Below, in pieces: positions 1-53,358 of a DNA stretch of 53,358 nt. This stretch comes from Deltaproteobacteria bacterium. Its GTDB lineage: Bacteria; Desulfobacterota; Desulfomonilia; UBA1062. The DNA is taken from positions 1 through 53,358 of the forward strand of contig WFSG01000042.1 of assembly GCA_015486075.1 (NCBI GenBank), given 5' to 3'. Both the position numbers and the translations under genes were made by a program. Under the pieces are notes generated by a model. That model made no database searches. It was not told the origin of the DNA and worked only from the letters and a program-made list of their open reading frames with translations. Position 1 is the first letter of the stretch. Every line of letters starts with the position of its first letter.

Positions 1-1
1 A

Positions 2-136
2 TGCGGTGAGCATGCTGGTGAGCCTTCTTCGATTGACTTTTGTCACAGGGTTGGACTTGACTACGTGAGTTGCTCCCCCTACAGGGTACCCGTAGCAAGG
101 CTTGCTGCAGCCCACGCAGCTATAAATAACAAATAG
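2..136 (+). CDS. ppdK: Pyruvate, phosphate dikinase, C-terminal end (partial)
   Basis: Only the last 44 codons lie in the window; the gene enters from the left edge. The frame from base 2 reads [10 protein letters not shown], then an [18 protein letters not shown] stretch, and ends in [13 protein letters not shown]. This is the very conserved C-terminus of pyruvate, phosphate dikinase. The Cys of CGEH is the family's proton-transfer residue in the PEP/pyruvate-binding barrel. The enzyme interconverts pyruvate + ATP + Pi and PEP + AMP + PPi, usually for gluconeogenic or pyrophosphate-linked glycolytic flux in anaerobes. Its TAG stop shares one base with the GTG start of tmk, so the two are probably co-transcribed and translationally coupled. 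Confidence 0.9.
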
Positions 137-732
137 TGATAATAAGCTTTGAAGGGGGAGAAGGGGTGGGCAAGACCACCCAGGTAAAGCTCCTCTCATC
201 TTACCTCGAAAAGAAACATATCCCCTGGGTCTCCATTAGAGAACCCGGGGGATCTATGATATCAGAAAATATACGCGAACTGTTTCTAGAAAACAACAAT
301 CTAGATCCATGGACTGAGATCCTCTTTGTCCTTGCATCCAGGAGAGAAAATATAACCAAAATTATCACACCTGCCCTGTCCGAGGGAAGAATTGTCATCA
401 TAGACAGGTTCATAGAGTCCACGCTTGTTTACCAGGGCATACTTGGAGGTGTAGATAGCGGTGCAATAATCGACATTATGAAGTCTACCCACACCTATAT
501 GGAACCTGAAGTTACAGTATTACTTGATGCACCTGTCGAGATAAGCCTTCAGAGGATAAGGGCAAAGGATAGATTCGAGAATCTCCCACTCGAGTATCAT
601 GATAGGATACGAAGGGCATTCCTTGATATCTGTAACCAGAAGAGGCACCATGTGCTAGATGCAGCAAGACCCATAGAAGATGTCTGGGAGGATGTAGCAT
701 CTATACTGGAACCCTTCTTGGAAAAAGGCTAG
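136..732 (+). CDS. tmk: Thymidylate kinase
   Basis: Phosphorylates dTMP to dTDP with ATP in the cytosol, an essential step of dTTP synthesis. The N-terminal P-loop GGEGVGKTT (residues about 7-15) and the DRFIESTLVYQG segment (near residue 91), a variant of the family's DRY/H motif, are both visible. The predicted 198 aa is close to the usual 200-215. The GTG start overlaps the stop of the upstream dikinase by one base and leaves the P-loop at its normal distance from the N-terminus; no in-frame ATG lies closer. The next gene is convergent. Confidence 0.95.
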   Translation: MIISFEGGEGVGKTTQVKLLSSYLEKKHIPWVSIREPGGSMISENIRELFLENNNLDPWTEILFVLASRRENITKIITPALSEGRIVIIDRFIESTLVYQGILGGVDSGAIIDIMKSTHTYMEPEVTVLLDAPVEISLQRIRAKDRFENLPLEYHDRIRRAFLDICNQKRHHVLDAARPIEDVWEDVASILEPFLEKG

Positions 733-741
733 GTTAGAAGA

Positions 742-780
742 GGCCAAGCCTTTTATTGTATATGCAAGCAAGGCCTGGCC
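742..780. terminator. Imperfect inverted repeat between convergent tmk and thiolase genes
   Basis: GGCCAAGCCTT at 742-752 pairs with AAGGCCTGGCC at 770-780, with one mismatch and a 17-nt loop. It sits exactly between two convergent stop codons, so a shared terminator is plausible. No strong T-run follows on either side, which lowers confidence. Confidence 0.4.
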
Positions 781-793
781 ATGTCAAGAATCC

Positions 794-2044
794 CTAGATA
801 ATTTCAATGGCAGTTGCCATGGAAACACCGCCACCACCACACAGTGTTGCAAGACCAAGTGTCTTGTCTCTCTTTTTCATTGCATAAATAAGGGTTACAA
901 TGATCCTGCAGCCTGTGGCTCCAACTGGGTGGCCTAGTCCTATACCTGAACCGTTTACGTTTGTTATCTCCCGGTTCAGGCCGAGCTCTTTCTCGCAACC
1001 TAGATACTGGGCTGCAAACGCCTCGTTGAGTTCTATAAGCTCAAAGTCTTCCATGGTTAACCCTGACCTGTTCAGCAGGTCTTTGACAGCAGGCACTGGA
1101 CTGAGTCCCATAACAGACGGATGGCATGCCCCCCTTCCGACTGCCTTTATCCTTGCAAGGGGGTTGAGACCCAACTCTTTTGCCTTGTCTGCAGACATGA
1201 TAACCACTGCTGCTGCACCATCATTAAGACCGGATGAGTTGCCGGCAGTTACCTTTCCTATCTTTGGGATAAATGCAGGTGGTAACTTTGCTAGCTGTTC
1301 CATGGTCAGACCTGGCCTGAAATGCTCATCCTTGTCAAATATAATGGGAGGCTTGCCTTTTCTCTGTGGTACTTCAACTGGAACTATTTCATCTTTAAAA
1401 TCACCTTCTTTTGTTGCTCTCTCCGCGTTATTGTGTGATCTCAGAGCAATCTCGTCCATCTCCTCCCTGCTTATGTTGTGCAACTGTGCCACGAACTCGG
1501 CTGTGTGTCCCATGATGTACGGTTTACCCTTGAAGAGATCTAAAGGCATACCCTCCTTGACAGGACCGTCCTCTGGGTGAGGAATCAGGTGGGAGCCACA
1601 GTGAAGGCCGTGTATCATTGCATCTACAAGGGTCTTGTCCTGCAACCTTGCCCCCCACCTAGCTTCGGGCACCACGTAAGGCACACCAGACATATGCTCC
1701 ACTCCACCTGCCAGTATGATGTCAGCCATGCCAGCCTGTATCATAGCCATACCCGATACAACGGCCTCCATTGCAGAGATGCATACCCTATTTATAGTTA
1801 CAGCCGGCACTGTCTCAGGTATACCAGCCATAAGTGCAGCGACCCTGGCCACGTTGAGCGCATCAACAGGCTCCATGCAACAACCAAAACGCACATCATC
1901 TATTGTACCCGGCTCTATTCCCGCACGCCTTATGGCCTCTTTCATTACCACGCTTGCAATCTTTGCACCGTTCACATCCCTTAAAGATCCGCCAAAAGAA
2001 CCAATAGCGGTTCTACACGCTGAGACGATTACTACATCCTTCAT
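794..2044 (-). CDS. Thiolase (acetyl-CoA acetyltransferase family)
   Basis: A 416-aa thiolase that condenses or cleaves acyl-CoA units, acting in beta-oxidation or acetoacetyl-CoA formation in the cytosol. The nucleophile Cys88 lies in NRVCISAMEAV; the family more often has C-G/A-S, so the Ile after Cys is a small departure. The C-terminal NGSGIGLGHPVGATG carries the catalytic His, and LCGGGGVSMA carries the second catalytic Cys. A good ribosome site (GGAAGGAG) precedes the ATG. It stands alone on the minus strand, and whether it is degradative or biosynthetic cannot be told. The acyl-CoA ligase 38 kb away is consistent with fatty-acid use. Confidence 0.92.
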   Translation of the reverse strand: MKDVVIVSACRTAIGSFGGSLRDVNGAKIASVVMKEAIRRAGIEPGTIDDVRFGCCMEPVDALNVARVAALMAGIPETVPAVTINRVCISAMEAVVSGMAMIQAGMADIILAGGVEHMSGVPYVVPEARWGARLQDKTLVDAMIHGLHCGSHLIPHPEDGPVKEGMPLDLFKGKPYIMGHTAEFVAQLHNISREEMDEIALRSHNNAERATKEGDFKDEIVPVEVPQRKGKPPIIFDKDEHFRPGLTMEQLAKLPPAFIPKIGKVTAGNSSGLNDGAAAVVIMSADKAKELGLNPLARIKAVGRGACHPSVMGLSPVPAVKDLLNRSGLTMEDFELIELNEAFAAQYLGCEKELGLNREITNVNGSGIGLGHPVGATGCRIIVTLIYAMKKRDKTLGLATLCGGGGVSMATAIEII

Positions 2045-2476
2045 TACAACTCCTTCCTCATTGATTTGCTCTCCAGCCTCATTACAAGGCTAGAAATGAG
2101 CTCTCATTCATTTTCCTTTGAACCATTGAATAGCAGAAAGATTGCAAGAAGTAAAGGACACATTTACGCATGCCATCATATGTTGTTATGGTAAGATAGT
2201 TTCTCCAGTTATATCCTTATCTGCATTCTTCTCATATTCTGTGTCTTGGATACACCTAAGTAGCGTTTGTAAAGGCGTTATGCCTTGACAGAGTGGCATA
2301 AATACAATAGTTAGAGCACGGGGATATTTGCAGGGAATTTCTATGGCCATAAGCTATACTAGCTACTTGCCATCAGCGTAAGGGCAACAAGAATGCAGGA
2401 CTGTACAGTCATAAGCTTACATATATGTCGGCCATTTTGTTGGGGTCTTTGAAGGGCATGGAGAACAGGAGCCTTC
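2045..2476. other. Divergent intergenic region between thiolase and murI
   Basis: No convincing gene in 432 bases. It must hold the promoters of both divergent genes, but I see no hexamer pair with good spacing: a TTGACA at 2285-2290 and a TACAAT at 2303-2308 are only 12 bases apart. A short dyad near the thiolase end is listed separately. The murI start has a CAGGAG ribosome site just upstream. Confidence 0.6.
2095..2108. promoter_or_regulatory. AATGAG-CT-CTCATT dyad upstream of thiolase
   Basis: Two perfect 6-base arms around a 2-base centre, about 50 bases upstream of the thiolase ATG. The shape resembles operators bound by TetR-family regulators of fatty-acid genes. Assignment rests on shape and position only; it may be chance. 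Confidence 0.25.
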
Positions 2477-3271
2477 ATGAAATATAACAAGATTGGCATC
2501 TTCGATTCAGGCATGGGGGGACTCACTGTATTAAAGGAGATGCTCAAGCGCATAAATGGATTGGACATGGTATACTTCGGCGATACTGCTCGTCTTCCCT
2601 ATGGAACAAAGTCTCCTGATGTTATAAAACAATACACGCTTGAATGTTCCAGGTTTCTGGTCGAGCAGGGTATAGACATGCTGGTCCTTGCATGTAACAC
2701 AGCATCTGCCCATGCCATATCTATGGTGAGAAATGAGCTCAATATACCTGTCATGGGTGTCATAGAGGCAGGGGTAAAGGCCGCCGTTTCAACAGGTGCA
2801 TCAAGAATAGGGGTGATAGGGACAACAGCCACTATAAAAAGCAACACCTATGCCAATGCCATAAGGGCCATAAGGCCGGAAGTCGATGTTGTAAGCAAGG
2901 CATGTCCTTTGTTCGTACCACTTGTGGAAGAAGGTATGTTTGACGACGAGGTGACCGAGTTGGTTGCAAAGAGATATCTTGAAGGGCTTATATCTTACGG
3001 TATAGATACCCTGTTGCTAGGCTGCACTCATTATCCCTTACTAAGGGGTGTTATAGGCAAGGTAATGGGTAATGGTATCAGCATAGTGGATTCTGCTGCA
3101 ACAACGGCTGCTGCAGTAGCTAGGATGGTTCATGGGGAATACGAGTGTAAGGAATCACCAGATGTGGTATATTATTTCACGGATCTGACACAGTCATATT
3201 TAAAACTGGGTGAGTTGGTCCTGGGCCGCCACATGGACAATGTAATAAAGGTAGATCTTGATGGACGCTAG
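2477..3271 (+). CDS. murI: Glutamate racemase
   Basis: Interconverts L- and D-glutamate without cofactor, supplying D-Glu for peptidoglycan. Both catalytic cysteine motifs are present: ACNTASAHA (near residue 73) and GCTHYPLL (near residue 183). The N-terminal FDSGMGGLTVLKEM is also family-typical. Length (264 aa) is normal. The ATG is preceded by CAGGAG at a workable distance. The EF-G gene follows within a dozen bases on the same strand, probably in one transcript. Confidence 0.95.
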   Translation: MKYNKIGIFDSGMGGLTVLKEMLKRINGLDMVYFGDTARLPYGTKSPDVIKQYTLECSRFLVEQGIDMLVLACNTASAHAISMVRNELNIPVMGVIEAGVKAAVSTGASRIGVIGTTATIKSNTYANAIRAIRPEVDVVSKACPLFVPLVEEGMFDDEVTELVAKRYLEGLISYGIDTLLLGCTHYPLLRGVIGKVMGNGISIVDSAATTAAAVARMVHGEYECKESPDVVYYFTDLTQSYLKLGELVLGRHMDNVIKVDLDGR

Positions 3272-3283
3272 GTGGTAAGGATC

Positions 3284-5302
3284 ATGGCGAGGGATACCAG
3301 AAAAGTCAGGAACATAGGCTTCGTGGCGCACATAGATGCTGGAAAAACAACTGTCACGGAGAGGGTCCTTTTCTACACAGGTAGGATTCACCGTATGGGT
3401 GAAGTCCATGATGGACAGGCAACCATGGACTGGATGCCCCAGGAGCAGGAGAGAGGTATTACCATAACCTCGGCAGTTACAACATGCTACTGGAAATCAC
3501 ACGAAATCCACATAATAGATACCCCAGGCCATGTTGATTTCACAATAGAGGTGGAGCGTAGCCTCAGGGTCTTGGATGGTGCAATAATGATCTTGTGCGG
3601 TGTTGGTGGAGTCGAAGCACAGACCGAAACCGTTTGGCACCAGGCGAGGAGATACAGGGTGCCCATTATTGCTTTTGTAAACAAGCTCGACAGGCTGGGC
3701 GCTGATTTTAACGAGGTCGTGAGGCAAATGAGAGAACACTTTGATCTCCATATACTCCCTGTGCAGATCCCCTACTACGAAGGGCCCGAGTTCAAGGGCA
3801 TAATAGACCTTGTGCGCTGGTGCAAGATCATATGGAGAGATGATGATCAGGGAGTGACGTACTCCGAGGTTCCAATTGACGAGGAAATGATAGAAAAGGC
3901 AGGTAATGCCAGGGAGAATATGATAGAAAGCATTGCAGACCTGGATGATACAATAATGGAAAGGTATATCTCCGGTGAGGAAATGGACGAGCAAAGCCTC
4001 AACTCTGCAATCAAGAATCTTACTATCAACAATATGGCTGTGCCTGTACTCTGCGGGTCAGCTCTCAGAAACAAGGGCATACAGCCATTGATGGATGCCA
4101 TTGTTAACTACCTGCCTTCCCCAATGGACACACATCCTATTGTTATTCATGATACATTGACAGGTGAAAAGCTAAAGATAACAAGTGATCCCAGGGGACC
4201 ATTGTGCGTCTACGTGTTCAAGATCTACATGGAAGAGGGGAGAAGGCTCGTATACCTAAGGGTATACTCCGGAACTCTCACAGTTGGATCCGAGGTCTAC
4301 AATGCAACTAGGGACAAAACAGAAAGGATAGCAAGATTGTTCAGAATGCATGCACATCGCAAGGAAAGACTGGACAAGGCAATTGCTGGAGATATAGTTG
4401 CAACAGTGGGCCTGAAAGAATCCATAACAGGCGACACGCTTACAGAGAAGGGTCACTCCTTTGTGCTTGAGCCTATAAGTGCATCTAAGCCCGTTATATC
4501 TGTTGCAGTGGAGCCCAAGACAGGCGGCGATACCATGAAGAGGCTTGTAAGTGCAACAGAAAAGCTGACCATAGAAGACCCTACCCTGAAGGTGCACGAG
4601 GATCCCGATACTGGTCAGCTAATACTTGAGGGTATGGGAGAGCTGCATCTCGAGGTAGCAACAGAGAGACTGAGAAATGACTTTGGCCTTGACATAAACG
4701 TTAGCAAACCACAGGTACTATACTGTGCAACGGCAGAAAAAGAGGCCTCCTCGGATGTAACCTTCGACAAGAAGATAGGTGAAGAGATACATTACGGCAA
4801 GGTGAGGCTCACTCTCATGCCAGGCCAGAGGGGTGAAGGTAACAAATTCCAAATAGAGAACAATCTTCCAGATGATATACACGAAGCAATACGCATGGGA
4901 CTTGAAGAGGCATGCCTATCTGACCCTGTACATGGATTCGAGGTGATCGATGTGGTCGTGAAGGTAGTAAGAAGTGAACTTGATGCAAGGTCAACGACAA
5001 TCGGCATGAAGATAGCTGCCCACATGGCACTCCAAGAGGCCCTAAAGAAAGCAGGTATCGTAATACTGGAACCCATTATGGAGTTGGAGTTACTCGTCCC
5101 CGAGGAATTCGTGGGAGACGTTGTGGGTGACCTGAGTGCTAGAAAAACGGATATAATAGGTATGGAGCCAAAGGGTCAATTCCACGAAATAAAGGCAAAG
5201 ATTTGCCTTTCAAGGACCTTTGGCTACTCGACCGATCTCAGGTCGCTTACAAGGGGAAGGGGAAGTTTTACCATGAAGTTCCTCGGATATGACAGGTTGT
5301 AG
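3284..5302 (+). CDS. fusA: Elongation factor G
   Basis: Translational GTPase catalysing ribosomal translocation (and with RRF, recycling). G-domain motifs run in order: [22 protein letters not shown] and a CGSALRNKG variant of the G5 SAL motif. EF-G domains II-V follow, and the protein ends in FLGYDRL. About 672 aa, slightly short of the typical 690-705. I chose the ATG giving [12 protein letters not shown] because that spacing to RNIG matches other EF-Gs; an in-frame GTG at 3272, right after the murI stop, is the alternative. The gene lies outside the usual rpsL-rpsG-fusA-tuf operon, so it may be a second copy (FusA2-type). Confidence 0.9.
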
Positions 5303-5311
5303 AGGTTTTAA

Positions 5312-6151
5312 ATGCCCGTAAAAAGGTTCAGGTGGATTATCGATGTTGCCTTTCTCACTCTAATCCTCTGGATAGTATCTGGCATAATAACGGATGTACT
5401 ATCATACAAGCTTTACAGGATGCCAGTACCTGGGAAGAAAACGGCAAGATCCCTTCAAGAGGACAAACATGTACCACATGGACCCGAATATTACGCTATA
5501 ATACAAAATAGGAACCTGTTCCACGCAATGCCAAACAAGGCCACGGTCCAAGGCAAAAACTCTGAAGAGGACGTTATAAGGCCACTCGCCGAGATGGGTC
5601 TGACCTTAAGGGGTACAATAACTGGCCCCAGGGAGCTAGCTAGGGCCATTATAGAAAAAGATGGCAAACAAGACCTTTACAAGCTTGGTGACACCATAAA
5701 AGGTGCTACCATCGTTGCTATTTACAGAAACAAGGTTATCATGGATGTTGGTGGACAGGAACAGATGCTGGTTGTATCCGAGGGTCCTAGTGGCGGTACA
5801 AAGACTGTAAGCGCTAGAGTCTACAGGAGATACAAGCATCGATCGAGTATGTCACCTGGCTTTGCCGATGTGATGCAACACCTAGACAGGTACATAGGAA
5901 AGGCAAGGATAGTTCCTTACTTTAAAGGGGGTAGGCCTTACGGATTCAGGATAAACAACGTTGCCAAGAACACCCAGATATACAAGCTTGGGGTAAGGTC
6001 CGGTGATATCATAAAGTCAGTAAACGGTATGCCAATCAGAACGCCGGAAGATGCATTCAAAGCATACCAGGATATAAAGGACGCTACATCCATGGACGTA
6101 GAAGTCGAGAGAAGAGGAAACTCTTTAAGATTAACCATACCCTTGAAATAA
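5312..6151 (+). CDS. gspC: Type II secretion inner-membrane protein GspC-like
   Basis: A 279-aa bitopic protein that in type II secretion links the inner-membrane platform to the secretin. It has one N-terminal membrane helix (about residues 9-30), then a periplasmic homology region with IIQNRNLFHAMP and a short beta domain (LAEMGLTLRGTITG...). The C-terminal PDZ domain (about 200-275) includes the GVRSGDIIKSVNG loop. That order is GspC. It opens a tight same-strand run with the ATPase, TPR protein, secretin and GspE, and starts 9 bases after the EF-G stop. Confidence 0.85.
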   Translation: MPVKRFRWIIDVAFLTLILWIVSGIITDVLSYKLYRMPVPGKKTARSLQEDKHVPHGPEYYAIIQNRNLFHAMPNKATVQGKNSEEDVIRPLAEMGLTLRGTITGPRELARAIIEKDGKQDLYKLGDTIKGATIVAIYRNKVIMDVGGQEQMLVVSEGPSGGTKTVSARVYRRYKHRSSMSPGFADVMQHLDRYIGKARIVPYFKGGRPYGFRINNVAKNTQIYKLGVRSGDIIKSVNGMPIRTPEDAFKAYQDIKDATSMDVEVERRGNSLRLTIPLK

Positions 6152-6190
6152 AGAAAGGTATGGAGGGTGTAGACAAGGTATAATAAGACC

Positions 6191-7729
6191 ATGTATAAAA
6201 AATTTTTTGGCTTAAGAGAAAAGCCGTTTAATCTCACCCCAGACCCTGAATATTTCTACATGTCAAGTGTACACAGGGAGGCACTTTCGCACCTGCTCTT
6301 CGGCATAGAGCAAAGAAAGGGTTTTATCATGATAACGGGCGAGGTGGGTGCAGGCAAAACCACCTTATGCAGGGCCCTTTTATCATCCGTACCAAAGAAT
6401 ACTCATACAGCACTTATTCTTAATCCGTCCTTGTCTGCAATAGAGCTATTAAGAACAATAAATCAGGAATTCGGACTTGTTGCAAAGGGTGAGATGTCCA
6501 AGAAAGAACTTTTAGATGACCTTAATGATTTCTTGCTGGATGTACTGTCGAAAGGTGGTAATGCTGTAATTATAATCGACGAATGCCAGAATCTCTCTCC
6601 AGAGGTGCTTGAACAGGTGAGGATGTTGTCCAATCTGGAGACCGAGAAGGAGAAACTCTTGCAAATAGTTCTCATAGGACAGCCTGAGCTTGCCAAGACT
6701 CTTTCCATGCCATCTCTCAAGCAAATAAATGACAGGATAACCTTGAGGTATTACATGGGACCTCTCTCGCTTTCAGAGACCGGTGATTATATCTACCACA
6801 GGCTGACAGTGGCAGGTTCACACGGCGACATAAGGTTCAGCCGTTCTGCTATAAGGCTCATATACGGATTCTCCGGGGGTTTACCAAGACGTATAAACGT
6901 GGTTGCCGAGAGATCCATGATATTTGCATATCTCAAAAGCACTAGAAACATATCAAGACGCGTAGTCAAGGCCGCGTTAAAAGAAATAAAGGGTGAACTG
7001 CCTAGCTCTAAAAATCTTGGCTGGCGTCTTGTCATCATAACTACCCTTGTCGTAGTACTGGGCATTGCAGTTTTCTTCTCGAGGCCTTACATCCCAATGG
7101 GCATAGATTACTTATCAAGAAAATTCAAAGAGCCTGCCAAGGTGTCCATGCAGGTGAAACCCGTAACAAAGAAGAAGCAGCAGCTGACAAGGCCAGTAAA
7201 CAAAAAGCAAGGCAATGTGGCTACCTGGACAGTGACTGACTATGACAGGGCTTATGTCATGCTCCATACCCTTCCAGGCGTTGCCAGGGCCTTTGATACG
7301 CTAAACCTACATCCGCAACCCGATGTATTGAGATACATACCCAGGCCTTTTATAGTATGCGTGGACAATGGTTATGCAGTTGTAATAAAGGCAGATAAAG
7401 ACCACGTAAGAGTAATGACCTCTGACATGAAATCCATTGACATTCCTGTAAAAACATTCGTTACAGAATACAAGTGGAATGTCATGGTGCCCTACAAGAA
7501 AGAAGAAAGCAAGGTATGCCAGCTCACTGACCAGGGGAAGGACGTCCTCACCATACAGTCCGTGCTTTACAACTACGGGTATCTGTCAAAGAAACCAGAT
7601 GGCTTTTACGATTTTGAGACAGCAAAGGGCGTGGAAAAGGTACAGGAAGTATTTGGCCTTACAAGGGACGGCATTGCAGGCCCTGATACCTTCAGCCTGC
7701 TGGAGATTATTGGCAAGGTGAAGGGATGA
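6191..7729 (+). CDS. ExeA/GspA-type AAA ATPase with peptidoglycan-binding domain
   Basis: Residues 1-265 form an AAA ATPase with Walker A GEVGAGKTT (50-58) and Walker B AVIIIDECQNL (near 125). One membrane helix follows (about 278-298), and the periplasmic part ends in a PG_binding_1-type domain (about 450-505). This is the layout of ExeA/GspA, which together with GspB helps the secretin pass through peptidoglycan. The family-typical start MYKKFFGLREKPFNLTPDP is intact. The stop overlaps the next start (ATGA), consistent with coupling to the GspB-like protein. Confidence 0.9.
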   Translation: MYKKFFGLREKPFNLTPDPEYFYMSSVHREALSHLLFGIEQRKGFIMITGEVGAGKTTLCRALLSSVPKNTHTALILNPSLSAIELLRTINQEFGLVAKGEMSKKELLDDLNDFLLDVLSKGGNAVIIIDECQNLSPEVLEQVRMLSNLETEKEKLLQIVLIGQPELAKTLSMPSLKQINDRITLRYYMGPLSLSETGDYIYHRLTVAGSHGDIRFSRSAIRLIYGFSGGLPRRINVVAERSMIFAYLKSTRNISRRVVKAALKEIKGELPSSKNLGWRLVIITTLVVVLGIAVFFSRPYIPMGIDYLSRKFKEPAKVSMQVKPVTKKKQQLTRPVNKKQGNVATWTVTDYDRAYVMLHTLPGVARAFDTLNLHPQPDVLRYIPRPFIVCVDNGYAVVIKADKDHVRVMTSDMKSIDIPVKTFVTEYKWNVMVPYKKEESKVCQLTDQGKDVLTIQSVLYNYGYLSKKPDGFYDFETAKGVEKVQEVFGLTRDGIAGPDTFSLLEIIGKVKG

Positions 7730-8517
7730 GCTCTATTTACGATGCCCTGAAGCGCATCCAGGAAGAAAGAGAAAGAATTACCAGCAGGTACGTGATATAT
7801 CCAGCAATAAGGATAAGGAAGGCGATGCCTGCATGGCTAATGACTCTCATTGTAATAGGTGGTGTTGCAAGCGGATTTGTCATTGCCCTCAGTATGAGAA
7901 ACTCCATAATAACCTCGAGAAAGGTCGAGGGCAATATAAAGGCCCATGTGATTTCCCAGGAGGTATCACCAAGGTTGCTTACAAGATTGAAATCCGAAGG
8001 TGATAACCAGGGTCAGCCCATCAACATCGTTCACTCGCTTATGTTCCGGGCTGACATTAAGAAGAACAAGGGTGACCTTATGGGGGCCATGAACATATAT
8101 AACAAGGTAATAAAAATGGATCCAAATGCCGTTGAGGCATATATAAAACTAGGCAATATATACTTTGCCATAAAGGAATATGACAAGGCGCTAGGCATGT
8201 ATACAAAGGCAGGCGAGTTAAAAAAGGACGATGCACGGATACTTAACAACATAGGTAGCATACTTTTTATAAAGGGGGACATAGCTAATGCCATCTTTTA
8301 CTTCAAGAGGGCTATGGCCGTGTCAGATGACTATGCTGAACCTGCCTACAACATGGCCTGTGTTTATGCAAGGAAAGGTGATATGCACTCGGCTTTGGTC
8401 TTGCTAAAGAAGGCCATGTCCATATCAGGTGATGTTCGTTCATGGGCTCTTACAGATCCTGACCTCAAGAGTTTGAGAGGTACAAAGGGATTTCGCACCA
8501 TGCTCGGTCTCAGGTAA
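7726..8517 (+). CDS. GspB-like membrane protein with TPR domain
   Basis: The N-terminus MSSIYDALKRIQEERE resembles the short cytoplasmic head of GspB-type partners of ExeA. One membrane helix follows (about residues 36-55), then several tetratricopeptide repeats (about 100-230) such as AVEAYIKLGNIYFAIKEYDK. The ATGA overlap with the ExeA-like gene supports a functional pair. The TPR part probably acts in the periplasm, binding secretion components or the secretin. The family name rests on position and the N-terminus; TPRs alone give little specificity. Confidence 0.75.
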   Translation: MSSIYDALKRIQEERERITSRYVIYPAIRIRKAMPAWLMTLIVIGGVASGFVIALSMRNSIITSRKVEGNIKAHVISQEVSPRLLTRLKSEGDNQGQPINIVHSLMFRADIKKNKGDLMGAMNIYNKVIKMDPNAVEAYIKLGNIYFAIKEYDKALGMYTKAGELKKDDARILNNIGSILFIKGDIANAIFYFKRAMAVSDDYAEPAYNMACVYARKGDMHSALVLLKKAMSISGDVRSWALTDPDLKSLRGTKGFRTMLGLR

Positions 8518-8531
8518 TAGGGGGTAATAGA

Positions 8532-10565
8532 ATGAGAAAACTGGATATATACCTTACTGTCTTACTTGTTTCCGCTGTCCTGGTCATTGCGGACTACGGG
8601 GACCTGTGGGGCGTAAGGTTCATAGATAAAAACCAGCCCGTTGCAGAGAAGGCGTTACCAAAGACTGGTCCTCCGCAAAAGCCTATGACCCAGGGGAAGC
8701 CTTCAGAAACAAAGAAATATGTAACTATGGATTTTGACGGTGTTGACATAAAGGTGTTTATAAAATTCATTGCAGATGTAACGGGAAGAAACTTTATCGT
8801 GGGCGACGATGTCCGAGGCAAGGTAACGGTTATATCCCCAAGGAAAATAACAGTGGGAGAGGCCTATAAGGTATTCGAGAGTGTTCTCGAGGTCAATGGC
8901 TACACCACAATACCCATGGGTGCTGTGACAAAGATAGTAAAGTCTTCAGAGGCAAGGACCAAGAGTGTAGAGACGATGGAGGGTAGGCCGGTAAGCGCCG
9001 AGGACAGGGTGGTGACCCAAATAGTGCCCTTGAAATATGCAGACGCCAACGACATGAGATCTCTTCTCTCGCCTCTTATGTCCAAGAGGAACTCACTACT
9101 GCTTTCATACCCACAATCAAACATACTTATAATCACGGACACGCTTTCAAATATAAAAAGGCTTACGCAGATTCTGAAGGTTATAGACATCCCTGGTTCA
9201 ACCGAAGATATACAGATTATACCACTTTCCTATGCATCTGCAGTAAAGATGGGAGATAAACTGACGCAAATTCTGTCAGAGCAGACAAAAAGAGCTATAC
9301 GCAGAAGAATCATAACACCGGGCACGCTAACATCAAAAGCCCAGATAAAGGTCATACCAGACGAGAGGACAAACTCGATAATCGTGGTAGCGCCAGCCCA
9401 AGAGATGAAAAGGATCCTTGCTCTTGTGCACAGACTCGATATACCTACTCCCTCTGGCAAAGAAGACATCCATGTTTACTACCTCCAGTACGCAAACGCT
9501 GAGGACCTAGCCAAGGTGCTCACCGAGGTCCCCACCCCTGGTGCGGCCAAGCCAGGTAGATCTACACTAGGTCCAAGGGGCAGCACCGCAACCAAGGAGG
9601 TTAAAATATCTGCGGACAAGGACACAAATTCGCTTATAATCTATGCAGAACCACAGGCATACTCCAAGATAGTGGATACCATAAAGCACCTGGACATACC
9701 CAGGAAGCAGGTATATGTAAAGGGTCTCATAATGGAGGTCAAGACCACCTCTGACTTCAAGGTGGGTGTTGAGTGGACCGGCTTCGAGGATTTCACTTAC
9801 AACAACGGCAAGAGGAAAGGCGGTATAGTGGCAAGAACAGGGAAAAATTTTATTTCCACGCCTGCCGACATACCATCTGGTCCTATTCTTGGTGTCATAG
9901 GGCAAGCCATTACGATCAACCAGGGTGGAACAGAGATTACATTCCCAAACATGACCTCCTTCATAAATGCGATGAGACAAGATACAGATGTAAACATTAT
10001 ATCCACACCTCAGATAATCACCATGGATAACAAGGAAGCAGAGATAAAGGTTGGAGAGAACGTCCCCTATGTAACAAGGGAGCAGACAGATACAACCAAT
10101 ATCAACAACGTTGTAAGGACCTACGATTACAGGGATGTGGGTGTGACGCTAAAGATAACACCACAGATTAGCCAGAAGGGTAACATACGCATGGATCTAT
10201 TCCAGGAGATAACAACCCTTGTACCTGGCCAAGGTGTCCAGGAATTCGCACCTACCACGTTAAAGAGATCGGCCAGTACAACGGTCACCATAAAGAATGG
10301 AACGACCATGGTAATAGGTGGCCTAATTGGACAGGAACTTACCTATACAAACTACAAGGTTCCTCTGCTTGGAGACATACCCGTACTTGGCCATCTCTTC
10401 AAGAGCACGAGCAGGGAGAGGGAGAAGACAAACCTTTACATATTCCTGACACCAGAGATAATAGACACCGAGGCAAAGGCCAACGAGCTCTACAGGGAGA
10501 AGTATGGGGAAATAAAGGGGATAAAGGATACGTTCGAGAAAGATAATACAGGAAAGGTAAAATGA
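8532..10565 (+). CDS. gspD: Type II secretion secretin GspD
   Basis: Outer-membrane secretin forming the exit channel of the type II system. The order is a hydrophobic N-terminal signal (about residues 5-22), an N0 domain, three N1-N3 repeats (e.g. KYADANDMRSLLSPL, YASAVKMGDKL, YLQYANAEDLAKVL), then the secretin core with VPYVTREQ and VGVTLKITPQIS. The GGLIGQE and PLLGDIPVLGHLF blocks close the core. Length 677 aa is typical. A GGGGT sequence precedes the ATG. The stop overlaps the gspE start by four bases. Confidence 0.95.
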   Translation: MRKLDIYLTVLLVSAVLVIADYGDLWGVRFIDKNQPVAEKALPKTGPPQKPMTQGKPSETKKYVTMDFDGVDIKVFIKFIADVTGRNFIVGDDVRGKVTVISPRKITVGEAYKVFESVLEVNGYTTIPMGAVTKIVKSSEARTKSVETMEGRPVSAEDRVVTQIVPLKYADANDMRSLLSPLMSKRNSLLLSYPQSNILIITDTLSNIKRLTQILKVIDIPGSTEDIQIIPLSYASAVKMGDKLTQILSEQTKRAIRRRIITPGTLTSKAQIKVIPDERTNSIIVVAPAQEMKRILALVHRLDIPTPSGKEDIHVYYLQYANAEDLAKVLTEVPTPGAAKPGRSTLGPRGSTATKEVKISADKDTNSLIIYAEPQAYSKIVDTIKHLDIPRKQVYVKGLIMEVKTTSDFKVGVEWTGFEDFTYNNGKRKGGIVARTGKNFISTPADIPSGPILGVIGQAITINQGGTEITFPNMTSFINAMRQDTDVNIISTPQIITMDNKEAEIKVGENVPYVTREQTDTTNINNVVRTYDYRDVGVTLKITPQISQKGNIRMDLFQEITTLVPGQGVQEFAPTTLKRSASTTVTIKNGTTMVIGGLIGQELTYTNYKVPLLGDIPVLGHLFKSTSREREKTNLYIFLTPEIIDTEAKANELYREKYGEIKGIKDTFEKDNTGKVK

Positions 10566-12256
10566 GGGTTAAGAGTATAGAGGATGTCCTTGTTGACTCA
10601 AAGATAATCAATGAAGCTGTGTTGGAGAATGCAAGAAGGCTCAAAAAAGAAAAGGGCGGTAACATAAAGGATATCCTTATACAGATGGGCCATGCAAAGG
10701 AGATGGACATACTAAAGGCACAGGCAGACCAGTGGGACCTTGAGGTCTTACCCGTTATTGAGACCGAGGTTGACGCCGGCATACTCGACAAGTTGAGTGT
10801 TGGTTTTCTTAGAAGGTATGTAATGGTACCCCTCAGGATAGACAAGGAAAGACTTGTACTAGCACTTAACGATCCGCTGGAACAGGAGGCAGTATTCGAC
10901 ATATCCAAGGTACTAGGTGTCAATTACGTGGAGAGGGTGCTAGCACCTAGGCAGGAGATAATATCGGCCATCAACAGGCTCAACGAGCTTAAGGAAGAGA
11001 GTGCCAAGGAGATCATGGAGGACATAGACGAGGGCGAGGAAGAGGAACTATTGAAAGACATCGAAAACATCCAGGAAGATATAACCTTGATGGAAACCGA
11101 GGCACCTATCATACGCCTTGTAAACAAGCTTATGGTGCAGGCCTTCAGAGAGAGGGCCTCGGATATCCACGTGGAGCCCTTTGAAACAGAGGTAAAGGTG
11201 CGCTTCAGGGTAGATGGAATACTGCACGATGTTCTGAGCCTGCCCAAGCGCATACATTCTGCCGTGGTATCTCGCATAAAGGTTATGGCAAGCCTTAACA
11301 TAGCAGAGAAAAGGCTGCCACAGGACGGAAGAATAGGTATAAGACTAGGTAACCATGCGGTCGACCTGAGGGTTTCAACAGTGCCAACGGTAAACGGTGA
11401 ACGGGTCGTAATGAGGATACTTGACAAGTCATCGGTTCTTATGGGACTCGAGGACCTGGGATTGTATCCTTATGACCTTGAGATAATAGAGGGACTCATA
11501 GCACAGGAACACGGCATTATTCTGGTTACGGGACCCACTGGATCTGGGAAAACAACCACCTTGTACTCTATCCTGAGCCGCATCAACTCTCCTGACAAAA
11601 ACATACTCACCATAGAAGACCCAATAGAGTACCAGCTCAAGGGTATAGGACAGATACCAGTGAACCCCAAGGTTGGCCTTACCTTTGCTTCAGGTCTTAG
11701 GTCTATTGTGAGGCAGGATCCGGATGTCATACTGGTGGGGGAGATACGTGACCTCGAAACTGCCGAGATAGCAATACAGGCTGCTCTCACCGGTCATTTA
11801 GTGTTCTCCACCCTGCATACAAACGACTCCGCAAGTGCCGTTACAAGGCTCATAGACATGGGCATAGAACCTTTCTTGGTTAGTTCTTCTGTAAATGCCA
11901 TCATTGCCCAGAGACTCGTGCGCAAGATCTGCCCTGAATGCAAGAAAGAATATACGCCTGAAGCAGAGAGCCTGCTAGAGATAGGGCTCTCTAGAAAGAT
12001 GCAGGGAAAGAAGGTATTCTACAGGGGTCAAGGGTGCAAGGCATGCCTTGAAACGGGATACCGGGGGAGAACCGGCATATACGAGATTATGTTGATGTCT
12101 GATTCCATAAAGGCCACTGTGTTAAAGACATCTGATTCAAACCAGATCAAAAAGGAAGCTATAAAACAGGGCCTTCACACCTTAAGGGAAGACGGGGCAA
12201 GGAAGGTAGAAGACGGCATTACAACCATAGAAGAGGTCTTGAGGGTGACCCAGTAG
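10562..12256 (+). CDS. gspE: Type II secretion ATPase GspE
   Basis: Cytoplasmic ATPase powering pseudopilus assembly. An N-terminal MshEN/GSPII_E_N domain (about residues 1-150) precedes the catalytic core, with Walker A GPTGSGKTT, an Asp box and GEIRDLETAEIA, and His-box TLHTNDSASA. A four-cysteine zinc site (CPEC...CKAC) is present as in GspE/PilB. Length 564 aa is normal. The acidic stretch EDIDEGEEEELLKDI between the N-domain and core is typical of T2SS ATPases. No gspF follows; radA starts two bases after the stop. Confidence 0.95.
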   Translation: MRVKSIEDVLVDSKIINEAVLENARRLKKEKGGNIKDILIQMGHAKEMDILKAQADQWDLEVLPVIETEVDAGILDKLSVGFLRRYVMVPLRIDKERLVLALNDPLEQEAVFDISKVLGVNYVERVLAPRQEIISAINRLNELKEESAKEIMEDIDEGEEEELLKDIENIQEDITLMETEAPIIRLVNKLMVQAFRERASDIHVEPFETEVKVRFRVDGILHDVLSLPKRIHSAVVSRIKVMASLNIAEKRLPQDGRIGIRLGNHAVDLRVSTVPTVNGERVVMRILDKSSVLMGLEDLGLYPYDLEIIEGLIAQEHGIILVTGPTGSGKTTTLYSILSRINSPDKNILTIEDPIEYQLKGIGQIPVNPKVGLTFASGLRSIVRQDPDVILVGEIRDLETAEIAIQAALTGHLVFSTLHTNDSASAVTRLIDMGIEPFLVSSSVNAIIAQRLVRKICPECKKEYTPEAESLLEIGLSRKMQGKKVFYRGQGCKACLETGYRGRTGIYEIMLMSDSIKATVLKTSDSNQIKKEAIKQGLHTLREDGARKVEDGITTIEEVLRVTQ

Positions 12257-12258
12257 TA

Positions 12259-13620
12259 ATGGCGAGGCAGAGAAGGGTCTACAGGTGTACCAATTGTGGC
12301 TTGATGCTAGAACAGTGGATAGGTAGGTGCCCTCAATGCGGCGAGTGGAATACCATCGTAGAGGATGCTCTTCCTGCTGGTAAAACCCGTTCAATAAGAA
12401 ACGAGCATACCTTAAAACCAGTTCCGCTCAATGCCATAGATACAGAAGCAACCATTTCAAGAACGAGTACGGGAATTGATGAGCTTGACAGGGTCCTGGG
12501 AGGAGGTGTTGTCAAGGGCTCTTTTATCCTGGTTGGCGGCGATCCTGGCATAGGAAAGTCCACAATACTACTACAGATGGCAAACAAGGTTGCATCCAAC
12601 CATGCCAGGGTACTCTACGTAACAGGCGAGGAGTCTGCAGAGCAGCTCAAGATGAGAGGAGAAAGACTCGGCATAGAATCTGGCGACCTGCTTGTATATC
12701 CAGAGGTCATGCTTGAGAATATAAAAGAGCAAATAAGCTCTTCCTCCCCTGATATAGTGATTATTGATTCTATACAGTCCATACTTTCCAGTGACATAGA
12801 CACACCACCCGGTAGCATCGCACAGATACGTAACGGTGCCGGAGCGCTACTTGAGATTGCCAAGGGCATGAACATCACCGTGTTCGTGGTTGGTCATGTG
12901 ACCAAGGACGGGTGGATCGCCGGCCCCAAGATGCTTGAACACTTAGTTGATACCGTGTTGTACTTTGAAGGTGACTCAGCCGGTGCATACAGGGTCTTGA
13001 GAACCGTTAAGAACCGTTTTGGGCCAACCGGGGAGATAGGCGTCTTCGAGATGAAGTCAGATGGACTCCAGGAGGTAAAGGACCCTTCGCACCTGTTTAT
13101 ACATGGCCATGGTAATGACCTCCCTGGTGCAGCCGTTATGGCCACGATTGAAGGTACCAGGGCATTACTCGTAGAGGTCCAGTCTCTTGTAAGCAGATCG
13201 AGCTTTAGCATGCCACGAAGGATATCCATAGGTATTGATTTGTCCAGGCTTTCTGTCCTGCTGGCCGTACTCGAGAAAAGGGGGGGATTGAGACTTTCAT
13301 CGTCCGATGTCGTGGTAAGTGTTGCAGGTGGAATAAAGGTTGTAGAACCAGCGATTGACCTCTCAGTTATAATGGCCATAGCATCAAGCGCTCTGGATAA
13401 AACCGTACCAAGGGGAACGGTGTTTATCGGTGAGATAGGCCTTAACGGCGAGGTGAGAGCTGTCAGCAGGATAGATACCAGGGTAAATGAGGCAAAAAGA
13501 ATGGGTTTCTCGAACGTTGTAATACCTAGTTCAAACATGGCCAGCCTAGATAATACAGAAGGTATAAAGGTATTGCCAATCTCGTCAATAAGGCAAGCAA
13601 TAAGCGTCTTTAAGGAATAA
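12259..13620 (+). CDS. radA: DNA repair protein RadA
   Basis: RecA-like helicase that promotes branch migration during recombinational repair. It has an N-terminal zinc finger (CTNC...CPQC, residues 10-32), Walker A GDPGIGKST, the RadA signature KNRFGPTGEIGVF and a C-terminal Lon-protease-like domain. Length 453 aa is normal. It sits directly behind gspE, probably in the same transcript, with no functional link implied. It ends 8 bases from the convergent queG stop. Confidence 0.95.
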   Translation: MARQRRVYRCTNCGLMLEQWIGRCPQCGEWNTIVEDALPAGKTRSIRNEHTLKPVPLNAIDTEATISRTSTGIDELDRVLGGGVVKGSFILVGGDPGIGKSTILLQMANKVASNHARVLYVTGEESAEQLKMRGERLGIESGDLLVYPEVMLENIKEQISSSSPDIVIIDSIQSILSSDIDTPPGSIAQIRNGAGALLEIAKGMNITVFVVGHVTKDGWIAGPKMLEHLVDTVLYFEGDSAGAYRVLRTVKNRFGPTGEIGVFEMKSDGLQEVKDPSHLFIHGHGNDLPGAAVMATIEGTRALLVEVQSLVSRSSFSMPRRISIGIDLSRLSVLLAVLEKRGGLRLSSSDVVVSVAGGIKVVEPAIDLSVIMAIASSALDKTVPRGTVFIGEIGLNGEVRAVSRIDTRVNEAKRMGFSNVVIPSSNMASLDNTEGIKVLPISSIRQAISVFKE

Positions 13621-13628
13621 GCCCTAAA

Positions 13629-14546
13629 TCATGAATGCCAGTCAAGTGCAGCCAGGTTTCTTGTAAACTGTTCATAGCTTACCCGGTCTAACACACTGTG
13701 TCTCCTTAACCTGTAGAATTCTTCGTGGATAAGGCTGTGCAACTTTTCAATAGTATAGTTTGACAGATCATGCTGTTTAATAAATCCAGGTTCTTTTGTG
13801 CAAGGCGTGTTCCTGTTCCAAGGACAGACTTCCTGGCATACATCACAACCGAATATCATCCTGCTTTTCTTTATCATCCCCTTCTCCAAGTCCGTGAATG
13901 CCCTTTTCAATTCTATGGTAAGGTATGATATGCAAAGCCTTGCATCAACCGTTCTGTCCTCCTTTATCGCTCCAGAAGGGCATGCATCAATACATGCCCT
14001 GCAGGTACCACACCTGTCAGGGCAGGGATTATCCACTGGGTATTCCCTGTTTATTACAAGTTCTCCAAGAAACACCCAGGAACCGAACTCCTGCGTTATG
14101 AGAAGAGAATTCTTACCCTGCCAGCCCAGCCCTGCCTTTTGTGCCAGTGCTTTTTCTGCAATGGGTGCACTATCCACAAAGGGCCTTGCAACCAGTCCAG
14201 AGTCGGCCTCCTTCATAAATATGTAGAGCTTATTCAGCTTGTCCTTAAGGACCGCGTGATAATCATGAGATCTTACATATCTGGATACGTGAGAACTAGG
14301 TGGATCCAAAGACGAAAAATAGTTAATCGCTATGCATATGACTGTCCTTGCACCATCCAGGATCAAACGTGGATCAAACCTTTTCTCAATGTTTCTATGG
14401 AGCCAACCCATCTCTCCAGCCCGGCCTGAGTCGAGCCAGTGCTTAAATACTGAAAGGTTTTCATAGGTTAGACGAGCATCCGTGAAGCCAATAAGGTCTA
14501 TACCAGATTCCCTTGCATAGGATATGATTTCTTCCCTAGAGCGCAT
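13629..14546 (-). CDS. queG: Epoxyqueuosine reductase
   Basis: Cobalamin- and 4Fe-4S-dependent enzyme reducing epoxyqueuosine to queuosine in tRNA. Two ferredoxin-type clusters are visible: CGTCRACIDACPSGAI and CDVCQEVCPWN. The family block EKALAQKAGLGWQGKNS carries a conserved Lys-Asn-Ser turn. At 305 aa it is the short form, lacking the C-terminal HEAT-like extension seen in some homologues. It lies 30 bases downstream of a histidine kinase gene on the same strand, likely by chance. Confidence 0.93.
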   Translation of the reverse strand: MRSREEIISYARESGIDLIGFTDARLTYENLSVFKHWLDSGRAGEMGWLHRNIEKRFDPRLILDGARTVICIAINYFSSLDPPSSHVSRYVRSHDYHAVLKDKLNKLYIFMKEADSGLVARPFVDSAPIAEKALAQKAGLGWQGKNSLLITQEFGSWVFLGELVINREYPVDNPCPDRCGTCRACIDACPSGAIKEDRTVDARLCISYLTIELKRAFTDLEKGMIKKSRMIFGCDVCQEVCPWNRNTPCTKEPGFIKQHDLSNYTIEKLHSLIHEEFYRLRRHSVLDRVSYEQFTRNLAALDWHS

Positions 14547-14575
14547 CTAATGGAAAACAATAACCTGAAAATTGC

Positions 14576-16486
14576 CTACCGGGCAAGGAGATGTTCAACC
14601 GTGGCCAACAGTTCCCCTGGTAGAAAGGGTTTTTGCAAGAATGCCTTATCCCTTAGGTCTGACGCGGTTATTATCTCGTCACCATAGCCTGACATATACA
14701 CGACCTTCATATCCGGCCATATGGAGAGCATCTTACTTGAGAGCATCTTGCCGTTGATCCTCCGCATTATGACATCTGTTATAAGTATGTCTATCTTGCC
14801 CTTGTTTTCCCTTGCAAGTAAAAGTGCATCACCACCGTTCCTGGCCGAAAGAACATTGTAGCCTGCATCCCTTAGTATGTCTACGACCAGGTCACGTACA
14901 GTGTCATCGTCTTCTACAACCAGTATGGTCTTGTTTTCAATGTCCTTTAATTGGCTAGTCTTGGATGCAGCAACTTTGCTGCCCGCATCCTCATTTACAG
15001 CTGGTATAAAGAGCGTAAAAGCAGTACCCTTACCAGGTTCACTCTCAACCAGTATATCACCCCCTGCATCCTTTACAATGCTGTAAACAGTTGATAATCC
15101 ATATCCAATAGTATTTGTGGACTGATCCAGGAATGACTCCACGAGCTCTTGGTGAACCTTTCTATCCAGCCCCTTACCCGTATCTCTTACAGTAATGCAA
15201 GCGTATTCCCCAGAGTTAAGCCCCAGGTAATCATGACCATCATCCCTGTCTATGTTCACCCTATCTGTGGCTATTGTGATGTCTCCACCGTCGGGCATTG
15301 CCACCTTGGCATTCATTACCAGGTTCATTATGCACTGTACAAGGTGTGACGGTTTGATCCTGACCTTTGGCATGTTTTTCTTAAGCGCGAGAGAAAGCTG
15401 GATGTTCTCGCTAGTCAATCTATCAAGTAAGGACTCCAAGCGTGATATTTCATCGTTTACATCAAGAACCCCGGCCTTTGAACTACTGGTTTCACCGAAA
15501 GAAATCATATTTTCTGCTAGCCTTAGTGCCTTTCTCCCGGTGTCGTAGATCTGCCGAACCTTGTCGTAGGCAGGACTACCTGGATCCAGGGACTTAAGTG
15601 CGAGTTCTGAATATCCCGTGATAGCCGTTGTAAGGTTTCTGAATTCATGCGCAATGCTTGCTGCAAAACCCTCTATGAGTTCAGCCTTTGCCGAGGGGAG
15701 CAGCTTTTTCTGAAGGTTTCTGTAGTCGGTTATATCCTGGGCATTAAAATGCAGGGCAACGATTTTACCATCCCTCATAACAGGCCTGCCACTCACGAGT
15801 ATCTGCCGTATATCACCTTTCTTAGTAAGTATCCTTTCCTCTCTAAAGTACTCCTTGCCCTGTGTTACATGCCTAAAGATCTCAAAGAAGTGTTCTTTGT
15901 CTTCCTCTGGTGCAATCTTGAGGATATTTTTGCCTATGAGCTCGGGAATTGTATAACCACTTATCTCGCTTGCCTTGCGGTTTAACCTAGTTACAAATCC
16001 GCTTGTATCCGTTGTTATAATCATCTCGTTTGCATTTTCGAACAGGTCTTCATAGGTCTCCTTCTCTTCCTCGGACGCCTTTGAAGACTCTACAAGGCTA
16101 GTGATATCTGTCATTACTCCAAGAACGCCCTGTTTGCCAGCATTACCCGTTAAGACAGTCTCAGTGATTATAACCCACTTGTTTACCCCATCCGCGTAGG
16201 CTATTGTATCCATCCTTTCATCTGAAGAACTGGTCCGTATAATATCTGCTAGCCTTTCCATGTTTCTTTGCGCAAAGTCATCTGGCAGAAAATCAAGGTC
16301 AGTCTTTCCAATGGCATCTTTAGCATCGGATACACCCAGAATATCCGCGTGTGCACTATTGACCCACACGTAGCGTCCCTTTGTATCTTTAAGGTAGACC
16401 GCATCCCGGATATCATCTAGGGCAGCAAGCATGTCTTGAATTTCAACGGTTAAACCCACACCTTGCATAGTATCACCCAATTTCAT
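14576..16486 (-). CDS. PAS-PAS hybrid histidine kinase with receiver domain
   Basis: Two PAS sensor domains (about residues 15-135 and 145-258), a HisKA domain with H280 in SIAHEFRN, an HATPase domain and a C-terminal receiver with its acceptor Asp in ITDVIM. No membrane helix is seen, so it is a cytoplasmic hybrid sensor. The N box (NLVMNA) and DTGKGLD are present, but the usual FEPFFTTK ATP-lid block reads VESFLDQSTN. The catalytic cycle may therefore be altered. The second PAS closely resembles the second PAS of the adjacent kinase, pointing to a common origin. The output is unknown; no DNA-binding regulator lies nearby. Confidence 0.9.
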   Translation of the reverse strand: MKLGDTMQGVGLTVEIQDMLAALDDIRDAVYLKDTKGRYVWVNSAHADILGVSDAKDAIGKTDLDFLPDDFAQRNMERLADIIRTSSSDERMDTIAYADGVNKWVIITETVLTGNAGKQGVLGVMTDITSLVESSKASEEEKETYEDLFENANEMIITTDTSGFVTRLNRKASEISGYTIPELIGKNILKIAPEEDKEHFFEIFRHVTQGKEYFREERILTKKGDIRQILVSGRPVMRDGKIVALHFNAQDITDYRNLQKKLLPSAKAELIEGFAASIAHEFRNLTTAITGYSELALKSLDPGSPAYDKVRQIYDTGRKALRLAENMISFGETSSSKAGVLDVNDEISRLESLLDRLTSENIQLSLALKKNMPKVRIKPSHLVQCIMNLVMNAKVAMPDGGDITIATDRVNIDRDDGHDYLGLNSGEYACITVRDTGKGLDRKVHQELVESFLDQSTNTIGYGLSTVYSIVKDAGGDILVESEPGKGTAFTLFIPAVNEDAGSKVAASKTSQLKDIENKTILVVEDDDTVRDLVVDILRDAGYNVLSARNGGDALLLARENKGKIDILITDVIMRRINGKMLSSKMLSIWPDMKVVYMSGYGDEIITASDLRDKAFLQKPFLPGELLATVEHLLAR

Positions 16487-16560
16487 CTATACCCACCTCT
16501 GGATCTTATTATCGGCAGGTCTATGCATAGATTTAACAGCCTTTTTCTAAGTCTTTGGTT

Positions 16561-18828
16561 CTAGGAAAGAATATCCTCTATCAGACTTGAGAGTTCTACC
16601 ATGTTAAATGGCTTGTTCAGCCTGGCTACGACCATGGGATTCTTCACCAGGTCCACGTTTTCTTCGTGTTCAAAGGAGAATCCAGAAGATATTACAACCT
16701 TTGTATTTATATTATGTTTTTCCATCTCTTCTAGCGTGTGAGGTCCGTCAAGACCGGGCATAATCATATCCAGTATGACAAGGTCAAAGTCCCCGTTGTT
16801 CTTGAGTATCTCAAGGCATTGCTTCCCATTCTCGGCTGTTATTACGCGGTGGCCCATTGTCTCAAGCATTTCCTTTCCTATCTCGCGTATCATGTCTTCA
16901 TCGTCCACCAGTAGTATCTTTTTACCAGAGTTCCTGGACCTTATACGAACCTTGGCCTTAACATTCGTTTCCTCTATCCGTACTTCACCTAGCCTTGAAA
17001 GAGGTAAGAAGACCGTGAATCTTGTGCCCACACCCTCTTCTGAATAGACAATTATGGAACCACCGGCGTTTTTAACTATGTTATACGTTATGGAAAGACC
17101 CAGGCCCGTACCCTTGTTAGGGCCCTTTGTTTTTGTGGTAAAAAAAGGATCAAATATCTTTGGCAAGGCTTCCTTGCTTATACCACAGCCGTTGTCAGTG
17201 ACATCAATCTTTACAAAGGTGCCATCGGACGGCAGCAGGTAACGTCTCCTGCTATCAGCATCCACATATACCTTGGAATAGGCAATAGTGATCTTACCTC
17301 CCTGACTGCTACCTATTGCATCTCTTGCGTTTATTATCAGGTTTAGTAGGACTTGTGTAAGCTGGGTATGGTCAATGTAAACACTATACTTGTTTGACTC
17401 ACCTTTGTTCTTAAGCTCTATGTTCTTTGGAATGGACTTCGCCGCAATACTAACCACCTCGTCGATAGCCTTATTAATCAGCAGGTTCTCGGGTTTCCCG
17501 TCGTGCTTCTTCGAGAATGCAAGAATTTGTTGTACGAGGTTCTTGGCCCGTTCTGTTATGTTATCAAGTGTATCAAGGTATTGTTCTTTCTTTTCACTGT
17601 CATCTGTCAATCTCAACATGCTTAGGTTTCCTACTATACCTGTCAATATATTGTTGAGATCGTGTGCGAAACCGCTGGAAAGCTCGCCTATTGTCTCCAT
17701 CTTCTGTGCATGTAGGAGCTGCAACTCCATGTGCTTCTTGTCTGTGACATCAACGGCCGTAAAGACTATGCCTCCTACACCATCGCCAAGAGCAAGTGGA
17801 TATATGTTTATGCTGAACACCCTATTGGAGTTTCTTGTCAATGTCTCTTCAGGAAGGATTACTGGCTTGTTCTCCTCTAGTATGTTCTCGAAGTACTTCC
17901 TGTACCGCTCCATGAAAGGGTCTATGGAGAAGAAATCCTTTCCCACTAGGCTTGCCTTAGGTCTGTTGAGTATCTTCTCACATACAGGATTTACAAGGAC
18001 TATCTTGGCAAAGCGGTCCAGGCACATAATGAGGTTTGGACTGGATTCAATAATGCTCTTTAGCCTCTCTCTTAGTTCGTCGATGGTCTTTGTTGCCTCT
18101 TTCATATATGTTATATCATGTGCATTGTACTGTATCTCTAGTATCTTATCACCCTTCTTTATCACACCTCCACTAGCTAGCAGGTAACAAACCTTGCCGG
18201 CCTTTGTCATTCCCCTCAGCTCCTTTAGAGGCCTTTTTCCATCAAGGAGTTCATTCCAGAAGCTTATGTATTCCTTCCTGTCCTCAGGATATGCTATCTT
18301 CAGAATGCTCTCGCCCAGCAATTCTTCCCTAGAGTAACCTGAGATCTCTTCCACCTTTTTGTTGAGCCTTAGGATATAGCCATTCTCATCAGTGGTGATG
18401 ATCATTTCATTGGCGTTTTCGAAAAGGGCTTCAAATCTTTCCTGGCTCTGCCTTAGTCTCTCCTCCATTTCTTTTCTTGTGGTTATATCGATCGTGAGGC
18501 CGTAGAAACCGATCCTTCTACCGGTTTTGTCTTTAAGCAGGGACGCCGAGTTGAAAATTATGGCCTTTGAGCCATCCCTTCTGGTAATTTCGTACTCCAC
18601 GTTACCCGGTTCTCCAGTCCTATATATCTTGTTAAAGGTCTCGAAGAGCATCTTGGCAGTATCCTCTGACACGTATTCCCTGAAGTTGAGTCCGATGAGT
18701 TCTTCCCTAGGAAGCTTGGCTATCCTGCAAAGGGTGTTATTCACGAACGTAAATGTACCCTCAAGGTCTATCTCGTAATAGCCCTCCTGCATATTCTCAA
18801 TGATGCTGGCAAACCTATCTGTATCCAT
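16561..18828 (-). CDS. PAS-PAS-PAS hybrid histidine kinase with receiver domain
   Basis: Three PAS domains (about residues 6-122, 136-246, 252-375) precede HisKA (GFAHDLNN carries the phospho-acceptor His). A complete HATPase follows with GTGLGLS and DPFFTTK, then a C-terminal receiver with Asp in LDMIMPGLDG. It has 755 aa and no membrane segment. It lies 75 bases upstream of the other kinase on the same strand, so the two are probably co-expressed and may phosphorylate each other or a shared partner elsewhere. Signal and target cannot be deduced. Confidence 0.92.
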   Translation of the reverse strand: MDTDRFASIIENMQEGYYEIDLEGTFTFVNNTLCRIAKLPREELIGLNFREYVSEDTAKMLFETFNKIYRTGEPGNVEYEITRRDGSKAIIFNSASLLKDKTGRRIGFYGLTIDITTRKEMEERLRQSQERFEALFENANEMIITTDENGYILRLNKKVEEISGYSREELLGESILKIAYPEDRKEYISFWNELLDGKRPLKELRGMTKAGKVCYLLASGGVIKKGDKILEIQYNAHDITYMKEATKTIDELRERLKSIIESSPNLIMCLDRFAKIVLVNPVCEKILNRPKASLVGKDFFSIDPFMERYRKYFENILEENKPVILPEETLTRNSNRVFSINIYPLALGDGVGGIVFTAVDVTDKKHMELQLLHAQKMETIGELSSGFAHDLNNILTGIVGNLSMLRLTDDSEKKEQYLDTLDNITERAKNLVQQILAFSKKHDGKPENLLINKAIDEVVSIAAKSIPKNIELKNKGESNKYSVYIDHTQLTQVLLNLIINARDAIGSSQGGKITIAYSKVYVDADSRRRYLLPSDGTFVKIDVTDNGCGISKEALPKIFDPFFTTKTKGPNKGTGLGLSITYNIVKNAGGSIIVYSEEGVGTRFTVFLPLSRLGEVRIEETNVKAKVRIRSRNSGKKILLVDDEDMIREIGKEMLETMGHRVITAENGKQCLEILKNNGDFDLVILDMIMPGLDGPHTLEEMEKHNINTKVVISSGFSFEHEENVDLVKNPMVVARLNKPFNMVELSSLIEDILS

Positions 18829-18836
18829 GAGCTATC

Positions 18837-18859
18837 AAGTCTTCCCAAAGTTAAGACTT
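18837..18859 (-). promoter_or_regulatory. Hairpin in the leader of the triple-PAS kinase
   Basis: AAGTCTT and AAGACTT form perfect 7-base arms around a 9-base loop, ending 9 bases upstream of the kinase ATG. It could fold over the ribosome site or be an operator. Evidence is structural only. Confidence 0.3.
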
Positions 18860-19044
18860 TGTTCTATGGTATACCCTATCGACACCTGTCAACACAAACT
18901 TTATGCACCCGGACCTTTGCATCATGTGTAACATTTTGACGTTACTTGTCATGTCAAGGTTACTGGCACGAGTGGTCGATTTACAGGGGATAGCTATGTG
19001 AATATCTTTGACAATTTCTTTTAATTAACTTGTTTCCGATAGTA

Positions 19045-19965
19045 ATGCTTATGATTGTACAAAACCTTACAGAGATTATAACAGAAGAGATGGCAAGCGT
19101 ATTCCTTGGCCAAGTGGATGCCTTGAAGTTTGTCATATGCGCGTTGCTCTCAGGTGGCCACGTGCTTCTGGAGGGTGTACCAGGCGTGGGTAAAACCCTC
19201 ATAGGCCTCACACTCTCGAGGCTTACAGACCTTAGTTTTGCCAGGATTCAGTTTACCAATGACATGTTGCCATCAGACGTTATTGGCTTTCACATATTCA
19301 GGAAAGGATCGGTAGAACCGGAACTTGTCAAGGGCCCCGTATTTGCCGGGATAGTACTGGCCGACGAGATCAACAGGACACCTCCCAAGACACAATCTGC
19401 TCTCCTAGAGGCAATGGAGGAAAAACAGGTGTCCATAGATGGCATAACATATCCACTGGAACAGCCTTTCATGATCATAGCCACCGAGAACCCGGTGGAG
19501 GTGGCTGGTGTCTTTCCCTTACCCGAGAGCCAGCTCGACCGTTTTCTTGTAAAATTACACATAGGTTACCCCGATTCTAGCGAGGAGAAGGAAATTATCT
19601 CAAGAGGTATCGACCACTCCGATGCTCTCTCGCTTAGCCCAGTTATCACGTCAGAACAAATAGTAAGACTCAGGAGCGAGGTAGGACGTGTATTGGTCCA
19701 TGAAGACGTGGTTGAATATATCCTGTCTATTGTCAGGGCAACCAGGGTTCACCCAAGCATAGAATTGGGTGTCTCTCCAAGGGGAGGGCTTGCATTAAAA
19801 AAGGTGTCCCAGGCATGGGCATACATACACGGCAGGGATTTTGTAATACCGGATGACGTAAAAAAAGCTAGTATCCCTGTCCTTGCTCACAGGATCATTG
19901 TTAAAGAGGGTGATGCTGCCAAAATCCTGGAGGATCTGCTTACAGATGTGGACGTTCCTCTCTAA
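19045..19965 (+). CDS. MoxR-family AAA ATPase
   Basis: Cytosolic AAA+ ATPase of the MoxR group, thought to act as a chaperone with VWA/DUF58 partners. It has Walker A GVPGVGKTL, Walker B VLADEINRTPPKTQSALLEA, and a sensor region FPLPESQLDRF. About 306 aa, normal for the family. The start is uncertain: ATG at 19045 or 19051 or TTG at 19030, none with a strong ribosome site. The downstream DUF58 gene starts inside its 3' end, the usual MoxR-DUF58-transglutaminase arrangement. Confidence 0.9.
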   Translation: MLMIVQNLTEIITEEMASVFLGQVDALKFVICALLSGGHVLLEGVPGVGKTLIGLTLSRLTDLSFARIQFTNDMLPSDVIGFHIFRKGSVEPELVKGPVFAGIVLADEINRTPPKTQSALLEAMEEKQVSIDGITYPLEQPFMIIATENPVEVAGVFPLPESQLDRFLVKLHIGYPDSSEEKEIISRGIDHSDALSLSPVITSEQIVRLRSEVGRVLVHEDVVEYILSIVRATRVHPSIELGVSPRGGLALKKVSQAWAYIHGRDFVIPDDVKKASIPVLAHRIIVKEGDAAKILEDLLTDVDVPL

Positions 19966-20872
19966 CATTGCAAGGTCTCGCAGGGGCTTCAGGCTTACTA
20001 CCCCTGGAAAGGTGTTCTTTTCCTTCTTGGTGTCTATAATTGTGATAGCCATGGTGACGGGCAATAACCTTCTGTTTCTCATAATATCTGTGATGATGGG
20101 GTTCATGATAGTCTCTGGCATAGAGTCAGAACGTAACATAAGGGATATCAAGGTCACCAGACTCACGCCAGGCGAGTTCTTTGCTGGAACACAATCAAAC
20201 ATGCGCTATGTACTAAGATGCCCATCAAGGGACGTCGAGAGGGTAGTCGTACATGACCTTGAACCTATACCCCTTGGGTTTTTAAAAAAGGGTGAGAGTA
20301 GCATACTTGAAGCAAAGGCCTGCTTTGAGAAAAGGGGCAGGAACACCCTTGGCAAGATAAAGGTATACACTACCTTCCCATATGGTCTTTTTGAGAAATC
20401 CATATTATTCGACCAAGAAGACCACGTGATTGTTTATCCCAAACCGATTGAGTACCAGTACAAGCATGGTTCTTCGTGGAAGGACAATGCAGGCAAGGCC
20501 GCCAGGGACATGGAGAGTGTATCCCACACAAGGCCGTACACCCCGGGGGACCCGTTTTCTGCCATAGCGTGGAAAAAACAAAATACATCCCTTGTGACAA
20601 AGGTATGGGAATCCACTAGTGGAATGTCAACGTTGATAGTCCTCGTTCCAGGCAAGGACATCGAGACAAAGCTCGGCATGGCGACCTTCCTCGTTCTCGA
20701 CTTCCATGCCAAGGGCTTAAGCTTTGGTATCGTAATAAACAACTATTTTAGCGGCATGGATAACTCAAGGATGCACAGGAGGAAAATCCTGGAAAGGCTT
20801 GCACTGGTCAAGGATATTTCAGTACCTATCAAGGTAAGGGATCATGCTGCAGAGAGTTTCATCTACGTATAG
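19946..20872 (+). CDS. DUF58 family protein
   Basis: About 308 aa. It starts with two close membrane helices (about residues 20-55) and contains the DUF58 block around residues 190-215 (RPYTPGDPFSAIAWKKQN). The family is a VWA-like partner of MoxR ATPases and sits at the membrane; its biochemical role is unsettled. I chose the ATG at 19946, which overlaps the MoxR stop by 20 bases with GGAGG upstream. An earlier in-frame ATG at 19883 would overlap more and add an atypical N-terminus. Confidence 0.88.
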   Translation: MWTFLSNIARSRRGFRLTTPGKVFFSFLVSIIVIAMVTGNNLLFLIISVMMGFMIVSGIESERNIRDIKVTRLTPGEFFAGTQSNMRYVLRCPSRDVERVVVHDLEPIPLGFLKKGESSILEAKACFEKRGRNTLGKIKVYTTFPYGLFEKSILFDQEDHVIVYPKPIEYQYKHGSSWKDNAGKAARDMESVSHTRPYTPGDPFSAIAWKKQNTSLVTKVWESTSGMSTLIVLVPGKDIETKLGMATFLVLDFHAKGLSFGIVINNYFSGMDNSRMHRRKILERLALVKDISVPIKVRDHAAESFIYV

Positions 20873-22688
20873 ACAAGTAGTTGGGCTAGCTATCATACTT
20901 TCTATGGTAGGTGCCCTGTGTTTAAGCCTCGCTGGGGTACTTCCATGGCCTGTTTTTATTGCCGTATTGTCCGTTCACATCCTTGCCCTTAGGCTGCCAT
21001 ATGACAGGGATATCATATCGGCAAAGATTGTAACAATAGCTCTCCTTGGCTTTACCTTACTCGAGATCTTGAGGGTCTGGATGGGAGGGAGGGGAGATGT
21101 AGCATTTGCCATAAGGGACATGATAGTTGCCTTGGACATAGCTAGGCTGCTGCTCAAGAAAGAACTTAGAGAAATATACCAAGTTCTTGGAATAAGTTTT
21201 TCTGAGCTGGTCTTTGCTACCATATTCACCCTTAGCCTGACATTTACAATATCACTGGTGTTCATGATCTTCCTGATACCCATGGCTCTTTATCTGGTTG
21301 ACGGTATAAGGTTCGGCTCGTCCGAACACGTACCAGGTCCCAGGCACTGGCTAAAGATAGGCTCAAGCATAATCTTTCTTACGTGTATACTATTCTACAT
21401 AATACCAAGACCCTATGACACAATACTGAGGTCCAATACCCTGCATAGACACAAAACAGGATTTACGGAGAATATTGATCTTGGACAGGACTCTCGTATC
21501 AGTGTCGACGACAGCATCGTGATGAGGATAGTGTGGCATGGTAAATATCGTCCAAGGACCTTTCTCCTTGCAGGAGCACACCTGGAGAAGGCTACTAGCT
21601 CAGGTTTCGAAAGGTCATCCAGGAAGACCGGTGTATTCAGCCCTACGTCTCGCTCAATGTACAGGCTTACAATATACCCTAAGGAAATAGATGCAAAAAA
21701 CGTCTTTCATCCTTTTTCCCTTGTAAACGTGTCACCCGGAGAAATAAGGAGAGAGGGTGATGACTATTACTGGATATACTCTACGCCTGCTGTATACGAT
21801 GTCTGGGTATCAAAAACCCCTGAGACATCAGATGCATGTAGCGTACAAGTACCACGTGGGTTTGACGATTTGACAGCACTTGCCAGGCGAATAGCACCCA
21901 AGGGGGATGCAGGCAGGAGAGTAGCTGCCATCATAGCATACCTTCGACATCACTGTAAGTACACGTTGGCGGAGCAACATAGACCCAAGGGTATGTCTCC
22001 TATAAAATGGTTTGTCATGGATGGAGGCAGCGGAGACTGTGAATACTTTGCATCATCACTTGCCCTGATGTTAAGGGGCCTGGACATACCATCAAGGGTG
22101 GTAGCTGGCTTCTATGTGCACGAGTATAATCCTCTGGGTGACTACTACATTGTACGTGCGAGTGCAGCGCATGCATGGGTTGAATACTGGGATAGGGGAG
22201 TATGGCATACGGCAGATCCTACGCCACCCGAACTAGGCCTTTACACTACCAAGCCAAGCCTCCTAGACGAGATACGCTTCAAATGGATAAGGTGGGTTAT
22301 CCACTACTCACTGAATGACCAGATCTACTTGGCAGGCTACTTTGGGAACAACCTTGTGAAGCCCGGGGGTAAAACAATCTATTGGATACCTGGCCTGATA
22401 CTAGCAGCCTTCATATCTTGGCTTGGCTTGGCCGGAAAACTATGGCACAGGCGTGCCACGTTTTATAAACAGGTCCTGGAGGCATTCAACAAGAAGGGAA
22501 TAAAGCTAGATACGCGGGCATCGCACGAGGAGCATCTCAGGTCTGTTGAACAAATATGGCCCGACATGGCACCGTACTTCGAGAATTATCTGGGTGATTA
22601 CCTCCTATGGAGATTCGGGCATAGGGATATCGACATTGCATCAATAACACACAGGTTTATAGAGAAGCTGAGGGCTAGAGCTTCTTGA
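20844..22688 (+). CDS. Membrane transglutaminase-like protein (TgpA type)
   Basis: 614 aa with about six N-terminal membrane helices (residues 10-190), a periplasmic transglutaminase-like domain, one more helix (about 525-543) and a cytoplasmic tail. The Cys-His-Asp triad is readable: C399 in GSGDCEYF, H443 in AHAWVEYW and D458 in TADPTPP. This is the third member of the widespread MoxR-DUF58-transglutaminase operon, presumed to act on envelope proteins or peptides, though substrates are mostly unknown. Its start overlaps DUF58 by 29 bases; its 3' end overlaps the convergent gene by 14. Confidence 0.9.
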   Translation: MLQRVSSTYRQVVGLAIILSMVGALCLSLAGVLPWPVFIAVLSVHILALRLPYDRDIISAKIVTIALLGFTLLEILRVWMGGRGDVAFAIRDMIVALDIARLLLKKELREIYQVLGISFSELVFATIFTLSLTFTISLVFMIFLIPMALYLVDGIRFGSSEHVPGPRHWLKIGSSIIFLTCILFYIIPRPYDTILRSNTLHRHKTGFTENIDLGQDSRISVDDSIVMRIVWHGKYRPRTFLLAGAHLEKATSSGFERSSRKTGVFSPTSRSMYRLTIYPKEIDAKNVFHPFSLVNVSPGEIRREGDDYYWIYSTPAVYDVWVSKTPETSDACSVQVPRGFDDLTALARRIAPKGDAGRRVAAIIAYLRHHCKYTLAEQHRPKGMSPIKWFVMDGGSGDCEYFASSLALMLRGLDIPSRVVAGFYVHEYNPLGDYYIVRASAAHAWVEYWDRGVWHTADPTPPELGLYTTKPSLLDEIRFKWIRWVIHYSLNDQIYLAGYFGNNLVKPGGKTIYWIPGLILAAFISWLGLAGKLWHRRATFYKQVLEAFNKKGIKLDTRASHEEHLRSVEQIWPDMAPYFENYLGDYLLWRFGHRDIDIASITHRFIEKLRARAS

Positions 22689-23718
22689 TGACCCTTCCCG
22701 CTATATTCTCCAGATCCCTAGACATGCCCTTCTTCATAACAAGAATACCATCTTCCGAGTGCGCAACTACCACGTCACTTACCCCAATTGTTATAACGGG
22801 TATATCGTCTCCCAGAATGGTTACACCTCTACCATCCACAACCGTGCTCCTGGAAGAGACGTAGTTGCCCCTGTCGTCTTTTTGAAGCACGCTATCCAGT
22901 GTATCTATATCCTTTATGTCTGTCCACTCACTAGGACATGGTACCACGAACATGGGACATGTGGTCCTCTCGAATATGCCCTTGTCTACGGAGATAGCGG
23001 GAAGTTCAGGGTATACCCTTGAAAGTAAAGTTATATAATCTTGGCCAGGGGCCACGGGGAATATCTCCTTGAGAGGGTTGTATATACCGGGCAAAAGCTG
23101 CGATGCCTCTTCCAACATCAGGCCTACCCTACATGCAAACACACCCGAGTTCCACATGTATTCCTTCCTTTCAGCGTAGACGCTTGCGTTTGTTATATCC
23201 GGCTTCTCAACGAATGCATCTACCCGCCTAACTCCTGTTGCCACCTCGTCCCCTGCCTTGATATAACCATACCTTGTGGACGGATACTTGGTTTGAACAC
23301 CTATCATCCCAATGCCACCCATGTCGATTGCAGCATGAATACTTGTCAGGCAGGCATGTTTAAATGTCTCCACGTGTTCTATGTAGTGATCAACCGGGAG
23401 GTATATCACGGTGGTATCACCAAGATTCTGCTCAGCCCACAGTGCAGCGAGTATTACGCAGGTAGCGGTATTCCTTTCCATAGGCTCGTATAACACCTTT
23501 ATGCCAAGGTCCCTGGTTATGTTCTCTGTTATGTCCTTGTATCTTATTCCTGTGAGAACAACTATTTCCTCAGGACTCAATATGGATAGCATGCGGTCTA
23601 TGGTAATCCTAAGGAGCGTTCTTCCTTGCCCCAGTTCAATAAAGGGTTTTGGCCTAGCTTGCGAACTAAGCGGCCAGAAACTTAAATCATTTCCTCCAGC
23701 AAGTATTATACCTATCAC
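22675..23718 (-). CDS. Mannose-1-phosphate guanylyltransferase-like nucleotidyltransferase with altered loop
   Basis: A 347-aa sugar-nucleotide pyrophosphorylase that resembles GDP-mannose synthases (ManC type without the isomerase domain). Family blocks include PKPF (catalytic-loop Lys), EPMERNTA, LPVDHYI, FVEKPD and MWNSGVF. The nucleotide-binding loop reads GGNDLSFWPLS where the family has GG-x-G-T-R-x-W-P, so the conserved Gly and Arg are missing. I chose the GTG at 23718, just after the upstream gene, with AAAAGG as ribosome site. A longer frame would overlap OmpA by about 100 bases and adds an N-terminus unlike the family. It may have shifted substrate or lost activity. Confidence 0.8.
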   Translation of the reverse strand: MIGIILAGGNDLSFWPLSSQARPKPFIELGQGRTLLRITIDRMLSILSPEEIVVLTGIRYKDITENITRDLGIKVLYEPMERNTATCVILAALWAEQNLGDTTVIYLPVDHYIEHVETFKHACLTSIHAAIDMGGIGMIGVQTKYPSTRYGYIKAGDEVATGVRRVDAFVEKPDITNASVYAERKEYMWNSGVFACRVGLMLEEASQLLPGIYNPLKEIFPVAPGQDYITLLSRVYPELPAISVDKGIFERTTCPMFVVPCPSEWTDIKDIDTLDSVLQKDDRGNYVSSRSTVVDGRGVTILGDDIPVITIGVSDVVVAHSEDGILVMKKGMSRDLENIAGRVIKKL

Positions 23719-23750
23719 GTGGATATTTACCTTTTCATGATATGCCTCGC

Positions 23751-24569
23751 CTAAGGCGTTATCGCTATCTCCACCCTGTTGTTCATGGACCTTCCCTCTG
23801 GCGTGGAGCTCTCGGACAGCGGCCTTGTCCCACCATAAGATATTGCACACATGTCATCGCTCTTAATGCCCATCTTCTCAAACCTCGTTACAACTGCGAT
23901 TGCCCTGCTGAGCCCTAAGTGCCACTTCGTAGGGTAGAGCATCTTGGCACCCTTTGTGCTCGGTACATTATCCGTATGACCAGATACTTCAATGTAACCT
24001 GGTTTCATAGTCTTTATACATGTTGCGATCTTACTAAGCAGGCGGTTTCCAGTGGGTGTTATCCATGCACTCCTTTCAGTAGGGAAAAGCGAGCGTTGTG
24101 GGATTATTATCTTAAGCTTGTCATTAAGTTTAACTATGTATATCTTCCCTGAAAGCCGTTCATCCTTAAGGCAGGAGACAGCATATTCGTATAGTTTGTT
24201 GATCCTCAGTGTCCTCTCGCCCCTCTCTTGCATCATGCTCTGGAAGCTCGAGATTTCCTTGAGTAGGATCTTGTTATCTTCCAGACACTTTATGTTTTTA
24301 TCAAGAAGTGTCTGCTTTTCCATCTGATATCTATCCATCTTGGATCTCAATTGCCCTATCTCATCACGGGACTCTTTGAGTTTCTTTCTAATGACGAGAT
24401 TATCCCTCGTCAGGCTATCTTCTTTTTTCTTGCAGGCCTTGAGCTCATTGCTCAATACTTTGAACTGCTCCTGGCTAATCCTTTCCCTGTGCGCACATGC
24501 CTGCATGGAGAGCAAAGGCAGTAGTAGTATAAGCATAAAGATTCTAAACATCATCCTATTACATCTCAT
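23751..24569 (-). CDS. OmpA-like lipoprotein with coiled coil
   Basis: 272 aa. A hydrophobic leader ends in LSMQAC, a plausible lipobox with Met at -3, so the mature Cys would be lipidated. A long charged coiled coil (about residues 33-115) leads to a C-terminal OmpA domain (about 150-270) with SGHTDNVPS and the Arg-rich LSRAIAVVTRF helix that binds peptidoglycan. It probably tethers the outer membrane to the wall or forms a spacer. The order YjbQ, OmpA, nucleotidyltransferase runs in one direction with small gaps. Confidence 0.85.
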   Translation of the reverse strand: MRCNRMMFRIFMLILLLPLLSMQACAHRERISQEQFKVLSNELKACKKKEDSLTRDNLVIRKKLKESRDEIGQLRSKMDRYQMEKQTLLDKNIKCLEDNKILLKEISSFQSMMQERGERTLRINKLYEYAVSCLKDERLSGKIYIVKLNDKLKIIIPQRSLFPTERSAWITPTGNRLLSKIATCIKTMKPGYIEVSGHTDNVPSTKGAKMLYPTKWHLGLSRAIAVVTRFEKMGIKSDDMCAISYGGTRPLSESSTPEGRSMNNRVEIAITP

Positions 24570-24584
24570 GCCATTGATCCTGCC

Positions 24585-25001
24585 TTACTCACCTATGATC
24601 TTTATAAGTACGCGCTTTTTTCTCTGGCCATCAAACTCACCATAGAATATCTGTTCCCAAGGCCCAAAGTCAAGCCTTCCTTCTGTGACGGCCACAACCA
24701 CCTCTCTTCCCATTACCTGCCTCTTCATGTGTGCGTCTGCATTCTCTTCTCCAACGTTGTGATGATACTGGGATACTGGCTCATGGGGCGCTAGCTTTTC
24801 CAACCATACCTTGTAATCGTGATGAAGTCCTTGTTCATCGTCGTTTATAAACACAGAGGCAGTTATGTGCATTGCATTTACAAGGCACAATCCCTCCTTG
24901 ATGCCGCTTTCCTTTAGTGCATCCTCTACCTGCGGCGTGATATTTATCAATTCTATCCTATGCTTCGTGTTAAACCAAAGTTCCTTGCGATACGATTTCA
25001 C
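24585..25001 (-). CDS. YjbQ/UPF0047 family protein
   Basis: 138 aa covering the whole UPF0047 fold. Recognisable blocks are [36 protein letters not shown] and [16 protein letters not shown], with the conserved His and Asp/Glu residues. Members have been described as having weak thiamine-phosphate synthase activity; the true role is unclear. It follows a TPR-protein gene, from which it is separated by a likely terminator, so it may use its own promoter. Confidence 0.92.
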
Positions 25002-25033
25002 GACCTACCTCCATGGTCTTCCATGATTTCAAC

Positions 25034-25080
25034 AAAAAAAGGCACCTCCTCAATGTTCCAAAAAAGAAGGCGCCTTTTTC
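25034..25080 (-). terminator. Rho-independent terminator after the TPR gene
   Basis: On the minus strand AAAAAGGCGCCT pairs with AGGTGCCTTTTT (25068-25079 and 25036-25047 on the plus strand), with one G-U pair. A run of seven T follows. It lies 20 bases after the TPR stop and before the YjbQ start. Confidence 0.8.
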
Positions 25081-25098
25081 TCTCATCTTGTGCGGAAA

Positions 25099-25836
25099 TT
25101 AAAGTTCTGAGAGAAGACGTTTGGCCTCTTTGCTATAGTAAACGTCGCTACTGCTAGCAGCCTTCTGCAGCAGGGCCTTTGCCTCGTCCTTCTTATGCAT
25201 GTCCATCAGCACCTCGGCAAGGTATACCTCGGTCTCGGATATATGTTTTCCATTGGGAAATGCGGCAAGATTCTCCCTAAGGTATTTCTCTGCAAGTTTT
25301 TTCTTGTGCATAGGCCATGGAAGAACGTACCAGAAACGTCCAAGAGCTATCATGGGTGCACCATCGTCATAGTTTTTGTTGATTGCGTATGCTGTTTGAA
25401 ATGCCTTTTGGGTTTTACCTTTGAGGCCTTCTCTCAAGGCTGTTAGGATGCTGACTCCATCTGAATATACACCCACACACAGCCCGTAGTAGAAGTTACC
25501 TTCGATCCCCTTTGGGTTAAGCTTAATTGCCTTCTCTGCATACTTCATACCTATCTTACCGTATTTTGCGCATATATCCTTCCAACCCTCCATACCCGCC
25601 TTGTGAGCACGGTCAGCATACTCCCTGTATGCCCTCGCGCACTTCCAGTTTGCCTCGTAGCTGTTGGGATTTGCCTGCACTGCCTTTACGTACAACGGTA
25701 TGGAATTCTTGATGTTCTCAATGCCACCGGCATTATAAAGGGCATCGGCCTTAGCTAGGTAATCCTCGGCCATTAGGCTTTGCGAAAACGCTAGTACAAG
25801 GAAACCCAATAGACCAACAAAAAACCACCTTTTCAT
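25099..25836 (-). CDS. Exported TPR protein
   Basis: 245 aa with a clear signal peptide (hydrophobic residues 5-18, cut likely after SLMA). TPR-like helices follow, such as EANWKCARAYREYADRA and AEKAIKLNPKGIEGNFYYG. It is probably periplasmic or outer-membrane associated and likely mediates protein contacts. A very strong ribosome site (AGGAGGAGG) precedes the ATG, suggesting high expression. It is transcribed away from the orphan ORF next to it. I do not recognise a more specific family. Confidence 0.8.
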   Translation of the reverse strand: MKRWFFVGLLGFLVLAFSQSLMAEDYLAKADALYNAGGIENIKNSIPLYVKAVQANPNSYEANWKCARAYREYADRAHKAGMEGWKDICAKYGKIGMKYAEKAIKLNPKGIEGNFYYGLCVGVYSDGVSILTALREGLKGKTQKAFQTAYAINKNYDDGAPMIALGRFWYVLPWPMHKKKLAEKYLRENLAAFPNGKHISETEVYLAEVLMDMHKKDEAKALLQKAASSSDVYYSKEAKRLLSEL

Positions 25837-26009
25837 AGTAAGGTACCTCCTCCTATATTTACTTTAAATACAATAAGCATTTTGTATCCTATATACTTTT
25901 TTCTAGTTTTACAAGGGTATTATTTTGACGGATGTAAGGCGAGCTAGACCCATAGAACCTAAACAAATGGTCTTGCAACACCCCTCGTTTTAGTTTATTA
26001 TTGTAGTTA

Positions 26010-26381
26010 ATGGTTATCTCGAAAAGTGTTCAGCCTTATATGAAGGGCTTAGCGCTTGAGCTACCATTTTTGAAGCTAAAATACCTGAAGGTTCAGGGTA
26101 ATGGACCAAGGACAACCACTGGGAACAGCATCGCACCTGACCAAGGAGAGATCTATACAGCAGCCAAGCAGCTGTACGTACCTGCTTTCAACTCTCTAGC
26201 AGTATCCCCTCAGGTTACTACAATGGGACCTGACCCTATGAAATCAAGGCCTTCTGTTCTTCATGAACTTGAATATGGTCGGATGAGCACTAATACAGGG
26301 TACAACCCAAGTGGCGTATCAGCCTACCAAGGTTTGGTCCCTAGCCAGATTACCTCACATGTTATAGACACCTTCGCATGA
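26010..26381 (+). CDS. Orphan 123-aa protein, unrecognised
   Basis: An open frame with the same AGG-rich codon use as its neighbours. It is rich in Ser, Pro and Thr and has no membrane helix or signal. Its middle reads APDQGEIYTAAKQLYVP, and it ends in SQITSHVIDTFA. No family recognised. There is no clear ribosome site before the ATG at 26010; the in-frame ATG at 26040 is an alternative start. It occupies an otherwise long gap between the TPR gene and the deacetylase-family gene. It could be a genuine small protein or an old remnant. Confidence 0.45.
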   Translation: MVISKSVQPYMKGLALELPFLKLKYLKVQGNGPRTTTGNSIAPDQGEIYTAAKQLYVPAFNSLAVSPQVTTMGPDPMKSRPSVLHELEYGRMSTNTGYNPSGVSAYQGLVPSQITSHVIDTFA

Positions 26382-26445
26382 CAAAAAAACCACGCACTCG
26401 GCCAAAGGGTAGTGAACTTATAACCACTAGAACAGGAGGTTTTGC

Positions 26446-27450
26446 ATGATAGGTGTAGTTTCAGATCCAGTTTTCATGGAACATGATACAGGTGGCTACC
26501 ATCCGGAGGATCCATTAAGGGTACAGTACATTCATACCCTGTTTTCAGACCCACCTGAGGGTGTGATGCTCGTTGAACCGGTTGAAGCTAGAGAGGAAGA
26601 CATCATGCTCAACCACGAAAGGGCCTACATAGAAAAGGTAAGAAACACATCTGCTTCCGGACGCACGGTAAGCCTGGATCCTGATACAGTATGTTCGCCC
26701 ATGTCCTTTGATGTTGCGCTAAAGGCTGCAGGTTCACTTAACAAGCTAACTGAGATGGCACTTTCAGGCGAGATAAGTTCAGGCTTTGCATCTGTAAGGC
26801 CCCCTGGACACCACGCAACGCATTCGAGTGCCATGGGATTCTGTCTCTTTAATAACATTGCCATCGCTGCCAAGAAGGCATTATCCATGGGCGCAAAAAG
26901 TGTGCTTATAGTCGACTTTGACGTACACCACGGTAACGGCACCGAGGAGAGCTTCTATAATGACGACAAGGTGCTTTACTTTTCCACTCACCAGTATCCA
27001 TTCTACCCTGGTACAGGTGCCCTAAGTGAGGTAGGGAGTTCCAAGGGCAAGGGATTTACAGTGAATTGCCCTATGAGCTATGGAAAGGTTGATGGTGAAT
27101 ACCTAGCGGTCTACAAGTATATACTCGATCCCATAATACGCCTTTTCAAGCCTTCCATTGTACTCGTATCAGCCGGGTTTGACTCGCATGCCATGGATCC
27201 CATAGGGGGCATGAGGCTAAGCTCTGAATGCTTCGGTGCCATAGCAGGTATAATAAGGGATGCATCCCTTAAGGTGGGTGCACCTGTAGTGTACACCTTG
27301 GAGGGAGGTTACGACATGGATGCACTTAGAGATTCAGTGCAACAGGTGATAGAGGTAATGAGAGGTAATAAGCCTCCCTTGATAGATCCACTGGAATGGC
27401 AAGAGCTTGATGACATGATTGCCATCCACAAGAAATACTGGGACCTGTAA
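26446..27450 (+). CDS. Histone deacetylase/acetoin utilisation family enzyme
   Basis: 334 aa. Zinc-amidohydrolase of the HDAC superfamily, which in bacteria removes acetyl groups from small amines or protein lysines. Metal and catalytic residues are recognisable in RPPGHHATHS, DFDVHHGNGTEE, VSAGFDSHAMDP and the C-terminal LEGGYD (catalytic Tyr). A good AGGAGG precedes the ATG. Substrate cannot be told from sequence. The next gene, a cyclic-nucleotide-binding protein, follows 47 bases on. Confidence 0.92.
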   Translation: MIGVVSDPVFMEHDTGGYHPEDPLRVQYIHTLFSDPPEGVMLVEPVEAREEDIMLNHERAYIEKVRNTSASGRTVSLDPDTVCSPMSFDVALKAAGSLNKLTEMALSGEISSGFASVRPPGHHATHSSAMGFCLFNNIAIAAKKALSMGAKSVLIVDFDVHHGNGTEESFYNDDKVLYFSTHQYPFYPGTGALSEVGSSKGKGFTVNCPMSYGKVDGEYLAVYKYILDPIIRLFKPSIVLVSAGFDSHAMDPIGGMRLSSECFGAIAGIIRDASLKVGAPVVYTLEGGYDMDALRDSVQQVIEVMRGNKPPLIDPLEWQELDDMIAIHKKYWDL

Positions 27451-27497
27451 GTATACAATGTTTAAAGTTGTGATTTCCCAATGCCGAAACTAAACAT

Positions 27498-28235
27498 ATG
27501 CTTGAAAGCAAGACAAAATCAATTGAGGCCATTGAGGTAAGGGAGTATGCACCGGGCGAGATAATAGTAAAGGAAGGAACCTCGAACGAGTTTTTTTACG
27601 TAATACTACAGGGCGAGGTACAGATATACCAGCTGGACAAGTCTATACGCATACTTAAAGACAGGGATGTATTCGGGCTTGAGAATTATTACAGGAATTG
27701 TCCCTACAGCACTACTGCAAAAGCTCTTCAGCCTTCTAGGGTCGCTAGGTACAGGTGTGAGATAATCGAGGATATAGCCTTTTCGAAGCCCAGTCTCATA
27801 TCAACAATACTTAGGTCTGTCTGTATTCAGCTGGAACAGACAACGTCTGTTGCAGAAGAAAACATACCTTACACGGACGTAATAAATCTTGATTTCAGGA
27901 CCTATTCGGATGGAGATATCATAATAGAGGAGGGAACCAGGGGCCCAGAGATCTACAGGCTTCAGCAGACCGAGGGTGGGCTGGAGGTCCTAAAGAAGGG
28001 AAAGCGTATAGGCCTGATAACAAAACCAGGGGAGTATTTTGGTGAGATGAGTTTTATCCTTGATGAACCCAGGACAGCCACCATTCGTTCCATTGGAGAG
28101 AGTGTGGTAGAGGTGATACCAGTTCAGGAGACTGGGCTGGAAGGTCTTATATACGATAACCCTGAGATAGCCAACAAGATCATCACCACTCTTGCCCAGA
28201 GACTTAGACAGGCTGACCTAATGCTTGTCAAGTAA
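27498..28235 (+). CDS. Protein with two cyclic-nucleotide-binding-type domains
   Basis: 245 aa made of two cNMP-binding beta-roll domains (about residues 15-95 and 130-215). The second has the phosphate-binding cassette GEMSFILDEPRTAT, as in CRP/PKA-type domains; the first lacks the PRTAT end. No helix-turn-helix or catalytic domain is seen, so it is probably a regulatory subunit or sensor. It converges on a patatin gene, overlapping it by 18 bases, and the pair could be functionally linked. Ligand unknown. Confidence 0.85.
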   Translation: MLESKTKSIEAIEVREYAPGEIIVKEGTSNEFFYVILQGEVQIYQLDKSIRILKDRDVFGLENYYRNCPYSTTAKALQPSRVARYRCEIIEDIAFSKPSLISTILRSVCIQLEQTTSVAEENIPYTDVINLDFRTYSDGDIIIEEGTRGPEIYRLQQTEGGLEVLKKGKRIGLITKPGEYFGEMSFILDEPRTATIRSIGESVVEVIPVQETGLEGLIYDNPEIANKIITTLAQRLRQADLMLVK

Positions 28236-29321
28236 GTCTATACCTCTTTCATCAACAAGCCTCTTTATAACCGGTATGGCCTTGGATGCTTCTTTTTTCC
28301 CAGCCTCGAAAGCATGACTCGTACTCGTGAACTCAAGCGTCCCTATGTAGGTCACGTCTGGGGATATCAGCACGTCTGGCTTTATGATCGAGAGCATGAG
28401 CTTGTTTTTTTGATACTGCTGGATGTTGGTTGATATGGCCATTATCTCGAAAAGATTCAGCGTGCCCCTGCTTTCTTTCCTTGTAAAGTCAAACATGGCC
28501 TTTAGCTTGTCCTTGCTGGCGTTGATCTGTTCCTGTATGGCGTTGACTATCTCGGTGTCTTTTATCTTGTCACCAGTAGAGTTTATCTTTTTCATAATCG
28601 CGTTTATCCTTGGCCTTATACCCTCAAGTACCTGCTGTGAATCCATGAACCTCGTGAGTCTCTCGCTTACTATTGAAGCAAGGTCAATATCTTGTCTAAG
28701 GACGTCCTTCTCGGTCCTGAGTATTCTATCCCTCTGCCTTTTGTTAAAATTCGAGGGTAACCTAGGGTGCAGGTTGCATGCAATGCTTATCGATGGAGAA
28801 TACTTCTTAAGTATATCCAGGGGTAGAGGATCAGACACTCCTCCATCCGTCAACAGCCTGCCCATATGTATCACTGGCTTGAAAATACCCGGCATGGAGA
28901 TACTGGCCATCACGGCATCCACAACAGGGCCCTTTTCTATGGCAACGGTTTCTCCAGTTAAGAGATCAGTAGCCACTGCAATAAACCTCACAGGAAGGTC
29001 TTCTATCTTGAGATCTCCAAACAGATTCTCCATGAAGGCCCTTATCCTTTTTCCACCTAGCAAGCCAGAGGTAGGGAACACAGGGTCAAGGTAATAACCA
29101 AAAGACTCCCTAAGTTTCATATCTGTGATGATCTCGAGGACCTCCTGTGTCTTCCCAGTAGCATAAACAGCACCTGCAAAAGCGCCAGCACTTGAACCAG
29201 CTATTATATCCACCGGTATACTGTTTTCCTCAAAGGTCTGGAACAGGCCTAGATGTGCCCCTCCCTTTGCACCTCCACTATCGAGAGCAATACCTATACC
29301 TGGCCTTTGTGTTTCTCCCAT
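28218..29321 (-). CDS. Patatin-like phospholipase
   Basis: About 367 aa. Patatin-fold lipid acyl hydrolase with the oxyanion loop SGGAKGGAHLG, nucleophile Ser44 in GSSAG and the dyad Asp in LTDGGVSDPLP. I chose the ATG giving MGETQRPGIG; a TTG at 29384 would add 21 residues with no family resemblance. The C-terminal half is helical and charged, without an assigned domain. No signal peptide is seen, so it is probably cytoplasmic or membrane-peripheral, not an outer-membrane enzyme. Confidence 0.9.
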   Translation of the reverse strand: MGETQRPGIGIALDSGGAKGGAHLGLFQTFEENSIPVDIIAGSSAGAFAGAVYATGKTQEVLEIITDMKLRESFGYYLDPVFPTSGLLGGKRIRAFMENLFGDLKIEDLPVRFIAVATDLLTGETVAIEKGPVVDAVMASISMPGIFKPVIHMGRLLTDGGVSDPLPLDILKKYSPSISIACNLHPRLPSNFNKRQRDRILRTEKDVLRQDIDLASIVSERLTRFMDSQQVLEGIRPRINAIMKKINSTGDKIKDTEIVNAIQEQINASKDKLKAMFDFTRKESRGTLNLFEIMAISTNIQQYQKNKLMLSIIKPDVLISPDVTYIGTLEFTSTSHAFEAGKKEASKAIPVIKRLVDERGIDLLDKH

Positions 29322-29449
29322 AATCTGCTTACTATAGAAGATCTTGACGTTATGTTGCAAGTAACAACTAAAAAAGGACATCAAAGTGCGATTGACTTAC
29401 CCGATGACACTATAGTAGATACCTTACTGTCTTTTCCCAGGAGGTTTGG

Positions 29450-30490
29450 ATGAAACTAACATACAAGAAAGCCGGCGTGGATATTGATAAGCAAACCCGC
29501 TTCATAGAAGCCATAAAGCCCATTCTTCGTTCTACTTATGGTACGCAGGTCCTTACGGACATAGGCGGTTTTGCCGGTCTTTATCGTTTTGATACAAATA
29601 GCTTTTCCGAGCCAGTCCTCGTTGCATCAACGGATGGGGTCGGGACTAAGCTGAAAGTGGCATCCATGGCAAATAAGCACAGTGGAGTGGGGATAGACCT
29701 CGTGGCAATGGTACTAAACGATATCGTTGTTCAAGGTGCTCATCCCTTGTTTTTCCTGGATTACTTATCATGTGGAAAGCTAAAGATAGAGCATTCAAGG
29801 GCCATTATCTCTGGCATAGCCAAGGGATGCAAGGAGGCTGGATGTGCCCTCATAGGTGGAGAGACTGCCGAAATGCCTGGTTACTACGAGGGTGATGATT
29901 ACGACCTCGTGGGATTCGGAGTGGGAGCAGTAAGCTATGACAGCATCATAGACGGCTCAGGTATAGCACATAATGACGTGCTCATAGGTATACGTTCCTC
30001 GGGCCTTCATAGTAATGGTTTCTCTCTGGTGAGAAAAGTGATGTTTGATATTGCACATATGGATATTGATACCTATGTGGAAGAACTTGGAAAACCCCTT
30101 GGAGAGGAACTATTGACACCCACCAGGATCTACGTGAAAACCATTCTTAATATACTGAGGGATTTCAGGATAAAAGGCATGGTCCACGTGACAGGGGGGG
30201 GATTCATAGACAATATACCAAGGGTTCTACCGTCTAGATCGTGTGCTGTCATAGATAAGAAGTCCTGGGATGTACCGCCTATTTTCCGCTTGATACAAAG
30301 GCTTGGGAAAATAGATGAGAAAGAGATGCTCAGAACCTTTAACATGGGTATAGGCATGATCCTTGTTGTCTCGCCAGATGATTCCGATGACGTGCTGCTC
30401 AGACTAAAGGGCCTAAAAGAGGTAGCACATGTTATAGGCCACGTGGACAAGAGAAAAGATGAAGCTAAACCTGTTATATTCGAGGGGTAG
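29450..30490 (+). CDS. purM: Phosphoribosylaminoimidazole synthetase (AIRS)
   Basis: Fifth step of de novo purine synthesis: ATP-dependent ring closure of FGAM to AIR. It shows the AIRS blocks STDGVGTKLK, FLDYLSCGKL and GGETAEMPGYY. 346 aa is normal. A strong CCAGGAGG lies just upstream of the ATG. purN follows within five bases, so these two enzymes of one pathway share a transcript. Confidence 0.96.
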   Translation: MKLTYKKAGVDIDKQTRFIEAIKPILRSTYGTQVLTDIGGFAGLYRFDTNSFSEPVLVASTDGVGTKLKVASMANKHSGVGIDLVAMVLNDIVVQGAHPLFFLDYLSCGKLKIEHSRAIISGIAKGCKEAGCALIGGETAEMPGYYEGDDYDLVGFGVGAVSYDSIIDGSGIAHNDVLIGIRSSGLHSNGFSLVRKVMFDIAHMDIDTYVEELGKPLGEELLTPTRIYVKTILNILRDFRIKGMVHVTGGGFIDNIPRVLPSRSCAVIDKKSWDVPPIFRLIQRLGKIDEKEMLRTFNMGIGMILVVSPDDSDDVLLRLKGLKEVAHVIGHVDKRKDEAKPVIFEG

Positions 30491-30495
30491 GGGCA

Positions 30496-31149
30496 TTGTT
30501 GCGAATAGGAGTCCTGGTCTCTGGTAGCGGTACCAACCTGCAGTCTATAATAAATGCATGCAAATCAGGTGAGCTCAATGCTAAGGTTGTAATTGTTGTA
30601 AGTGACAACAAGGATGCATATGCACTCAGGCGGGCAGAACATGCAGGTATACCTACTAGTGTGGTCATGAAAGAGGATTTTCGTTCCAGGTTAGATTTTG
30701 ACATGGAGGTGGTAAGAATCCTCAGGGAATCCCGCGTTAACCTTGTTGCGCTTGCAGGTTTTATGCGCATCGTGACACCGGAATTCATAAGGAGCTTTCC
30801 AGGACGTATCATGAACATACATCCCGCCCTGTTACCAAGCTTTCCAGGGCTTAACGTGAGGCAGAAAGCGATTGACCACGGCGTGAGGTTTTCGGGTTGT
30901 ACTGTACATTTCGTGGACGAGGGCGTGGATACAGGGCCTATTATCATCCAGGCAGCCGTACCTGTTTATCCGGATGACACGGAAGAAGTACTCAGGGACA
31001 GGATACTAAGGCTTGAACACAGGATATATCCAAAGGCCATAGAACTCTTTGAACAGGGCAGGTTAAGGATCGAGGGAAGAAAGGTCTTTATAAAAGGCAT
31101 GAAAAAGCAGGAAGACGGATATCTCGTCAATCCTCCTCTAGATTCATGA
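30496..31149 (+). CDS. purN: Phosphoribosylglycinamide formyltransferase
   Basis: Third step of purine synthesis, transferring a formyl group from 10-formyl-THF to GAR. The Asn and His of MNIHPALLPSFPG and Asp of DEGVDTGPII form the catalytic set; VLVSGSGTNLQ is the N-terminal phosphate loop. 217 aa is normal. Starts with TTG (30496 or 30499), following GGGGTAGGGG. Its stop overlaps the DUF523 start (ATGA). Confidence 0.95.
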   Translation: MLRIGVLVSGSGTNLQSIINACKSGELNAKVVIVVSDNKDAYALRRAEHAGIPTSVVMKEDFRSRLDFDMEVVRILRESRVNLVALAGFMRIVTPEFIRSFPGRIMNIHPALLPSFPGLNVRQKAIDHGVRFSGCTVHFVDEGVDTGPIIIQAAVPVYPDDTEEVLRDRILRLEHRIYPKAIELFEQGRLRIEGRKVFIKGMKKQEDGYLVNPPLDS

Positions 31150-31610
31150 GAGAGCCAGTACTTGTAAGCGCTTGTCTTCTGGGTGTCAGGTGTAGGTATG
31201 ATGGCGATACCAAGGCCGAGGAACTATTGCTTGAAGACAGCAGCATCCTGCCCATCCCCATATGTCCTGAACAGCTCGGCGGGCTTCCAACGCCCAGACC
31301 TGCATCTAATCTCACGGGAGGGGATGGAAGGGATGTGATAAAAGGCAAGGCAAGGATTATCAATGATTCCGGAGTGGACGTGACAGAAAACTTCATAAGG
31401 GGTGGGGAACAAGCATGCATATTAGCAGGTATAACAGGTGCAATGAGGGCAATACTAAAGGACAAAAGCCCTTCCTGTGGTACAACAAGGGTTAAGGTGT
31501 CCGGCAGATGGATCAAGGGAGTTGGGGTTGCCGCTGCCATGCTTGAAGACATTGGGATAAAGATCATAAACGAGCAAGGTTACAAGATTAAATATAAGAG
31601 AGGCAAATGA
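31146..31610 (+). CDS. DUF523 family protein
   Basis: 154 aa matching DUF523: VSACLLGVRCRYDG, PICPEQLGGLPTPRP and LKDKSPSCGTT with conserved cysteines. Family members have no settled function; some are fused to a YbgA/DUF1722 domain, absent here. Four-base overlaps with purN upstream and with the next gene show a tight operon. Confidence 0.9.
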   Translation: MREPVLVSACLLGVRCRYDGDTKAEELLLEDSSILPIPICPEQLGGLPTPRPASNLTGGDGRDVIKGKARIINDSGVDVTENFIRGGEQACILAGITGAMRAILKDKSPSCGTTRVKVSGRWIKGVGVAAAMLEDIGIKIINEQGYKIKYKRGK

Positions 31611-32833
31611 AAAGGACATATGACATAGCTGGTTTTGGCGAAGGTCTCTCTGGACTTCTGGCATGTGCACTTCTTGCAGCCAGGGGCTTCTCTTGTCTGT
31701 GGATAGACACCGCACCCGAGCAAGAGACCCAAGAGCAGGATTTAACTATCCCTGCATTAATAACATCTGTTGCCTGGGAGAGAAGTCTGAAGCAGTCAAT
31801 ACTCCAGGTAGATACGCATCTGGGAGAGGCCCTGGACAAGTCCACGAAAAAGGTACAGTGCATCATCCCCGGAAGGAGAACGAACTTAAGCCCAGGTGAT
31901 TATGGAATGAATCAGACCATGCTGAAAAAACACGTGGAGACATACTTAAAACTTATCGATAGTGCAAAAACAAACCCTTCTGCACTTTACAGGAGAATAG
32001 TCTTTAGGCCACGGGTTGGAAACCCATGCCTTGATACAGTAATGAAAGGTCTTTCCAGATCATTTAACCCGGGTTTCCCCGGCTACCTGCGGATGCTGTC
32101 ATCTTTCCAAGGCCTATATGTACTTGATCGCATAAGGTTCAAATCCATGCTACTGGATTTCATCTCCGGGACCCGGGGAGACCATACAAGGGCACAAAAG
32201 CCGGACATAGTAGTTTCAAACGGCGAGGCAGTGGGGCTCAGGCTGGAAGACATCATCATAAAAGCCAGGTATTACTTCACAGAGGAAAAAAAACACCCCG
32301 ACAAGAATAACAATACAGGCTTTCTCCTGCATGGCCAACGGGTATTTGAAACAAGGGTTATACCTGCACCAATGGGTGATATCCTGTTTATATCACCACC
32401 TGAAGGCCTTGAATCACCCATAGTTGCCATTGCAAGTATATCCAATGAATCTACAACACTGAGTTATGTCACGAAGGTAGACTGCGGTGTAAAAGCTTCA
32501 GGACTTGTTTTAAGGGAGAGGATAAGGAGTGCGTCCGAGATGGTATTGAGCCGACTCAGGGATGTCATACCATTCATGGATGATTTCACTATAAAGGGCT
32601 ACACCTTGGATCCGTCTGATAGCGGAGACATAAGGCCATATCATGCGGTGAGTAAGAATCCCGCGCAGCCTCCCCTGTTCAACAAAAAACGTTTCTTTTT
32701 ATCGGCTGATAATGCATTCCTGTGTGATAGGCAAAAGTATGAATGGCTTGATATAGAAGGAGAGATACTGTGGGGCATTCACAGTGCAAACGCTGTTCTA
32801 AATGCCATGCATAGGTCAGACATGATTATGTAA
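31607..32833 (+). CDS. Unrecognised protein with Rossmann-like N-terminus
   Basis: 408 aa, not recognised beyond its start. The N-terminus YDIAGFGEGLSGLLACAL followed by FSCLWID looks like a dinucleotide-binding beta-alpha-beta (GxGxxxG then acidic end), as in FAD-dependent oxidoreductases, but later FAD blocks such as the GD motif are not evident. No signal or membrane helix. Its ATG overlaps the DUF523 stop. A pseudopilin gene follows 73 bases on. A flavoprotein or a degenerate relative that has lost cofactor binding are both possible. Confidence 0.7.
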   Translation: MKRTYDIAGFGEGLSGLLACALLAARGFSCLWIDTAPEQETQEQDLTIPALITSVAWERSLKQSILQVDTHLGEALDKSTKKVQCIIPGRRTNLSPGDYGMNQTMLKKHVETYLKLIDSAKTNPSALYRRIVFRPRVGNPCLDTVMKGLSRSFNPGFPGYLRMLSSFQGLYVLDRIRFKSMLLDFISGTRGDHTRAQKPDIVVSNGEAVGLRLEDIIIKARYYFTEEKKHPDKNNNTGFLLHGQRVFETRVIPAPMGDILFISPPEGLESPIVAIASISNESTTLSYVTKVDCGVKASGLVLRERIRSASEMVLSRLRDVIPFMDDFTIKGYTLDPSDSGDIRPYHAVSKNPAQPPLFNKKRFFLSADNAFLCDRQKYEWLDIEGEILWGIHSANAVLNAMHRSDMIM

Positions 32834-32906
32834 CTCATGTTTAAATGCATCGATACTTTGCTTGAATACTAGGATGCTACTGTTTGTGTTTAAAAGGTAT
32901 TATGCA

Positions 32907-33431
32907 ATGCATAGAGGAACGAGCCTAATTGAATTGATTATTGTCATCGCCATCTTGGCCATTCTTGCAAGTCTTGCAATACCTTCGACGAGGATATTCT
33001 ACTCTCATAGTACACTAAAGAGCGATGTACAATCGCTTGCGTGCATCCTAGAAGAAGCAAGGCTTAACTCAATGAAACAGGGTATAAGGTGGAAGGTTGT
33101 TTTCAATCCTGGAGAGCGCATGTACCTTGCCTTCGGAGATTCTGACGGGGATGGCTCTATTGGTAGAGGGGAAGAAATAAAAGGACCATTTTATCTATAC
33201 AAGGGAGTGATCTTTGGGTCGGGCATAGGGCAGGGACCCAATGGTACAAGCATCCCATTGGACGGTGTGAGTTTTAATGCAAACAGGGTGAGTTTCTCAC
33301 CAATGGGGAGCTGCAATGCAGGCACCGTATACCTATCGCTCGACGGCATGACCTATGCCATAAGGATACTGCCTGCAACAGGCGATGTACAGCTATGGGT
33401 GCACAGGTCTGGCTGGGAGATGGAGGATTGA
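32907..33431 (+). CDS. Type IV pilin-like pseudopilin, GspH-type
   Basis: About 174 aa. A short leader MHRG is followed by TSLIELIIVIAILAIL, the hydrophobic class III prepilin helix with Glu5 after the Gly. The globular part resembles GspH/FimT-type minor pseudopilins. I chose ATG 32907, with AAAAGG at good distance; a TTG at 32862 gives a longer leader. It is probably processed by prepilin peptidase and could serve the type II system encoded 20 kb upstream. Confidence 0.8.
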   Translation: MHRGTSLIELIIVIAILAILASLAIPSTRIFYSHSTLKSDVQSLACILEEARLNSMKQGIRWKVVFNPGERMYLAFGDSDGDGSIGRGEEIKGPFYLYKGVIFGSGIGQGPNGTSIPLDGVSFNANRVSFSPMGSCNAGTVYLSLDGMTYAIRILPATGDVQLWVHRSGWEMED

Positions 33432-33847
33432 ATAGAGGGTTTAGCTTGGTTGAAGTAATGGTGGCACTGTTCATAATGGTGTTATCCCTTGTTGCAATAA
33501 CCAAACTCTATGTGGAGTCCGTTGATGCCGAGGCATACTCAGACAATCTCACGTTTGCCAGTATCCTTGCACAGGAAAAGTTACAATCTCTGGTGCTTCT
33601 ACCAAGGGGTTCTCCAGAGCTAACCAGCACTTGGCATGCAGACACGAGCAACCCAGTTTACCTGGACAAAAGGCCTTTCTGGAGATTCTGGCTTGTAAAG
33701 AATAATGATAAAGGCAAAGGTGAGGTGACTGTATACGTGTGGTGGAACAGCAGAAAAAGGCACAATACGAGGAATTCCACCTCTGCCCTTGATTTTGATA
33801 AGAGTTCCTGCCCTTGCATAAGCATTAAGGGTTGGGTGGCAAGGTGA
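33395..33847 (+). CDS. Pseudopilin, GspI/PilV-type
   Basis: About 150 aa with prepilin motif RGFSLVEVMVALFIMVLS (Gly, Phe1, Glu5) and a small C-terminal domain, as in GspI-like minor pseudopilins. The start is uncertain: ATG 33395 lies inside the preceding pseudopilin gene; a TTG at 33428 gives a leader of only three residues. Overlap with the preceding gene indicates coupled synthesis of the two minor pilins. Confidence 0.75.
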   Translation: MGAQVWLGDGGLNRGFSLVEVMVALFIMVLSLVAITKLYVESVDAEAYSDNLTFASILAQEKLQSLVLLPRGSPELTSTWHADTSNPVYLDKRPFWRFWLVKNNDKGKGEVTVYVWWNSRKRHNTRNSTSALDFDKSSCPCISIKGWVAR

Positions 33848-33943
33848 CATGGCAACCTAGTAAAAGTGCAGGGCATAAGATAAAGGTACACAGGCACACG
33901 TTTCCTATTGATGACATGCTAAACATCTTGTAACTATTTACCC

Positions 33944-34303
33944 ATGGCCTTGGAAGAAATACATCTCGAAAACGGTATAATACTAAAGATAGAAGACGAG
34001 GTTAAACCCCTCTCTGGCAACCTCAACATGGTAAAGCTCACCTTTTCAATAGTACTACCGCTTGACGAATCTGATGCCAAGCTCAAGGAATACACGGGTG
34101 ACACCATTGTCAGATCCAGGACTTTCGAGAAGTCAGGCGTGGCAACATCTGATATACAGAGCGTGGAAAAGGCCTTCAGGGATTCGTTCGTCTCTACCAC
34201 CATGCCCTACATCAGCACTAAGAATTTTGTGGAGAGGCTAAAACAAAGAACACTGGAAGAGATAAAGGAAAAGCTAGCCAGGGAAAAGATGCGCCATGCC
34301 TGA
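33944..34303 (+). CDS. Small protein of unknown function before mutS
   Basis: 119 aa, soluble, mixed charge, no membrane segment or signal. It begins with a beta-like EEIHLENGIILKIED and ends in a basic helix LKQRTLEEIKEKLAREK. Its last eight bases overlap the mutS start, and codon use matches neighbours, which supports a real gene. No family recognised. It might be a DNA- or protein-binding accessory, but nothing in the sequence fixes that. Confidence 0.7.
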   Translation: MALEEIHLENGIILKIEDEVKPLSGNLNMVKLTFSIVLPLDESDAKLKEYTGDTIVRSRTFEKSGVATSDIQSVEKAFRDSFVSTTMPYISTKNFVERLKQRTLEEIKEKLAREKMRHA

Positions 34304-36854
34304 GTTGACACCAATGATGAAACAATACATCTCCATAAAGGAACAATATCAAGATGCCATACTAATGTACCGCATGGGTGACTTCTACGAGATGTTCTAT
34401 GATGACGCACTCATTGCATCTAGGATACTAGGCATAACGCTAACGACAAGGGACAAGGGAAAGAAGGATCCCGTGCCCATGTGCGGCGTACCGGTAAAAA
34501 GTGCATCTGGCTATGTCTCGAAACTGGTGCATTCAGGCAAAAAGGTTGCAATCTGCGAGCAGACAGAGTCAGCCCTCAATTCCAAGGGCCTGGTCGCAAG
34601 GGATGTGGTCCAGGTCATAACACCGGGTTTGGTCCTAGACGAACAGGTTCTTGAAAATGAAATGCCCAACTATATCATGGCCCTCTACTCTGATAAGAAG
34701 ACCGACACGTATGGTATTGCATTCCTCGACATATCAACAGGTGATTTCAGGGTCACAGAGGCCAGGGACTCGTCAGAAGCAAGAAACGAGGTCGAAAGGA
34801 TAGATCCAAGCGAGATTTTAGTCCTGGAAGATATAGAAGTAGTCCGGGGTTTTTTTGTTACCGTAATGGATGAGTATATAGACGAAGGCAGGGCAAGGAA
34901 TGTACTGGCATCGCATTTTAAAACCATTGGCACAGAGGGCCTTGGGGTTTCTGCATATCCCGCTGCTCTGGTAGCAGCGGCCATGATAATAGAATACGCA
35001 AGGTCTAACCAGAAAGGTGCGCTTTCCCATATAACAGGCCTCAGGTATTATAGTACTGGCAACTACCTGGTTCTTGGTCCTAACACGATAAGGAACCTAG
35101 AGCTGTTAGAACCCCTGGCAGGAGGATCAGGTAAAAGCCTGTTTGACGTTATCGACATGACTATTACCCCTATGGGATCAAGGAAATTGAGAGACTGGTT
35201 GTGCTTTCCCTTGATGGAACCCAAAGAAATAGAAAAAAGGCTGAATGCGGTGGAAGAACTGGTAACAAACAAGCCTGCTTTGGAAGCCCTCAGGGAAAAC
35301 TTGAAATCCGTGTCCGACCTGGAGAGGATAATTGCAAGGATATCTGCAAACAGGGCGACCCCCAGGGACGTGCTTGCCCTGGGCCAGGGCCTGGTAATGG
35401 TACCCGGAATAAAACACGTGATTAGCCCCATGAATGCACCCCTATTAAGGGAGTTAGATCAGAAACTTGACCCATTAGAACACGTGTCTGCCAGAGTAAA
35501 AAAGACCCTGGTGGAAGACCCTCCACACAGGATCGGCGAGGGCATGGTGATTGCAGATGGTGTCAATGATGAGCTTGACGAGCTAAGGTCAATAAAAAGG
35601 GATTCAAGGACATGGATAGCATCCCTGGAGACAGCCGAGAAGAGCCGAACAGGCATTTCATCTCTCAAGATTGGCTACAACAAGGTATTCGGGTATTACA
35701 TAGAGGTTACCAAGACCAACATGGAGCGAGTACCTGACAACTACATAAGAAAACAGACACTCAGCAATGCAGAAAGGTTTATAACGCCTGAACTTAAGGA
35801 ATACGAGGCAAAGTTACTCGGCGCAGAGGAGCGCATAAGAAAACTTGAGATGGCCGTATTCGAAGAATTGCTCGCCTACATAGCCAGGTATACACCTGCA
35901 CTTAAAGATACGGCCAATGCCATAGCACTGGTGGATGTGCTTGCATCACTTGCAGCCGTGGCAATGCTCAATAACTACACCAGGCCAAGTGTGTCTAAGG
36001 GAAGGGAGATAGATATCCTTTCTGGCAGGCACCCAGTCGTCGAAAAGGTGCTCAGGCCAGGGGAATTCGTTCCAAATAACTGCAAGTTTGATGGAGAGAC
36101 TGACACGGTCCATATAATCACCGGTCCCAACATGGCAGGCAAGTCCACCTACATGAGACAAGTGGCACTCATCGTTATCCTTGCACAGATGGGCTCTTTT
36201 GTACCCGCGGATCATGCTGTCATAGGCGTAGCTGACAGGATCTTCACAAGGATCGGTGCACTAGATAACCTTGCCGCAGGAAGAAGCACGTTCCTTGTAG
36301 AGATGAGCGAGACAGCTGACATAGTCAACAATGCCACGAGTTCGAGTCTCGTGATACTTGACGAGATAGGTAGGGGTACTTCCACCTTTGATGGCATGTC
36401 CATTGCCTGGGCAGTGGCTGAATACCTGGATGAAAACAGGGTGAGAACGTTTTTTGCCACGCATTACCACGAACTAAGTGACCTTGCCAGGAGGCACAAG
36501 GGCATAAAGAACTTTCACATGGCAGTGGAGGACACGGGACCCGATATCGTCTTCCTGAGGGAACTAAGGCGGGGTGCAACAGGTAAGAGCTATGGCATTC
36601 ACGTAGCCCGGCTTGCAGGCGTGCCCGAAGAAGTGGTGGCAAAGGCCCAGCGCATACTATCGTCCCTTGGAAAGAAGGCAAGATCACCAGCTAAGCTGGG
36701 ATTTGATTACAAAGATGCACCAAAGCAGCTCTCTATCTTCAGTGGGCAGGATTCTTTCTTTCTCAAGGAATTAAAGGACCTTGACCTTGAACGCATGAGT
36801 CCAATAGATGCCCTCAACTTCCTGTACTCGTTAAAAGAAAGATTGGCGAAATAG
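34296..36854 (+). CDS. mutS: DNA mismatch repair protein MutS
   Basis: Recognises mismatches and recruits MutL. The N-terminal clamp has the Phe-x-Glu intercalating motif in GDFYEMF (near residue 28). The ATPase has Walker A GPNMAGKST and the Walker B/signature LVILDEIGRGTSTFDG. 852 aa is normal. Its ATG lies inside the end of the preceding small gene. The C-terminal tail (IDALNFLYSLKERL) fits the oligomerisation helix. mutL is not in the window. Confidence 0.96.
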   Translation: MPELTPMMKQYISIKEQYQDAILMYRMGDFYEMFYDDALIASRILGITLTTRDKGKKDPVPMCGVPVKSASGYVSKLVHSGKKVAICEQTESALNSKGLVARDVVQVITPGLVLDEQVLENEMPNYIMALYSDKKTDTYGIAFLDISTGDFRVTEARDSSEARNEVERIDPSEILVLEDIEVVRGFFVTVMDEYIDEGRARNVLASHFKTIGTEGLGVSAYPAALVAAAMIIEYARSNQKGALSHITGLRYYSTGNYLVLGPNTIRNLELLEPLAGGSGKSLFDVIDMTITPMGSRKLRDWLCFPLMEPKEIEKRLNAVEELVTNKPALEALRENLKSVSDLERIIARISANRATPRDVLALGQGLVMVPGIKHVISPMNAPLLRELDQKLDPLEHVSARVKKTLVEDPPHRIGEGMVIADGVNDELDELRSIKRDSRTWIASLETAEKSRTGISSLKIGYNKVFGYYIEVTKTNMERVPDNYIRKQTLSNAERFITPELKEYEAKLLGAEERIRKLEMAVFEELLAYIARYTPALKDTANAIALVDVLASLAAVAMLNNYTRPSVSKGREIDILSGRHPVVEKVLRPGEFVPNNCKFDGETDTVHIITGPNMAGKSTYMRQVALIVILAQMGSFVPADHAVIGVADRIFTRIGALDNLAAGRSTFLVEMSETADIVNNATSSSLVILDEIGRGTSTFDGMSIAWAVAEYLDENRVRTFFATHYHELSDLARRHKGIKNFHMAVEDTGPDIVFLRELRRGATGKSYGIHVARLAGVPEEVVAKAQRILSSLGKKARSPAKLGFDYKDAPKQLSIFSGQDSFFLKELKDLDLERMSPIDALNFLYSLKERLAK

Positions 36855-36903
36855 GCGACAGGCGCCTTGATGCTTAAAACCTTGTGCCTATTTCTTAATC
36901 CTT

Positions 36904-37022
36904 ATGCCTTATCTTTTACCCGAGACCCGGCACCTGGTACCCGACACCCGATACCTGTATCTCTTCCCTTATACCCTGTCTTAATACCTTCCGCCTTCCG
37001 CCTTGAGCCTTCCGCCTTGTCT
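36904..37022. repeat. Degenerate 7-nt-periodic array, C/T rich
   Basis: Seventeen consecutive heptamers can be read in one register. The first block is of the ACCCGAG/ACCCGGC/ACCTGGT/ACCCGAC type, the second is built on CTTCCGC and CTTGAGC. The strand is strongly pyrimidine-biased and carries no frame. It fills most of the 211-base gap between mutS and the MinD gene. A second array of similar period lies at 39860-39922. Confidence 0.75.
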
Positions 37023-37065
37023 TTTATATTAAAGAAAGATCTTTGATATTCCGAATATCCTCATA

Positions 37066-38295
37066 ATGGAACAAATTAATGTGGAGAGTACCAGTATGCA
37101 GGCAGTTGAAAGGGACCTACCCTATGTTGACATGGCAAGAGAGAAGCCAGAGAAGGCATGTCTTAGACTGCTAAAAGAGGTGTTTGCAAGGGTATACGTG
37201 AGCATACCTCTGAGGATCTTGGATGGGGGTGTACTTGTGGCAATGGCAGAACCAGGGAGAAAAGACGTTATAAACGCACTACGTTTTCACATGGGCATGC
37301 CTGTTTACCCTGCTCAGGCGGAGAAATCATCTATACTCAGGGCGATAGACAAGTATTACGGGGATAACAACCAGAAAGGCAATGAAAACGAAAAACTCAT
37401 GGAAAAGCAGCTAGAGCCGACAAGCCATACCATATCAGTGATATCAAACAAGGGTGGGGTGGGTAAAACCCATGTATCTACAAATATCGCAAAGTTAATC
37501 GCTGATACAGGGAGAAGGGTTCTGCTCATTGACGCAGACCTTGGTAATGCTGATATATCAAATAAACTTGCATTCTTTCCAGAGAATACGCTCTACGATT
37601 TTTTCCAGGGCGATACAGAGCTAAAAGACGTGATAAAGAGAACCCCTTACGGTTTTGATCTTATAGCCGGCACGTCTGGTGAGTTCAAACTAGCAAACCT
37701 GAACTACGTGCAGCGTTCAAAGTTCATCAGAAACTTCAGGAAGATAAGTCAGAGGTATGACTTTACGGTATTTGACCTCAGTGCTGGTATATCATCAGTA
37801 GTACTCGACTTTGCCCTGGCTACAGACGAGATAATTGTAATCACAACCCCCCAGGACATAATTGCAGGATATGCCTGTATAAAGGCATCCTTCCAAAGAT
37901 TCAAGGCCATCGAGGAAAAACTCATGGACAAAGTCGAAGATTACAAGCCCCAGAAGGTATATACTCCCTGGGTAGTCATGAACCAGTTGACTGACCTGAA
38001 GCAGGGGGTGTTCCTCTACAACAGGATATGCCAGACAGCAGACGAGAAGATCAACAACCAGGAGGATATCTTTACCCTGAACCCGGCGTACCTTGGGGGA
38101 ATACTCTATGACAAGGAACTCTTCCGCAAGGCCGAATCCCTGCACAAGCCCTTGATAGCGGCCTATCCAAGGGCAAGGGTTTCCCAGTGTATGGCCTACC
38201 TTGCGAACAACATAGTGAAACCACCTGAGCAGAGAGACACAAAACAGGAACTCAAGGGTTTCAGACGTTTCTCTCTTATCTTTGGCCTGAGATAA
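37066..38295 (+). CDS. MinD/ParA-type ATPase fused to a GspE-type N-terminal domain
   Basis: 409 aa in two parts. Residues about 18-99 (DLPYVDMA, then VSIPLRILDGGVLVAMAEP) match the later part of the MshEN/GSPII_E_N domain found at the front of GspE/PilB ATPases. The first subdomain, with its RLG-type ligand motif, is missing. After a charged linker, residues 122-409 form a MinD-family ATPase with deviant Walker A KGGVGKTH and LLIDADLGNADI. It is not next to minC/minE or flagellar genes, so a role in positioning a secretion or export machine is inferred, not shown. Heptamer arrays flank this segment. Confidence 0.85.
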   Translation: MEQINVESTSMQAVERDLPYVDMAREKPEKACLRLLKEVFARVYVSIPLRILDGGVLVAMAEPGRKDVINALRFHMGMPVYPAQAEKSSILRAIDKYYGDNNQKGNENEKLMEKQLEPTSHTISVISNKGGVGKTHVSTNIAKLIADTGRRVLLIDADLGNADISNKLAFFPENTLYDFFQGDTELKDVIKRTPYGFDLIAGTSGEFKLANLNYVQRSKFIRNFRKISQRYDFTVFDLSAGISSVVLDFALATDEIIVITTPQDIIAGYACIKASFQRFKAIEEKLMDKVEDYKPQKVYTPWVVMNQLTDLKQGVFLYNRICQTADEKINNQEDIFTLNPAYLGGILYDKELFRKAESLHKPLIAAYPRARVSQCMAYLANNIVKPPEQRDTKQELKGFRRFSLIFGLR

Positions 38296-38377
38296 ACAAC
38301 TTCGTATCTTAAGCAAACCTGGAACAGGCCGATATGTTCTATTGTAAACACAGACACGCTTAACAAGAGGTGAGACC

Positions 38378-38566
38378 ATGACAACAGCAGAATACAAGGA
38401 ACTGCACGGGGAGAAATGGGAAGACGTGAGACCCGTTGTTATATACTTTGGTGGTGAGAAATTTGTTATAGAGTATAATCCCCGGTACAATCCCGTGACT
38501 ACACCTATAGTGGCAATGGTCCATTCCTACCTGGATAACCTAAATCTTACAAAGAATGATCACTAG
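38378..38566 (+). CDS. Small 62-aa protein of unknown function
   Basis: Preceded by AAGAGGTGAGACC before the ATG, a fair ribosome site, and in the same direction as the MinD-type gene. Acidic N-terminus and a beta-rich middle (VVIYFGGEKFVIEYNP) suggest a compact soluble fold. No family recognised. The good ribosome site and codon use argue against a random frame. Confidence 0.6.
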   Translation: MTTAEYKELHGEKWEDVRPVVIYFGGEKFVIEYNPRYNPVTTPIVAMVHSYLDNLNLTKNDH

Positions 38567-38576
38567 AATTTAAACC

Positions 38577-38627
38577 CCAAGGAACAGGCCCTTCGGGCTA
38601 CATCCCGTAGCTCGCCCAAGTCCTTGG
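38577..38627. repeat. Structured palindromic element after the 62-aa gene
   Basis: CCAAGGA (38577-38583) and TCCTTGG (38621-38627) form a perfect outer stem. Inside are a GCCC-TTC-GGGC hairpin and an alternative CGGGCTAC/GTAGCTCG hairpin sharing bases. No T-run follows. It may be a REP-like element or a structured 3' end. Confidence 0.4.
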
Positions 38628-38658
38628 CCAAAGCATTGGCCGGCCAGAAGTTGCTGTG

Positions 38659-38703
38659 GAAAAAATTTTACCCTTTACCTATAAATCTATGAAAAAGTTT
38701 TCC
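38659..38703. promoter_or_regulatory. Paired A/T dyads, candidate enhancer sites
   Basis: GAAAAAATTTTAC (38659-38671) and GAAAAAGTTTTCC (38691-38703) match at 11 of 13 positions. They are 32 bases apart, close to three helical turns, and end about 97 bases upstream of a -24/-12 promoter. That is where activators of sigma-54 promoters usually bind. Inferred from pattern and position. Confidence 0.4.
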
Positions 38704-38799
38704 ATATAAGAATAATTCCTGTATTCCAATTTTCCTCTTTACTTACAAGGAAGCCCGCTGTATACTTATTTTCCTGATTTGTTATGTTCTTTTTTTGCA

Positions 38800-38815
38800 A
38801 GGCATAGTTATTGCA
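38800..38815 (+). promoter_or_regulatory. Sigma-54 (-24/-12) promoter of the PEP-CTERM gene
   Basis: AGGCATAGTTATTGCA matches the RpoN consensus TGGCACG-N4-TTGCA at GGCA and TTGCA, with GG and GC exactly 10 bases apart. It lies 40 bases before the GTG start, leaving space for a short leader with the AAGGAG ribosome site. Confidence 0.6.
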
Positions 38816-38854
38816 GCAAATTGATCAATCAGGAAAAAGCTTAAGGAGAATATT

Positions 38855-39679
38855 GTGAAAAAGGTTACATTCATCTTGGTTCTTATTACATCACTATTTT
38901 TCTGGGGCAACTTGTTTGCAACGCCCATTAACTTTAGTGACACCGCTAATTACTGGCCTGGCTGGGGCGGAGGTGTACGCACGTGGAAGCATTCAATCAA
39001 GGATAATACAGAAGAACACATAGGAACACCAGATATAAAAGGTGGCCAAGTAGACATAAATAATGGAGAAATCAACAGCGTCACAATAGACTATTACAAC
39101 TCTGCCTACTATGGAGACGTGACGCCAGGGGACCTCTTCATAGACCTTGGCTCAGATAAGTATTGGGATTACGTTATACAGAGCGCCTCTGGGACCATTC
39201 TGGGTTTTGGAACAAAAGAGTTTGCCCTTGGCACATACGACAAGAATCCAAATCTCAACTACGGTTATGACCAGAATTACCAGCTCTCTGGTGACTGTGA
39301 TGGCTATGATGGATCTGGTCCTGCTTTCACCGGGGTTTGGCAAAATCCTGATGGCAGGACATATGATATAAGGGATGACCATCCTGTATTATACCATAAC
39401 AGTGGTTCTTTAAATCCCAGAACCCTTGGTAGTGCCAGCGTGGGTAGTTTCGATTCCTCGGTAGGGTCACATTCATTCATGTTCTCAAATCTGGCAGGCC
39501 TTGACCTTAAGGGCTATGACAGCTTTACCATAGGTTGGGCAGTTGACTGTGCCAATGATGTTCTTTACGAGAAAGTTCCTGCGCCTGTACCTGAGCCCGG
39601 CACCATGATGCTCCTGGGCATAGGGCTTATGTTGATCGGTCCGCTTATGAGAAAGAAAAGGGGAAGTAAGGAGTCTTAG
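38855..39679 (+). CDS. PEP-CTERM exported protein
   Basis: 274 aa. Signal peptide at 1-22 (cut likely after LFA), then a beta-rich, Gly/Asp/Tyr-rich extracellular part, and at the C-terminus VPEPGTMMLLGIGLM followed by LIGPLMRKKRG. This is the tripartite PEP-CTERM sorting signal: Val-Pro-Glu-Pro, membrane helix, basic tail. It is processed by an exosortase, not in this window, and usually delivered to the envelope or biofilm matrix. GTG start with AAGGAG eight bases upstream. A strong terminator follows. The sigma-54-type promoter suits the known PrsK/PrsR-RpoN control of such genes. Confidence 0.88.
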   Translation: MKKVTFILVLITSLFFWGNLFATPINFSDTANYWPGWGGGVRTWKHSIKDNTEEHIGTPDIKGGQVDINNGEINSVTIDYYNSAYYGDVTPGDLFIDLGSDKYWDYVIQSASGTILGFGTKEFALGTYDKNPNLNYGYDQNYQLSGDCDGYDGSGPAFTGVWQNPDGRTYDIRDDHPVLYHNSGSLNPRTLGSASVGSFDSSVGSHSFMFSNLAGLDLKGYDSFTIGWAVDCANDVLYEKVPAPVPEPGTMMLLGIGLMLIGPLMRKKRGSKES

Positions 39680-39711
39680 GCCTCAAGGATAATTATCCTG
39701 GTAACAAAAAT

Positions 39712-39748
39712 AGCCCGGGTTTGCTTTGCATGTAAGCCTGGGCTTTTT
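39712..39748 (+). terminator. Rho-independent terminator of the PEP-CTERM gene
   Basis: AGCCCGGGTTT (39712-39722) pairs with AAGCCTGGGCT (39734-39744) with two G-U pairs, followed by a run of T. It lies 33 bases after the stop. Confidence 0.85.
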
Positions 39749-39859
39749 AGTTACAATTGACGTATTCATGTAAACTATTAGATATCGGCTTTCAGAGATC
39801 AGGTTTCAGGTAAAACTTTACCCATGTCTTGAGCCTTTTTGTGTCCTATCTATCCTATT

Positions 39860-39922
39860 ACGCCTGGAACCAGTTACCTCATGCTTAGCCTATAAGCCTG
39901 TACCTTGAGCCCTTTACCTTGG
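39860..39922. repeat. Second 7-nt-periodic degenerate array
   Basis: Nine heptamers in register (ACGCCTG, GAACCAG, TTACCTC, ATGCTTA, GCCTATA, AGCCTGT, ACCTTGA, GCCCTTT, ACCTTGG), with looser units back to about 39824. Same pyrimidine bias as the array at 36904-37022. It fills the 366-base gap between the PEP-CTERM and acyl-CoA ligase genes, along with a terminator and an operator-like dyad; no gene is seen there. Confidence 0.6.
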
Positions 39923-39998
39923 TACTTTATAATCTTGACATTTATGGTTTCAAGCCTAATATTTAAAAGAGAAATAATATTTTGTATTTGTTTTGGAA

Positions 39999-40012
39999 TG
40001 GTTGTGTAACCA
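39999..40012. promoter_or_regulatory. FadR/GntR-type operator candidate upstream of acyl-CoA ligase
   Basis: TGGTT-GTGT-AACCA dyad, containing TTGTGTAACCA which fits the FadR-subfamily GntR consensus TNGTNNNACNA. It lies 34 bases before the ligase ATG, and a FadR-like regulator gene is directly downstream of the ligase, so local control is plausible. Confidence 0.45.
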
Positions 40013-40045
40013 AAGCTTTTATCCTATAGGGAGGTATAAATTTCT

Positions 40046-41713
40046 ATGAATAACAAACCATGGCATAGGCACTATGACTACAACGTCCCTACCAGCATAC
40101 GCTATCCAAGGATAGCTGCCCAAGATATACTTCAGATACCGGCAGGTAGTAATCCCGATAAACCAGCTACCAACTTTTACGGTACAGAAATCACATTCTG
40201 GGAGTTAAGGCTGCTTACTCTACGCATGGCAAATGCCATGGCCAGGCTAGGTTTAAAGAAGGGAGAGAGGGTAGGGCTACATCTACCCAACTGTCCCCAG
40301 TACATTATAGCTTACTATGCAAGCCTTAGCCTTGGTGCCATAGCAGTGAACATGAACCCATTGTACACTCCTGACGAAATAAAGCTAATTGTTGAGACCA
40401 CGGGCATGACAACCCTGATAACATTTGACATGGTACTACCCCTTGTAAGGGAAGTATGCAAGGAAGTGGACATCCCCAGGGTAATAGTGACAAAGGTTAC
40501 AGACTTTATAGAGGGCATGGGCGTTAGCAATGCAAAAGACCTGGATCTTGAGGAAGGCTGGTACCACTTTTCCTCCATTCTTGAGGAATCAACGGACACA
40601 AGGATACCCAGAGTGGATATAACACCATCCGATCCCGCGCTGATACAGTTCACCGGTGGTACAACAGGCATACCAAAGGGTGCGGTTTTGACCCATGCAA
40701 ATATCGTGGCAGCGACATTCCAGGTTGCCTTGTGGGGGAATCCAACCATATCTCTAACACCCATTGAAAGACGCTCTGTGCTGGCAGTATTGCCGTTCTT
40801 CCATGTCTACGGCAATATCGTGGTAATGAACTGGGCCATGTTCAGCTGTGCTACCCTCATACTTGTGCCAAGATTTGACATAGACGAATTAATGGGTCTA
40901 CTTGCGAATTTCAAAGAGATTACGTTCTTCCCAGCAGTCCCAACCATGATAACAGCACTGGTTAACCATCCAAAGGCAACAGAGATTGATCTTGCAAAAA
41001 AACTTGGTCTACTCAACTCAGGCGGTGCACCCATGCCTGTTGAGCTCATAGACAAGGTTAAAGATATGGGCATTTTCTTCAGTGAGGGCTACGGCCTCAG
41101 CGAGTCTACATCCCTGGGCATAGCAAACCCTGTCCTAGGTTTGAAAAAGGTAGGGAGCATAGGCATACCCTTCCCGGATAACGATGTAAGGCTGGTCGAC
41201 ATTGACGAGGGAAAGGAGGATGTAAAACCTGGGGAACCTGGCGAGGTAATAATGAAGGGACCTCTAATAATGAAGGAATACTGGAACAATCCAGAAGAAA
41301 CAGCAAATCAATTAAAGGATGGCTGGCTATACACCGGTGATATAGGGAATATAGATGAAGACGGCTATTTTTACATCGTGGACAGGAAAAAGGACATGAT
41401 CATTGCTGGTGGCTACAATATCTATCCCAGGGAGATAGACGAGGTTCTCTATCAACATCCAAAGGTATTAGATGCGGTTGCTGTTGGTATACCTGACGAA
41501 TACAGGGGCGAGACCGTGAAAGCCTACGTTGTATTGAAAGAAGGTGAAAAGGCAACGGAAAAAGAGATAATAGATTTCTGCAGGCAGAAACTGGCAGCTT
41601 ACAAGACACCCAAGATAGTTGAATTCAGGGACGCTCTGCCCAAATCAGCTGTAGGTAAAATCCTTCGCAAGGTCCTGAGAGAAGAAGAGGAGAAGAAAAG
41701 GAAAAAAGACTAG
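40046..41713 (+). CDS. Long-chain acyl-CoA ligase (AMP-forming)
   Basis: 555 aa. Activates fatty acids to acyl-CoA via acyl-adenylate. Motifs: phosphate loop FTGGTTGIPKGA, GYGLSES, YTGDIGNIDEDGYFYIVDR and PKSAVGKILRK with the catalytic Lys. An AGGGAGG ribosome site precedes the ATG. The next gene is a FadR-like regulator on the same strand. With the thiolase elsewhere in the window it suggests fatty-acid degradation, although chain length cannot be fixed. Some AMP-ligases use aromatic or other acids. Confidence 0.92.
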   Translation: MNNKPWHRHYDYNVPTSIRYPRIAAQDILQIPAGSNPDKPATNFYGTEITFWELRLLTLRMANAMARLGLKKGERVGLHLPNCPQYIIAYYASLSLGAIAVNMNPLYTPDEIKLIVETTGMTTLITFDMVLPLVREVCKEVDIPRVIVTKVTDFIEGMGVSNAKDLDLEEGWYHFSSILEESTDTRIPRVDITPSDPALIQFTGGTTGIPKGAVLTHANIVAATFQVALWGNPTISLTPIERRSVLAVLPFFHVYGNIVVMNWAMFSCATLILVPRFDIDELMGLLANFKEITFFPAVPTMITALVNHPKATEIDLAKKLGLLNSGGAPMPVELIDKVKDMGIFFSEGYGLSESTSLGIANPVLGLKKVGSIGIPFPDNDVRLVDIDEGKEDVKPGEPGEVIMKGPLIMKEYWNNPEETANQLKDGWLYTGDIGNIDEDGYFYIVDRKKDMIIAGGYNIYPREIDEVLYQHPKVLDAVAVGIPDEYRGETVKAYVVLKEGEKATEKEIIDFCRQKLAAYKTPKIVEFRDALPKSAVGKILRKVLREEEEKKRKKD

Positions 41714-41755
41714 ATATACCTTCTTTCTCAATACAGGGCAATTGAAGCTTGGAGC

Positions 41756-42448
41756 ATGATGAAGGCCTCGGAAAGGATAATACAGGCCCTGGTAAAGGAC
41801 ATCTTTGATGAACGATACAGGGTAGGAGATGCCCTGCCTTCGGAGAGAGACCTAGCTTCTCATTTTGGTGCATACCGGGGCAGTGTAAGGGAGGCATTAA
41901 AATTCCTGGAAGGAATAGGCCTCATCGAAATAAACCCAAGGGGCAAGATAAAGGTTAAACCTTTCTGGGAGCAGGGCGGAGTAGAACTTCTTTCACTTGT
42001 GTTCAGGCCAGATATATTTAAATCGCTGGACACTGATTGGCTCATACAGGTACTCAGTATAAGAAAGCTTGTATGGGCGACCATTGTCGAGACTGTCTCT
42101 AGCCTGAGTGCTAAAGAAAAATCGTTTGCTAGCCGTGACATGTTGTTGAAAGACATCCCAATCAGTAATGACAGGGCATCATGGATAAGCTATGATTTCG
42201 AATTCTTCAGGGCACTAGCAAGAATGCACAAGGTCGCAAGCCTTACCTGGATGTTAAATTCACTAGGGCCTGTCTACACATCCCTTATACCTGTATTTGC
42301 AAAGTATCTGGATGTAAGCCATCTCAAGGACATGTATCCCAAGATACTAGATCTGGTTCAAGGAGGCAATGCCCAAGGGGCCAGAGACCTTGTCCTCGAA
42401 AGGCTAGACAAGGTGGACGCGGCCCTTGTCAGGCTTGCCCAGGACTAA
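41756..42448 (+). CDS. FadR-like GntR transcriptional regulator
   Basis: 230 aa. An N-terminal winged helix-turn-helix (about residues 3-68; ALPSERDLASHFG then REALKFLEGIGLIE) and a helical C-terminal ligand domain of FadR/FCD type, without the usual metal-His set clearly present. Located 42 bases after the acyl-CoA ligase. A dyad fitting the subfamily operator lies before the ligase. It likely senses an acyl-CoA and represses the pair, by analogy with FadR; the ligand is inferred. Confidence 0.88.
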   Translation: MMKASERIIQALVKDIFDERYRVGDALPSERDLASHFGAYRGSVREALKFLEGIGLIEINPRGKIKVKPFWEQGGVELLSLVFRPDIFKSLDTDWLIQVLSIRKLVWATIVETVSSLSAKEKSFASRDMLLKDIPISNDRASWISYDFEFFRALARMHKVASLTWMLNSLGPVYTSLIPVFAKYLDVSHLKDMYPKILDLVQGGNAQGARDLVLERLDKVDAALVRLAQD

Positions 42449-42515
42449 TGATAGGCTGTGCGATCATAAAGCCAATGCCTGTTCTCTTGTCTCACAACAT
42501 TAATATTAATACCCC

Positions 42516-43304
42516 TTAAACAACAGAGGACCTACGTTTCCTCACCTTTTCAATGTCCAGGTCTATAGCCTCTTTTAAGGGTTCATAGGGATCGTGTTCG
42601 AATATAACCCTCCACGCACGCTTTTTCGCCTGTTCAAGCATATCCTGCTTTACATCAAGGAGCTCAAGCGGATAAAGATCATATGCCATTATACATGGCA
42701 GGTGCACGTGCGCATAGGTTGGAATAAGATCACCAGCAAAGAAGATATCATCATCCACGAGCGCGCTTAAATGACCCTTGGTATGACCAGGAGTTGGGAT
42801 AATCTCTATACCGGGTGATATCTCAACAGGCGCATCTATGAGCATCAATTTCTTTTCCATAAGTTCAAGGTCTCTCTGCCTGTAGCTACCTCTTGTCAGT
42901 AGAGTTACATTATGCGCATCCGACCATTCCTGTCTTGAGACAATCACTTTTTCTTCAACGTCAAGATCAGAGATACCGCCGCAATGGTCAAAGTGAAGGT
43001 GGGTCAATATGAGATAATCCACGGTATCCCTCCGGGACCTATATTCAGTAATGCCCAGGATCTTCCTCTCCTTGTCCGTGTAGAGTGACCCCAAGCCGGC
43101 ATCTACCTGGTATGTCCTTCCATCACCATGGTATATTCTCATTATGTTTGTTGCCATGGTTATCCTGTTTTTATTATCAGGAGGGAACCACCTTTCCCAC
43201 ATCACCCTCGGTATCCTGCCAAACATGGTACCACCGTCAAGCAAGAAATTGCCGAGATTTATAATCTCTACCCGTGTACCCTTTTTCGTCTTAAGCTCTA
43301 TCAT
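42516..43304 (-). CDS. Metallo-beta-lactamase-fold hydrolase
   Basis: 262 aa with THLHFDHCGG (the HxHxDH metal motif), TPGHTKGHLS and FAGDLIP. This arrangement is typical of the N-acyl-homoserine lactonase-like and glyoxalase-like branches. No signal peptide. Substrate is not evident. Convergent with the FadR-like gene. Confidence 0.9.
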   Translation of the reverse strand: MIELKTKKGTRVEIINLGNFLLDGGTMFGRIPRVMWERWFPPDNKNRITMATNIMRIYHGDGRTYQVDAGLGSLYTDKERKILGITEYRSRRDTVDYLILTHLHFDHCGGISDLDVEEKVIVSRQEWSDAHNVTLLTRGSYRQRDLELMEKKLMLIDAPVEISPGIEIIPTPGHTKGHLSALVDDDIFFAGDLIPTYAHVHLPCIMAYDLYPLELLDVKQDMLEQAKKRAWRVIFEHDPYEPLKEAIDLDIEKVRKRRSSVV

Positions 43305-43482
43305 GGGGCGATCCTATCATAAGTAGTTTCATATATTCAACTTTTTATGCAATATCACCAGTTACCAGTATATTGAAGGCATGCGATTGATTTAGAATCA
43401 GGAACCCGTGCAACACGATCCAGGCAACTAAAAGCACTCAAGGGTGATTTTAGCAAAGCCCAATCATATCCCCTTTTCTTCC

Positions 43483-43512
43483 TTGACTTGGGGCGCATAA
43501 ACGTTTTATATA
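43483..43512 (+). promoter_or_regulatory. Sigma-70-type promoter candidate for the triheme cytochrome
   Basis: TTGACT (43483-43488) and TATATA (43507-43512), 18 bases apart, 36 bases before the ATG. The -10 region overlaps the left arm of an inverted repeat. Confidence 0.5.
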
Positions 43513-43532
43513 ATTTTATAAATAAAAACGTT
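43500..43532. repeat. 8-base inverted repeat across the cytochrome promoter/leader
   Basis: AACGTTTT (43500-43507) and AAAACGTT (43525-43532) with 17 bases between. It could be an operator over the promoter or a hairpin at the mRNA 5' end that stabilises it. Confidence 0.4.
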
Positions 43533-43547
43533 AGGGTAGGTGAGCCT

Positions 43548-43871
43548 ATGAAAAATCTAACCTTTGTACTGAGCATTCTTGCAGCTGCTATGTTTGTATT
43601 AGCTAGCACTAGCGTTATGGCTGTACCACCGGGTAAGACAGTTGTTTTCCAGGATGGTAAAATGGGTAAGGTTACATTTGACGGAAAGGTCCATGCCGAT
43701 CATGGCAAAAAGTGCTCGGACTGCCATCCAAAGCTGTTTCCAATGAAGAAAGGCGCAACAAAGATAACCTTTGCCCAGCACACCGCAGGAAAAGAAACGT
43801 GCTTTGCGTGTCACAACGGCAAGGTTGCATTCAAGGCCATGGGCAATTGCGCCAAGTGTCACAAGAAGTAA
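43548..43871 (+). CDS. Periplasmic triheme c-type cytochrome (c7/PpcA-like)
   Basis: 107-aa precursor; signal peptide cut likely after SVMA (residue 25). Three haem sites: CSDCH (56-60), CFACH (85-89), CAKCH (101-105), plus distal His candidates in HADHG and FAQH. This fits the class III three-haem c7 family, small periplasmic electron carriers such as PpcA. I chose ATG 43548, with AGGTGAG upstream; the longer frame adds an unrelated leader. The natural partner is the membrane CbcL-like cytochrome 2 kb downstream, but the genes are separated and a flavoprotein on the other strand intervenes. Confidence 0.9.
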   Translation: MKNLTFVLSILAAAMFVLASTSVMAVPPGKTVVFQDGKMGKVTFDGKVHADHGKKCSDCHPKLFPMKKGATKITFAQHTAGKETCFACHNGKVAFKAMGNCAKCHKK

Positions 43872-43986
43872 GAAACAGGGGTCAATTTATAGTAAGTTAA
43901 CATAGGAAGGGTTACAGAGACCTGAAATACGAGCTATCTTTCTCTTGGACTACTCATAACACGTATTTCGCTTCACAAAGTCAGGT

Positions 43987-44712
43987 TTACTGTCCTCGGG
44001 TAATGTTTTCAAAGTAGGCATTTGCAAGTGTTACATACTCTTCCTCTTTCATCAGGTCTCTTTTAAGTATTGCCTCTGTATCCGGGGCTATGGCATCCCT
44101 CTCGATGATTTCTTTCCCTGCCTCTCGTACTGCATCAAAGTACCACCCAAACAATGATAAAAGCTGGGATATACCCAATAACTCTCCCATTGGACAAAGA
44201 ATAGTTGCCAGGAGATTTGCCCCAGAGACCTGGCACAGTATTCTGAATGTCTCTATCAGTCCTGTAAAGTTGTAACGTCCCGGGAACCCACAGTTAGAAA
44301 TAAGTACTATGCGCTTGCTAAAAGAACCGTTGTAACGGGATGGATGCGTGTAATATTCGTCCCTCTTGATAATGTAAGGCTTTGCAAGGCCCATCATGAG
44401 CCTGTCCATGAAATTCTTCATCAGCCCGCTTACAGTAAAGATATATAGTGGCGTGGCAAAGACCATGATATCAGCATCAATGACCTTGTCTACAAGCAGT
44501 CCAAGGTCGTCCTTTTGTATGCACACACCGGGTGTCTTAGTCCAACAGGTAAAACAACCTAGGCAGTGATTTATCTTGTAATCCTTTAGATATATTGTCT
44601 CGGTCTCTACACATAGCCCAGTTGACCTTGCGCCCTCGAGAAAGGGCTGGAGAATTTTATCTGTATTACTCCTTTTGCCCCGTGGACTTCCATTGAATGC
44701 CACTAACCTCAT
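43987..44712 (-). CDS. Iron-sulfur flavoprotein (NADPH-dependent FMN reductase family)
   Basis: 241 aa. Flavodoxin-like fold with phosphate loop NGSPRGKRSNT, a cysteine block CLGCFTCWTKTPGVC (CX2CX2CX7C) that binds a 4Fe-4S cluster in the iron-sulfur flavoprotein family, and the FATPLYIFTVSG FMN loop. Such proteins shuttle electrons in anaerobes. AGGAGG precedes the ATG. It is convergent with the triheme cytochrome gene. Confidence 0.9.
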   Translation of the reverse strand: MRLVAFNGSPRGKRSNTDKILQPFLEGARSTGLCVETETIYLKDYKINHCLGCFTCWTKTPGVCIQKDDLGLLVDKVIDADIMVFATPLYIFTVSGLMKNFMDRLMMGLAKPYIIKRDEYYTHPSRYNGSFSKRIVLISNCGFPGRYNFTGLIETFRILCQVSGANLLATILCPMGELLGISQLLSLFGWYFDAVREAGKEIIERDAIAPDTEAILKRDLMKEEEYVTLANAYFENITRGQ

Positions 44713-45115
44713 ATTTTACCTCCTCTTAGTTTCTTGAAGACATCCTTTTTTTATTTAAATCTAGTTGTATTCAACATACATGTAAACATCTTCATTCATA
44801 TTCACCTCTGTCTTTACATTACCTGGCATGTCTATGTGGGAGTTCATCCCTACGTCAACCAGCCCTGAAGCTGATGCTGGACAACAGCATCACATTAGCC
44901 CGGTTTACTAAAGCCCACTGGAAGTGATGTAGCGCCTCCAGGCCCAAGTTCTCTAAAAAGAGAAACCAGATGGTCCTTAACTATGTTCCTGCTGACATTA
45001 AGACGATGCTCTTGACAATAGAAAAATTAGTCTCTAATATCTCGCATTTAATAGTAGTTACATAAGATATACGATCTTTAACTTTAGTAAATAAATTAAC
45101 GAAAGGATTGTCTTT
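44713..45115. other. Gene-poor divergent region
   Basis: 403 bases without a convincing gene. TGATGCTG/CAGCATCA forms a perfect 8-base hairpin (44872-44879 and 44885-44892, loop GACAA). On the minus strand a 26-codon frame from an ATG near 44840 to a stop at 44761 reads like a beta-rich protein end (MPGNVKTEVNMNEDVYMYVE); it may be a gene remnant. AAAGGA before 45116 serves the rhodanese gene. Confidence 0.5.
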
Positions 45116-45886
45116 ATGAGAAAACTTTCAATACTTCTCATTACAGTACTATCTGTTTTTGCTGTTCTTGTAATTGTTTCCCCTGACTTGCTGGCCAAGC
45201 AATCAGAGAAACCAGGCTTTAAATACATCAATGCAAAAGATCTTGAATTAATGAGAGAGCTCAAGCCCTATACCCTGGTCATCAACACCATGAGCATGCT
45301 GGAGTACCAGGACCACAGGATACCCGGATCTATATGCATACCGTGTGACGTGTTTGATAAAAAAGCCTCCAAGATCCTAAAGAAGGATCTGAATCGGCCT
45401 GTTGTCTTCTACTGCGAGAGCGAGTGGTGTCCAAAGGCCAGGCATGCAGCCAAAAGGGCATTGGCCTTAGGGTGTACAAACGTATACGTCCTTAAGGGGG
45501 GTATTCATGCATGGAAGGTTGCTGGCTTCACCACGGAGTCGATAAACAGGATACCCCGCGTAGGCATACATTCTGTCAAGCCCAAGATCCTAAAGTCATG
45601 GATTGACAAGGGGTTAGACATGGTCATCATTGATATCCGCTCCACTGATCCCTGTTCTGCCTACGTGTCCAAAAATGACCGAATAAAAGGATCAATAAGC
45701 ATACCCATGGAAGAGCTTGATAAACGCTACAACGAGATACCAAAAGGCAAGCCTATAATTATCGTAGACGAGATTGGCTACAGGTCATTTCTCGCTGCAT
45801 GTTTTCTTCGTTTAAAGGGTTACAAGGATGTAAAAAGGCTTTTTGGCGGAATGGCCGCATGGCACGCATTTATTGAAGGGAGATAA
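45116..45886 (+). CDS. Exported double rhodanese-domain protein
   Basis: 256 aa with a signal peptide or anchor (about residues 1-24, ending DLLA) and two rhodanese domains. The first (about 35-140) has the cysteine loop YCESEWCPKAR and so may bind or transfer sulfur. The second (about 150-253) has VDEIGYRS where the Cys would be, so it looks inactive and may be structural. It lies directly upstream of the nine-haem cytochrome, six bases away, in one transcript. This hints at sulfur-related electron transfer, or a chaperone role for the cytochrome; neither is proven. Confidence 0.85.
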   Translation: MRKLSILLITVLSVFAVLVIVSPDLLAKQSEKPGFKYINAKDLELMRELKPYTLVINTMSMLEYQDHRIPGSICIPCDVFDKKASKILKKDLNRPVVFYCESEWCPKARHAAKRALALGCTNVYVLKGGIHAWKVAGFTTESINRIPRVGIHSVKPKILKSWIDKGLDMVIIDIRSTDPCSAYVSKNDRIKGSISIPMEELDKRYNEIPKGKPIIIVDEIGYRSFLAACFLRLKGYKDVKRLFGGMAAWHAFIEGR

Positions 45887-45892
45887 GGGTAT

Positions 45893-47779
45893 ATGAAATC
45901 AAGATCAAGATTGTCTAATGCTGGTATACTAACCATTCTAGGCTTGTTTATCACTTGTTTCTTTCCTTTTACAGCTTATCCCCAGGAGACATCAGGGGTA
46001 AAGTGCGAGGAATCAAGTTGTCTACAGTGCCATGCTGACCACGTTTTTACAAAGGACTTTCCTAATTCGGTACACGCAGCAAATGGGTGTACAAGCTGCC
46101 ATACTGGAATTGATCTTAACAACATCTATGCGCATATGTCAGGTGAGACAAAACCTAAGCTGGTCTCATGCGGTAAATGTCACAAGGAGATATGGGAGAA
46201 ATACAAGAAAGACTATCATTACCTATATCAGGACTTCAGGTGCTACGACTGCCACAGAAATATCCACCAGATAAAGAAACAGAATGGTAACTTTAAGATA
46301 GCTGTAATCACGCAGTGTACGCAATGTCATACAAACGATGAATACGTTAAATCTGGTCACGGGAAAGCCGTTCTTGAAGGCAACAAGGATGCACCTACAT
46401 GTACAGACTGTCATGGACTTCATAACGTAAAGGTATATCATACATCAGAGTTTAAACACCCCGAGGAAGCAAGGCATTTCTATGATCGTACGTGTATGCG
46501 TTGCCATAGCAATGAAGAGATGATGAAACGTCATGGTCTGACAGCAAAGACCGTGGAATTTTACCTTGATACGTACCATGGGCAGGTGGCTGACCTGGGC
46601 TATCCCTCGCTTGTAGCAGGTTGTGTGGACTGCCACACCTCGCACAATATCCTCCCCCCGAATGATCCCCATTCGAGTGTCAACCCTGCCAATCTCGTGA
46701 AGACCTGTGGTAAATGCCACCCCAAGTACAACATAAGGATGATATCATATCAGTCTCACCCAGATGTCAACGACCATACTCGCTTTCCCATCCTGTACTG
46801 GAGCCATAAGTTCATGGGGCTTCTTCTCCTTGGTACCTTTCTCTTCTTCTGGGTTCACACTCTATTGTGGTGGAGAAAGACTTACTGGGAGAAACACGAG
46901 AAAGAGAAGATTGGTATTGTTCCAAAACGTCTTATTAAAGGCTCAGAAGGTCTACAGCCAATACGTAGGTTCACATGGAAGGAGATTATCCTTCATATTG
47001 CCCTGATACTCTCATTCTTCACCGTGGTTCTAACCGGGTTCCCGCTTAAGTTCCACGACATGGAATGGGCAAAGGTACTCATTCGGTTCTGGGGCGGGGC
47101 ACACAGGGCAGGTATATACCACCGCATAGCTGGAATAGTCATGTGGATCGAGTTTCTATACGTTGCCATAAGGTCCCTCAGGTTCCTGTTCCCAAAGGGC
47201 CAGACAAAGGGCTGGTTAAAGAGATTGTTTGGACCTGATTCTTTGTTCCCCAACCTCAAGGACCTGCAGGACCTGAGGGATATGTTCAAGTGGTTCTTCA
47301 ACAAAGGCGAGGAGCCAAAGTTTGACCGCTGGTCCTACTGGGAAAAGTTCGATTTCCTCGCGGTATTCTGGGGGATGAGTGTCATAGGGATTACTGGTCT
47401 TGTACTGATGAAGCCAGAGTGGTCATCTTACATACTACCTGGTTGGGCCTTTGATGTTGCACTCGATATGCATGGGGAAGAGGCCATTCTTGCAGCCCTG
47501 TTCATATTTACGGTTCACTTCTTTAACACACACCTCATACCCAAGAAGTTTCCAATGGATAGGGTCATATTCACCGGGCGCTACACGCTCGAAGAACTAA
47601 AGGAACTCAGGCCCAAGGAATACGAACGCCTTCTGGCAGAGGGTAAGATCGAGGAAATAAAGAGCAAGCATCCTAGCATACTCAGTAAGCTTCTGGCTGC
47701 TGCATTTGGACTCACTAGCCTGTTACTAGGTATATTCCTGGCAGGCCTGATCATCTGGTCAATTATAGTCCATATGTAA
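45893..47779 (+). CDS. Nine-haem cytochrome c fused to membrane cytochrome b (CbcL-like)
   Basis: 628 aa. Signal peptide (1-31), then nine CxxCH haem sites at about 43, 66, 93, 117, 142, 170, 201, 244 and 272. About six membrane helices follow (304-326, 364-382, 408-430, 488-505, 531-548, 600-626) with His residues able to hold two b haems. A nine-haem c domain joined to a HydC/FdnI-type cytochrome b is the design of CbcL, a menaquinol oxidase that feeds periplasmic cytochromes in metal-reducing Geobacter. It could pass quinol electrons to the triheme carrier nearby. A role with sulfur or other acceptors is also possible, given the adjoining rhodanese. Confidence 0.88.
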   Translation: MKSRSRLSNAGILTILGLFITCFFPFTAYPQETSGVKCEESSCLQCHADHVFTKDFPNSVHAANGCTSCHTGIDLNNIYAHMSGETKPKLVSCGKCHKEIWEKYKKDYHYLYQDFRCYDCHRNIHQIKKQNGNFKIAVITQCTQCHTNDEYVKSGHGKAVLEGNKDAPTCTDCHGLHNVKVYHTSEFKHPEEARHFYDRTCMRCHSNEEMMKRHGLTAKTVEFYLDTYHGQVADLGYPSLVAGCVDCHTSHNILPPNDPHSSVNPANLVKTCGKCHPKYNIRMISYQSHPDVNDHTRFPILYWSHKFMGLLLLGTFLFFWVHTLLWWRKTYWEKHEKEKIGIVPKRLIKGSEGLQPIRRFTWKEIILHIALILSFFTVVLTGFPLKFHDMEWAKVLIRFWGGAHRAGIYHRIAGIVMWIEFLYVAIRSLRFLFPKGQTKGWLKRLFGPDSLFPNLKDLQDLRDMFKWFFNKGEEPKFDRWSYWEKFDFLAVFWGMSVIGITGLVLMKPEWSSYILPGWAFDVALDMHGEEAILAALFIFTVHFFNTHLIPKKFPMDRVIFTGRYTLEELKELRPKEYERLLAEGKIEEIKSKHPSILSKLLAAAFGLTSLLLGIFLAGLIIWSIIVHM

Positions 47780-47785
47780 AGTGTG

Positions 47786-47827
47786 GGGGTCACATCTTAA
47801 TCTTAATTATAAGAAAGATGTGACCCC
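47786..47827. repeat. Perfect 13-base inverted repeat after the CbcL-like gene
   Basis: GGGGTCACATCTT (47786-47798) and AAGATGTGACCCC (47815-47827), 16-base loop. It starts 6 bases after the stop; no T-run follows. It could be a terminator. The GGGGTCA/TGACCCC ends resemble repeats linked to REP-associated transposases; a lone GGGGTCAATTTA also follows the triheme gene at about 43880. Confidence 0.6.
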
Positions 47828-47845
47828 TAGCTTCAAATAATTCCT

Positions 47846-47876
47846 TTGACAGGGCCACAATTGATGGTACTATAAG
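47846..47876 (+). promoter_or_regulatory. Sigma-70-like promoter candidate for the TRL lipoprotein
   Basis: TTGACA (47846-47851) and TATAAG (47871-47876) are 19 bases apart, a little wide. The leader to 48004 ends in a strong AAAGGAGG. Confidence 0.4.
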
Positions 47877-48003
47877 AATGTCGTAAGATTTTCTTGAATC
47901 ATCAGGACGAATACTCTTCATGTATGATGGTTTTGAGCGATCGTTTTTTCGCCCAGGAAGCATATCCGGCGGATGAGTTATTATAATCGAAAGGAGGAAA
48001 TAG

Positions 48004-48321
48004 ATGAAAAGATCAGTAATGGCATTAATTGCAGGCGCATCCCTGTGGTTTCTTACAGCATGCGCAACCCCGTTTCCTGTAGGTACCATTTACACGGAGT
48101 TAAAGCTTCCAGTAGCTGTTACCTCTGCAAATACTTCAAGACATGAAAAGGTAGGTACGGCAGAGTGTACTAGTGTGCTTGCGTTGGTTACAACAGGAGA
48201 TGCCAGTATTCAGACTGCCATGAAGAATGGTGGCATAAAGAAAATCCATCATGTTGACTGGGAAGTTCAAAACATCCTCGGTATTATTGGCAAGTACAAG
48301 GTAGTTGTCTACGGAGAATAG
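48004..48321 (+). CDS. TRL-family lipoprotein
   Basis: 105 aa. Signal peptide with lipobox LTAC (Cys near residue 21), then the TRL domain: GTAECTSVLALVTTGDASIQ and VDWEVQNILGIIGKYKVVVYG. TRL proteins are small envelope lipoproteins of unknown function. A strong AAAGGAGG precedes the ATG. It follows the CbcL-like gene in the same direction but with its own promoter candidate, so a functional tie is not shown. Confidence 0.85.
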   Translation: MKRSVMALIAGASLWFLTACATPFPVGTIYTELKLPVAVTSANTSRHEKVGTAECTSVLALVTTGDASIQTAMKNGGIKKIHHVDWEVQNILGIIGKYKVVVYGE

Positions 48322-48352
48322 GAATCAGGTATCCGCCGGACTTTTCCTGAAC

Positions 48353-49585
48353 CTATTTCCTGTCTTTTAGCCTTTGCCTCAGGATGGGTAGAGCAATCTT
48401 TACCCCTTTTTCTTTTACAAGTCCCACTGCAACACGGGCAGGGGTACCTACGTAAAATCTCTTGCCGTATCTCTTTAGTGCCTTCTCATCTATCTCAAAG
48501 CCAAGACCTGGCATTGTAGGGGGTTTGATCTTACCTTCAGGAGATACCTCGATAGGTTCAGCCAGGATTCCGTCCCTTGCCTCCGGGACCCAGCCAGGGG
48601 GCTCAAATGGATATTCTATAGGCATCTTGCCCTCAACATGGGCAAGCGCCATGTTAAGGCTTATCATGAACCCGATCCCGTTCGTCCACGTATGCGGGGA
48701 AAATTCCAGTCCTTCCTGCGTGCATTTGTGTATCACTGTCTTTACCACAGACATCCCGTTAAAGCTAGGGTCAGGCTGGTAGATATCAAGACCCTTTTTC
48801 TCAAAAAAGATCTTGATCTCATCCCAACCATGGTTGAGTTCCGCACCTGCAATCTTTACCTTAGTCCTTTTCCTCAGTTCTGAGTAAGCATCATAATCTC
48901 TTGAATCAATGGGTTCCTCCAGCCACGCAACCCCCAAATCATAGCATGCGTTTGAAAAATTCACTGCCCTTTCAATGTCCCACGGCTTTATGTCCGCCAT
49001 TACAGTTACGAGCCAGCCTTGGTTTGCGTCGACCGCGATTGTATAATCATCCCCAAGGGCCTTTCTCACAGTCTCAACCTGGAGGATATCCTGCTCCAGG
49101 GAATTTGTCTTCACCCTGAGTTTTACCGCGCCAAAGCCCATATCCCGTATTCTGAGCACCTCTTCGGCCCTTTTCTCTGGCTCGTGCAGCTCTCCAGTCG
49201 AGCAATACGCTGGAAGTTCCCTTGCAGTACCTCCCAAAAGTTCGTATACAGGCTTGCCCTTTGACTTGCCTATGATGTCCCAGAACGCAGCTTCTATCCA
49301 GGCATTACGCCATCCGAGATACGATGCCTCCTTTATTCTTTGGTTAACCTTGGCAAGATCGCTTGCATCCATGCCCATTATGTACGGCCCCAGCAACTTT
49401 CCCAGGCCCTGTCTTTCCCTACCCATGGATACACCTGCACTCCACCCTGTTATGCCATCGTCAGTAGTTAGTTTTATCAGGTCAAAATTGTTGTGCGTCT
49501 GGGGATAGCCAGGTATCCAGGTTGGATAGAACGGCTTTGGTAGAGGTATGGAGACGTGAAACAGCTCCACTCTTTCTATCTTCAT
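48353..49585 (-). CDS. Enolase-superfamily (mandelate racemase/muconate lactonising) enzyme
   Basis: 410 aa. It has the KLRVK base (near residue 163), metal ligands in DANQGW, LEEP and GAEL, and a His in SPHTW, the pattern of the mandelate racemase or muconate-lactonising subgroup. It abstracts a proton next to a carboxylate; substrate unknown. GGAGG lies ahead of the ATG. It stands alone between a convergent lipoprotein and a divergent small gene. Confidence 0.88.
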   Translation of the reverse strand: MKIERVELFHVSIPLPKPFYPTWIPGYPQTHNNFDLIKLTTDDGITGWSAGVSMGRERQGLGKLLGPYIMGMDASDLAKVNQRIKEASYLGWRNAWIEAAFWDIIGKSKGKPVYELLGGTARELPAYCSTGELHEPEKRAEEVLRIRDMGFGAVKLRVKTNSLEQDILQVETVRKALGDDYTIAVDANQGWLVTVMADIKPWDIERAVNFSNACYDLGVAWLEEPIDSRDYDAYSELRKRTKVKIAGAELNHGWDEIKIFFEKKGLDIYQPDPSFNGMSVVKTVIHKCTQEGLEFSPHTWTNGIGFMISLNMALAHVEGKMPIEYPFEPPGWVPEARDGILAEPIEVSPEGKIKPPTMPGLGFEIDEKALKRYGKRFYVGTPARVAVGLVKEKGVKIALPILRQRLKDRK

Positions 49586-49782
49586 ATCAACGAGTACCTC
49601 CTTGTATCAACCTCGGTAAGGTAATAGTGAATGATATGTCTATTCTTATCAAGCCAAAAATCAGGTAGAGTTATTGGTTCTGGTATGTAAACCCTTACGT
49701 ACAGTGCTGGTTTTTACTGTTGATTTTTCCCAAGATTATATTTATCCATTGGGTCATGGAATACCAGGACACTCTCAATATA

Positions 49783-50037
49783 ATGGTCGAGGTAAGCATA
49801 TATCCCCTTCGCACGTCTTCGCTCTCAGGTCCCATAAATGCCTTTGTAGATATCCTCAGGTCAGAGCCTGAACTAGAGATCAGAATGGGTAATATGAGTA
49901 CGCAAGTACTAGGAGAGTCCAGGCTTGTTTTTTCCACCATTGAAAAGGCTTTTGCAAAGGCAGCAGCAATAAGTGAATGCGTCATGACCCTGAAGGTCTC
50001 TAATGCATGTCCATACTCACCCCCGGATAAGGCATAG
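49783..50037 (+). CDS. YkoF-like thiamine-binding family protein
   Basis: 84 aa if read from ATG 49783 (MVEVSIYPLR). It matches the YkoF/MTH1187-type domain: PLRTSSLSGPINAFVDIL, GNMSTQVLGESRLVF and CVMTLKVSNACP. Members are small ferredoxin-fold proteins, some of which bind thiamine. ATG 49756 or TTG 49720 would add unconserved residues. Only a weak CCAGGA is present upstream. Confidence 0.75.
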   Translation: MVEVSIYPLRTSSLSGPINAFVDILRSEPELEIRMGNMSTQVLGESRLVFSTIEKAFAKAAAISECVMTLKVSNACPYSPPDKA

Positions 50038-50201
50038 AAATTTCGTCTTGATTTCTCCTTGTCAAAGTTATGGAAAGCCATTACAACTAAAGCAGGTCAG
50101 GGCTGATGAGCTTGATGCCTCTACATTTTGAGCTGTTGCGGACAGTACTTGCTATATAAACAAAAACTCTTCTTTAAAGTAACCTGACGAATATATGAAC
50201 G

Positions 50202-50233
50202 AATGTATGAAATATAAAATGTATGAAATATAA
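50202..50233. repeat. Perfect tandem 16-base direct repeat
   Basis: AATGTATGAAATATAA occurs twice head to tail (50202-50217, 50218-50233), about 90 bases before the flavin reductase-family gene. It could be a paired regulator site or a slippage product. Confidence 0.65.
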
Positions 50234-50322
50234 GAAAATGCATATGACCGTAGCGAAACACCATATTTCGGGCTTCATGAGAATCGCTATGCAGACATTA
50301 ATAAGGGAAGGGGGAATGAAAT

Positions 50323-51681
50323 ATGACCAGTAACAAAGCTTTAAAGCTGGACAAGGGCGAGAAGATATTGATTGTAGGTGGTGGACCAGGGACCAGGATC
50401 TTAAACCATTACCTGCATATGCTCAACCCGAGTGTAGATGTAACGGTTATTCGCGACGAGGACAGGATTGCAAACCACTGTTCCATACCATACATACTCG
50501 AAGGCAGGGTAAGCATGGAAAAGGGCCTTGCACCCGAAGAGACTGTAACAAAGTTTGGAACACCCATTATAAAAGAAAGGGTAGTCTCAGGAGACCCAAA
50601 GGCAAAGTATGTTGAGACAGACAAGGGTAACCGCTATCCCTATGATAGGCTTATCTTTGCAACGGGTTCAAGGCAGGTGACTCCACCGATTAAAGGGGTA
50701 GACCTCGGTAATATCTTGAAAATCAGGAAGATCAACGATTTCAGGGAGACCATGGAGGTAAAGGATAAGGCCCGATCATTTGCTGTGCTGGGTGCTGGTT
50801 ACATCGGCCTGGAGATAGCCGCGGCCCTAAACCGTATGGGTAAGGATGTATCGATTATAGAGCTCATGCCCCATGTGCTTGGTGACCGCTATGATCCTGA
50901 TTTTATCTCTATGATAGAATCATCTCTTAAGGAACACGGTATCAAGTTATACATGGGCAAAAAGGCATCTCGTTTTATAGGTAATAGATTTGTTGAAGCC
51001 GTGGAGTTGGAAGATGGGACGCAGATAAAGGCAGATGCAGTTATACTATCTACAGGTATCGCACCAAGGGTAGAATATGCCGAGGCCTTTGGTCTTGAGA
51101 CAGCCAAGGGCGGCATAGTGGTAAACGAATTTCTAGAGACAAATGTCCCTGATATCTATGCACTTGGGGATTGCGTACAGACCTACCTGTACTCAACAAG
51201 AGAACCTTTTCCCGGGGAGCTGGGAAGCAACGCAGCGCATATGGCAAGGATACTTGCATTGAATTTCGCTGGTTACAATATCCCGTTTAAAGGGGTTATA
51301 AATCCTGCTGTTACAATGATCTACGACATAGGTTTTGGCTCTGCAGGCATCACTGAAAAGGATGCAAAGAACCAGGGTATTGAGGTCTACGTGGGCAAGG
51401 TTGAGAACACGGATATCTATGGCAATATGCCAGAGAGAAAGCCCTTATTTACAAAGGTCCTGTTCAGGAAAGATGACAAGGTTATCATTGGTGGCGAGAT
51501 AATAGGAAACTTAAATGTAGCGGGTTTTGTGGACACACTTGGTGAGCTGATACACAGAAAAGCCACCCTGGAGGACGTTATCACCATGCATTTCTCAACA
51601 CAGCCAGAGATGACACCTGACCCTGCACACCCGTATTTTGTATTTGCTGCACAGCAGGTGCTGGCAAAAAGCATGGCATAA
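50323..51681 (+). CDS. FAD/NAD(P)-dependent CoA-disulfide reductase/NADH oxidase family protein
   Basis: 452 aa. The N-terminal FAD motif VGGGPGTRILN is followed by Cys in NHCSIPYILEG at the place of the single active Cys of CoA-disulfide reductase and NADH oxidase. The NAD motif is VLGAGYIGLEIAAAL, and the FAD GD motif is IYALGDCVQ; a C-terminal dimerisation domain ends the protein. Reaction could be NADH-driven reduction of CoA-disulfide, persulfide or oxygen. AGGGAAGGGGG precedes the ATG. Confidence 0.88.
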   Translation: MTSNKALKLDKGEKILIVGGGPGTRILNHYLHMLNPSVDVTVIRDEDRIANHCSIPYILEGRVSMEKGLAPEETVTKFGTPIIKERVVSGDPKAKYVETDKGNRYPYDRLIFATGSRQVTPPIKGVDLGNILKIRKINDFRETMEVKDKARSFAVLGAGYIGLEIAAALNRMGKDVSIIELMPHVLGDRYDPDFISMIESSLKEHGIKLYMGKKASRFIGNRFVEAVELEDGTQIKADAVILSTGIAPRVEYAEAFGLETAKGGIVVNEFLETNVPDIYALGDCVQTYLYSTREPFPGELGSNAAHMARILALNFAGYNIPFKGVINPAVTMIYDIGFGSAGITEKDAKNQGIEVYVGKVENTDIYGNMPERKPLFTKVLFRKDDKVIIGGEIIGNLNVAGFVDTLGELIHRKATLEDVITMHFSTQPEMTPDPAHPYFVFAAQQVLAKSMA

Positions 51682-51692
51682 ATATTATCAAT

Positions 51693-51736
51693 GGCAAATA
51701 ACCGGGCTAACTGTCAACCTAGCCCGGTTATTTGCC
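51693..51736. terminator. Bidirectional terminator, 17-base perfect stem
   Basis: Arms at 51693-51709 and 51720-51736 are perfectly complementary (17 bases: GGCAAATAACCGGGCTA), 10-base loop. It lies between two convergent stops, and its A/T-rich lower stem gives T-rich ends on both strands. Confidence 0.85.
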
Positions 51737-51754
51737 TGCAGATTGATAGTAACT

Positions 51755-52564
51755 TCATGCATCATCTAACTTTAGGGCAGACCTGATCATGTTTTCAGAT
51801 GAAAACTGGCCATTTGTGAGCTCAGGGAAAAGGTTATCTCCACCCACAAGTATTTTTACAATATCTTTTATTGAGTGTCCCTTTTTCTCGAGTTCTTTTG
51901 CCTGGCGCGAGATATCCCTAAGGTAGTCTATACAGGCCCTGATGGCTTTCCTTCCATCTTCCACAACCTTACGGACCGATGTAAAGAGAACAAGGTCCTT
52001 TGTAGGAAGGTCTAGAAGGCTCTCCATTGATTCGATTATCTGTTGTACGTTCTCTTCCGGCCTGATGACCTTTGGCCTTTCAGCAACAAAAAGATCACCT
52101 GTAAAGCACCAGCCCTTCCTTGGTTCAACAAGTGCTACGTGGCCCAGGGAATGCCCGGGTGTATCTATCACGTCAAAGTGAAAATGATTGGTCTCTATGC
52201 TCTCAGGTATGCACCCAACCTCGCTTGGTTCAGGATACCCCCATACCAGTTCCTGGTATGGGTATAATTCAGGAACCTGGTTGATAAGAGGTACAGAATC
52301 TTTATGTGCAAAGATATTAATACCGAATCTCTCCTGGAGAAGCCTGTTCGCGCCGACATGGTCCTCGTGGTAATGCGTGTTGACAGCAAGGTTGACATCA
52401 AAGTCTTTCAGAAAATCAACCAGTTCAAAGGCTGTATGGGCACAGCCTGTATCTATCAGGAGACCATCCACCAGGTATGCAGATACCCTGTAGAGCACCT
52501 GGCCATCCTTCTCACGACCCATGTTGATCTGTAATACATCTTCGAACCTATTAGTCTCTATCAT
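51755..52564 (-). CDS. Metallo-beta-lactamase-fold hydrolase
   Basis: 269 aa with NTHYHEDHVGA (metal motif), IDTPGHSLGHVAL and FTGDLFV. Resembles glyoxalase II-like or quorum-lactonase-like hydrolases, but the substrate is unclear. It shares fold but little obvious sequence with the other such gene at 42516. No signal peptide. The ATG follows AAGG closely. Confidence 0.88.
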   Translation of the reverse strand: MIETNRFEDVLQINMGREKDGQVLYRVSAYLVDGLLIDTGCAHTAFELVDFLKDFDVNLAVNTHYHEDHVGANRLLQERFGINIFAHKDSVPLINQVPELYPYQELVWGYPEPSEVGCIPESIETNHFHFDVIDTPGHSLGHVALVEPRKGWCFTGDLFVAERPKVIRPEENVQQIIESMESLLDLPTKDLVLFTSVRKVVEDGRKAIRACIDYLRDISRQAKELEKKGHSIKDIVKILVGGDNLFPELTNGQFSSENMIRSALKLDDA

Positions 52565-52636
52565 CCTTACCCTGGCCCCTGTCTCACATCTTATTATCTT
52601 TTATAAGTAACAAAATGTTTAAATCGCTCCTGTTTG

Positions 52637-52888
52637 TTATTTCATAAAACACTGACAAATCATGAGAAAACCAGCTATTAACAATGCAAGACCTAGGAAC
52701 ATCACTATGATCCTCAAAAATAGCCCTCCGAATTTCCCAACTTCAATCTGAAGCCCTATAATCTACGTCCAGAACTTTTTATGAGAATTTAGAACAGCAT
52801 GTACAATTATCCTCCAGTAAGCAATAAACGCTATACCAAGACCTAGTGCAATTATTCCTGGAATAAGTTTTTGTGCTAGCCTTTCCAT
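52637..52888 (-). pseudogene. Small two-helix membrane protein interrupted by an in-frame TAG
   Basis: Read on the minus strand from ATG (52888) this gives MERLAQKLIPGIIALGLG and a membrane helix, then TAG at codon 42 (52765-52763). The same frame stays open for another 41 codons, with a second helix (FLRIIVMFLGLALLIAG), to TAA at 52637. It is most simply a small membrane-protein gene disabled by one base change. It begins 15 bases after the other small membrane gene and may share its transcript. Sequencing error or a genuine 41-aa product are alternatives. Confidence 0.5.
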
Positions 52889-52903
52889 TTTCAAATCTAA
52901 ATT

Positions 52904-53128
52904 CTAATCTTTTATTAAACCAGCTTGACTGTATGAGCCCCTGTAACCGAGGCCCCAATTCCTAGACCAAGCCCCACGCTCTCTCTGCTTTTTATCCCTA
53001 AGATACTCTAAATTGATCGTTCCTCCAATTAGCACGATAATTATACCTACAAGTCTTGATAAAACTTCATCGGAGTTAATTAGAAGGAAAAGCCCTGATA
53101 AGATTATCATTGTCCCAATTACCATCAT
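52904..53128 (-). CDS. Small two-helix membrane protein next to Rhs end
   Basis: 74 aa. Two membrane helices (about residues 2-17 and 25-43) and a basic, Gly/Tyr-rich tail (RERGAWSRNWGLGYRG). The ATGATG start directly abuts the TAA ending the restored Rhs frame, as expected for a gene coupled to an Rhs toxin. It is a candidate immunity-type protein by position only; no family recognised. Confidence 0.6.
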   Translation of the reverse strand: MMVIGTMIILSGLFLLINSDEVLSRLVGIIIVLIGGTINLEYLRDKKQRERGAWSRNWGLGYRGSYSQAGLIKD

Positions 53129-53358
53129 TTACAAGGTCTCCCAAAAGTTCACCGGGCCGTTGATGCAGTAGCCATAGAGGTTGGTGTGCTGCCTGCAAAG
53201 AGTAGGGGGTCCTTGGCTGTCCAGCGGCCAATGTCCGGATCGTAGTAACGGAAGCCAAAATGTACAAGGCCCGTATCCTTGTCAAAAAGCCCTCCTGCAA
53301 AGCCAAAAGGGATCCAGAGACCAGGGTTGGTATCATTAATCACATAGCCAAAGGCATC
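53129..53358 (-). pseudogene. Rhs core C-terminus with a frameshift (partial)
   Basis: Enters from the right edge. Reading inward it gives GFAGGLFDKDTGLVHFGFR, YYDPDIGRWTAKDPLLFAG, the Rhs-associated core that ends Rhs repeat proteins. The open frame then runs to an early stop at 53149. In the next frame the expected continuation is intact, TNLYGYCINGPVNFW, ending at TAA 53129. A one-base loss near 53184-53194 explains this. Even restored, the frame stops a few residues past the core, so no toxin domain is present. Confidence 0.75.

Follow-up and report, generated by a model that had tools for sequence, protein, structure and literature searches.

The PEP-CTERM protein gene at 38855-39679 (+) of the window, by which we mean the whole 53,358 nt stretch of DNA analysed here, is very probably transcribed from a sigma-54 promoter, and the paired dyads upstream of that promoter are likely to serve as enhancer for some bEBP that is not PrsR. 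The fuller explanation, which we hold to be somewhat better than an even proposition, is that this enhancer, termed box 2 below, and a bEBP encoded in an XrtA-type polysaccharide locus on contig C10 together drive the gene. The genome to which the window belongs, as contig C42, comprises 2.30 Mb in 49 contigs (completeness 100, contamination 0.11).

The gene has a GTG start and encodes a protein of 274 aa with a PF07589 match of 28.3 bits (cut-off 20.7), a signal-like N-terminal segment and a PVPEP...RKK tail; a same-genus homologue, found in genome G001 and also in locus L265, is 80 % identical, and its gene start lies 13-16 b from a contig end. Upstream of the start codon an RBS-like AAGGAG was read at 38843-38848 (+), preceded by the -24/-12 element AGGCATAGTTATTGCA at 38800-38815 (+). 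The original prediction had described this element as a 9-of-12 consensus match with a 10-base GG-GC spacing, and it is seen exactly so, with GG at 38801-38802 and GC at 38813-38814. A hairpin-like intrinsic terminator lies at 39712-39744 (+), weak evidence alone, with one found against a shuffle mean of 1.1, and 38855-39679 is predicted to be a single-gene sigma-54 transcription unit.

Three PEP-CTERM genes were found in this genome, on C42 (the window), C36 and C22, and each is preceded, 50-55 b before its start codon, by a GG-N10-GC element that agrees with the consensus at 9 or 10 of 12 positions. When the 200 b upstream were scanned for at least 9/12 matches, the three genes scored 3/3, against 0/3 for antisense, reversed or shuffled sequences. 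Relatives were treated in the same way, with starts picked by a signal-like N-terminus and ribosome-binding site; among the matches listed there were 147 rows from other genomes, 144 of them with a start and 136 clear of contig ends, in addition to our 3. Among these matches, 72 of 116 PEP-CTERM genes of family relatives reach at least 9/12 (antisense 3/116, reversed 0, shuffled 3), as do 12 of 19 from other families at 9/12 (antisense 1/19, reversed 0, shuffled 0). Judged by these sequence scans, sigma-54 control is the well-supported rule for PEP-CTERM genes in this group. The genome has an rpoN gene, as the original prediction required, at C5:175207-175683, and the features of the enhancer-dependent sigma-54 class seen here are rpoN, bEBPs, GG-N10-GC and phased upstream sites. 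Sigma-54 control of PEP-CTERM genes is known in principle, and neither the promoter class nor the sorting system is new; the pepA PEP-CTERM gene of Aquincola tertiaricarbonis, for example, has a mapped start, a -24/-12 GG/GC element and rpoN-dependent expression, although that strain differs in having PrsK/PrsR, and the available text mentions its enhancer without dissecting it (PMC9850573).

The two near-identical A/T dyads that had been noticed upstream are confirmed, 32-33 b apart and ending 92-96 b before the -24 element. Their 13-mer cores, GAAAAAATTTTAC (38659-38671) and GAAAAAGTTTTCC (38691-38703), lie 32 b apart, and the second ends 96 b before -24. In the register of a position weight matrix (PWM) from another family, described below, the distal dyad (box 2 site 1, TGTGGAAAAAATTTTACCCT, 38655-38674) scores 15.2 bits and ends 125 b before -24, and the proximal dyad (box 2 site 2, TATGAAAAAGTTTTCCATAT, 38688-38707), 33 b from the first, scores 10.5 bits and ends 92 b before it. 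Each is only half-good, which counts against the box 2 reading: site 1 has a left half, GTGGAA, identical to the motif and a weak right half, and site 2 has a good right half, TTCCAT, and a weak left half. The pair score (15.2 + 10.5 bits) was nevertheless reached by 0/500 and 0/200 dinucleotide shuffles, and 15.2 bits is the sole value of at least 15 among 275,944 positions of this genome (276 kb of stretches) scanned for box 2. The 13-mer GAAAAARTTTTMC, searched through the whole 2.3 Mb genome, has four exact occurrences, two of them at the window dyads; with up to two mismatches it shows no genome-wide enrichment (287 matches versus 420 for the backwards pattern), and so the 13-mer by itself says little. 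One match, at C30:6973, is on the same contig as the exosortase gene and has no sigma-54 promoter with it.

In the original prediction the dyads were taken for a PrsR-type enhancer. The enhancer half of this proposal agrees with their position, their phasing and their recurrence before other PEP-CTERM promoters, where related dyads are present but degenerate (their absence there had been named as grounds for refutation); the PrsR half does not hold up, neither the box nor a PrsR/PrsK over its cut-off having been found. Haft et al. (2006) described a motif 1 of 17 nt that ends in TTTACA and is separated from the promoter by 62.8 nt on average (about 63 nt), and the available text also states that the motif left the upstream regions of many PEP-CTERM genes unexplained (PMC1569441). 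Expectation maximization on the regions upstream of -24 from 82 relatives, with our genome excluded, recovered de novo the box kTGTCGRnnnnTTTTAC (log-likelihood 421.0), which agrees with motif 1 as given there in its end sequence and its spacer; the spacers in relatives cluster at 51-54, 63-65, 74-76 and 85-88 b. Where present in relatives the box scores 12-25 bits, whereas at 12 bits it is found in 0/3 of the PEP-CTERM genes of our genome, the best score being 6.6 bits (spacer 129) in the window and below 4 in the other two, and it is missing from the same-genus G001 gene as well. At 12 bits or more it occurs in 48 of 62 sigma-54 genes of PrsR-positive genomes and in 7 of 28 from PrsR-less genomes; all seven are in G005 and G012, and the other 19, our three included, have none. 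G012 has a partial PrsR-like match (model positions 1-305), and G005 has PrsR boxes yet no PrsR over the cut-off, which counts against the agreement between box and PrsR. The control is also imperfect, since 12 bits is reached in 13 of the 139 antisense upstream regions (400 b) as well.

The search for the proteins gave a matching result. PrsR (TIGR02915, cut-off 502.6) is over its cut-off in 17 of the 28 genomes searched, all 17 being among the 24 genomes of the window's family, and the true PrsRs of relatives score 503-582; the best match in our genome, for which completeness is 100, is 450.3. The best PrsK match (TIGR02916) is 119.8 against a cut-off of 300 and covers the kinase end alone, so that neither protein exceeds its curated cut-off here. 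The absence of rpoN or prsR had been named as grounds for discarding the original prediction, and rpoN is present while prsR has no match over the cut-off. Since the PrsR box, PrsR and PrsK are all lacking by these measures, control is probably not of the PrsR type, and the PrsR part of the earlier interpretation is not supported. The 450.3 match, on C41, was considered as PrsR and rejected on the strength of an NtrX model score of 506 bits (under that model's own cut-off of 600) and of its locus, which adjoins a histidine kinase and lpxC-like and ATP-synthase-like genes. That a divergent PrsR is still in control, the dyads being degenerate PrsR boxes, is improbable: besides C41, 12 further bEBPs of this genome score more than 300 bits with TIGR02915, and TTTTAC is found in the distal window dyad and at the C36 gene (TTGTGAAAAGTTTTACATAT), but no bEBP here reaches the range of the relatives' PrsRs, the box scores are far from those of relatives, and PrsR falls outside the clade of the C10 protein in a tree of 2 PrsRs and 11 of our 13 bEBPs (five long-branch bEBPs and G058_C6_70448 were left out of this tree, and three more were filtered). 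We note that a 768-aa TPR lipoprotein resembling PrsT (TIGR02917, 302.5 versus a cut-off of 312.2) is encoded beside the C36 PEP-CTERM gene and divergently from it, at L062:8488-10794 (+), a possible case of PrsT persisting in a genome that has no PrsK/PrsR over cut-off.

Box 2 was defined in another family, f19, here the genus g38 (G058, G095, G099, G100 and G101), of which G058 and G095 were searched for PrsR and have none over the cut-off. The sigma-54 PEP-CTERM genes of this genus have two to three tandem dyads such as AGTGGAACTATTTTTCCACT, usually 20-23 b apart, and 23 loci from outside G058 were read besides those of G058. The PWM, a symmetric 20-mer, was trained on f19 alone, with 28 promoter-bearing upstreams reduced to 16 non-redundant ones (3 of the 16 show no box 2), and was tested on the window's family, f1. 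The motif is approximately AGTGGAA-N6-TTCCACT, with G and C conserved at fixed positions of the dyad, and the window dyads match it. Some f19 loci (L266, L283 and similar) also have degenerate tandem repeats resembling ACGCTATACGCTA between the sigma-54 promoter and the PEP-CTERM start codon, and L284 (G099) has a CACT run upstream of its PEP-CTERM gene.

With a call made at p<=0.05 per gene from 200 shuffles, box 2 is found in all three PEP-CTERM genes of our genome. The C36 gene has dyads of 9.5 and 7.8 bits (p 0.006), and the C22 gene a single clear dyad of 10.4 bits (pair p 0.05), a point against the box 2 reading, with one dyad at the same offset, 71 b, in the same-genus orthologue G001:C14. 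Elsewhere in f1 box 2 is called in 15 of 17 sigma-54 genes that lack a PrsR box, against 7 of 55 that have one and 5 of 44 genes with no sigma-54 promoter (Fisher 1.6e-8 and 2.4e-8), whereas 30 column-permuted PWMs reached at most 2/3 of our genes and 11/17 of the box-less sigma-54 genes. Seven genes score for both the PrsR box and box 2, which counts against this reading, and both enhancers occur inside one genome in G007 and G010, our own genome showing box 2 alone. Box 2 thus tracks a missing PrsR box together with a present sigma-54 promoter, and it would follow that two enhancers divide the PEP-CTERM promoters between them. The 22 sites of at least 9 bits lie at 60, 69-71, 80-83, 89-92, 104 and 123-126 b from -24, a phasing with period 11 (R 0.73, n=22) whose p-value is optimistic because periods between 9.5 and 12 were tried; PrsR boxes are phased likewise. 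Such helical phasing fits the need of a bEBP that acts by looping.

The A/T-rich composition of the dyad sites raises the alternative that they are simply bent or A-tract DNA, or that the gene is driven by a sigma-70 promoter, TTTACT-17-TATACT, at 38738-38766, and seven sigma-70-like sites are seen in this region against 3.3 in shuffles. We regard this as very improbable: controls that keep the composition (dinucleotide shuffles, column-permuted PWMs) fail to give the enrichment, and neither the conserved G and C nor the tie between box 2, the sigma-54 promoter and the lack of a PrsR box is what it would lead one to expect.

The case for a particular activator of the box 2 enhancer comes from G058, in which 16 loci cover 18 bEBPs and just two loci have a sigma-54 promoter (11/12) with at least two box 2 dyads. 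In the first (L308, G058:C13:76151-77542) the bEBP gene itself has three dyads in front of it, of 18.1, 13.5 and 11.3 bits at 69, 91 and 116 b; this bEBP has an N-terminal part without a Pfam receiver match, and it looks autoregulated. In the second (L303:1109-3 (-), on G058:C7) the gene that follows the box 2/sigma-54 promoter encodes, as read by eye, PilZ-like, PAS-like and kinase-like parts and lies beside a receiver-less bEBP; through this gene the PEP-CTERM regulon may be coupled to c-di-GMP. The recognition helix ISYK[AS]L occurs in only these two G058 bEBPs, a coincidence that by our own arithmetic would arise 1 time in 120 under random placing among the 16 loci. Orthologous loci in G095, G100 and G101 agree, although, coming from a single genus, they are not independent, and 12 further bEBP loci of G095 have no box 2 array, one of them (L379) having a single dyad with a promoter, which counts against the link.

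Our genome encodes 13 bEBPs. One of them, the candidate at C10:15571-17013 with a receiver-AAA+-HTH_8 arrangement (a Fis-type HTH), forms a single clade with its orthologues and the two G058 bEBPs at 100/100 support, in a tree from which the PrsR rows and six bEBPs were excluded, and it is the only member of that clade found in the genome. The HTH regions of the f19 clade members are 49-62 % identical to that of C10, which counts against reading C10 as the activator. Whether the bEBP acting on the window dyads is this candidate we put at about even, and the argument is one of clade and context, since it rests on the clade link and the order of genes at the locus. A competing reading, which seems rather unlikely to us, accepts box 2 and assigns it to another of the 12 remaining bEBPs, for example C35:74658-76058, C21:8309-9718 or the NtrX-like C41. 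C35 and C41 have reciprocal best matches in G001, G006 and G058, and C21 has them in G006 and G058, whereas C10 has none in G001; but C35 adjoins flagellar genes, C21 is beside Mrp/NifB-like genes, C41 is in the lpxC-like and ATP-synthase-like setting noted above, and none of the corresponding G058 loci has box 2 with a promoter. C35 was favoured at first for its reciprocal best matches, and was set aside because of its flagellar locus and the lack of box 2 at its G058 orthologue.

The candidate C10 bEBP gene has a GAF/PAS histidine kinase gene just upstream, and downstream a row encoding an export protein, a 401-aa protein, a chain-length protein, an ATPase and a tyrosine kinase. The 401-aa protein has no match and appears by eye to be outer-membrane-like, and the chain-length protein is over the TIGR03007 cut-off (280.8 versus 278.85). 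TIGR03019 is also exceeded (265.2 versus 260.35), so that the genome has XrtA-type EPS proteins of its own; TIGR03027 (export), TIGR03015 (ATPase) and TIGR03018 (tyrosine kinase) are all below cut-off. A single exosortase was found, as the original prediction had suggested one might be, at C30:4163-4930; it exceeds the family cut-off (TIGR02602, 153.8 versus 105.55) and does not reach that of the XrtA-specific model (163.8 versus 208). This exosortase, the PEP-CTERM proteins and the XrtA-type EPS proteins are the features of XrtA/PEP-CTERM sorting present here. The row of kinase, bEBP, export, outer-membrane, chain-length, ATPase and tyrosine kinase genes recurs in G006 and G007, and C10 orthologues of 67-75 % identity are found in 18 of the 24 family genomes, PrsR-positive ones among them. 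None was detected in the other six (G001, G003, G009, G014, G020 and G021), of which G001, G020 and G021 have box 2 genes; this counts against the C10 assignment, though genome incompleteness (82-93 %) may explain the missing orthologues. Box 2 with a sigma-54 promoter beside a C10-type bEBP was found in none of 18 C10-type loci scanned, box 2 was looked for before the EPS genes or operon of our own genome and none was seen, and the C10 regulator and the window gene are unlinked, all of which likewise counts against the explanation. Elsewhere in the genome, an intergenic sigma-54 site matching at 10/12 positions lies at G000:C32:112097 (L053, 9098 (-)), accompanied by a single box 2 dyad (12.0 bits, 111 b), and precedes the gene for a 622-aa protein adjoining the bEBP C32:108631-110001, possibly a further member of the regulon.

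For binding, the identity of the activator and its signal we infer the following scheme. The C10 bEBP, once phosphorylated, would bind both window dyads as dimers and assemble its AAA+ ring, the DNA would loop over the roughly 100 b between the dyads and the -24/-12 element, which the ring would open, and the sorted PEP-CTERM protein would thereby be made together with the polysaccharide machinery. Such a scheme resembles the PrsK/PrsR system, as far as its available description goes (PMC1569441), in the sigma-54 promoters of single PEP-CTERM genes, the repeated upstream element, the long intergenic region, the response-regulator bEBP and the XrtA/exopolysaccharide context. It differs in the enhancer, TGTCGR-N4-TTTTACA there and a GTGGAA-N6-TTCCAC dyad here, and in that PrsR/PrsK are below cut-off in our genome and PrsR is not of the bEBP clade of the candidate activator, which is encoded in a polysaccharide locus.

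Two other regulators bear comparison, likened here by description. EpsI/Nla24 of Myxococcus xanthus is an NtrC-like protein (receiver, AAA+, HTH) of the eps locus that is needed for EPS and binds c-di-GMP, and it is like C10 in its domains and polysaccharide locus, although the available text reports no role for it as a PEP-CTERM activator (PMC4877007). DVUA0057 of Desulfovibrio vulgaris is an exopolysaccharide-operon bEBP for which DAP-chip enriched its five predicted PEP-CTERM targets; the available text regards it as the PEP-CTERM regulator predicted by Haft et al., and in our reading DVUA0057 is PrsR (PMC3333781). Both it and C10 are bEBPs in polysaccharide loci, and the direct binding data are those of DVUA0057. 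No description of a second PEP-CTERM enhancer, or of the candidate activator, was found in the open-licence PMC text.

We would give roughly equal odds for and against the broader proposal that Desulfobacterota-like PEP-CTERM genes are split between the PrsR box and the box 2 of the ISYK[AS]L clade, the box 2 system coexisting with PrsR in most genomes and being the sole one where PrsR has been lost, as in the window's genus. If true, box 2 and its candidate activator would account for part of the PEP-CTERM upstreams that the PrsR motif leaves unexplained, the supply of a surface protein would be tied directly to a polysaccharide locus, and the promoters would represent a case of rewiring in which they outlast the loss of their activator.

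Two further genes of the window deserve mention. That at 37066-38295 (+) encodes a 409-aa protein with an MshEN domain (Pfam 56.8 bits, cut-off 23.1), which is a c-di-GMP-binding domain, and a MinD/ParA-type ATPase domain (AAA_31, 66.5 bits); it is possibly a c-di-GMP-responsive MinD/FlhG-like protein. The product of 43488-43871 (+), of 127 aa, has several CxxCH motifs and looks by eye like a small multihaem cytochrome.
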